Source: Candidatus Hydrogenedentota bacterium
Lineage (GTDB): Bacteria; Hydrogenedentota; Hydrogenedentia; Hydrogenedentales; SLHB01
Assembly (NCBI GenBank): GCA_019695095.1
Contig: JAIBAQ010000044.1
Span: 1-37,058 of the forward strand
Length of the DNA stretch: 37,058 nt
Direction: 5' to 3'
Shown here: positions 1 to 37,058 of the stretch, in pieces
Position numbering within the stretch: position 1 is the first letter of the stretch
Layout of the letters: every line of letters begins with the position of its first letter
Made by a program: the position numbers and the translations under genes
The notes under the pieces: model-generated
Database searches by the model: none
What the model saw: the letters and a program-made list of their open reading frames with translations, nothing else
Told to the model about the DNA's origin: nothing

Positions 1-1
1 G

Positions 2-202
2 CGCGCCATCGCCTTCCTCGAACTTGCCAAAGTCCTTGCGACGCTGCTGCTTGGACTCTTCGTCGTTCCCCGCTACGGAGCGTGGGGTATGGCGTGGGTC
101 ATTGCCGCCGTGAAAGGCGGCGTGGGCATTGCCACGTATCTCGTAGCGGCAAGATACGCTCAAATGGAAGAATCGGGAACAGGAACTGCGCCAGCGGTGT
201 GA
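2..202 (+). CDS. C-terminal fragment of a polysaccharide/lipid flippase-like membrane protein
   Basis: Only the last 66 codons are in the window; the gene enters from the left edge and stops with TGA at 200-202. The fragment contains a hydrophobic segment, a Gly-rich GAWGMAW turn and a second hydrophobic segment, then a short polar tail. This arrangement is typical of the last helices of Wzx/MurJ-type (MOP superfamily) exporters of lipid-linked sugars, which sit in the inner membrane and serve cell-surface polysaccharide or peptidoglycan assembly. The family call rests on pattern only, since the diagnostic N-terminal part is missing; another polytopic transporter is possible. It converges on queC with a 30-nt gap in which I see no clear terminator. 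Confidence 0.5.
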   Translation, partial: RAIAFLELAKVLATLLLGLFVVPRYGAWGMAWVIAAVKGGVGIATYLVAARYAQMEESGTGTAPAV

Positions 203-232
203 ATTCCTGCTGGGCTCTGCGCGCGCACGAGA

Positions 233-925
233 TTAGTCGTAGGCGATGGGGTCTTTTAAGCCGGCTTCGCGAAAGGCATTCATGCGTTCGACGCAGGTTG
301 GGCACGTGCCGCACGCGTTGTCCGATCCGCGGTAGCAGGACCACGTGTAGGAAAAGTTGACGCCCAAGGCTGCGCCGAGGCGGACGGAATCGACTTTCTT
401 ACGGCGGATAAAGGGCGCGTGAATGTTGACGGGTTTACGGCGGTTCAGCGCGAGTACGCTGTTGACTCGTTCGAGGAAGTCGGTCGTGCAGTCCCAATAA
501 CCATATTCGTCCAAGGCTTGTGCTCCGTAGAAGACATCGAAGATTCCGCAGGATTCGGCGTAGGCGGCAGCTACGGACAGCAGGATCATGTTGCGGTTTG
601 GAACGTATGTGGGAGGTTGCTCAAGGTCGGCGGCAGAGAGATCCTTCAAATCGGGGACGGCCTGTCCGCCGCGCACCAACGCGGAGGTGCTGCGCACGAG
701 CCCACCCAGGAACGACAGATCGACGATGCGATGCTGCTCGACTTCGGCGGCATCCGCCTGCCATTTGGCGCAGTCGAGTTCCTTTGAGTGGCGCTGGCCA
801 TACTCAAAGCTGAGTGCATAGACGGGGCTGCGACGCAGATCGCGCAGCACATGAAACAGGAGCACGGAAGAGTCGAGTCCGCCGCTAAGCAGGACGACAG
901 CGGCGTTTGATTGGGTGTTTGGCAT
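233..925 (-). CDS. queC: 7-cyano-7-deazaguanine synthase QueC
   Basis: QueC converts 7-carboxy-7-deazaguanine to preQ0 using ATP and ammonia, in the cytoplasmic pathway to queuosine (and 7-deazaguanine DNA modification). The 230-residue protein has the PP-loop SGGLDS at residues 14-19 and four zinc-binding cysteines near the C-terminus (C197, C205, C208, C211), both hallmarks of QueC; the length matches the family. The ATG at 925 is supported by a GGAG about 9 nt upstream. It lies 48 nt downstream of the Rad50-like gene on the same strand and may be read through from it, although no functional link is known. No queD, queE or queF is in the window, nor are 7-deazaguanine DNA-modification (dpd) genes, so a role in tRNA queuosine is the default reading. 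Confidence 0.95.
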   Translation of the reverse strand: MPNTQSNAAVVLLSGGLDSSVLLFHVLRDLRRSPVYALSFEYGQRHSKELDCAKWQADAAEVEQHRIVDLSFLGGLVRSTSALVRGGQAVPDLKDLSAADLEQPPTYVPNRNMILLSVAAAYAESCGIFDVFYGAQALDEYGYWDCTTDFLERVNSVLALNRRKPVNIHAPFIRRKKVDSVRLGAALGVNFSYTWSCYRGSDNACGTCPTCVERMNAFREAGLKDPIAYD

Positions 926-973
926 GGCGAGCGCTCCAAGTTGGCTTCGGCCAAGTTTACGCGGGCAATGTTA

Positions 974-3900
974 TTAGAGTGTAAGGATTGGAACACCGCT
1001 CACGGTGGCAGCTTCGGCAACGTCGTGCCGGCACGTGAACAGAAGTATCTGGTTGGTCTCGCCGATGCGCCGCAACACGTTGAGCGCCTTGGAGAGACGG
1101 TCGTCGTCGTAGTTGGCAAAGGGATCGTCCAGGAGCAGCGGAATGCTCTCGCCGCTGTCACTGAGGCTCTTGACCAGGGCGAGCCGCAAGGCCAGGTAGA
1201 TCTGGTCAACGGTGCCTTTGCTGAGTCCGTTGCGCGGATTCTCGCTCAGCTTCTTCGTCTGCGGGATTCGGACTGAGATGCGCAGGTCGCGGCCGATAAC
1301 CAGTTCGTTATAGGCGCCGCCCGTGATCTCGCGCAGGTACGCGCCGGCGAGTGTGGCCATGCGCGGCGCGATCCGGGAATGACGGTCGCGGGCAACTTCT
1401 TCGATCAGCGCCGCGGCGTAGGCGCCGGCTTCCAACTCCAGTTCCATGCGTTCGATGCGGGCCTGCACGACGGCGAGGTCTTCGTCGATTTCGCTGAGCG
1501 AGCGTTGTCCGGCGGTGCGTTTGGCAATTTCGAGTTGCAGGTCGTGTTCCTGTTTCGACCGGGCGGCCAGGGCGGTGCGCAGGCTTTCCAGCTCTTCCTT
1601 CACGACGGTAGGCAAGCGGCGGAACGACTCTACAGCGGGGCCGTCTTTCTCAACAGCTTTGCGCAGGGCCTCGAGCGATTCGCCCATCAGGAGCGAATCC
1701 AGTTTCTCCTGAAGCCGTGAACGTTCTTCCCATGCGTCGCGATACTGTTTGGCCTGCTTGGCAAGTTCGTGCCAATGTTCGATGGAATCCGCGCCACCCA
1801 AGGCCAAGCGCCGCGCGAGACCCTCTTCCTGCTTGGCTTGATCTTTCAGTTCCGCTTCAAGACGCCATTCGAGGGACGCGGCCCGTTCCTTCAGCACGTC
1901 GATGCGGCCGCGTTTCTGGCGAAGGTCGGCGCTACGGATACGGTAGGCGCGCAGGGCGCTCAGCGCGCTGGTGTATTTCGATTCCTCGCGGAATCCGGAA
2001 TCGCGCATGGTTTGGCGGACGTCCAACGCGCGGCTGACTTCTTCGCGGCGGCATTCCTCAAGTTCCTGGCGCACCTTTTCGCATTGCGCTTCCAACTGCG
2101 CAGGCCGGTCCTTACTCTCGGAGAGGCGGCGTTTGGCATCGCGCCATTCCTGATAGCGTGCGATGGTGCGATTGACGGCGTTCTGAATATCGTCTTCGTC
2201 GGCGACAGTCTCGCCAAACTTCTCGAAAGTCTCCTTCACTTTCACAAAAAGATCGCGAACCCGCTCATCGCCTTCTTCGGCAAGTTGCTCTTGTTGCGAC
2301 ATGGTTTCGCGCAGGGCTTTCAGTTCCGCGCTGGTTCGCGTGTACTGCTCGTAGAGCGCGTCCAACTCGCGCAACGACGCAACGCCCGCCTCCGCAATGG
2401 CTTTGTCGATTCGCTCACGGCGCTCTTCGGTTTCTTCGTCGAGGCGCAGGAGATCGTCCTGTATTTCGAGGACCTCCATGTGCGCGCGGCGAGCCGCTAT
2501 CCGTCCTTGAATCCACGCCGCGATGGATGCGATGAGCAAGATCGTGCACAAGATGGCGGGGATGTAAAGATAGGGTTTCTCGAAGTACGCCGATGCGATG
2601 AAGAAGCCTGCGCTAAACAGGGTCAGAATTCCCGCGCCCCACATGAATCCGGGAGCGCTGACATCCTTTCGCTGGGCCAGCGTGCGCGAACGCTCCAACG
2701 ACGCTTGAAGCGCCGCGGTCTGTTCGCGATGGACGCGCAATTGAACTTCGTATTCGCGGGCTTCGGCATGGAAGTCTTCGAATCGTGAAAACACCCAGCC
2801 GGGTTTCACGGCAACGGACTGGCGCTTGTCGACGGATTCGCGCAAGCGGCGCAGTTTCTCCATTTCGTTGTCGCGCGACTGCACCGCCAACCGAAACGAC
2901 ATCGCGAGCTGGCTGAGCCATTCAACCGGATCGGTATCGATGGTGCTGAAGTCCGGGGCCAGTTCGAGATCGCGTTGCGCCTGCGCTGAACGCTGTTCGG
3001 CCTTTGTCCGCTCCTCTTCCAGAGCTTCCAGACGTTCCGTGAGGCGTGTGATGCGCGCCTCCAGGTCACCCAGTTCGCGTTCTGTGTGTTCTGGAACGTC
3101 GTTGGAAGCGGGGCTGTCCGCGCCGCCAAAGCGTTCCATCTCCGTCTGCAACTGCCGCTGCAGGTCGTCCAACTCGACGCGGGTGCGTTCCACTTGGGCG
3201 CGCGCGGTGGCGACGCCGTTGGCGGCGCGCTGCACTTCGGGCGTGTGCTCGAGCGGGAATTCGCGAACGCTGCTCAACGCAAAGCACTTTTGCGTGACGT
3301 CGTCAATGCGAATCTGGATGCGCTGGACTTCAATAAAACGCTGGAGACGGTCGCGGCTTTCGATCGAGTGAAGCTCGTCTTCGCATTGCGCCCTGCGCCG
3401 GTTGAGCGACGCGATCTCCTCGCGCAGGCCGGTACGCTCGCGTTCGAGTTCCGTGATGGCCTCGTGCGATTTGAGCGACTCGGCGCGTTCGCGTTCGAGT
3501 TCTTCCCTCCGTGCCAACGCAATGGGCAAAGGCTTGCTCGTCTCGACGGAGGGGCGCCCGATCGCGAGGATGCGTTCCAGCAAGCGCTGCTGGGCCGTAT
3601 CGGCGGAAGCAGAATCTTCCGAGGAGTCCGCGAGGCAGAGAATGCGTTCGCGTATTTGTTCCAGGGCGTCCTCGTCACCGAGGTGCTCAAGCGTCAGGTG
3701 ACCGATGGTGGCCGTGTTCGTGAATACCGCCTTGGTCAGGCCAAGGTGACGTTCGGCGAAGTTGGGCTCGTTGTTGCGATAACGCTCGAACTCCTCCGTG
3801 ATCTCCCTGCCGTGCGTGCGGTTGAAAACGTGGACGGCGTCCTGTTCCGAATTAAAAGAACGATGGACCTCGATTTCGAAACCGTTGTCAAGAAGGTAGG

Positions 3901-4138
3901 TGAGCCGGCCGGAGTAGCGTTCCGGGTGACGCCACGGACGGCGCAACTCGTGCGACTCGTCGTAATCGGTGGGCGAGGCGTTGCGCTTCTGACCGTAAAG
4001 CATGTCGGAGATGAAATGCCGGAGCGTGGTCTTGCCTTGCTCGTTGGGTCCGAGGATGATTTGCAGACCGGGTGTGAGCGTAACCGACTGGCTCGCAAAC
4101 CGGCCATAACCGTCTATCCAGAGTCGGGCGATTCGCAT
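974..4138 (-). CDS. Rad50/SbcC-like ATPase of the YhaN type with mid-protein transmembrane hairpin
   Basis: This is an ABC/SMC-type ATPase expected to partner the adjacent Mre11-like phosphoesterase in DNA end processing. The 1054-residue protein has a Walker A GPNEQGKT at residues 30-37, very long charged coiled-coil arms, an ABC signature (LSKGT) followed by a DQ dipeptide, and a Walker B LLLDDPF near the C-terminus. Unlike Rad50/SbcC there is no Cys-x-x-Cys zinc hook at the middle. Instead residues about 498-546 hold two hydrophobic stretches separated by a short polar turn, predicted to be a membrane hairpin. The N-terminal ATPase half resembles the AAA_27/YhaN family. The gene starts 3 nt after the phosphoesterase stop, and its AAGGGG ribosome site lies inside the end of that gene, so translation is probably coupled. 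The partnership is inferred from family precedent and gene order. Confidence 0.88.
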   Translation of the reverse strand: MRIARLWIDGYGRFASQSVTLTPGLQIILGPNEQGKTTLRHFISDMLYGQKRNASPTDYDESHELRRPWRHPERYSGRLTYLLDNGFEIEVHRSFNSEQDAVHVFNRTHGREITEEFERYRNNEPNFAERHLGLTKAVFTNTATIGHLTLEHLGDEDALEQIRERILCLADSSEDSASADTAQQRLLERILAIGRPSVETSKPLPIALARREELERERAESLKSHEAITELERERTGLREEIASLNRRRAQCEDELHSIESRDRLQRFIEVQRIQIRIDDVTQKCFALSSVREFPLEHTPEVQRAANGVATARAQVERTRVELDDLQRQLQTEMERFGGADSPASNDVPEHTERELGDLEARITRLTERLEALEEERTKAEQRSAQAQRDLELAPDFSTIDTDPVEWLSQLAMSFRLAVQSRDNEMEKLRRLRESVDKRQSVAVKPGWVFSRFEDFHAEAREYEVQLRVHREQTAALQASLERSRTLAQRKDVSAPGFMWGAGILTLFSAGFFIASAYFEKPYLYIPAILCTILLIASIAAWIQGRIAARRAHMEVLEIQDDLLRLDEETEERRERIDKAIAEAGVASLRELDALYEQYTRTSAELKALRETMSQQEQLAEEGDERVRDLFVKVKETFEKFGETVADEDDIQNAVNRTIARYQEWRDAKRRLSESKDRPAQLEAQCEKVRQELEECRREEVSRALDVRQTMRDSGFREESKYTSALSALRAYRIRSADLRQKRGRIDVLKERAASLEWRLEAELKDQAKQEEGLARRLALGGADSIEHWHELAKQAKQYRDAWEERSRLQEKLDSLLMGESLEALRKAVEKDGPAVESFRRLPTVVKEELESLRTALAARSKQEHDLQLEIAKRTAGQRSLSEIDEDLAVVQARIERMELELEAGAYAAALIEEVARDRHSRIAPRMATLAGAYLREITGGAYNELVIGRDLRISVRIPQTKKLSENPRNGLSKGTVDQIYLALRLALVKSLSDSGESIPLLLDDPFANYDDDRLSKALNVLRRIGETNQILLFTCRHDVAEAATVSGVPILTL

Positions 4139-4141
4139 GCG

Positions 4142-5293
4142 TCACCCCTTTTCCTGCGGTACGGCAGGAAGGACAGCGGAACGGTAGGCCGACACACCCA
4201 GTTCACGGGCTCGTTCCAGCACGCGGCGGCGGCGCAGGTCGGTTGTATCCACCAATTCGGCGTTGATCCGCGCCACGAACGCGCCCTGGCTCGTGCAGTC
4301 CCGCGCGAGAACTTCGTAGTCGTCGGGCAGGCGCATCGCATCAACGAAGGAAACAAATTCGAAATCATCGGCAAGACGCGCGCGCATGGCTTCGAGCTCA
4401 TAGCGCCATTCCGGGCGGCCCGTTCCGGCGAGAGTCACCTGAACGATACGCGTTTGCGCGCCATCGCTCGGCAACGCGCGCACTGCGTCGACTATCTCCT
4501 GGGTCGTCGTAAAAGATGAACAGTCGATCGTGTGCGCGGAAAAGACCGCCTTGGAACACGCAACGGGGCGGACCTGCACACCGCCGGCGTCAATCTCGAC
4601 TTCCAGATAATGCCGCATGCCGGTGTCGGAGAAGCTGAGGCCTTCCGGAGCGCCCGAGTACTGGATGCGGACGCCCTGCTCGGTTTCGAACGAGCGCATC
4701 AGGTGAATGTGACCGAGCGCCATGTAGGAAAGTTCCGGCAACGTCAAGGAGTGGGCGAGGAAAGGCGCACAGAGCGTCTTGCCCAGCGGGGTCGCACTCT
4801 TCTCGGCGCCGTGCGCGACAGCGACATGTACTTTGCCGTCGGGCGTGAATTGCAGTTTCGTGAAAGGATTCGACGAGGGTTCGGGCCCATCGAAACCGAA
4901 CCCGTGCACCGTGAGATCGCAATTTTTGAGCGTCTTGGACGTCCAATTGGGCGAAGTGAAGATCGTGACATTGTCCGGCCACACTTCGGTGGCGTAGGGC
5001 GAGCCGGGAACGTAAGGGTCCCGGTTGCCCGCGGCAATGAAGATTGGAATCGGAGCGACAGCGTCGAACTCGGCGCGGAGAAACGTGACGGTGTCGCGCG
5101 TGATGCGATCGTGCTCGAAGAGGTCGCCTGCAATCAGCACGGCATGCGCAGGCCACTCGACCGCGCGCTGCAAGATGCGATGCAGGAGGTCCCGCAAGCT
5201 CTGTCTGCGGCGGTTGCCTTCCGCGGGCCCCAGACCCACGCGCGCAAAACACGCGTCCAGATGCAGATCCGCCGTATGAATGATTCGAATCAC
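4142..5293 (-). CDS. Mre11/SbcD-like metallophosphoesterase (YhaO type)
   Basis: A 383-residue calcineurin-like phosphoesterase of the Mre11/SbcD/YhaO group, expected to bind two metal ions and act on DNA ends with the ATPase encoded 3 nt downstream. Metal-site motifs are visible: D9-x-H11, G-D57, N90, and a GHIH motif at about residues 194-197. The usual GNHD motif reads GNRD here (R91 in place of the catalytic histidine), checked at codon level. The start is GTG at 5293; the only purine-rich stretch upstream (AGGGA) is very close. A small reading frame in the upstream repeat region overlaps this start by GTGA, so initiation may depend on coupling. The C-terminal third is less conserved and probably caps or docks the ATPase. 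Family assignment is firm; nuclease activity is uncertain because of the substitution. Confidence 0.9.
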   Translation of the reverse strand: MIRIIHTADLHLDACFARVGLGPAEGNRRRQSLRDLLHRILQRAVEWPAHAVLIAGDLFEHDRITRDTVTFLRAEFDAVAPIPIFIAAGNRDPYVPGSPYATEVWPDNVTIFTSPNWTSKTLKNCDLTVHGFGFDGPEPSSNPFTKLQFTPDGKVHVAVAHGAEKSATPLGKTLCAPFLAHSLTLPELSYMALGHIHLMRSFETEQGVRIQYSGAPEGLSFSDTGMRHYLEVEIDAGGVQVRPVACSKAVFSAHTIDCSSFTTTQEIVDAVRALPSDGAQTRIVQVTLAGTGRPEWRYELEAMRARLADDFEFVSFVDAMRLPDDYEVLARDCTSQGAFVARINAELVDTTDLRRRRVLERARELGVSAYRSAVLPAVPQEKG

Positions 5294-5304
5294 GTCCCTA
5301 ACCC

Positions 5305-5414
5305 GGATTTCTCACGAACACACTTGAACCTCTTCTCGCAACCAGTGTGTTCGTGAGACTTGCAGCGAAAAACAGAGCGTTTCTCCGAAAACAAAGTGTG
5401 TTCGCGAGAAATCC
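5305..5414. repeat. Three copies of an AGTGTGTTCG(T/C)GAGA element, outer pair inverted
   Basis: A 21-nt arm at 5305-5325 is the reverse complement of 5394-5414 with one mismatch. A 15-nt core copy lies between them at 5344-5358 and pairs perfectly with the left arm. The block begins 12 nt upstream of the Mre11-like start codon, so it can fold in the leader mRNA in two alternative ways or serve as repeated protein-binding sites. On the minus strand it is also spanned by a 42-codon frame (5418 to 5290) that ends at the phosphoesterase start. Confidence 0.75.
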
Positions 5415-5445
5415 TCATGGCATAACCTCAACGTCTTGCACGTGA

Positions 5446-5485
5446 GCAATTTGCGTCGGCGCTCAATCGCGCCTGCGCAAATTGC
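5446..5485. repeat. Long hairpin, 17-nt arms with 6-nt loop
   Basis: Arms 5446-5462 and 5469-5485 are complementary except for a 2-nt internal mismatch; the loop is TCAATC. The outer 10 nt (GCAATTTGCG and its complement) and the inner GGCGC/GCGCC pair perfectly. There is no T-run after it on either strand, so it is not a canonical intrinsic terminator. It lies in the 505-nt spacer between the Mre11-like gene and the thioesterase gene. Confidence 0.7.
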
Positions 5486-5798
5486 GGACTAAGCCCATCT
5501 TCCCCGGCGCTTGGCTGTCCGGCGCATCGCGCGACACACCCTTGTGCCGGAAGCACACGTCCCATGACGGGGCCACCGCCGGCCCCTGGAGCGCCCTATC
5601 ATACCGAGTGCGCCAACGAAATGCATGCACAAGGTGACAAGCGGAACACCGAATCAATCAACAGACTATTGCGCCGGGCAAGCCAGGCCCCGTTCGACGG
5701 CGTACGTCCCTGGATGACTCTCCAGAGGGTGTTTGGTGGGTTTGAAGACTCAGCCCGTATTTGAATAGCGCGTAGGTAGCGTACCGGAATCGCAGATT
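5486..5798. other. GC-rich structured spacer without a convincing gene
   Basis: This part of the spacer holds a perfect GGGGCC/GGCCCC stem with a 6-nt loop (5569-5586), a TCCGGC/GCCGGA pair (5518-5523 with 5546-5551) and, on the minus strand, a TATGAT box at 5598-5603. Open frames on either strand here are short, Arg/Pro-rich and without ribosome sites, so I call no protein. A small RNA read leftward from about 5590 to the 5446-5485 hairpin is possible but unproven; no matching -35 box is evident. Confidence 0.35.
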
Positions 5799-6236
5799 TC
5801 AACCTCCGGCTTCGAATTCCTCTCCCTCCACCATCCGAATCAGATCCCGAAGGTGGTCGGGGATTGGGGTAGACTTTCCCATGCGGTAATCGACGTACAC
5901 GATGACGGATGTGCCGTCGGCGATGACGTCTTCTGTGCCAGTGCGTACGAGGATATGTTCGAACCCGAAACTGGAGCGGCCAATCTTCGTCACGCGAATG
6001 CCTACTTCGAGTTCCGCGGGAAAATGGAGCTGTTGCCGAAAGTTAATCGTCGCCGAAGCCAACGCGGGCGCCACGGGGTTGGATTCGGAACGGTCTTTGA
6101 TGCCAAGACGTTCGAAATAGGCGATGCGACCGCACTCGAAATACGTAAAGAACACCGCGTTATTGACGTGGCCGTAGGCGTCCATGTCGCCCCATCGCAC
6201 GCTAACCGGCGTCCACACTTTGAATCGGTCGCGCAT
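5799..6236 (-). CDS. Hotdog-fold acyl-CoA thioesterase (4HBT/YbgC-FadM family)
   Basis: A 145-residue single-domain protein, the usual size for 4-hydroxybenzoyl-CoA-thioesterase-like enzymes, which hydrolyse acyl-CoA thioesters in the cytoplasm. The N-terminal signature RWGDMDAYGHVNN (residues 14-26) gives the family; D19 is the likely catalytic acid and the HVNN segment begins the central helix. The later sequence alternates strands as expected for the fold. The natural acyl substrate cannot be read from sequence. The start at 6236 lies 2 nt after the stop of the CocE-like hydrolase gene, so the two are almost certainly co-transcribed and probably translationally coupled. Confidence 0.85.
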   Translation of the reverse strand: MRDRFKVWTPVSVRWGDMDAYGHVNNAVFFTYFECGRIAYFERLGIKDRSESNPVAPALASATINFRQQLHFPAELEVGIRVTKIGRSSFGFEHILVRTGTEDVIADGTSVIVYVDYRMGKSTPIPDHLRDLIRMVEGEEFEAGG

Positions 6237-6238
6237 AG

Positions 6239-8257
6239 CTACTTGGCTTTCCCCGGGATAACCGGCAGTTCGATACGCGAGGGTTTCGCGCCTCCCCGGT
6301 GCACAGCAATAGCGGTGGAAATGTTATCCGGTGCGGAAGGGTCATTCTTCGGACTCTGCGCCGGGTTCAAAGTGAATGTGGGATAGTCGGCTCCTGCGAT
6401 ACTCACGCGAATGCGATGCCCCTTGCGAAACACCCACGACGTAGGAAAGAGATCGACAACTAGTTCGACCACCGCGTTGTTTGCAAAGACCTGAGGGTTG
6501 TAGTCCGCCTTCTCGAATCCATGCCACGGCAGTTCCGGCTTGACGTCGATGCCGGTCGTGCCGCGCAGGATCATGCGATTGTTGTCGTGTAGTCCCGCGA
6601 ACCCTGCGCGCAACTGCCCCTCGGTTACCAGCAATGCCTCGCCACGCTCATCTACATCCTCCAGATACACAAAGAAATCCGCGTCTGGCGCAGTCGAAGA
6701 CGCGTTGATATGAACGATTGGATGTCCCGTGACCTCCGTGTCGTTGTCCAGCGGCACCGAGGTATACGTCAGGCACTGTTTGTCTTTTTCCGTTCGCACG
6801 GGCGGAGCGTCAGGCCATTGAACGCCGATGCCAAGCCATCGATTGCCCTTCGACTCCGTATAGGTCGAACTGTGCGTGAGGTCGATGGTGTAGTCGTCGC
6901 TCCAATCCGAGCCGGCCTTTGAGACAAGTCCATGGCCCTCGGCAAAGTAGAAGGGCGTGATCACTTGGCGAGCCAACGGCCACTCGTTCTCGAAACGCCA
7001 GCCGCCGCCATGCATCACGTAGATGCAGATGGGCGGTTCCTTGTCGATGCCATTGTCTATCCCCTTGAGGTAATGGTCAAAGAAGCGCAGATGCTCCGCC
7101 CAATAGCGAGCCGGTATGGAATCGCGGTCTTCGCCCAGGTACTTCCAGAATGGACCCTGCTCCGGCTCGTGATACCCGACGGTAATCAACAGCTTCGATG
7201 GATTCGATTCGCGCATCGTGCAATACAGCTCAAACGTACCGCGCGCGAATCCGTCGAACCACGCACCAATGTTGTAAATCGGAATCTTTGACTTCATAAC
7301 GCCCGGCACGTGACCTCCGGGGCTGAGCACGTACATGTCCAAACCGTCGGCTATCGGTGAATCCAGGAAGTTTGCCTTCGACGCCCAACTGTTGTAGTCG
7401 AAATTCCTTGTGTGTTCCTTGGTCGCTTCGTAGTAGATATTTTTCCGGAGAACGCCATCGCGGTACTTGGGTTCGCCATTTGTCAGAAAGGACCCGGTGG
7501 CGGGGTCATACTCCGGAATCTCGTCGGCCAAGTCTCCATCGCCGTCTTCATCCACGACGGGCTTCGTCGGGCGAATACCACCGTCGGGCACAAAGCAATT
7601 GCGCGTAATCAGCGCCATGTATTCGGAGAATCCGGCCATGAAACCTTGTAGGTAGATGCCTCCCGGATACACTTCTCCGGAAAATCCGTCCAGCGGAATT
7701 ACGGTGGGGATGATGCATTTCAATGCCTTTGGCATTCGTGAAGCCGTCGCCGTTTGCGACCAACCCAGGTACGAGGCCCCCTTCATGCCCACGTTGCCAT
7801 CGCACCACGGCTGTGCGGCGATCCAATCCACCAACTCCTTGCCGTCGTCGCAAAGCCGCGGCATGAAATCGATCATCCATCCCGTGGACGCGCCCGTGCC
7901 GCGCATGTCCGCGCGCACAAATACGTAGCCGTGCGATACAAAGAGTTTGCAGTCCGCATCTTTGCGCGAGTCTTCGATTTCGCCAGTTGCCGGATTCACA
8001 CGCGAACGCTGATACGGTAGGTACTCGACAATGACTGGAAACGACGATTGGGCAGGGCCGTCCGCGGGGGTATACACATCGACTGCGAGCTTCGCGCCAT
8101 CCGACATGGGCACAAAGGCCGATTGTACGCCGACACCCTTGTACTCCGCCTGCGAATAGCCTGCGTAGGAGAAGGGCTTGCTGACCCTCTCCTGCGAAGA
8201 AGCCGAAATCGCCAAGATTATGCTCAGGAAGATGTGTGCAGCGTATCGAGGTTTCAC
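6239..8257 (-). CDS. Secreted CocE/NonD-type alpha/beta hydrolase (X-Pro dipeptidyl-peptidase S15 family)
   Basis: A 672-residue serine hydrolase of the CocE/glutaryl-7-ACA acylase/PepX superfamily that cleaves ester or amide bonds. An N-terminal signal peptide (hydrophobic residues about 7-20, polar SSQE after) indicates export. The nucleophile motif GASYLGWSQ places Ser162; D335 (in GAWFDGF) and H363 (in GYHEP) complete a plausible triad at the family spacing. The last 200 residues form the beta-sandwich (jelly-roll) domain typical of the family, with the RVSIAGADYP motif. An acidic EDGDGDLADE stretch is inserted near residue 240, perhaps a calcium-binding loop. It sits between the aldo/keto reductase (27 nt upstream) and the thioesterase (2 nt downstream), probably one operon. 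Substrate is unknown. Confidence 0.88.
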   Translation of the reverse strand: MKPRYAAHIFLSIILAISASSQERVSKPFSYAGYSQAEYKGVGVQSAFVPMSDGAKLAVDVYTPADGPAQSSFPVIVEYLPYQRSRVNPATGEIEDSRKDADCKLFVSHGYVFVRADMRGTGASTGWMIDFMPRLCDDGKELVDWIAAQPWCDGNVGMKGASYLGWSQTATASRMPKALKCIIPTVIPLDGFSGEVYPGGIYLQGFMAGFSEYMALITRNCFVPDGGIRPTKPVVDEDGDGDLADEIPEYDPATGSFLTNGEPKYRDGVLRKNIYYEATKEHTRNFDYNSWASKANFLDSPIADGLDMYVLSPGGHVPGVMKSKIPIYNIGAWFDGFARGTFELYCTMRESNPSKLLITVGYHEPEQGPFWKYLGEDRDSIPARYWAEHLRFFDHYLKGIDNGIDKEPPICIYVMHGGGWRFENEWPLARQVITPFYFAEGHGLVSKAGSDWSDDYTIDLTHSSTYTESKGNRWLGIGVQWPDAPPVRTEKDKQCLTYTSVPLDNDTEVTGHPIVHINASSTAPDADFFVYLEDVDERGEALLVTEGQLRAGFAGLHDNNRMILRGTTGIDVKPELPWHGFEKADYNPQVFANNAVVELVVDLFPTSWVFRKGHRIRVSIAGADYPTFTLNPAQSPKNDPSAPDNISTAIAVHRGGAKPSRIELPVIPGKAK

Positions 8258-8284
8258 GTGTTTATCCTCCGCAAAATCGTTGCC

Positions 8285-9277
8285 TCACACCGGCTCGCCA
8301 AGCGCTTCCACGGCTTCGCGAATGGTCTTGAGTTCGTCCTCGGACAACGTAAACTCAGCCGCCTTGGCGTTCTCCGCGACCTGCTTCTCGTCACGCGCGC
8401 CAACGATAGCGGTTGTGAGTCCTTTCTGAGAGAAGACCCAATTTATCGTCAGTTGCGACAACGTGACACCATGTCCGTCGGCAATCGGGCGGATGGCCTC
8501 CAACATGTCGAGCACCCGCTTGCGGTTCTGAGGCTGAAACCATGGCCGCTCAGCGCGCGCGTCGCCGTCCTTAAACGTCCGGTCCATGGTGACTTTGCCT
8601 GTCATCAAACCTTGCGCAATCGGGCTGTAGGCCAACACGCCGATGTCATTCGCCACGCAAAACGGCAACACGTCTTTCTCAATGGCGCGCTGCAGGGGAT
8701 TGTATTGCGGCTGGTCGCTCACGATAACACCGGACTTGAGGCACTCTTCCATCATTTCGACCGTGAAATTGCTGACTCCGATGTGGCGAATCTTCCCCTG
8801 CTTCTGAATGTCCAGGAGCGTCTCCATCGTATCTGCCAGAGGCGTGTCCACATCCGGCCAGTGGCATTGGTACAAGTCGATTACGTCCACCCCCAGCCGC
8901 TGAAGGCTTTGTTCAATCTCATGCCGAATGGACTCAGGGCGCAGACACCGGATGATATTGCGCGGAACGCCGTCGTTGTCTTTGGTCTGAAAGACCACCC
9001 GCCCGGATTCGAGGTCCCAGCGAACTCCGCACTTCGTGGCCACGATGACTTGGTCCCTACGCCCTTTGATGGCCTGGCCCACAATGCGTTCGCTGTGTCC
9101 CATGCCGTAGGTAGGCGCCGTATCGACGAGATTCATACCCGTGTCGATAGCGGCCTGGATAGAGCGAATCGCCGCCGCATCGTCCGTGCCGCCCCACATC
9201 CAACCGCCGATGGCCCAAGCCCCATACGAAACTACCGGCACGCTCAGGTCGCTCCGGCCAAGTATTCTGTATTGCAT
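8285..9277 (-). CDS. Aldo/keto reductase
   Basis: A 330-residue NADPH-dependent aldo/keto reductase of the YajO/Tas-like group, cytoplasmic, reducing a carbonyl on an unidentified sugar or aldehyde. The catalytic tetrad is intact: D52, Y57 (in APTYGMGHSE), K82 and H139 (in QCHWPD). The C-terminal half carries the SNFTVE and YSPIAQGL segments and the final IVGAR loop for the cofactor phosphate. The ATG at 9277 begins with the standard family N-terminus (short strand, then LGRSDL). A sigma70-like promoter (TTGATC, 17 nt, TATAAG) lies at 9322-9350 on the minus strand. It is the first gene of a three-gene leftward operon with the hydrolase and thioesterase and diverges from tatC. Confidence 0.93.
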   Translation of the reverse strand: MQYRILGRSDLSVPVVSYGAWAIGGWMWGGTDDAAAIRSIQAAIDTGMNLVDTAPTYGMGHSERIVGQAIKGRRDQVIVATKCGVRWDLESGRVVFQTKDNDGVPRNIIRCLRPESIRHEIEQSLQRLGVDVIDLYQCHWPDVDTPLADTMETLLDIQKQGKIRHIGVSNFTVEMMEECLKSGVIVSDQPQYNPLQRAIEKDVLPFCVANDIGVLAYSPIAQGLMTGKVTMDRTFKDGDARAERPWFQPQNRKRVLDMLEAIRPIADGHGVTLSQLTINWVFSQKGLTTAIVGARDEKQVAENAKAAEFTLSEDELKTIREAVEALGEPV

Positions 9278-9321
9278 AACGAGAGACTCTCCTCATGGTC
9301 TGGATAAACCGCTGGTCTTTC

Positions 9322-9350
9322 CTTATATGCCACAGGGTAACGAGGATCAA
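9322..9350 (-). promoter_or_regulatory. Promoter for the aldo/keto reductase operon
   Basis: On the minus strand TTGATC (9345-9350) is followed after exactly 17 nt by TATAAG (9322-9327), about 45 nt upstream of the reductase ATG. Confidence 0.6.
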
Positions 9351-9411
9351 CATTTGGGAGGAATTCGCCAGCTCTCGCCTTCCCCGGGTAATTCCCCGGA
9401 CAATCCCCCAC

Positions 9412-9440
9412 TTGCACGCGACACCGTAAGCAGGTACGAT
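9412..9440 (+). promoter_or_regulatory. Promoter for tatC-tatB
   Basis: TTGCAC (9412-9417), 17-nt spacer, TACGAT (9435-9440), about 70 nt upstream of the tatC start. It is back to back with the reductase promoter in the 231-nt divergent region. Confidence 0.6.
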
Positions 9441-9508
9441 CTCCCGATGTCTCACAGGTGGAGTGCGGCTGCCGCTCACTACCTGACCGGCTTTACAGGA
9501 GTGCACGA

Positions 9509-10243
9509 GTGTTCGAAGACGAAGCGCGAATGACGTTTACCGAGCATCTGGGGGAACTGCGTACAAGGCTGATCCGTGTGTGCGCGGGCCTTATCGTCGT
9601 CTTCGGCGTGTGCTTCGCGTTTTCGGACCACCTGTTTCTCCTCCTCCAGAAACCGTTGAAGAATCCTCAGCTTTCCTGGTTGAGTCTGGATCCCATGGAA
9701 TCGCTCATGGTTTACCTGAAGATTTCGGGGTACTTCACGGTCGCCATATGCCTTCCTCACATTCTTTTCGAATTGTGCGGTTTTGTATTCCCCGGCTTGA
9801 GGCCCAAAGAACGACGCGCCGCGATGATACTTCTCGGCGGGGGAAGCCTCCTTGCGATTGTCGGGGTAGCGGCTGCCTACTTTGTTGTCACGCCTCAACT
9901 TATCAACGTCATGATACAGTGGACGCCCGAAACGGTGACCCAGAGTTTACAGATGAAGGCGACCATTTCCTTCATCCTGATGCTTCTTCTCGCATTTGCG
10001 ATCGCATTTCAGTTCCCCATGGTTGTGCTGATCCTTGTCTACCTGGGGGTCGTCTCGCCTCAATTTCTCAAGGCCCAGCGGCGAGTTGCGTTCGTGCTTC
10101 TGGCTGTTGCTGCAGCCGTACTGACTCCGACAATCGATCCCCTGAGCATGATGGTCATGTGGGTGCCGCTTGTTATCATGTATGAAGCGTGCATCTGGAT
10201 TGCAGTGCTGCTGGTACGGCGGCGCGAAAATACAAGCGGGTAG
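9509..10243 (+). CDS. tatC: Sec-independent protein translocase TatC
   Basis: TatC is the inner-membrane receptor for twin-arginine signal peptides and exports folded proteins. The protein has six hydrophobic segments, the N-terminal HLGELRTRL motif (E16 being the conserved signal-peptide contact), the FVFPGLRPKERR loop after the second helix and the TPTIDP motif before the last two helices, all typical. I place the start at GTG 9509 (244 residues), preceded by an AGGAG 7 nt upstream; longer frames begin at 9458 without a ribosome site, and the internal ATG at 9530 would cut at the MTFTEHL motif. It is followed after 6 nt by tatB, so the order is tatC-tatB rather than the tatA-tatB-tatC order of enterobacteria. 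Confidence 0.94.
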   Translation: MFEDEARMTFTEHLGELRTRLIRVCAGLIVVFGVCFAFSDHLFLLLQKPLKNPQLSWLSLDPMESLMVYLKISGYFTVAICLPHILFELCGFVFPGLRPKERRAAMILLGGGSLLAIVGVAAAYFVVTPQLINVMIQWTPETVTQSLQMKATISFILMLLLAFAIAFQFPMVVLILVYLGVVSPQFLKAQRRVAFVLLAVAAAVLTPTIDPLSMMVMWVPLVIMYEACIWIAVLLVRRRENTSG

Positions 10244-10249
10244 TCTGCC

Positions 10250-10726
10250 ATGTTTAACAATATAGGCATCACGGAGATGCTCGTCATCGCGGCCGTGGCG
10301 CTCTTAATCCTCGGTCCGGACAAGTTTCCTGGGCACGCCAAGATTGCCCTTCGTTTCATGCGCGACATCCGCTCTTACTGGGAAGAAGCCAAACGCGATA
10401 TCGCCGAAGAAATAAAGCCCTTCAAGAAAGAGCTTAAGGAGTTGGAGAAGATTAAGCCGGAGGAATTCATCGATTCTCTAACCGGTGAGGACGAATCCAA
10501 CAAAAGCTCCGCCGCAACGTACGGAGGGGCATATTCCTACAGCGATACTTCCGTACCCGCTTCGGCGGCGGACTCCTCCGAAAAAAGCGAGCCGGAGCCC
10601 GCACAGCGCTCCGAGAGTACGTCGTGGGAACGGCCCGAAGGCTCCGAACCCTACAATCCCTCCGCATCCACTGACTCAGACAACGCTTCGGAGACGGGGA
10701 AGAAGGAATTCTATCCCACAGATTAA
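10250..10726 (+). CDS. tatB: Twin-arginine translocase subunit TatB (TatA/B family)
   Basis: A 158-residue TatA/TatB-family subunit. Residues about 7-21 form the short transmembrane helix with an acidic residue near its start (E9), then a G22-P23 hinge and a long charged amphipathic helix (about 30-85). The beginning (MF-x-x-IG-x-x-E, LGP-x-x-FP) resembles TatB more than TatA; some lineages use one bifunctional TatA/B protein. The last 70 residues are Ser/Pro/Glu-rich and probably disordered. It is 6 nt from tatC and shares its promoter. No separate tatA is in the window. Confidence 0.82.
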   Translation: MFNNIGITEMLVIAAVALLILGPDKFPGHAKIALRFMRDIRSYWEEAKRDIAEEIKPFKKELKELEKIKPEEFIDSLTGEDESNKSSAATYGGAYSYSDTSVPASAADSSEKSEPEPAQRSESTSWERPEGSEPYNPSASTDSDNASETGKKEFYPTD

Positions 10727-10729
10727 CCG

Positions 10730-10896
10730 CCGAGCAGCCCGATTCGGTACGTGTCCTTGTCACGCGGTTGATTGAGTGGCGTAGCCGGTTCCCATGGGAT
10801 TTTGGGACCGCCACCGGGCGAGCCGAAAACGCCATTGCCCTACACAAACCCAGCCAATCCGAGCGCGACACTCTCGCCGCCCTGGGATATGTGTGA
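10730..10896 (+). pseudogene. Possible remnant of a sulfatase C-terminus
   Basis: The 270-nt stretch between tatB and the phosphatase-cytochrome gene has no gene with a start and ribosome site. In one plus-strand frame from about 10730 to the TGA at 10894-10896 it encodes an uninterrupted tail with LIEWRSR early and ERDTLAALGYV at the very end. Endings of the type LxxLGYV are common in bacterial sulfatases. This could be the eroded 3' end of a deleted sulfatase gene or chance. I see nothing else there except the ribosome site of the next gene. Confidence 0.25.
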
Positions 10897-10996
10897 TCGA
10901 TATCTCTGCCTTCCGTCATGTGAGCCTTCAGTAGTCCATGTCCTATCATGGGCCCCGTTTCCTGGTGATACACAGCGAACTGAAAGGAACTCTCGC

Positions 10997-11932
10997 ATGC
11001 CTTTTCGGAAGTACGGACCTCACCTGTACGTCCTCATATTCATCGCTATTGGGTTTGCGTGCCGCGCCTTTGCCGCGGCCCAGGAAGAGGTCGAGCTCGT
11101 CCCTGTTCATGCCGAAGGGATCGAGAACGTGTTTCGCATCGGTGAATCGCTCTATTCGGGCAGCGCCCCCGATTCTGGCGCGGCCTTTGAATCGTTGAAG
11201 CGTCTCGGGATCAAGACCGTCATATCGGTGGACGGTTCCAAACCAGACGTCGATGCCGCGCACAAGGCGGGCTTGCGTTATGTGCACATCCCCTTCGGCT
11301 ACGACGGCATCTCGCGCGAGCGCGCACTGGAGATTGCGAAAGCGCTGCAATCCTATCCCGGACCGTTCTACATTCACTGTCACCATGGCAAGCATCGCGG
11401 ACCCGCTGCCGCCGCCATCGCGCTGATGTGCACCGACGGCTCGTGTTCCACAGCAAGAGCCTTGGAGGTAATGAAAGCGGCTGGGACGGACCCCCGCTAC
11501 AAAGGTCTCTTTCGCAGCGTCGAGGAATTTGCGCGGCCAAGTTCGGATGACCTCCAGAAGGTCGCGGAAACGTTGCCCGAGGTTGCGCAGACGGATGATC
11601 TTACCCAGGCCATGGTCGAAATCGATCGTCACTGGGACAATCTCAAAGCAGCAAAAGCCGCAGGCTGGAAGACGCCGCCCGATCATCCGGACATCGACCC
11701 AGCCCACGAAGCGCTCCAAGTGGTGGAATTGTATCGCGAAATTGGCCGCATGCAGGCAGTGTCGAAACGACCCGAAGATTTTCGCCAGATTCTGAAGGAG
11801 GCGGAAAACAGGGCTTCTGGTCTGGAGAAAGTGCTGCGCGAAAAGTACGTTCCGGCGGCTATTGCAGCGACATTTAGCGTCGCGGGCGAGAGTTGCACGG
11901 AATGTCATACAAAGTATCGAGACAACAAGTAG
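10997..11932 (+). CDS. Secreted dual-specificity-type phosphatase fused to a cytochrome c'-like domain
   Basis: A 311-residue exported protein. Residues about 8-28 form a signal peptide. Residues 40-180 are a protein-tyrosine-phosphatase fold with the P-loop HCHHGKHRG (nucleophile C128, R134, spacing C-x5-R) and a plausible general acid D103. Residues 200-311 are helical and end in CTECHTKYR (C300, C303, H304), the C-terminal haem-attachment pattern of cytochrome c' / c556 four-helix bundles. The start at 10997 is chosen because AAAGGAA lies about 8 nt upstream and a signal peptide follows; the frame stays open farther 5' but without those features. Haem would be attached in the periplasm. 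The substrate (phosphoprotein, phospholipid, inositol phosphate) and the purpose of coupling phosphatase to haem are unknown. No cytochrome maturation genes are nearby. Confidence 0.82.
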   Translation: MPFRKYGPHLYVLIFIAIGFACRAFAAAQEEVELVPVHAEGIENVFRIGESLYSGSAPDSGAAFESLKRLGIKTVISVDGSKPDVDAAHKAGLRYVHIPFGYDGISRERALEIAKALQSYPGPFYIHCHHGKHRGPAAAAIALMCTDGSCSTARALEVMKAAGTDPRYKGLFRSVEEFARPSSDDLQKVAETLPEVAQTDDLTQAMVEIDRHWDNLKAAKAAGWKTPPDHPDIDPAHEALQVVELYREIGRMQAVSKRPEDFRQILKEAENRASGLEKVLREKYVPAAIAATFSVAGESCTECHTKYRDNK

Positions 11933-12037
11933 TTCACACACCGCCGTTGTCTCAGGTCTCCCGCAGTGCGGTTGATCGCGTTGAAATCCTCTGCGACACT
12001 GATTGGTGTTCCGCGTTGAAACTCCGTGGAGGGGGTC

Positions 12038-12997
12038 GTGCTACGGGCGCTGGCGATTTGGACCGACTTGTTTGTCCTGTGGGTGCTTCTGTTCTCGGCG
12101 GTTGCGTATGCCTTGCCTGCCCCGTTTCGCGCCCTGTCTCCCGCGATTGTGCCCGCGCTGGGCGTAATCATGTTCGGCATGGGCATGACATTGCAGCCCG
12201 CGGACTTTGCGCGCGTTGCCCGCATGAAACTCGCGGTCGCCTGCGGCCTCACGGCGCAGTTCCTGGTCATGCCGCTCACGGCATGGGCCATCGCGACGAT
12301 CTTCCGGCTTCCGCCGGAGTTGGCTATGGGTTTCATCATCGTCGGTTCGTGCCCCGGCGGCACGGCCTCGAACGTCATCTGCTACCTCGCCAAAGCGGAC
12401 GTTGCGCTTTCCGTTACCATGACCGCCCTCTCGACTCTTATGGCCATCGTTCTCACGCCCTGGCTGATCGGCGTTTTGGGTGGCCGCTTTCTACCGGTCA
12501 ATTCGTGGGACCTCTTCATGAGCGTCGTCAAGATTGTGCTCGTCCCCGTTCTCGCCGGGTTCGGCCTGCGCAGGCTGTTACGCGAACAAACGCTGAACCG
12601 CTTCATCAACGTGTTCCCGGCGGTCTCCGTGCTTCTTATATCCCTGGTCATCGCGTCAATTGTCGCTTCCTCACGCGAGCGCATTCTCGACGCGCTCGGA
12701 ACGGTCGGAATCTTAGTTGCGCTTCACAACGTTACGGGGCTAACGTTGGGCTATGCGTTTGCATCCGCACTGCGGTTGCCTGTCTCTGCCCGCCGCGCCA
12801 TCGCCATCGAGGTCGGCATGCAGAACAGCGGTTTGGGCGTCGCTTTGGCGAAAGCGCACTTCTCGAATATCCTGGTCGCGTTGCCGTCCAGCGTATTCAG
12901 CGTAGTGCACAATTTATCCGGGTCCGCGCTGGCCGGTTATTGGAGGCGCAGCGGGCGAGACAAGGAGGGGGAACATGAACGTCGACGAGCGGATTAA
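12038..12997 (+). CDS. Bile acid:sodium symporter (BASS) family transporter
   Basis: A polytopic inner-membrane protein of about 319 residues with around ten hydrophobic helices, the size and pattern of the BASS family, which imports organic anions (bile acids, pyruvate, keto acids, pantoate) with sodium. Two signature stretches are clear: GSCPGGTASNVI in the first half, and EVGMQNSGLG in the second, the crossover regions that bind sodium. I choose GTG 12038, with GGAGG ending 5 nt before it, over the GTG at 12026, which has no such site. The 3' end overlaps the GH88-like gene by 23 nt, so the two are one transcription unit. The substrate may be related to the product of that enzyme, but this is an inference from overlap only. 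Confidence 0.88.
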   Translation: MLRALAIWTDLFVLWVLLFSAVAYALPAPFRALSPAIVPALGVIMFGMGMTLQPADFARVARMKLAVACGLTAQFLVMPLTAWAIATIFRLPPELAMGFIIVGSCPGGTASNVICYLAKADVALSVTMTALSTLMAIVLTPWLIGVLGGRFLPVNSWDLFMSVVKIVLVPVLAGFGLRRLLREQTLNRFINVFPAVSVLLISLVIASIVASSRERILDALGTVGILVALHNVTGLTLGYAFASALRLPVSARRAIAIEVGMQNSGLGVALAKAHFSNILVALPSSVFSVVHNLSGSALAGYWRRSGRDKEGEHERRRAD

Positions 12998-14354
12998 GTT
13001 GGCCGATCTGGCCAAGCCATTGGAAGCATTTTTCACCCTATCCAGCGAGAAGCTGCGCCGCCTGGCCGCAGCATGGGACCCGGCGCAAGGATCGCCAGTG
13101 TTTACGCTCAACGGCAAATACACCACGCGCGGATGGACCGAATGGACCCAAGGCTTTCAGTATGGATGCCAGATTCTGCAATTCGACGCGACCGGTGACG
13201 AGACATTTCTTCGCCTGGGCCGCGAAAACACGCTGCGATTCATGGCCCCGCACGTGAGCCACATCGGAGTTCACGACCACGGGTTTAACAACGTCTCCAC
13301 CTACGGCAACCTCAGGCGCCTGGCGCGCGAAGGCCGCGTGCAGGAATCGCGCGACGCCATGTTGCTCTTCGAACTGGCGCTCAAAGTCTCCGGGGCTGTG
13401 CAGGCCGCGCGCTGGACGCCCACCGCCGACGGCACCGGGTACATCTACTCGTTCAACGGCCCGCATTCTCTGTTCAGCGACACGATTCGCTCGTGCCGCG
13501 CGCTGATGCTGGCGCACCAGTTGGGCCACTGCCTCATGGGGGAAAACGACCGCAAGATTTCCCTGCTGGGCCGCGCCATCGAGCACATGCTCAACACGGC
13601 GCGCTACAACGTGTATTACGGCGAAGGCCGCGATGCCTACGACATACCGGGCCGGGTCGTTCACGAGAGCATCTTCAATACGGAAGACGGCCAATACCGC
13701 TGCCCGAGCACGCAACAAGGGTATTCGCCGTTCTCGACGTGGACCCGCGGACTTGCGTGGGTGCTCCTCGGCTTCGCGGAGGAAATGGAGTGCCTTGAAG
13801 CCATGCCCTACGCGGATCTAAAACCGTGGGGCGGACCCGCCGCGTTGCGCGCCATGATGCTCAAAGCGGCCACGGCAACCGCGGACTTCTACATCGCCAA
13901 CACCGCCGCCGACGGCATTCCGTATTGGGATACCGGCGCACCGGGCCTGGTCTACCTTGGCGACTATTTGAAGGAGCCGTCGCATCCGGACAATCCCTAC
14001 GAACCGGTGGACAGCTCCGCCGCGGCAATTGCCGCGCAGGGCCTGCTGCGCCTGGGCCGCGTGCTCGGCGCGAAGGGCCGACGCTATTGGCAAGCGGGAA
14101 TGACCGTCGCGCGCACCTTGCTTGCGCCGCCGTATCTATCCGAAGACCTGAATCACCAAGGACTGATTCTGCATTCGGTGTATCACCGTCCGCGCGGATG
14201 GGATGCTATCCCCAAAGGGAAACGCGTGCCATTCGGCGAGTCGTCGATGTGGGGCGACTACCACGCGATGGAACTGGGCGTGTACCTGCTGCGGATGATC
14301 TACAGCGGACCTTATCTCGCTTTCCACGATCAAGCACCGGAAGCAAGGGCGTGA
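12975..14354 (+). CDS. GH88-like unsaturated glucuronyl hydrolase family protein
   Basis: A 459-residue (alpha/alpha)6-barrel enzyme resembling GH88/GH105 hydrolases, which remove the 4,5-unsaturated uronic acid left by polysaccharide lyases. Family features: HDHGF with D101 (first catalytic Asp), D169 in LFSDTIRS (second), STWTRGLAW, IPYWDTGAP, DSSAAAIAA and the closing ESSMWGDYHAMELGVYLL. There is no signal peptide, so it should act in the cytoplasm on imported oligosaccharides. The ATG at 12975 has a strong AAGGAGGGGG site. It overlaps the transporter gene by 23 nt. It is somewhat longer than typical GH88 proteins, and assignment to GH88 over GH105 is by motif only. Confidence 0.8.
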   Translation: MNVDERIKLADLAKPLEAFFTLSSEKLRRLAAAWDPAQGSPVFTLNGKYTTRGWTEWTQGFQYGCQILQFDATGDETFLRLGRENTLRFMAPHVSHIGVHDHGFNNVSTYGNLRRLAREGRVQESRDAMLLFELALKVSGAVQAARWTPTADGTGYIYSFNGPHSLFSDTIRSCRALMLAHQLGHCLMGENDRKISLLGRAIEHMLNTARYNVYYGEGRDAYDIPGRVVHESIFNTEDGQYRCPSTQQGYSPFSTWTRGLAWVLLGFAEEMECLEAMPYADLKPWGGPAALRAMMLKAATATADFYIANTAADGIPYWDTGAPGLVYLGDYLKEPSHPDNPYEPVDSSAAAIAAQGLLRLGRVLGAKGRRYWQAGMTVARTLLAPPYLSEDLNHQGLILHSVYHRPRGWDAIPKGKRVPFGESSMWGDYHAMELGVYLLRMIYSGPYLAFHDQAPEARA

Positions 14355-14420
14355 TCTAATGAGTTCTCGCAGGAAGCGACCACGCGTGGATTTGCCTAGG
14401 CAGTAGTTAGCTGGGCACCT

Positions 14421-15317
14421 TTAGGACGGTATCGTGTCTAAGCAATCCCTATCGCATTTAGCGACTGCATCCAGCGGCCCGCGTCGCTTGCCCCAACAAT
14501 TCGGACACTCGGAACCTTCGGGATAGAAATCCAAGGGAAGTGCCCACCCGCAGAGCAGACACTTACACCATTCATCGGAGACATCCACGATCCGTGCGCG
14601 CTTCCATTTCGGCGTGTATTGGGAGAAGCCTTTTCCCGAAGCTCGTCCTGTTTTGTCGGGCATGGGTAGCCGCATCACAAGGAGCATCCAGGGAGCAGTC
14701 TTTACAAATCCCGCCAGGACTAACAGCGCGAAGAGAACCACGCCTTTCGTTGTGGCGCCCGCTAGAATCCCCGCCGTTATCAAGAAGAACGGAAGTACGT
14801 ACAGACCCAATCCCAACCGGGCCATAATGATCGGATGCTTGGTGCAGAGGACCTTTATGACAAGATATGTAAGTGCTGTCACTATGAGCACACCTATCAA
14901 GGCCCGATCAGAGTAGTACTTGGCAAGTGATGGCAGCATCAAGATCGTGCCGACGAAGACATGTGTCAGTAGCAGAGAGTAAGATTGACGGACATTGCTG
15001 CTGAATGCCTTGCGCTCGTCTGAGGGGTAGGGAAGTGCTACGCCGTTCCATGCAATGGCAACAGCCATTCGGTTTAGGACGTGGTAATGGCGCAACGCAA
15101 GCACGTCACCCGTCGAGAACCGGAAGACTACTCCGCGCCTTAGCTCTTTCTCAGAGAAGTCGCCGAGTATCTGTGAATTCAACTTGACGACTCGCCGACC
15201 ATCGACTGTCGGGTTCGCGATGTCCACTGCATTCCTGACATCGTCCGCTGAAAGTGAATGCAGTCCAAGAATGTCTTCGGTCTGTGTGTTCACGGTGACG
15301 TCACCTTCGCTACACAT
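14421..15317 (-). CDS. Unrecognised four-helix membrane protein with C-terminal Cys4 knuckle (paralogue A)
   Basis: I do not recognise this family. About 298 residues: a soluble N-terminal domain (roughly 1-110, with VVFRFSTGDVLALR), four hydrophobic segments in the middle, and a C-terminal cytosolic-looking tail with WKRARIVDVSDEW followed by C253-x2-C256, 14 residues, C271-x2-C274, then RRGP. Spacing and Pro/Gly content suggest a zinc knuckle. A second protein encoded just upstream shares the whole layout, so they are tandem duplicates. I place the start at ATG 15317, preceded by GGGAGG 4 nt away; an upstream GTG at 15371 has no ribosome site. The gap to the paralogue is 84 nt. Function unknown; membrane signalling or a redox/metal sensor are possibilities only. 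Confidence 0.7.
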   Translation of the reverse strand: MCSEGDVTVNTQTEDILGLHSLSADDVRNAVDIANPTVDGRRVVKLNSQILGDFSEKELRRGVVFRFSTGDVLALRHYHVLNRMAVAIAWNGVALPYPSDERKAFSSNVRQSYSLLLTHVFVGTILMLPSLAKYYSDRALIGVLIVTALTYLVIKVLCTKHPIIMARLGLGLYVLPFFLITAGILAGATTKGVVLFALLVLAGFVKTAPWMLLVMRLPMPDKTGRASGKGFSQYTPKWKRARIVDVSDEWCKCLLCGWALPLDFYPEGSECPNCWGKRRGPLDAVAKCDRDCLDTIPS

Positions 15318-15401
15318 ACGACCTCCCTGAACCCCGTAATTCACCCCATTCATATCGACAGTGGAGTTCACTCTCGAACATGCACAAGATTAGTGCGACC
15401 C

Positions 15402-16325
15402 CTACCCTCTCGCATCAACTGGCATACCGATCTCGGAGCAAAGATGATCGGCATCAGCGACACTGCTCGAATGGCATATCGGGCCTCTGCGCGTGGTCCA
15501 ACACTTTGGGCATTTGGTTCCTTCGGGAAACTCATCAACAGTAAGTTCTACTCCGCAGAATGCGCACCTTCCCCAAAGTCTAGGAACGTCTATCGCCTTT
15601 GCCCGTTTCCATCGCCGAAGGGAATACACGGCACTCTTGCCTGTCCGGCTCAGGTAAGCCCGCTCAAGCGCAATACGAAATGCTGTATATGGAGAGTCAA
15701 GAGCCTGACGCCACATACAGAGAACAAAAAAGATGAGAAGCGGATTTGGCACGTGCCACCAAAATACGAGAGATATCGAAACGAAACCAATACCCATTAT
15801 GATGCAGGCCGCCAACCACAGACGATCCCTTTTCTGTCGGCGCTTCAGACCCCATGAAAGCAGACCGATCATGACAAGTGGCACAGCAAAGTACCGGCCT
15901 CCAGGCAAGGGAGACTTCATGAGAGGCTCAAGCAAGAGAACTGTCAATGCAACGGCCAGGTTCCACCAGACCAGAAAATCTGCCGCTACCTTGTATCCGT
16001 CTTGAATCCTGTCTTTGTGCATGGCGGACCCGGGAACCTGTTTGCCATTCCACAGGGCTTCCAGCGTTGGTCCGCCCCAGAATTCGCTTCTCTTCCGAAT
16101 TGCCAGTTCTTGTCCGTCTGGAAAACGAAAGACGTACCCGAGGGAGAGATCCTTCCTGTCTTCATTAACAGCAAGGACGCAATTCCCCAGCATCACACAC
16201 GATTTCTTATTCTTCGAATAATCAGCGAAATATACGTGCGGCCGATCATCATCTGAATCCTTGATCCCCGAGGTCACTACGGGGCCATCGCGTAAGACAT
16301 CATCGCTCAGACTTCCGACAGGCAT
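15402..16325 (-). CDS. Unrecognised four-helix membrane protein with C-terminal Cys4 knuckle (paralogue B)
   Basis: About 307 residues, same architecture as the gene downstream: N-terminal soluble domain with GYVFRFPDGQELAIR, an ALWNGKQVP segment (paralogue A has AIAWNGVALP), four hydrophobic segments, then RRWKRAKAIDVPRLW and C254-x2-C257, 14 residues, C272-x2-C275, RRGP. The conserved Cys spacing and flanking residues in two otherwise diverged copies argue that the knuckle is functional. Start ATG 16325 is chosen because GGAG lies 5 nt upstream; a GTG two codons earlier would overlap that site. A promoter (TTGTCT, 17 nt, TAATCT) lies at 16377-16405 on the minus strand. Both paralogues are probably one transcript. 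Function unknown. Confidence 0.72.
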   Translation of the reverse strand: MPVGSLSDDVLRDGPVVTSGIKDSDDDRPHVYFADYSKNKKSCVMLGNCVLAVNEDRKDLSLGYVFRFPDGQELAIRKRSEFWGGPTLEALWNGKQVPGSAMHKDRIQDGYKVAADFLVWWNLAVALTVLLLEPLMKSPLPGGRYFAVPLVMIGLLSWGLKRRQKRDRLWLAACIIMGIGFVSISLVFWWHVPNPLLIFFVLCMWRQALDSPYTAFRIALERAYLSRTGKSAVYSLRRWKRAKAIDVPRLWGRCAFCGVELTVDEFPEGTKCPKCWTTRRGPICHSSSVADADHLCSEIGMPVDARG

Positions 16326-16376
16326 TCTCACTCCTTTGGCTGGTCCGCACTTCGCAAAGAGACACCGTCTCGATCT

Positions 16377-16405
16377 AGATTACTCCGATGCCACAACTAA
16401 GACAA
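16377..16405 (-). promoter_or_regulatory. Promoter for the tandem membrane-protein pair
   Basis: Minus strand TTGTCT (16400-16405), 17-nt spacer, TAATCT (16377-16382), about 50 nt upstream of the paralogue B start. Diverges from the promoter at 16431. Confidence 0.55.
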
Positions 16406-16430
16406 TGATAAGCAATGATTCAGACAACTC

Positions 16431-16459
16431 TTGAAACCGAAGCCCGTGTTTTCTAGCAT
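16431..16459 (+). promoter_or_regulatory. Promoter for the small membrane protein gene
   Basis: TTGAAA (16431-16436), 17-nt spacer, TAGCAT (16454-16459). Transcription from it would start near 16466, which excludes a translation start at 16463. Confidence 0.5.
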
Positions 16460-16528
16460 GGGGTGAGGGAAACAGTGGGCATTACCGTACAGACTGCGGC
16501 CAAGTTAAGGCGCGTGAGGATTGATATC

Positions 16529-16795
16529 GTGGCAGACCATTCTGAATACATAGAACGGCATCGGAACTCGCGGCAATTGCCCGCCTTGGCCGCCGCGATT
16601 CCGACCGGGGCAATCGCGTTGGCCGTGGGCGCGACCATTGTCGCGCTGGCGTTTTGGCTCCTAAAACAGCGCGAGGCCCGAAAGAGCAGCACGTTTGTCG
16701 AGCGCGAGGTTACGTTCTTTCTTATGGCCCTTACCGTGTTCGGATTTGCGGCGGGATGTTGGGCCTTCGTGGTGTACGCGCGGTTCGCTGCGTAA
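16529..16795 (+). CDS. Small two-helix membrane protein, function unknown
   Basis: A predicted 88-residue protein with a short polar N-terminus rich in His, Arg and Glu, then two hydrophobic helices (about residues 20-45 and 63-86) joined by a charged loop (KQREARKSSTFVEREV). I recognise no family. The frame extends upstream to GTG codons at 16475 and 16463. I prefer GTG 16529 because GAGGA lies 8 nt before it and because the likely transcription start (about 16466) lies after 16463; GTG 16475 is a real alternative. The gap to the Gfo/Idh gene is 84 nt. Confidence 0.5.
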   Translation: MADHSEYIERHRNSRQLPALAAAIPTGAIALAVGATIVALAFWLLKQREARKSSTFVEREVTFFLMALTVFGFAAGCWAFVVYARFAA

Positions 16796-16879
16796 CGGCC
16801 ATTAGCCGGCATCGGCCCAAGGCTACTGCACCGCGTCAGTGCCAGTCCATTTATCGTTTTACCAAGCAAAGGGGGAAGT

Positions 16880-18019
16880 GTGAAGACTGTCGGTATCATT
16901 ATGAACGGCGTCACCGGGCGCATGGGAACCAACCAGCATCTGGTGCGTTCCATCCTCGCGATCCGCAATCAGGGCGGCGTTGCCATCAGCGATGGCGAAA
17001 CGATCATGCCTGAGCCAATCCTCGTCGGGCGTAATGAAGCAAAACTGAAAAAGCTCGCTGATGCCCACGGCGGCTTACCATTCTCGACGGATCTTGCCGC
17101 GTTGCTTGACGACGCGAAGTATCCGGTCTATTTCGACGCGCAGACAACGCTGCGCCGTTACGAAGACGTGAAACGCGCCATCGAGAAGGGCAAGCACATT
17201 TATTGCGAGAAACCCGTCGCGACTTCTTCCGCCGAGAGCATGGATCTCTACCGGCTCGCCAAGGAGAAAGGCATCAAACACGGCGTGGTGCAAGATAAGT
17301 TGTGGTTACCCGGCCTGCGCAAGCTCAAGTACCTCATCGATACGGGCTTCTTCGGGCGCATCCTCTCCGTCCGTGGCGAATTCGGCTACTGGGTGTTCAC
17401 GGGCGAGAACCAGCCCGCTCAACGGCCGTCGTGGAACTATCGCCAAAAAGACGGCGGCGGCATCATGCTCGACATGTTCTGCCACTGGCGTTACGTTATC
17501 GACAACCTGTTCGGCAACGTGACCGCCGTGTCCGCTCTCGGCGCGACGCACCTGCCTGACCGATGGGACGAGGCCGGCAAACCCTACATCTGCGACACGG
17601 ATGACGCCGCCTACGGAACGTTCCAGACCGACCAGAGAATCATCTGCCAATTCAATTCGTCGTGGTGTACGCGCGTGCGGCGCGACGATTTGCTCACGCT
17701 CCATGTGGATGGCACGAAGGGCTCCGCGGTCGCCGGGTTGCGGCAATGCTGGACCCAGCACGACGCCGTCACCCCGAAACCGGTTTGGAATCCGGATATC
17801 GACAACCCCATCGACTTCTATGCCGCGTGGGAGCCTATGCCGTCCAACGTCGCGTATGACAACGCGTTCAAAGTTCAGTGGGAGCTGTTCCTGCGGCATT
17901 TGGTACTCGATGAGCCGTTCCGCTGGGGCTTGCGAGAAGGGGCCAAGGGAGTCCAACTCGCCGAACTTGGCTACGAGTCGTGGAAACAGCGCCGCTGGCT
18001 CGATGTCCCTGAGCTATGA
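16880..18019 (+). CDS. Gfo/Idh/MocA family oxidoreductase
   Basis: A 379-residue NAD(P)-dependent oxidoreductase acting on sugars, inositols or related polyols in the cytoplasm. The N-terminal Rossmann fold has NGVTGRMG (residues 9-16) as the dinucleotide loop; EKP at 110-112 is the family's signature with the catalytic Lys111; the second domain has D198-x3-H202 in GGGIMLDMFCHW, the usual catalytic Asp/His pair. The N-terminus is longer than usual between strand 1 and the acidic strand-2 end. The start is GTG 16880 with a GGGGGAA site. No signal peptide or Tat motif is present, unlike many family members in planctomycete-like bacteria. Substrate cannot be read from sequence. Confidence 0.9.
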   Translation: MKTVGIIMNGVTGRMGTNQHLVRSILAIRNQGGVAISDGETIMPEPILVGRNEAKLKKLADAHGGLPFSTDLAALLDDAKYPVYFDAQTTLRRYEDVKRAIEKGKHIYCEKPVATSSAESMDLYRLAKEKGIKHGVVQDKLWLPGLRKLKYLIDTGFFGRILSVRGEFGYWVFTGENQPAQRPSWNYRQKDGGGIMLDMFCHWRYVIDNLFGNVTAVSALGATHLPDRWDEAGKPYICDTDDAAYGTFQTDQRIICQFNSSWCTRVRRDDLLTLHVDGTKGSAVAGLRQCWTQHDAVTPKPVWNPDIDNPIDFYAAWEPMPSNVAYDNAFKVQWELFLRHLVLDEPFRWGLREGAKGVQLAELGYESWKQRRWLDVPEL

Positions 18020-18082
18020 CCTGTTCATCAGACCATTGGCGTGGGCGCCGCAACCCCGGTTCGAAGACCTCGAATCGCCAAG

Positions 18083-18111
18083 TTGCCGCCTCTTCGTTCT
18101 CCCTGTAAAAT
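18083..18111 (+). promoter_or_regulatory. Promoter close to the acyltransferase start
   Basis: TTGCCG (18083-18088), 17-nt spacer, TAAAAT (18106-18111). The ATG follows only 10 nt later, so the transcript would have almost no leader. Confidence 0.55.
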
Positions 18112-18121
18112 CCTTGCCCAA

Positions 18122-19237
18122 ATGACACTACTTGAGCTACGAGGTTGGTTTGTCCTTACGTGGCGGTTCATCCGCTACTTCGCCTACCGGTTTGGTATGG
18201 GTTCCCGCCCACAGTTTGTCGATATCTACCGAGAGGGCGTGCCAGTGCTGGACCGCCTGCTGGGCTGGCCCAAGATGCTGCGGTTTGAAGACGGCCACAA
18301 TTGTCCGCGCCATGGGCCGGTCGTGTTCGCCGGAAATCATCAGAAGAAGGACGACCCCTTTTTACTGTACCGGGCGATTCATTATCTCTGCGACGCGTCC
18401 TACGCGGTGCGCTTCATGATGCGCGATGACTTCTTTGCGGGGATTAGCGCCGCGAAATCGCGTTTCATCGACGTAGACGAATTGGCTTGCATGGCAGGCG
18501 CGCTGCTCATCAGCCGCAGCAATGTTCAGTTGTCGCAAATGAAACCCTTCGTGAAGCTCCTGCGCGAAGGCAATGGATTCATCATGTACCCGGGGCGTTC
18601 CCGGTCGCGTTCAGGCGTGTTTATCGAATACCGCGACGGTATCGAAGAACCCGGCGGCGTCACCTTCTTCCTTGCGCAAGCACAACGTGGCCGCCCGGAC
18701 CTCAGGATTCCGGCAGTTCCCTGCGCCCGAACGCACAACCCCACCACCAACAAGACGGTGATAATCTTTGGGGAGCCGCAGTATTTGCCGCATGACGCGG
18801 ATCGTGCGGTGCAACGGGACCTCGATTTCAGGTTGATCGAGATGATGGGGGAACTGACCGAGGTGAACGCCGCGCACGTCACGGCCGGCATCCTCTACCT
18901 GCGTTGTCTGCACGGACACTCGGAATCCATTACCCTGCATCAGTTGAAAGCCGCCGTTAAGGAGGTTCTCGACGCCTGCCGCGAGCGCCGCGTCGAACCC
19001 GCATCGCGCAACGACCTCGATGGACAAATGAAGGCGGTACTGGCCTACCTGGAACGGGGAAAGACGATCGTGCGCACCGGCGATAGCGTCACGCCCAACG
19101 TGGACGTGGTGCTATCGGCGCCCGAATGGGACACGTCCTACGTTGAGAAGAACCCCTTGAAGCATCTAGTCAACCAAGTCCTTCATTTGTGGGACGTGGT
19201 GGCCGCCATTGAGTTTGCGGCATTCAAGACGTTTTAA
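18122..19237 (+). CDS. PlsC-like glycerophospholipid acyltransferase family protein
   Basis: A 371-residue membrane-associated acyltransferase of the LPLAT superfamily, which transfers acyl chains to (lyso)glycerolipids. Motif I is NHQKKDDP with H73 and D78, the catalytic H-x4-D. Motif III, usually FPEGTRS, reads YPGRSRS at 156-162 (the conserved Glu is Gly158). The domain lies at about 60-260; the C-terminal 110 residues are helical and unassigned. It is longer than PlsC (about 250) and shorter than PlsB. I start at ATG 18122; no Shine-Dalgarno is visible, but a sigma70-like promoter ends 10 nt upstream, implying near-leaderless translation. A longer frame from 18041 lacks support. It converges on the histidine kinase gene with a 6-nt gap. 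Confidence 0.8.
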   Translation: MTLLELRGWFVLTWRFIRYFAYRFGMGSRPQFVDIYREGVPVLDRLLGWPKMLRFEDGHNCPRHGPVVFAGNHQKKDDPFLLYRAIHYLCDASYAVRFMMRDDFFAGISAAKSRFIDVDELACMAGALLISRSNVQLSQMKPFVKLLREGNGFIMYPGRSRSRSGVFIEYRDGIEEPGGVTFFLAQAQRGRPDLRIPAVPCARTHNPTTNKTVIIFGEPQYLPHDADRAVQRDLDFRLIEMMGELTEVNAAHVTAGILYLRCLHGHSESITLHQLKAAVKEVLDACRERRVEPASRNDLDGQMKAVLAYLERGKTIVRTGDSVTPNVDVVLSAPEWDTSYVEKNPLKHLVNQVLHLWDVVAAIEFAAFKTF

Positions 19238-19243
19238 CGTAAT

Positions 19244-22200
19244 TCAGTCTTGTAACGCTTCTCGAATCTTGCGAGCCAACGCTTCTTCCGTGAACGGCTT
19301 CTGTAGGAAATGCACACCCTCATCCAGCACGCCTTGATGCGCAATCACGTTGGCCGTGTATCCGGACATAAACAGACATCGCAGGTTCGGCCTAATTTCG
19401 CGAAGCCGCCTCCACGTGTCGCGTCCCGTCATTCCGGGCATTACAACGTCTGTTATCAGAAGATGGATTTCCGCCTGATGCTTTGCGGCGGTTTCAATGG
19501 CTTCAACGGGATTGGATGCAACCAGCACCGTGTACCCGAGCCGCTCAAGCATGCGCTGGGCCAGGCGAAGAAGAGCAGCTTCATCTTCGACAACCAGCAC
19601 CGTTTCGACGCCGCGAGGAAGCTCTGCGATTTCCCGGGCCGGTTCGGAGGTTTTCTCATCCGTCTCGAGCAGCGGGAAGTAGATGCGAAATGTTGTGCCT
19701 TGTCCCGGTTCGCTGTACACGTTGACAAAGCCGCCGTTCTGCTTCACGATTCCGTATACGGTCGCCAATCCGAGTCCGGTTCCCTTTCCGATTTCCTTCG
19801 TTGTGAAGAAAGGCTCGAAGAGCCGCTCTTGCGTCTCTTTGTCCATGCCGCACCCGTTGTCGCTGACCGCAAGCAAAACGTACTTCCCGGGAATGAATCC
19901 GATGTGGTCCTCGCAGTACTCGCGATCGAACTCGGCGGAACCCGTTTCTATCGTAATCTTGCCTACATCCACGATGGCGTCGCGCGAATTCACGACCAGA
20001 TTGGCAAGAATCTGGTTGAGTTGAGCAGGATCCATCTTCACCGGAAGACGATGATGGGAGGGTTTCCAGAGCAGGTCGATGTCTTCTCCAATCAGCCGGC
20101 TCAACATCTTCAGCATTGTCGCGACGGTATCGGTAAGATCCAAGACTTGCGGAGCAATCGTCTGCTTGCGCGCGAATGCCAGCAATTGGCGCGTAAGATC
20201 CGCCGATCTCCGGCCCGCCTTCATGATTTCCGTGATGCTTTCACGCACGGGATGCGCTGAATCCAGCGCGGCAAGTGCCAGCTCGCAGTGGCCGAGAATC
20301 ACACTCAGCATATTGTTAAAGTCGTGCGCTACCCCCCCGGCAAGTTGTCCCACAGCTTCCATCTTTTGCGCCTGGACCAACTGCGATTCCAGCTTGGCCT
20401 TCTCTTCCTCGGCATGCTTACGTTCGGAAATATCAATCCCGAACCCCATGAGGTAGAGCTGTCCCTGGGCCTCAAACCGGACGCCGGTCATAAAGAAGGG
20501 AATCGCGCGTCCATCCTTGGACATTAGAGGGGCTTCAAGAACATTCACGCCCTTTCGCATCACCTCTTCGACGGCCCCAAGTACTGCTTCTTTCGCTTCG
20601 GGCACATGCCAATCCAGAATATGGCGATTGCGTACGTCCTGACTGCCAAATCCCAGGTATTCCTCGTGATTTTTGTTCCACATGACCAGGCGTAGTTCAG
20701 GATAGGTGTACAGATAGAAGATCCCTGGAAGACTCTCGAGCATTGCGCGAGTGAACGCCTGTTCACGAAGCAGCGCAGACTCCGCGTCCTTCATGGGGGT
20801 GATGTCCGTGTGCGTCCCAAGCAGGCGAAGCGGCCGGCCTTCTTTGTCCCATTCCACTATCTTCCCGGCGGATAGGACCCACTTCCAGTCTCCCGATTTG
20901 GTCTTTTGCCGGAATTCCGCGCGGAACTCGGGACGTTTTCCCTCGATGTACTCCTGATACGCCTGTTGGATCCTCTCCAAATCGTCGGGATGAATCCGGT
21001 CGCGCCAATTAAGGCCTGACTCCTTGAATTCCTCCAGCGTATAGCCAAGTATCTCGGCATACTCGGCGCCAACGACGGATTCTTCGGTTTGTACATTCAG
21101 GTCAAACAAACCCTGTTCAGCCGCCATCATCGCGAGCCGCACTCGTTCTTCACTTCGCCGGAGTTCTTCTTCCGCCGTGCGTTCCTTCGTTTGATCGCGA
21201 AAGACCAACACGACCCCGGTGATTGTCCCGGCTTCGTCGCGGATAGGCGCGCCGCTATCGGCTATGGGGCGCTCGGTGCCATCTCGCGCGATCAAGATCG
21301 TGTGATTGGCGAGTCCCACAATCTTGCCTTCTCGCAAGACGCGTTGTGCCGGGCTCTCGGGGACTTCGCCCGTCTCTTCCGACACAATCCGAAAGACTTC
21401 CTCCAGAAGAACCCCCTTGGCCTCGGTTTCTTTCCAACCTGTGAGCTGCTCCGCCACAGGATTCATCTGTACGACACGGCTTTCCTTGTCTGCGGTGATG
21501 ACCGCATCGCCGATGCTATACAAAATGGTGCGGTACTCTTCCTGGGCTTCACGCCGGGCCCGTTCCGCCCTGAAGAGACTACGAAAGATATCCGTTTGCC
21601 GCAGTCGATACAGGTATGCGATACCCATCGCCATAAGACCCAAAAGCAAGGCGACGACAACGGCTATTTCCGCAGCCCTGTACCTGGCCTCGCTTAGAAT
21701 TTCGTCCAGGTCAACTTTAGAAACGATAAACCACGGCGAGTGGGGTACGGGTTTCAGGTCTGCCAATACTTGGATGCCCCGATAGTCAAGGCCTTCAAAT
21801 GGGCCCTGCTTTCCCTGCACCGCTTGCGCCGCAGGTAAATCGGACCTGGTAACTGGAAATCTGAGTTCGAGTGCCGATCCCTTTTTATGCCGAAGCTCGT
21901 TGAGAAACACCACATCCTGTCCCTGCCGTTCGACAAGTAGCGTCTCGGCACTGGGGCTGGGGGTCGGCCACATCTGGAGTAAGGGGTACAGGTAATCATC
22001 CGCATCGCACCGGAGGACTAGATGCGCCATGAGGCGCCCAGCGTCGTCAAACACCGGACCGACTATGTCCACATAGACGTCGCCGTCATCCGCGCGATAG
22101 AAATCCGAGATGACCACGTCTCGTTGCTTCAGAGCAGCATTAACTGCATCCTTAACGATGGGAGGTACAGGGTCTGCCTTGTCTGACGCCGATACCAGAA

Positions 22201-22573
22201 CCGTAGTGTCCGGCGTCAACAATTGCGCATCGGTATATCCGTATGCCTTCTGCTCAAGTTGCAGCCTGGATTTCCATTCTTCGCGCCTGCCAGGGACATC
22301 AGGATCTTCGAGGAACTCCCTCAGCGCCCGCCGGAAAAAGGGACTCCCTACGGTGTTCATCGCGTCGCCAATACGTTCTTTTCTCCATTGGATGATCTGA
22401 CTCACCTTCAGATTTCCAATGGCAGACAATGCGTCTTGCTTTTCGTCGCGGATCTCTTTGGCTTCGCGCTGGTAATAGAAGAATCCGCCGATGGCAAGTA
22501 CGAGGGCAAACGCGATATACAACAAGACCCAAACGCGCCATGAGGCGCCTTTGTGAAGCGTAGCCTCAGGCAT
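19244..22573 (-). CDS. Membrane-bound hybrid sensor histidine kinase with three PAS domains and a receiver
   Basis: A 1109-residue hybrid kinase. Order: transmembrane helix (about 14-34); periplasmic sensor region of about 265 residues, Cache-like by its position and its tyrosine/aspartate-rich strands; second transmembrane helix (about 299-321); three PAS/PAC modules (about 338-460, 468-590, 600-715); HisKA with H750 in GVAHDFNN; HATPase with N-box, DNGCGMD and GLGLATVYGI; and a C-terminal receiver with phospho-acceptor D1042 in LITDVVMPG. The ATG at 22573 has GGGGGAGG 8 nt upstream. Orphan: no response regulator is adjacent. The C-terminal receiver without an output domain implies a phosphorelay through a separate Hpt protein, or feedback on the kinase. 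Confidence 0.93.
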   Translation of the reverse strand: MPEATLHKGASWRVWVLLYIAFALVLAIGGFFYYQREAKEIRDEKQDALSAIGNLKVSQIIQWRKERIGDAMNTVGSPFFRRALREFLEDPDVPGRREEWKSRLQLEQKAYGYTDAQLLTPDTTVLVSASDKADPVPPIVKDAVNAALKQRDVVISDFYRADDGDVYVDIVGPVFDDAGRLMAHLVLRCDADDYLYPLLQMWPTPSPSAETLLVERQGQDVVFLNELRHKKGSALELRFPVTRSDLPAAQAVQGKQGPFEGLDYRGIQVLADLKPVPHSPWFIVSKVDLDEILSEARYRAAEIAVVVALLLGLMAMGIAYLYRLRQTDIFRSLFRAERARREAQEEYRTILYSIGDAVITADKESRVVQMNPVAEQLTGWKETEAKGVLLEEVFRIVSEETGEVPESPAQRVLREGKIVGLANHTILIARDGTERPIADSGAPIRDEAGTITGVVLVFRDQTKERTAEEELRRSEERVRLAMMAAEQGLFDLNVQTEESVVGAEYAEILGYTLEEFKESGLNWRDRIHPDDLERIQQAYQEYIEGKRPEFRAEFRQKTKSGDWKWVLSAGKIVEWDKEGRPLRLLGTHTDITPMKDAESALLREQAFTRAMLESLPGIFYLYTYPELRLVMWNKNHEEYLGFGSQDVRNRHILDWHVPEAKEAVLGAVEEVMRKGVNVLEAPLMSKDGRAIPFFMTGVRFEAQGQLYLMGFGIDISERKHAEEEKAKLESQLVQAQKMEAVGQLAGGVAHDFNNMLSVILGHCELALAALDSAHPVRESITEIMKAGRRSADLTRQLLAFARKQTIAPQVLDLTDTVATMLKMLSRLIGEDIDLLWKPSHHRLPVKMDPAQLNQILANLVVNSRDAIVDVGKITIETGSAEFDREYCEDHIGFIPGKYVLLAVSDNGCGMDKETQERLFEPFFTTKEIGKGTGLGLATVYGIVKQNGGFVNVYSEPGQGTTFRIYFPLLETDEKTSEPAREIAELPRGVETVLVVEDEAALLRLAQRMLERLGYTVLVASNPVEAIETAAKHQAEIHLLITDVVMPGMTGRDTWRRLREIRPNLRCLFMSGYTANVIAHQGVLDEGVHFLQKPFTEEALARKIREALQD

Positions 22574-22695
22574 CCGCCAAACCTCCCCCTAATCCCAATG
22601 GAGCCGACAGACCGGTTCTGGGCATGGTCATGGTAATTTGCGAGGGCAACGCAGGCAAAGCCCTTCGCCCCCTCTGTCAATCACCCCCTACAAAT

Positions 22696-22724
22696 ACTAT
22701 ATCGCAGAATGCGGCAAATGTGAT
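22696..22724 (-). promoter_or_regulatory. Candidate promoter for the hybrid kinase
   Basis: Minus strand ATCACA (22719-22724), 17-nt spacer, TATAGT (22696-22701), about 120 nt upstream of the kinase start. The -35 box is weak. The rest of the 312-nt divergent region (22574-22885) shows no other recognisable element apart from the ribosome sites of the two flanking genes. Confidence 0.4.
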
Positions 22725-22885
22725 ACGCAATTCATGAGAAACAGGCATGAGTGAGGCGCTCACCGCCGCCAATTGCCCGGAGGCGGGCTCGTCGGCTACC
22801 ATGCCGCGTCTGTCCAATGCGTTGCTCCATGCGCACAGACGCGTCCGGGCCAGGGGCAGCAATGTACTGATCGGGAGAAAGCACC

Positions 22886-24103
22886 ATGCAGGCAGTGATC
22901 ATGGCGGCGGGCAAGTCCACGCGCACCTATCCTTTGACTCTCACGCGCCCAAAGGCGTTGCTGAAGATTGCGAATCGGACCATCCTGGAACACCAACTCC
23001 GCGCGCTGCGGGGAATCGCGGATGAGGTCGTTTTAATTGTCTCTTACCTCAAGGAAATGATTGTCGAACGGTTTGGGAATTCCTTCGAGGGTCTCCCCAT
23101 CCGGTATGTCGAGCAGACGGAGCAATTGGGTACGGGCCACGCCATTCTGCAATGCGCGGAAGTCATACGCGGTCCGTTCCTCGCCATGAACGGTGACGAC
23201 CTATACGATCCCAAAGATCTTGCCCGTCTTGCTCAGACCGGCCAAGGCGCGCTGGCGATGAACGTTCCCGACCCGCGGTTGTACGGCATCTATGAAGTCG
23301 ATGCGGAAGGGTGTGCCGTGCGGATCGTCGAGAAGCCCACGGAAATCTTCTCCACACTGGCAAACGTTGGCGCTTACAAGTTTGGGCGCGATGTGTTCGA
23401 CATACTGAAATCGACGCCAAGATCCGAGCGTGGCGAAATCGAGATCACTTCGGCTGTCCAAACTTTGGCGCACCAAGGCCGCTTCAGAGTCGTGGATATG
23501 GAAGGCTACTGGCTGCCCATTGGGTATCCGTGGCATTTGCTTGATGCGAACGCGTATTTCCTTGAACACCTCCTCACTCCGGGAATCGAAGGCGAAGTGA
23601 GTCCGGCTGCGCATCTCACCGGCCCGGTTTACGTTGGACCGGGTTCGGTCATTCGAAGCGGCGTTGTCATTGACGGCCCGGTCTACATCGGCGCAAACGC
23701 CACGATTGGCCCCAACTGCTGGATCCGCCCTGGAAGCACCATAGGTGACCACTGCCGCGTTGGGCATTCGGTCGAAATAAAGAACTCTATCCTGATGGAT
23801 TACGCGGCGGCTCCGCACCTGAGTTATGTCGGCGATAGCGTTATCGGGGAGCATACCAACCTCGGAGCAGGCACAATCACGGCAAACGTGCGTCATGACG
23901 GCGGAACCATCCCGACCGTCGTGAAGGGCGAGACTGTCGACACCGGCCGCAAGAAGCTGGGGTGTATCTTCGCGGACCACGTGCACACCGGGATCAACAC
24001 CTCCATTTACCCTGGCCGCATGTTCTGGCCAAACACGTTTTCATTCCCCGGCGAGGCCGTGCGCAAACATGTCACGGAAACGAAGCGCCTGCCTCAACGT
24101 TGA
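22886..24103 (+). CDS. Sugar-1-phosphate nucleotidyltransferase with left-handed beta-helix (GlmU-like)
   Basis: A 405-residue bifunctional-looking NDP-sugar synthase. Residues 1-230 form the nucleotidyltransferase domain: AAGKSTRTYPLTLTRPKALL near residue 7 is the nucleotide-binding loop and catalytic Lys, and QLGTGHAI and MNGDDLYD follow at family spacing. Residues 235-400 are hexapeptide repeats forming a left-handed beta-helix; HLSYVGDSVIGEHTNLGAG closely resembles the acetyltransferase part of GlmU. It makes an NDP-sugar (possibly UDP-GlcNAc or another N-acetyl/amino sugar nucleotide) for cell-envelope polymers in the cytoplasm. It is shorter than GlmU (about 450) and resembles archaeal-type bifunctional enzymes. 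GGGAGAAA precedes the ATG at 22886. Whether the acetyltransferase half is active is not clear. Confidence 0.85.
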   Translation: MQAVIMAAGKSTRTYPLTLTRPKALLKIANRTILEHQLRALRGIADEVVLIVSYLKEMIVERFGNSFEGLPIRYVEQTEQLGTGHAILQCAEVIRGPFLAMNGDDLYDPKDLARLAQTGQGALAMNVPDPRLYGIYEVDAEGCAVRIVEKPTEIFSTLANVGAYKFGRDVFDILKSTPRSERGEIEITSAVQTLAHQGRFRVVDMEGYWLPIGYPWHLLDANAYFLEHLLTPGIEGEVSPAAHLTGPVYVGPGSVIRSGVVIDGPVYIGANATIGPNCWIRPGSTIGDHCRVGHSVEIKNSILMDYAAAPHLSYVGDSVIGEHTNLGAGTITANVRHDGGTIPTVVKGETVDTGRKKLGCIFADHVHTGINTSIYPGRMFWPNTFSFPGEAVRKHVTETKRLPQR

Positions 24104-24139
24104 TAGTCAAAGTACGGCGTTCAATCACTGGCTCTATTC

Positions 24140-24168
24140 TTGACAGGTCTGCATACAGATCCTATTAT
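24140..24168 (+). promoter_or_regulatory. Strong sigma70-like promoter for the PagL-like gene
   Basis: TTGACA (24140-24145), 17-nt spacer, TATTAT (24163-24168). The spacer itself is an imperfect palindrome (GGTCTG at its left end, CAGATCC at its right), a possible operator. Confidence 0.75.
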
Positions 24169-24226
24169 TGCGACACATTGGCGATGAGCCAAGTCCTATT
24201 TGATGATTCATCGAGGGAGGAAGACC

Positions 24227-24811
24227 ATGAAAAGGCCCGCAGCATACGCATCCCTGGTAGTAGCGCTCGCGGTAGTATCCGTATTTGGCGTCTTACCGGC
24301 GGCCCAAGCCGACGAGAGCGTTTCGTCCGGCCTTTTTGGCGGATTTGACGAAGGCCGCTGGAGAATTGAAGTGGGTGGCGCATCCGGTTTTGATTCGGGT
24401 AAGCGCGACCGCAATGGCGATTCCGTGATCACGGGTAACGTGGAATACGAGTGGCCCGTGTTTGCCCGTTGCACCCTGGGGCTACGCGCCTATCCGCTGT
24501 TCATCTACAACCAGGATGATGGCGATCCGACGGTGTGGGGCGGTGGCGTCGGCGTAGTCGGTCGAATCTACCAGCACAAAGAGGAGCGCACCGGGTTCTT
24601 CGTGGAAGGCGGCGTTGCCATCCTGGGACACGCCAACGAGATTGAAGACAATTCGTCCAACATCAATTTCCTACCGCAAGCGGGCGTAGGCTACCAATGG
24701 AAATCGGGTTGGCATACTACGATTCAGATTCAGCACATTTCCAACGGATCGTTGGCCAGCGAAAATGCCGGCGCGAACAGCATCGGTGTTGCCGTAGGTT
24801 TCACGTTCTAG
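24227..24811 (+). CDS. PagL-like outer-membrane protein (acyloxyacyl hydrolase family)
   Basis: A 194-residue exported protein with a signal peptide (cleavage near residue 28, after AQA) and alternating strands consistent with a small outer-membrane beta-barrel ending in Phe, the usual insertion signal. The C-terminal HISNGSLASENAGANS (from H170) matches the active-site segment of PagL lipid A 3-O-deacylases, with H170 and S172 at the positions of the catalytic His and Ser. The third triad position, His+14 (Glu140 in Pseudomonas aeruginosa PagL), is Asn184 here. If active it would remove an acyl chain from lipid A. GGGAGGAAG lies just before ATG 24227; the upstream in-frame ATG at 24200 would lengthen the signal peptide without a ribosome site. 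A promoter at 24140 and a terminator at 24837 bracket it as a single gene. Confidence 0.75.
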   Translation: MKRPAAYASLVVALAVVSVFGVLPAAQADESVSSGLFGGFDEGRWRIEVGGASGFDSGKRDRNGDSVITGNVEYEWPVFARCTLGLRAYPLFIYNQDDGDPTVWGGGVGVVGRIYQHKEERTGFFVEGGVAILGHANEIEDNSSNINFLPQAGVGYQWKSGWHTTIQIQHISNGSLASENAGANSIGVAVGFTF

Positions 24812-24836
24812 CCTGAGGGAAGTTGCATTGAATAGG

Positions 24837-24867
24837 CCCGCCGGCCACCGGCGGGTCTTTTATTTTT
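24837..24867 (+). terminator. Intrinsic terminator after the PagL-like gene
   Basis: Perfect 8-bp GC stem (CCCGCCGG, loop CCA, CCGGCGGG; 24837-24855) followed by a T-rich tract (24856-24867). The tract overlaps the last codons of the convergent serine hydrolase gene. Confidence 0.9.
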
Positions 24868-25951
24868 CCTTCACGGCCTTGGAGAGCAGTGAGAACATCC
24901 GGTTCAGGGGATTCGATTCCTCCGGCATTCCGTCAATCACGGTATCGTTCCATGACATCACGATATCTTGAGACGGAAACACCGCCATCCCGCGCATGCC
25001 GTTGGCGTGACCGAGGGCCGCGAAGACATCTTCTGGTGCGTCGGGCCAATTGCGTTTGCCGTCGCGATCAACGCCATTCACCCACCACATGAACGAGTAA
25101 CTGCCGCCGTGATCGGTTTGGTTGTCGGGAATCTTCTGCGAGCCGATCGTGCGCGCGCCGGGTAGCATGTCCGCGGCCACGCCAGACGTGCGTGGCAGAC
25201 TTGCTGGGAGCGGGCTGGTAACGGCCATACGGGCGTGCTCGCGGCTCAGTAATCGTGTGCCGTTCCAATCGCCTTCGTGAAGGTAAAGATGACCAAAGCG
25301 GGCGAAATCGCGTGGCGATACTCCGAGGCGTCCGACGCGGTCTTCGCCGAACACGCGAAACGTGGGTTCGTCTTCGCAGTGGAGTGCGTCCGTTAATCCT
25401 GCATGCAGTACCTGTTCGTCGACGGTATCGTACGTAGCGCCGTAGACCTTAAGGAACAAGGTGTCGAAAAACAGGGCCGTTTGCCAGTCGTTGTAGTCGA
25501 AAGCGTCGCCGGGTTTCTCGGACACGCCATAGCAGGAGGTCTGCGTGACCAGGTGACGAAATGTGATGGAGGCGTCCTTGTGTCCAAGCGCGGGGTTAAT
25601 ATCTCGCAGCCCCGTTGTGAATTCGGACGCGCGCACATCCATATCCTTCAGCTTACCGGACTCAACGGCGCGAAGAAGAAAGTGGGCAAACCAGGGCTTT
25701 GCCGCGGAAGCCACGTCTCCTGCCTGGGCGACGTCACCCCACGCGTACACCATGCAGCCATGGCGTACGACACACCCCCGGCCCTGGCAGAAATCACGTA
25801 TCGTATCGAGTGTTGCCGTGTCTAGACCGGCTTCCTCGGGAGTACGTTTTTCCCAAGTCGCCCCCGGAAAGACGGCGGATTGTGCATGGCTTTGTGCGGC
25901 CCACAGTGAGGCCGTTGCCCCCGCGAGGAGCAGCAGAATTCTCGTTTTCAA
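24860..25951 (-). CDS. Exported beta-lactamase-fold serine hydrolase (class C / DD-peptidase family)
   Basis: A 363-residue hydrolase of the beta-lactamase-related (PF00144-type) superfamily, acting in the periplasm on amide or ester bonds. After a signal peptide (about 1-24) the nucleophile motif is S82-x2-K85 (in DVASAAKPW), the tyrosine motif Y153-N-D155, and a C-terminal GHANGMRG segment stands where the family has its KTG-like or HxG triad. The start is TTG 25951: a perfect AAGGAGGT lies 4 nt upstream and a signal peptide follows directly, whereas the longer frame to 26113 crosses the divergent promoter. It diverges from the coiled-coil gene (112-nt gap). Likely an esterase or peptidase; not shown to hydrolyse antibiotics. 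Confidence 0.85.
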   Translation of the reverse strand: MKTRILLLLAGATASLWAAQSHAQSAVFPGATWEKRTPEEAGLDTATLDTIRDFCQGRGCVVRHGCMVYAWGDVAQAGDVASAAKPWFAHFLLRAVESGKLKDMDVRASEFTTGLRDINPALGHKDASITFRHLVTQTSCYGVSEKPGDAFDYNDWQTALFFDTLFLKVYGATYDTVDEQVLHAGLTDALHCEDEPTFRVFGEDRVGRLGVSPRDFARFGHLYLHEGDWNGTRLLSREHARMAVTSPLPASLPRTSGVAADMLPGARTIGSQKIPDNQTDHGGSYSFMWWVNGVDRDGKRNWPDAPEDVFAALGHANGMRGMAVFPSQDIVMSWNDTVIDGMPEESNPLNRMFSLLSKAVKEK

Positions 25952-25973
25952 AAGGACCTCCTTCACAAGCGCC

Positions 25974-26002
25974 TTGACCATCCGGGAATGTCCTCCTACA
26001 AT
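25974..26002 (+). promoter_or_regulatory. Promoter for the coiled-coil/MshEN gene
   Basis: TTGACC (25974-25979), 17-nt spacer, TACAAT (25997-26002), about 60 nt upstream of the ATG at 26064. Confidence 0.65.
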
Positions 26003-26063
26003 CGTCGAAGAGCGAGTCAGAACGCAACTCGTACGCGCTTCGGGAGCGCAGCATAAGGTGAGT

Positions 26064-28856
26064 ATGGGAAACAGTGCAGAAGACATATTTCGCAAACTGG
26101 AGAGCGCCGTCAAAGACTGGAGCTCGGAAGTAAGCAGCGCTTACTCCGGCCTTTCCGAGCGCTTGGATGTTGCGACGAAGCGGGCCGCAACGCCGGAAGC
26201 CGGAGCGGCGTTTGAAGCCCTTTCGGCCTCGTTGGATGCCGCGATGGAGCGCTTCACCACGGTGGAGGGGATGCTCCGGCAAACGAATCAGGCGGCTCGT
26301 CATTCCGTTGCCCGCGTCAATGAGCTCGAACTCGCTATCGATACGGTGCGTCGCGAGGCGGGTGGCTTGCCCACCCCGGCGCAGTTGAACCTGGAAACGG
26401 ACTTGAAGGAACTGGCGAACCGGCTGCAAAACGTAGAGGAAATCGTAAACACACCGGCTCCGGACTTGAGTCCGAGATTCGAAGCGATTGAGGAGCGGTT
26501 GAATCTCATTGCGGCGGCAGTCGCGAATCTGCCCGCTGAATGGACGCCGCGTGTACACGAATTGGAAACGCGCCTCCAATCTCTTGCGGAGGCGATGCCC
26601 AAGCCGGTCCCCGACTTATCCCCCATGCTTCAGGATTTGGCAGTACGCTTGGAGACTGTCGCGGGATCCATACCCAAGCCCGCGCCAGACCTGACTCCCA
26701 AGTTCCAGGAGTTGGACGCGCGCATTAAGGCTGTTGCGGAGTCGATGCCAGAACCGGTGCCTGATTTGACCCCAAAGCTGCAGGAGTTGGCGAGCCGCTT
26801 GAAGACGGTTGCAGAGTCAATACCCAAACCCGCACCGGATCTATCTCCCCAATTGCAGGAATTGGAGGCGCGTCTGAAGTCTGTCTCGGATTCGGTCCCA
26901 AAGCCTGCACCTGACCTGACTCCCAAGTTGCAGGAGTTGGAAGCGCGTTTAGCGACTATCTCGGACTCGATACCCCAACCTGCACCCGATTTGTCTCCCG
27001 AACTTCAGAAACTGGAAGCGCGGTTGCAGTCTGTCGCGGAGAGCGTGCCGAAGCCTGTACCTGACCTCACCTCCAAGATCCAAGTCCTCGCGGCACAGGT
27101 TGAATCCATTGCCGCGGTGGTTGCCAAGCCCGCGCCCGATCCGATCCCCAGGATTCAGTCGTTGGAGGGGCGCGTCGAAACATTGGCTTCTTCTATTCCC
27201 GAAGCTCCTCCCGACTGGACCCCGCGCATTCAGGCGTTGGAAACGCGGCTGGAGTCGGTGGCCGAAGCTGCGGCAGTGCCCGTTCCCGACCTATCCCCCA
27301 AGTTGCAGGGCGTGGAAGCGCGGATGGAAGCGCTGGCCGCTGCGATTGCGCAGACCGCGCCGGAATTCACCTCCAAACTCAAGAACCTCGAGTCTCGCTT
27401 GGAGACGCTCGCTGCAATCGTTGCGCAAACAGCCCCGGATCTCTCGCAGAAGATTCAGACGCTTGAATCCAGGTTCGATTCGGTAGCATCTGCGACGGGC
27501 CAGCCAACCGTCGAGCCTTCGCCACGCTTGCAGACTCTGGAATCGCGTCTTGATTCACTCGCTGCGGCTGTTGCCGGTTTGTCGCCGGATACAGCGACCA
27601 AGCTTAACGCGTTGGAATCCCGGCTTGAAACCGTCGCGTCTTCCATCGTTCCACCGGCGCCGGATGTTACGCCGCGGGTGAAGACTTTGGAAGAGCGCAT
27701 CGAATCCGTGGCCTCGGCTATGCCTGCACCACAACCAGACGTTGAGGCGCGCATCAAAGATTTGGAGGCGAGGCTGGAAATGAGCGTGGCCGAACTGCGT
27801 GCGCAGGCGCATGAAGCAGGGACGGAAACGTCTGCGCTTCCAGGCGCATCCGAATCGCAGTTGAGCGCGCTTCGCGAAGAGATCGAAGAGTCCATGCGTC
27901 AATTCCATTCCGGTATCGACGAGTCATTGGAGGGGTTCCGGAACAACATCGAACGTCTGGCCATTGTTGTCGAGGAAGTCGCGCAGGAATCCGGATTAGG
28001 TACGCCGGCCGCAGCCAGTGAGGCGTTGCGGCAAGATATCGATACCCTGCGGTCCGAAGTGAGCGGAGTGCGACTCGTTTTGTCGCGCCTCGACGACGTG
28101 GCGTCGCGGACGGACGAAGTCCAACGCATGACGGAAGCCGGGCGCGAGCGAACCGAACAAATTGCGCACGATATTCAGTTTGTGCGTGAGTCGTTGCATG
28201 CCGTGCCGAAAGTACACCAGATCGAGAAGTTGGAGCAGGACGTTGCGCGGTTGAGGGCGGAACTGCTGAGGGTCAAGTCCACCGCTGGACGCGGTGACGC
28301 AGCAACTCCCGCTGGCGAACCTGCTGGTGCGGAAACCTACGAAGCAGAAGATACACCGACCGTAAGCGGTTCTCAGGGTTCGATGCTCGACTCGTTGAAT
28401 TTGTCTGGTTTCGATTCGGACGGCCGCCGCCGAAGGCTGGGCGAAATACTTGTCGATTCCGGGATTTTGAGCGGCGAACAGCTTGTCACCGCGCTGCGCA
28501 TGCAGCAGGAACAACCGCAGCGGCGTTTGGGCTCGATTCTCGTCGAGCTGGGATTCACCGAAGATGACGTGGTGGCGCAAGTGCTGGCGTGCCAGCTCAA
28601 ACTGCCCTATCTGAGGCTCGAAACGGACCTGATGGAAGATGCCGCGGTGCGACTAATCAGTGGGCGTCTTGCGCGGCACCATGTATGCATTCCGGTGCGC
28701 GTGTCGGACGAGATGCTGATTCTTGCCATGGCAAATCCACTCGACCTTATCGCGATTGAAGACGTCGAACTCGCCTCGGGACTCCGCGTCGATCCGGTTG
28801 TGGCCAGCTACCCCGACATCGCCGACGCCATCGAGTGGTTCTACGGGCAAGAGTGA
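26064..28856 (+). CDS. Coiled-coil protein with about 17 repeats of 25 residues and a C-terminal MshEN (GspE N-terminal) domain
   Basis: A 930-residue protein. Residues 1-129 are helical coiled coil. Residues 130-554 are 17 repeats of exactly 25 residues (consensus KPAPDLTPKLQELEARL plus a variable SVAESVP-like end), a degenerate 18th following. Residues 580-740 are further coiled coil. After an acidic linker, residues about 788-930 resemble the N-terminal domain of type II secretion/type IV pilus ATPases. It contains two tandem 24-residue motifs with the MshEN c-di-GMP-binding pattern: R791-L-G, L796, G800, L807, L811, Q814 and R821-L-G, L826, G830, V836, L841, Q844. No ATPase domain follows, so it is a stand-alone sensor or adaptor. 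No signal peptide or membrane helix. ATG 26064 is preceded by AAGGTG and a promoter at 25974; the upstream extension of the frame is antisense to the serine hydrolase gene. Function unknown; c-di-GMP binding is inferred. Confidence 0.85.
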   Translation: MGNSAEDIFRKLESAVKDWSSEVSSAYSGLSERLDVATKRAATPEAGAAFEALSASLDAAMERFTTVEGMLRQTNQAARHSVARVNELELAIDTVRREAGGLPTPAQLNLETDLKELANRLQNVEEIVNTPAPDLSPRFEAIEERLNLIAAAVANLPAEWTPRVHELETRLQSLAEAMPKPVPDLSPMLQDLAVRLETVAGSIPKPAPDLTPKFQELDARIKAVAESMPEPVPDLTPKLQELASRLKTVAESIPKPAPDLSPQLQELEARLKSVSDSVPKPAPDLTPKLQELEARLATISDSIPQPAPDLSPELQKLEARLQSVAESVPKPVPDLTSKIQVLAAQVESIAAVVAKPAPDPIPRIQSLEGRVETLASSIPEAPPDWTPRIQALETRLESVAEAAAVPVPDLSPKLQGVEARMEALAAAIAQTAPEFTSKLKNLESRLETLAAIVAQTAPDLSQKIQTLESRFDSVASATGQPTVEPSPRLQTLESRLDSLAAAVAGLSPDTATKLNALESRLETVASSIVPPAPDVTPRVKTLEERIESVASAMPAPQPDVEARIKDLEARLEMSVAELRAQAHEAGTETSALPGASESQLSALREEIEESMRQFHSGIDESLEGFRNNIERLAIVVEEVAQESGLGTPAAASEALRQDIDTLRSEVSGVRLVLSRLDDVASRTDEVQRMTEAGRERTEQIAHDIQFVRESLHAVPKVHQIEKLEQDVARLRAELLRVKSTAGRGDAATPAGEPAGAETYEAEDTPTVSGSQGSMLDSLNLSGFDSDGRRRRLGEILVDSGILSGEQLVTALRMQQEQPQRRLGSILVELGFTEDDVVAQVLACQLKLPYLRLETDLMEDAAVRLISGRLARHHVCIPVRVSDEMLILAMANPLDLIAIEDVELASGLRVDPVVASYPDIADAIEWFYGQE
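26451..27725 (+). repeat. Tandem coding repeat, 17 units of 75 nt
   Basis: Seventeen consecutive 75-nt units with no insertion or deletion encode the 25-residue repeats. They are similar in protein but diverged in DNA, most alike in the middle (about 26600-27050), less so at both ends. The exact phase suggests selection on length. Confidence 0.9.
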
Positions 28857-28862
28857 CGCACC

Positions 28863-30320
28863 TCACAACAGGATCTTGAAGACAAAGGCGTAGTCTCCGG
28901 GCAGTTCCTTCGGGATGCGTAAGACCAAGCCTTCCTTCGTGCGCTTGGCCGAAATCCGCTTATCGTTTGCCAGCAACCGGACTCCTTTGATCTTGAGATC
29001 CGGCGCGGCCTCTTTCCCGAGAGAATGGATGAGGCACTTCGATTCGGGACGCGCCAGAACTATCGCGTAAAGCGCGTCGCCCTTGCGCGTGAAGCGTATA
29101 TCTTCCGCCGTGAATCGCCCGCTCTTTGTATCGGTGAACGAGCCCGATTTCACTTTGGTGGGACCTTCGCCATAGACGGCCCAAGGACGCGTGCCGTAAA
29201 TGGCCTCGCCATTCATGCGCAACCACTCGCCTATCCCGAGCAGACGCTCCTTAGCCTCGTCCGGAATCGTGCCGTCCGGCATGGGGCCGATATTCAGCAA
29301 CAGACAGCCATTCTTGCTCGCGATGTCGACGAGGTCATCCACGAGCGAGTCTACCGAGCGAAAGATCTCGCTGCGAACGTATCCCCATGACCGTATGCCG
29401 ATTGAGGTGTCTGTCTGCCAGACACGCTCGCTGGTCGTCCCCAGTTTTCCACGCTCGATATCGAGCACGGCCGCTTCGGGCGGAAACGACTTGTTTTTGT
29501 AGTTGATGACCACGCCTTGGTTCCATTCCGCGCCCCGGTTGTAGTAATACGCCGCGAAACGTTGCAGATACGGCGCGAACGCGGGTTGCTCGATCCACCA
29601 GTCAAACCACATCACCTGAGGGTGGTACGCGTCGACGAGTTCTCGGCACCGCGCATACCAGTTGTCCAGGAACGCCTTGTCAGGTTGAAGCTTGTCGGAC
29701 TGCGCGGGACCATAGAATTCGCTGAGGCGGCTGTCGCGCACGTCGCTGTCGAATTTCATGCCCTCGTTGAAGAACCACCAGTGCTCGGCGCGATGGGAGG
29801 ACACGCCAAAGACCATGTCCTGCTTACGCACGGCTGCGGCCAGTTCGCCGATGACATCCCGCTTGGGGCCCAATTCCACGGCGTTCCAGTGCGTGAGTTC
29901 CGACTTGTACATCGCAAACCCATCATGATGCTCCGCGACCGGCACCACGTAGCGCGCGCCCGCTTGCTTGAACAAGGATGCCCACTCGTCCGCGTTGAAC
30001 TTCTCGGCTGTGAAGAGCGGGATGAAGTCTTTGTATCCAAATTCGGACTGCTTCCCATACGTTTCCACGTGATGCCGGAAGGTCTCGGTATCCTGCTTGT
30101 ACATATCGCGCGGATACCATTCATTGCCATACGCCGGCACGGAGTACACGCCCCAATGGATGAAGATGCCGAACTTGGCATCGGCATACCACTCTGGCGT
30201 TTTGTATTGTTTAAGGGAGTCCCAGTTCGGCTGGAACGGGCCCGAAGGGATCTCTTGCGCGAAGGCCGCGCATACGAAAGCGGCGATGGCAGTCAAAAGC
30301 ACACGTAGCGCAACACGCAT
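28863..30320 (-). CDS. Secreted alpha-L-fucosidase, glycoside hydrolase family 29
   Basis: A 485-residue exported GH29 enzyme that removes terminal alpha-linked L-fucose by a retaining mechanism. Signal peptide 1-21 (cleavage after AFA). Family landmarks: KFGIFIHWGVYS (49-60), EHHDGFAMY (130-138) and the nucleophile D240 in MWFDWW. The second half gives the LLNIGPMPDGTIPDE segment and a C-terminal beta-sandwich. The acid/base is variable in this family and I do not assign it. It begins 39 nt after the lexA stop on the same strand and converges on the coiled-coil gene with 6 nt between stops. Co-transcription with lexA is possible; no separate promoter is evident in the 39 nt. Confidence 0.94.
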   Translation of the reverse strand: MRVALRVLLTAIAAFVCAAFAQEIPSGPFQPNWDSLKQYKTPEWYADAKFGIFIHWGVYSVPAYGNEWYPRDMYKQDTETFRHHVETYGKQSEFGYKDFIPLFTAEKFNADEWASLFKQAGARYVVPVAEHHDGFAMYKSELTHWNAVELGPKRDVIGELAAAVRKQDMVFGVSSHRAEHWWFFNEGMKFDSDVRDSRLSEFYGPAQSDKLQPDKAFLDNWYARCRELVDAYHPQVMWFDWWIEQPAFAPYLQRFAAYYYNRGAEWNQGVVINYKNKSFPPEAAVLDIERGKLGTTSERVWQTDTSIGIRSWGYVRSEIFRSVDSLVDDLVDIASKNGCLLLNIGPMPDGTIPDEAKERLLGIGEWLRMNGEAIYGTRPWAVYGEGPTKVKSGSFTDTKSGRFTAEDIRFTRKGDALYAIVLARPESKCLIHSLGKEAAPDLKIKGVRLLANDKRISAKRTKEGLVLRIPKELPGDYAFVFKILL

Positions 30321-30359
30321 GTCAGCCCCCTGCAGGTACCGCCGAAGTCCGGCCAGTCC

Positions 30360-30977
30360 CTATCGAATTGTGCGCTGCAACGCGACAACCACACCCTGAA
30401 TCTGTACAGACTGCGCGGGATAGAGCATCGGAGACATCGAGGAATTCGCGGGACGAAGCTCCACGACCGCCCCGTGCGGATGATAGTGCTTCACGGTTGC
30501 CTCGTCGTTCACGAGCGCAACCACAACGTCCCCAATCTGTGGCCGTGCCGTCGGGTCGACAATAATCGTGTCGCCGTCGAGAATACCGTCCTCGATCATA
30601 CTGTCGCCCTGCACGCGCAAACAGAACCCGCCTGGGCGCGCCAAGGAGGATGCGACGGGAATACCGCCTTCGACATTTTCTTCCGCGAGGATCGGCAGAC
30701 CGGCGGCGATGCGCCCCACCATCGGCAGGATACCCACCTCGCTGACGTATAGCCCCGCCGATGCCTTCTCCGTCACGTGAATCGACCGCGCCTTGGATGA
30801 GCGCTCGATGTAGCCTTTGCGCTCCAGCGCGACCAAGTGATCGTTCACGCCGTTGGTCGATGCGATGCCAAAGGCCTCGCCAATCTCCGCAATCGTGGGG
30901 GGCATTCCGCGTTCACGGATGCATTCCACGATGAATTGGAGGATTTCCGACTGGCGCCGCGTCAATCCTTTTGACAT
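30360..30977 (-). CDS. lexA: LexA repressor
   Basis: LexA is the repressor of the DNA-damage (SOS) response; with RecA-ssDNA it cleaves itself. The 205-residue protein has the N-terminal winged helix (1-70), an Ala-Gly cleavage site (A92-G93), S126 in GDSM and the general-base K163, all in place. I place the start at ATG 30977: GGGAGG lies 6 nt before it, and the family N-terminus SKGLTRRQ follows. The frame runs 17 codons farther upstream through the promoter region. A TTGACA-17-TTGAAT promoter precedes it. A divergent alkD-like gene lies 266 nt away. Confidence 0.95.
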   Translation of the reverse strand: MSKGLTRRQSEILQFIVECIRERGMPPTIAEIGEAFGIASTNGVNDHLVALERKGYIERSSKARSIHVTEKASAGLYVSEVGILPMVGRIAAGLPILAEENVEGGIPVASSLARPGGFCLRVQGDSMIEDGILDGDTIIVDPTARPQIGDVVVALVNDEATVKHYHPHGAVVELRPANSSMSPMLYPAQSVQIQGVVVALQRTIR

Positions 30978-31016
30978 AACCGCCTCCCGAACAAATCTGA
31001 AATCTTTTTCAGCAGT

Positions 31017-31045
31017 ATTCAACCACACTTCGTGCCGGGTGTCAA
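31017..31045 (-). promoter_or_regulatory. lexA promoter
   Basis: Minus strand TTGACA (31040-31045), 17-nt spacer, TTGAAT (31017-31022), about 40 nt upstream of lexA. An AAGTGTG sequence sits inside the spacer, resembling the repeat element before the Mre11-like gene; an auto-repression site there is possible but not shown. Confidence 0.65.
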
Positions 31046-31243
31046 GGGGGTACCGAGAAGGTAGTCCGGTTTACCCGCCAACACACATGGACCTATCTCG
31101 TAATCGGTGCGCTTGTGATGCTTGCAGCAAAAGAGAAGACGGTACTACCCAAACAGTGTGCGTTCGAGTTAGATCCCGACTAGACTGGAAGGGGAGAGAC
31201 TTGCAGACTCAGACTGCAAACGCACGGAAGGAGTAAACCGAGT

Positions 31244-31918
31244 ATGTCAACGGCAATCGCGGGTGTCCTGAGGAGAGCGCTTCGTGTGCATGCCGATCCC
31301 GAAATTGCGGTGGGCATGCAGGCGTATATGAAGACGTCGCAGTTCTTCTACGGCATCAAGACGCCCGTGCGTCGCGGGCTGTTGCGAGACGCATTGAAGA
31401 AGCACCCGATCGAAGGTCAGGAGGCATACGAAGCGGCCGTGCGCGACCTGTGGTATGGCAAAAGCCGGGAGGAAATGTACCTCGCTGTCGACTTGGCGGA
31501 GGCGTGTCGCGCGTACAGGACGGACGCGTCATTTCCGTTGTATGAGGAGATGCTGCACAGCGCATCGAATTGGGATACGGTCGATGGAATAGCCGCGTCG
31601 TTACTGGGGGGACTGGTACGCAGCAATCGGGCGCACGAAAGAACCGTTGAGCATTGGATAACGGACCCCAATTTCTGGGTGCGGCGCGCGGCATTGTTGG
31701 TGCACCTAAAGCACAAGAAGGAGACGAACACGGCGCTGCTCGAGAAGACGATAGTGGCGCTAATGCACGAGAAGGAGTTTTTCATTCGTAAGGCGATTGG
31801 CTGGGTTTTGCGGGAGTACGCTAAAACAGATCCGGCGTGGGTGCGGCGATTCGTGGCGCGGCACGAGAAGGGGCTGTCGCCATTGAGTAAGCGCGAAGCG
31901 ATGAAGCATTTGGAGTAG
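31244..31918 (+). CDS. AlkD-like DNA alkylation repair protein
   Basis: A 224-residue all-helical (HEAT-repeat) protein of the AlkD family, DNA glycosylases that excise positively charged alkylated bases such as N3- and N7-methylpurines without base flipping. The active-site segment SNWDTVD has W110 and D114, with R148 in FWVRRAA matching the third key residue of Bacillus cereus AlkD; EKEFFIRKAIGWVLREY at the C-terminus is also typical. The ATG at 31244 has GGAAGGAG about 10 nt upstream. It diverges from lexA, fitting a damage-responsive pair. A 24-nt AT palindrome follows 19 nt after its stop. Confidence 0.9.
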   Translation: MSTAIAGVLRRALRVHADPEIAVGMQAYMKTSQFFYGIKTPVRRGLLRDALKKHPIEGQEAYEAAVRDLWYGKSREEMYLAVDLAEACRAYRTDASFPLYEEMLHSASNWDTVDGIAASLLGGLVRSNRAHERTVEHWITDPNFWVRRAALLVHLKHKKETNTALLEKTIVALMHEKEFFIRKAIGWVLREYAKTDPAWVRRFVARHEKGLSPLSKREAMKHLE

Positions 31919-31937
31919 GATGAGAGGGAGAAGAATT

Positions 31938-31961
31938 TGAAATTTCAAATTTGAAATTTCA
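31938..31961. repeat. Perfect 24-bp AT-rich palindrome
   Basis: Half-site TGAAATTTCAAA and its exact complement, uninterrupted, 19 nt after the alkD-like stop, with a further partial copy on the left (GAATT). It stands out in a GC-rich window. It could work as a rho-independent-like stop without a T tract, or a protein-binding site; I cannot tell which. Confidence 0.8.
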
Positions 31962-32079
31962 GATATGGGAGATGAATGGCGCGGCAATTCGCGAACGTCA
32001 GTCACCTGGAAAACACAGACGAGTGTAGATGAGCAATACACGGTTGAATCGAACCTATTACTTCACTTGGGGGTGCTGT

Positions 32080-34674
32080 ATGCGGCGTTGTCTTCTCGGT
32101 TTTGCGATTGTTGCAGTACTCACGTCGTATGCGGCGAGCGCCGAGTCCGACGTGTCGCTTGGAGATATGACCCTGCATGTGATCCCGCAGGCGCACATCG
32201 ATTTGGCGTGGTGGTGGCGGTATGACCCGGAGACGTTGCACGTCGTCGCGACGCATACGCTGGAGACGGTGTTCGGGAACATGGAGAAGTATCCCGATTA
32301 CACGTTCACGTATTTGCAGGTGCCTGTCATCGAGCCGCTGGAAGACGCCTACCCGCAACTGTTCTACAAGTTGCGCTTATACACTCATCGCACGAAGGCC
32401 ATTGGGGAGCGGTTGCCGAATCCCAATGCGAGCAAGCCGGATGGCCGCATTGCGATTGGCAGCGCGTCGTATTGCGAGTTCGACGGATGTGTGCCGTGCG
32501 GGGAATCGCTGGTGCGGCAGTTCGTGTATGGGAAGCGCTATTTCCTGCGCGAGTTTGGCATCGACGTTAAGACGGCCTGGGTGCAAGATGCATGGACCCA
32601 TCCGTGGACGTTGCCGCAGATTCTGAGGAAGTGCGGCGTGGACTCCTACATGTTCAGCAGACCGCGCGGCCAAGGCGATGACATGTTCTGGTGGGAAGGG
32701 CCAGACGGCAGCCGGGTGTTTGCGTACAAACCCATCGATGTAGGCGGAGACTCGTTGCCGCCGCAGCAGGAAATCGAGGCGAAGTTATCGCACATCAAAG
32801 GGAAATACGGCGCGAAAGATGCCATCACGTTGATTGGCGAGGGAAACCACGGGGGTGGCGCGATTCGCGCGGACATCGAGCGGATGCACGCAGTCATGGC
32901 GCGACGCGAAACGTCAAGAGATGAGGCCCGCATGCCGCCGCAGATGACGTTCAGCACGCCGGCGCAGTTTGTGGAATCGGTGTTGCGCGAGCTGCCAAGT
33001 CTCCCGGTGGTTAGGAACGAACTTGTGCCGACGATACGGGGCGCATACACAAGCGTCGGTGAAATCAAGAAGGGGAACCGGCGCAGTGAGGCGACGTTGA
33101 TGACGCTAGAGAAGTTTGCGGCGATTGCGTCGCGGTTGGGCGTGCGCGAATATCCGCAGGCGGCGATCTATGACGCGTGGAAGAAGGTCATGCTGAACCA
33201 ATTCCACGACACGATTTCCGGTACGGACATTCTGCCGTCGGTAGAAGACGCGCTGGGACGGTATCGCGACATAGAGAAGATGGCGCAGTCCGAATTGGAT
33301 GCGAGTCTAAAGGCGATCGGCGCACGCATCGACACGCGCGGCAAGGGAACGCCGCTGGTGGTATTCAATCCGCTGGCGTGGGAACGAACGGACCCGGTCG
33401 AGTTCGCTTATGAGTGCGAGGATGCCCCCGAAGCATTGGAGGCACGGGACACGGAGGGGAACCGCCACCCGGTGCAGATCGTGCGCGAGACGCCGCGCGC
33501 AGGCGGGAAGACCCTGGCGTGCGTGATGCTGGCGCGCAGCGTACCGTCGCTCGGGTACAAGGTGTATTGGATCGAGACGGCTGCGGGTACGCGCCATGCG
33601 GAGACGGGTTTGACGTGCGACACGCACGAACTTGAGAACCCGTACTTCCGCGTGCGCATCGACCCGGCGACGGGGTGTGTGCAGAGCATTCACGACAAAG
33701 AGCAGAAGCGCGAGGTGCTGGAGGCAGATGGCAAGGGGAACCTGATTCAGGTCCTCGAAGACTTTGGCGATTCGGAAGGATTTCTAAAGTCTGCGGACGG
33801 TAAAGCGGAACACAACGTGTGGACAGGCCAGGCGTGGGACGTGGACAAATCGCCGCAGATTAAGCTCGTTGAACGCGGCCCAGTGCGTGCGACGCTTGAG
33901 ATCAAGAAACAGTTCGAGTTGGCGCGGTTTACGCAGCGCGTCACGCTCTATGCTGCAGCACGCAAAGTCGATTTTGAACTCGCGGTGGATTGGCGAGGCA
34001 CGAACAAGATGGTGAAGGTCAGCTTCCCGCTGAACGTGTCGAGTCCGGAGGCTACCTACGAGATTCCGTATGGAACGATACGGCGGCCGAGCGTAGGCGA
34101 GGAGCAAGTGGCGCAGAACTGGGTGGATATTTCGGATGGCGCCTACGGGGTCAGTCTTCTCAACGACAGCCGTTACGGGCACGACATCACGGCGAACACG
34201 ATTCGCCTGAGCATCCTGCGGAGTCCGACGGAGCCGGTCCGTAGCACGGACGAGGATGGCGTGCATGAAGTGAAGTACTCGCTGGTTCCGCATGCGAGTG
34301 ACTGGAAGGATGCGCGCATCGTGCGACGGGGGCTTGAGCTGAATACGCCGTTGCTTGCCGTGTGGGAAACGGCGCACAAGGGTGATTTGCCCGCAGTGTG
34401 CGCGTTTGTGACGGTGACTCCGGAAAACGCGGTGATGAGCGTGTTGAAGAAGGCGGAGGACAGCGACGATCTTGTCGCGCGTTGCTACGAAACGGTTGGC
34501 GCGGACACGAGTCTTCGCGTGGAACTTTCCACGGCGCTAGCGCTTGATGCCGTCCACACAACCGATCTTTTGGAAAACGACCTAAGCGATATACGCGTAC
34601 AGAATTCCAGTTTCTCGGTGGATGTGCCTGCGAATTCGATAGAGACGTACAAGTTGATTCGCGACCCGCGGTAA
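32080..34674 (+). CDS. Exported alpha-mannosidase, glycoside hydrolase family 38
   Basis: An 864-residue GH38 retaining alpha-mannosidase. Zinc-binding H39 and D41 lie in PQAHIDLAW, the nucleophile D170 in WVQDAWTHPW, and H376-D377 in NQFHDTISGT completes the metal site; the middle three-helix domain and C-terminal beta-sandwich follow. The start is taken at ATG 32080, where a signal peptide (about 1-21, AASAES) begins and GGGGGTG lies just upstream. An earlier ATG at 32029 would bury the signal peptide. Many bacterial GH38 enzymes are cytosolic, so the signal peptide is notable and suggests periplasmic processing of mannose-containing glycans, together with the nearby GH29 fucosidase. It converges on the next gene with a 63-nt gap without a clear terminator. 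Confidence 0.93.
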   Translation: MRRCLLGFAIVAVLTSYAASAESDVSLGDMTLHVIPQAHIDLAWWWRYDPETLHVVATHTLETVFGNMEKYPDYTFTYLQVPVIEPLEDAYPQLFYKLRLYTHRTKAIGERLPNPNASKPDGRIAIGSASYCEFDGCVPCGESLVRQFVYGKRYFLREFGIDVKTAWVQDAWTHPWTLPQILRKCGVDSYMFSRPRGQGDDMFWWEGPDGSRVFAYKPIDVGGDSLPPQQEIEAKLSHIKGKYGAKDAITLIGEGNHGGGAIRADIERMHAVMARRETSRDEARMPPQMTFSTPAQFVESVLRELPSLPVVRNELVPTIRGAYTSVGEIKKGNRRSEATLMTLEKFAAIASRLGVREYPQAAIYDAWKKVMLNQFHDTISGTDILPSVEDALGRYRDIEKMAQSELDASLKAIGARIDTRGKGTPLVVFNPLAWERTDPVEFAYECEDAPEALEARDTEGNRHPVQIVRETPRAGGKTLACVMLARSVPSLGYKVYWIETAAGTRHAETGLTCDTHELENPYFRVRIDPATGCVQSIHDKEQKREVLEADGKGNLIQVLEDFGDSEGFLKSADGKAEHNVWTGQAWDVDKSPQIKLVERGPVRATLEIKKQFELARFTQRVTLYAAARKVDFELAVDWRGTNKMVKVSFPLNVSSPEATYEIPYGTIRRPSVGEEQVAQNWVDISDGAYGVSLLNDSRYGHDITANTIRLSILRSPTEPVRSTDEDGVHEVKYSLVPHASDWKDARIVRRGLELNTPLLAVWETAHKGDLPAVCAFVTVTPENAVMSVLKKAEDSDDLVARCYETVGADTSLRVELSTALALDAVHTTDLLENDLSDIRVQNSSFSVDVPANSIETYKLIRDPR

Positions 34675-34737
34675 GGGCTACGAAACCGAAACCGGAGTGG
34701 CCGCGATACGAAGCGGAACCCGTTGTTTGTACGAAGA

Positions 34738-36651
34738 TCAGGGCGCAGGCCGAAGCGTCGCCGAATCGGGGTCAAGGACAAGCATGCCGTCGACAATCTT
34801 GACGCCCAGCGCCGCGTCGAGCCGCGCGTCAAGCGGATCGGGTCCGGACATTCCAAGGCGTTCGCGGACGTTTTTGCGGAGCCACCAGAACCCGGAATTC
34901 CAGGAGTAGAGGTGATGGCCGTGGGGTTTGCCATGCACGGTGCTGATGGATTCGTGGAAGGCGGGCATGAAGGCGAGTTCCTTTTCGAGCCGCCACATAA
35001 TCTTGTCGTCGATCCAGGCCGGGTCCATGCCGTGGATGAGCCCATCGAGGTAGTTCGCGCCATCGTTTAGAAACCACGAACCACCGTTGGTGTAGACACC
35101 TTCGTGTCCTTCGAGCAGGCTGCCGTCGGCGTTGGAGATGACGCGCATGCCGTAGGGCGACTGGATGCGCACGGAGGTTTCAAGGTGCGTGCGTACCATG
35201 TCGTCGGGCAGGAGCTTGCGTCCAAAGACGCAATACGTGAGCACTTCGCCGTAGAGGGCATCCTGGCCGACGTGATCCTGCTGCATCAGGCTCGTGGCCA
35301 TATATCCGCCCTGCGCATTGAACATGCGTTTGTAGCCTTCGATGGCCTTGTCGATTTCGGCGTCGGTCACATCAAATCCGAGTTCCTTCGCGGCCATGAG
35401 CGCACCGCAATGAAAACCCTGGTTCGATGACGGTGCGTCGCCGTCTTCGTAGGGCAGTTGATCGTGGTAGGTTTTGTAGCACAGCTTGTCGGCGTGCAGC
35501 CGCGGGGGAATATAGAGGCCATCTTTCTCGTGCTCGCGGATAAAGCGGTACGCGCGGCCCACGGTACGTTCATCGGGATTTGCGCCGGTGCGCTTCACCA
35601 GCGCGGCCCAGATCAGGTAATACTGCGCGTTGTCTTCGTAATTGATGCGTTCGAAGAACACGGCGGCCTGCGCTTCGGCGTCGTACTTGGGGTCGTCAAG
35701 GCCGCGGCTCATCCAGAAACCGTCGGAGACCCATTGTTTCCAGCCGTAACCTGTGCCGGAGATGAAGATGTAGTCGCTCTCTGGACGAAGAAGGTTGCGG
35801 CGCAACAACATGTACGAAGTGTTACGCAGGATGGCCTCGAGCGAAGAATGGTTGAACCCCTTTGCATTCGCGAGGGCGAGGTGCGCGGCAAGTTGGACAT
35901 CGTAAAGCGATTTTGCAGGCGAGGTGAAGAGCCACGTCTTATACGATTGCGTTTCGCCGATCTCGATATGCTGCCACCCATCGAATACGGCGCGGTAGAC
36001 GGAGGTGGCGTCAATATTTCGCGGGATCATGATTGTGCGCTTCGCGGAACCGTCGCCGTTACAGAATGAAAGACTCCGGTTATCCACGTCGAAGGTCATG
36101 AACTGCCGGTTTTCCCACATGCCCGCTGTTTCGCCGATGATGCCATAGAGACGGTCGCCCGCGAGGACTCCCATGAACGGGAAGGTCTGCTTGGCATCGA
36201 CGCCGAATTCGGAACCCGCGCAACTGGGGGTATAGGTGGCGGTCTTTGTTTCGGGGCCCATGAAGGAAAAGAACCCGCCATCCACGGCGCATTTCCATCC
36301 GAGATCGAGGTAGTACCGCTCGTCGGCCGTGGTCGTCACGGTAACGGTGCGTTCGATGAGGACCGGCGACAAGACGCGAAAAGTCTGCGTTAAGGTCAGG
36401 CCGTTGGCGGTTCCCTCGGACGAGGTCAGCGTGCCGTTTTCTTCCGTAAAGTCGCGAAACAGGACGTCAGTTGTGCCGGTAGGCTGTGCCACGCGAAGCC
36501 CGGAATCAAAGGGCGTGAATACGGTTTGCTCGCCGTCGTAGACGGACACAGAAACGCCTACGGTTTCTTTTTGGGCGCGCATCTCCAGGTCGGCGTGCGC
36601 GGCGAAATACGGCGTTATGAGAATTGCGATGGCAAGAAGACGCGACATCAT
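34738..36651 (-). CDS. Exported alpha/alpha-barrel protein, probable glycoside hydrolase of unassigned family
   Basis: A 637-residue exported protein (signal peptide about 1-20, AHA cleavage). Residues 22-270 look like beta-sandwich (strands rich in Thr/Val); residues 275-600 are helical with repeated aromatic segments of the kind seen in (alpha/alpha)6 barrels, among them YGWKQWVSDGFWMSRG, QLPYEDGDAPSSNQG and EGVYTNGGSWFLNDGANYLDGL. Acidic residues in these segments could be catalytic, but I cannot match them to a numbered GH family with confidence. Start ATG 36651 (or the adjacent ATG 36648) has GGGGGAG 5 nt upstream. Its position next to the GH38 enzyme suggests a role in the same glycan breakdown. 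A lyase or isomerase with this fold is the main alternative. Confidence 0.7.
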   Translation of the reverse strand: MMSRLLAIAILITPYFAAHADLEMRAQKETVGVSVSVYDGEQTVFTPFDSGLRVAQPTGTTDVLFRDFTEENGTLTSSEGTANGLTLTQTFRVLSPVLIERTVTVTTTADERYYLDLGWKCAVDGGFFSFMGPETKTATYTPSCAGSEFGVDAKQTFPFMGVLAGDRLYGIIGETAGMWENRQFMTFDVDNRSLSFCNGDGSAKRTIMIPRNIDATSVYRAVFDGWQHIEIGETQSYKTWLFTSPAKSLYDVQLAAHLALANAKGFNHSSLEAILRNTSYMLLRRNLLRPESDYIFISGTGYGWKQWVSDGFWMSRGLDDPKYDAEAQAAVFFERINYEDNAQYYLIWAALVKRTGANPDERTVGRAYRFIREHEKDGLYIPPRLHADKLCYKTYHDQLPYEDGDAPSSNQGFHCGALMAAKELGFDVTDAEIDKAIEGYKRMFNAQGGYMATSLMQQDHVGQDALYGEVLTYCVFGRKLLPDDMVRTHLETSVRIQSPYGMRVISNADGSLLEGHEGVYTNGGSWFLNDGANYLDGLIHGMDPAWIDDKIMWRLEKELAFMPAFHESISTVHGKPHGHHLYSWNSGFWWLRKNVRERLGMSGPDPLDARLDAALGVKIVDGMLVLDPDSATLRPAP

Positions 36652-36750
36652 GATAACTCCCCCTCCAGGTCGTAGCGGCGTGAACGCGAAGAACGCACTG
36701 TGACGCTATTCTGCGCTATGGGAGCGGCAGGGGACAAATCGAAGAAGGAA

Positions 36751-36780
36751 ACGCAAAGACGCCAAGGCGCAAGGACGCAA
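36751..36780 (+). repeat. Short degenerate repeat of an ACGC-AAG type
   Basis: Three imperfect copies of ACGCAAAG/GCGCAAGG-like units lie here. The rest of 36652-36818 shows only the ribosome site of the gene on the left. Confidence 0.35.
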
Positions 36781-36818
36781 TGAGTGCAAGAATCAAGAAA
36801 TGAGAAACAGGAAAGACG

Positions 36819-37007
36819 ATGAAGCAGACGATGGTGAGAGGTTCACAGGCTCTTGCCGCGCGTTGGCGGGATGCGGGTAATCTCAGCCAAGCCGGCCTAT
36901 ATCACGTGATGCTCGCGAACAACAGTCCAATGCACCTTGATACGATGCGCAACTCGTCGAAAACGTTGACTCATCTTCCGAATGACGCGGTGCCTACGAT
37001 TGCTTAA
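36819..37007 (+). CDS. Short open frame, doubtful gene
   Basis: A possible 62-residue protein from ATG 36819, preceded by AGGAAAG 3 nt upstream of the ATG. The translation (with WRDAGNLSQAGLYHVMLANN) has no hydrophobic segment, motif or recognisable family. Its 3' end overlaps by 14 nt the end of a possible leftward gene at the window edge, so at most one of them is likely to be real. Reported only because a ribosome site is visible. Confidence 0.2.
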   Translation: MKQTMVRGSQALAARWRDAGNLSQAGLYHVMLANNSPMHLDTMRNSSKTLTHLPNDAVPTIA

Positions 37008-37058
37008 CGAGAACGGCGAGGATCAGCGAGCCCACCTTGAGCGGAGATTTTACCTCGA
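36994..37058 (-). CDS. Possible C-terminal end of a gene entering from the right edge
   Basis: On the minus strand the last 20 codons before a TAG at 36994-36996 read as a plausible protein ending (SPLKVGSLILAVLVKQS), with alternating hydrophobic and basic residues like a final beta-strand. Too short to name. It would be a leftward gene whose body lies outside the window. Confidence 0.35.
   Translation of the reverse strand, partial: EVKSPLKVGSLILAVLVKQS

Follow-up and report, generated by a model that had tools for sequence, protein, structure and literature searches.

In the Vibrio cholerae ATPase MshE (PDB 5HTL; Wang et al. 2016, PMC5013675), c-di-GMP is bound by the MshEN domain, which holds two tandem copies of the 24-residue motif RLGxx(LVI)(LVI)xxG(LVI)(LVI)xxxxLxxxLxxQ, with a linker of 5 residues between them and with contacts to the ligand made by conserved Arg, Leu and Gln residues. 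The same paper gives a range of partners that the domain has outside motors, namely, REC, HD-GYP, CheA, CheX, cyclases, a Ser/Thr kinase and an NfrB-type glycosyltransferase; coiled-coil MshEN architectures are absent from its main text, and, as of 2016, it called the transmission of the MshEN signal obscure. Here, we analysed a stretch of 37,058 nucleotides from a Candidatus Hydrogenedentota bacterium (contig JAIBAQ010000044.1; hereafter, the window), one gene of which encodes a protein with the MshE fold and both c-di-GMP motifs. Unlike in MshE, however, the MshEN domain is C-terminal and sits on a rod with no ATPase, the inter-motif linker has 6 residues, and the second motif departs from the consensus at two positions. 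As in the fusions listed in 2016, the sensor is found outside secretion motors, but its companions in the window protein are only coil and repeats, with no catalytic or receiver domain. Thus, MshEN outside motors was already known, and the rod architecture appears to be a new variation on this theme. Neither this architecture nor the association with a PilZ-transpeptidase protein described below was found in the open-licence papers searched, and the same body of literature returned nothing relevant on PilZ with YkuD, on c-di-GMP in Hydrogenedentes, or on FrgA with DnaA.

An earlier reading, made from the letters of the window alone (the sequence-only reading), had described the protein by itself. 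What it observed within the protein is confirmed almost to the letter, but the protein is one member of a Hydrogenedentota-wide family, in which a conserved helix at the N-terminus, a variable rod and a C-terminal MshEN domain go together with a recurring PilZ/L,D-transpeptidase neighbour.

The product of the gene (Table 1) runs from the conserved helix through a coil, a rod of 25-residue repeats and more coil to MshEN, and terminates where MshEN terminates; the mechanical open reading frame around the coding sequence opens upstream, at 25563. No transmembrane segment was found in the protein (maximum 19-residue hydropathy, 1.35). The T2SSE/ATPase domain (PF00437) is absent among the best 25 of its 55 Pfam matches, in line with the earlier observation that no secretion or pilus ATPase is attached. 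The artefact that could have mimicked this state, and which the sequence-only reading had named as fatal to its case, is an ATPase split off by an assembly error. It is excluded, because the next gene lies on the other strand, 7 bp past the stop, and in other assemblies, too, MshEN is the last part of the protein in dozens of relatives.

Table 1. Features of the MshEN-rod gene in the window, and PilZ-YkuD genes in the same genome and in relatives
Feature	Coordinates	Strand	Basis
MshEN-rod CDS, 930 aa	26064..28856	+	ORF call; SD-like AAGGTG at 26055-26060, upstream of ATG 26064; start position shared with relatives in alignments
Conserved N-terminal helix module, aa 1-47	26064..26204	+	Alignment and profile
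N-terminal coiled-coil-type region, aa 48-125	26205..26438	+	Homologous to rod-less relatives
Rod, 18 phased 25-aa copies, aa 126-575, consensus ESVPKPAPDLTPKLQELEARLESVA, lineage-specific	26439..27788	+	Periodicity; phylum profile search
C-terminal coiled-coil-type region, aa 576-750	27789..28313	+	Heptad-type by eye; aligned with relatives
Polar linker, probably flexible, aa 751-779	28314..28400	+	Sequence reading; poorly conserved among relatives
MshEN c-di-GMP receptor domain, aa 780-930	28401..28853	+	PF05157, NF053729, AlphaFold, Foldseek
c-di-GMP motif I, R791-Q814, RLGEILVDSGILSGEQLVTALRMQ	28434..28505	+	Motif comparison
c-di-GMP motif II, R821-Q844, RLGSILVELGFTEDDVVAQVLACQ	28524..28595	+	Motif comparison
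PilZ-YkuD gene, own genome (contig C185, 8368-9675)	L108:1471-2781
PilZ-YkuD gene, relative	L038:4280-5788
PilZ-YkuD gene, relative	L150:2286-3806
PilZ-YkuD gene, relative	L151:3608-5125

The C-terminal domain is a genuine and complete MshEN domain, on which Pfam, NCBIfam and AlphaFold/Foldseek agree, as the sequence-only reading had proposed. PF05157 matches the C-terminus at 6e-18 (65.1 bits; cut-off 23.1), and NF053729, the MshE-related c-di-GMP-binding model of NCBIfam, spans residues 791 to 844, covering all 53 model positions (49.6 bits; cut-off 38). A PDB sequence search led to PilB and PilF proteins and to MshE (5htl). With 29 family members as input, AlphaFold modelled the domain at a mean pLDDT of 93.5, and Foldseek ranks c-di-GMP-bound MshE (5htl; E 1.2e-11, TM 0.75-0.80) first among the matches of this model. 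The positions proposed earlier for the two motifs are exact, whereas the single conservative change allowed for them has to be amended: motif I fits the published consensus perfectly, but motif II has Thr at position 12 and Val for Leu at position 17, both typical of most family members. The key Arg, Gly and Gln residues are kept in both motifs. This Val replaces a contact residue of MshE (Leu54, the first conserved Leu of LxxxLxxQ in motif II), so that c-di-GMP binding is a predicted, although expected, property of the domain. The genome encodes 15 GGDEF and 11 PilZ matches, so that c-di-GMP signalling is likely present and the nucleotide itself is likely made.

The rod comprises 18 frames of exactly 25 residues without an indel, which bears out the earlier claim that phase was kept with no change of length. 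The 17 repeats counted then are a fair number as well, since three copies, the first two and the last, are degenerate; the Pro-x-Pro-Asp turn said to start each repeat is found in 12 copies, not in all 18. Identities at a lag of 25 residues amount to 192/425, compared to 36.9 ± 5.7 in 2000 shuffles (maximum 59). Where two rod copies have the same residue, they share its codon at a rate of 0.346, against 0.344 expected at synonymous saturation; thus, the copies are old and have been held alike by selection at the protein level. Recent slippage as the source of the rod is rejected on the same grounds.

Hydrophobic residues fall in columns 10, 14, 17, 21, 24 and 28, a 4-3 heptad spacing that stutters once in every 25-residue repeat, and columns 4, 6, 8 and 12 often hold Pro. 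An AlphaFold model of six repeats draws helices of about 14-17 residues with turns of 8-9 residues between them, a picture that is no more than suggestive at its pLDDT of 45. Together, the Pro columns and this low-confidence model suggest helices of 16-17 residues separated by turns, and the rod is probably a chain of short helices joined by Pro-rich turns, not one unbroken coiled coil; coiled-coil-type sequence flanks it on both sides, as had been noted before. The rod stretch also passes the Pfam cut-offs for Baculo_PEP_C (PF04513), DUF1664, ApoLp-III, Exonuc_VII_L, HSBP1, Syntaxin and Spectrin, in overlapping matches. Its assignment to any one Pfam family was rejected, given that dozens of unrelated coil families match overlapping stretches; hence, the likeness, including that to the C-terminus of baculovirus PEP, which has the same amphipathic helical repeat pattern, is probably one of shared pattern and not of kinship.

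The search for the same architecture, in 60 relatives and 84,980 species genomes, uncovered dozens of Hydrogenedentota proteins in which an RLExAIxxW helix is followed by a coil that varies in length and MshEN closes the chain, with no ATPase, all of which are also features of the window protein. Complete-looking members range from about 240 to over 1200 residues. The RLExAIxxW motif of the window protein lies within residues 1-47; Trp19 is invariant across 19 aligned rows, the helix Trp is near-universal in the family, and the helix profile matches 40 of the 60 relatives, in most cases within an ORF that encodes MshEN as well. The nearest relatives of the window protein are those at loci L038-L041 (SH-aLRT 98 for the group; 60-72% identity in MshEN, with L038 the closest at 72%). 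They align with both of its ends without the rod: residues 1-102, for instance, are 37% identical to residues 1-103 of the rod-less L041.

A profile of three repeats (E 1e-8) detected the rod in none of 67 other Hydrogenedentota genomes, that is, in 1/68 in all, the window's own. The 25-residue rod is a lineage-specific elaboration, and the core function of the family, therefore, cannot depend on it. It is the longest repeat rod seen in the family, and other members have tandem-repeat rods of their own, with periods of 34 residues (L070, L071, L075, L077), 21 residues (L057, L062, L064) or 95 residues (L056). Different periods thus sit between the same two conserved ends, which amounts to a natural experiment on spacer length. 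In the coil of the 1275-residue L056 ORF (4656-8483), a second, degenerate MshEN_N-like stretch (RWGDLLCRAGLITGE...PLGKLLEEKNITRED, residues ~545-600) was seen by eye. Among the hits opened outside Hydrogenedentota, most had MshEN fused to an ATPase or to another domain; the exceptions came from 'uncultured bacterium' loci, from a 'Rhodothermaeota' genome that is probably mislabelled and from Omnitrophota, the last as a protein of 174 residues. This was a single scan with one peptide pattern, which distant members may escape.

Flanking ORFs were clustered to find recurrent neighbours. In seven named family loci, the divergent neighbour encodes a protein in which Pfam identifies PilZ and YkuD (L,D-transpeptidase) domains, with a hydrophobic segment, discernible by eye, between them, and in five of the seven, a gene for a BrkB-family membrane protein then follows. 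This PilZ-YkuD protein was searched for in the 60 relatives and its positions were compared with those of the family genes, with several regions read directly. About 32 of the 60 have it, and in 11 of these 32 the family gene lies no more than 6 kb away, always in divergent orientation, compared to 0.1 expected by random placement; the 11 genomes span several families of the order and share ancestry, so that they are not independent events. In genome G030, two other genes separate the pair. Adjacency is lacking in 21 of the 32, in some perhaps through contig breaks. L038 keeps the adjacent PilZ-YkuD gene, whereas in the window's own genome this gene is on contig C185 with no family gene beside it, indicating that the pair was separated in the window's lineage. 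The fusion of PilZ to YkuD through a hydrophobic segment suggests c-di-GMP control of peptidoglycan cross-linking, and the recurrent pairing with the MshEN-rod family points in the same direction. The immediate neighbours of the window gene are a gene with a weak beta-lactamase-like match and one for an alpha-L-fucosidase.

In the best reading of these results, which we consider about evenly balanced between right and wrong, the window protein is a soluble, motor-less adaptor that responds to c-di-GMP in the cytoplasm and serves the remodelling of the envelope. Its N-terminal helix would serve for oligomerisation or for docking to a partner, a spacer of lineage-adjustable length would be formed by the rod and coils, and binding of c-di-GMP to MshEN would switch the contact with a target, presumably in the cytoplasm. 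MshEN is known mainly as a switch on pilus and secretion motors; a family that bears it by itself on the end of a rod uncouples sensor and motor. The protein most likely acts at the cell envelope, in a role with an envelope enzyme, because family genes repeatedly lie beside, and divergent from, the PilZ/L,D-transpeptidase gene, often with BrkB. Support for the adaptor comes from the identity of MshEN with its intact motifs, the likely synthesis of c-di-GMP, the conserved layout, the modular and old rod, and the PilZ-YkuD neighbour. Against it stand the separation of the pair in the own genome, the beta-lactamase-like and fucosidase genes as immediate neighbours in the window, the 21 of 32 genomes without adjacency, the nucleotidyltransferase next to members of another clade (see below) and the pLDDT of the rod. 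The sequence-only reading had spoken of a scaffold or tether rather than a motor: the missing motor stands, and a responsive scaffold or tether fits the whole best, although as a putative role. More tentatively, a two-receptor c-di-GMP system can be envisaged, in which the PilZ protein, anchored in the membrane and with its L,D-transpeptidase domain in the periplasm, would be controlled jointly with the cytoplasmic MshEN-rod protein; repeats particular to each lineage would set the length of the rod, and c-di-GMP would gate peptidoglycan cross-linking directly and locally.

The adaptor reading has two main rivals, both of which we regard as rather unlikely. Under the first, the protein regulates the type IV pilus of its own cell, its free MshEN competing with or joining that of PilB and tuning assembly by c-di-GMP. 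Indeed, MshEN is best known from PilB and MshE, and a cluster of the pilB-pilT-pilS-pilR type lies on contig C7 of the own genome, which also encodes several MshEN ATPases. However, no pilus cluster was seen in the family neighbourhoods examined, in which most neighbours are unannotated, and the protein encoded next to pilB is a different MshEN protein, one with a DnaA-type ATPase.

Alternatively, and with the same low probability, the protein could be a self-assembling cytoskeletal or polar scaffold, with c-di-GMP controlling its assembly and not a specific enzyme. Coiled-coil scaffolds are found in bacteria, as exemplified by AglZ of Myxococcus and FilP of Streptomyces, neither of which is known to carry MshEN; in outline, they resemble the window protein in joining a long coil to a small signalling or docking end. 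The long repeats and coil, the variable length, the conserved N-terminal helix and the lack of an enzymatic domain would all suit such a scaffold, but the spread of lengths in the family is hard to reconcile with one filament geometry, and Pro-rich turns would interrupt a continuous coil.

It is improbable that the protein regulates the supply of surface-polysaccharide precursors. This possibility stems from a gene for a bifunctional sugar-1-phosphate nucleotidylyltransferase/acetyltransferase at 22886-24103 (+) in the window (TIGR03992, 460.7 bits against a cut-off of 292.1), homologues of which immediately precede the family gene in L061, L062, L068 and L073. Yet, the members at these four loci belong together in a different clade (SH-aLRT 81), whereas the window's member groups with L038-L041, so that the tree weakens the enzyme gene as an orthologous link. 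In the window, furthermore, the enzyme gene is three genes upstream, with two genes, one of them on the opposite strand, in between. The presence of the enzyme gene before members of one clade implies that family members may serve different processes. Between the nucleotidyltransferase gene and the beta-lactamase-like gene, the window also has a PagL-like gene (PF09411; 24200-24811, +).

Finally, it is very improbable that the protein arose from a secretion or pilus ATPase by decay and loss of the motor, and that its rod is a neutral expansion of repeats: MshEN is usually fused to such ATPases, but here it is C-terminal and not N-terminal, the repeats are in frame and alike despite saturated synonymous sites, and the conservation of the layout and of both motifs across the phylum largely refutes this reading.

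Several other MshEN proteins came to light. Those with a DnaA-type ATPase (L117:7483-10188, on contig C7 of the own genome; L145:923-3670; L146:1261-4167; L147:1399-4137) have 901-969 residues, with MshEN at the N-terminus, a Pro/Ala-rich, repeat-bearing middle and the ATPase at the C-terminus (PF00308, 4e-53 in the own-genome copy). In the own genome, their gene is followed directly by pilB, and in two relatives it comes before pilB-like ORFs; the product could possibly be a DnaA-like AAA+ protein that belongs to the pilus cluster and is linked to c-di-GMP. The own genome also encodes a Ser/Thr protein kinase with a C-terminal MshEN (L002:541-1920) and a protein in which MshEN is N-terminal of an HDOD domain (L004:1312-2886).
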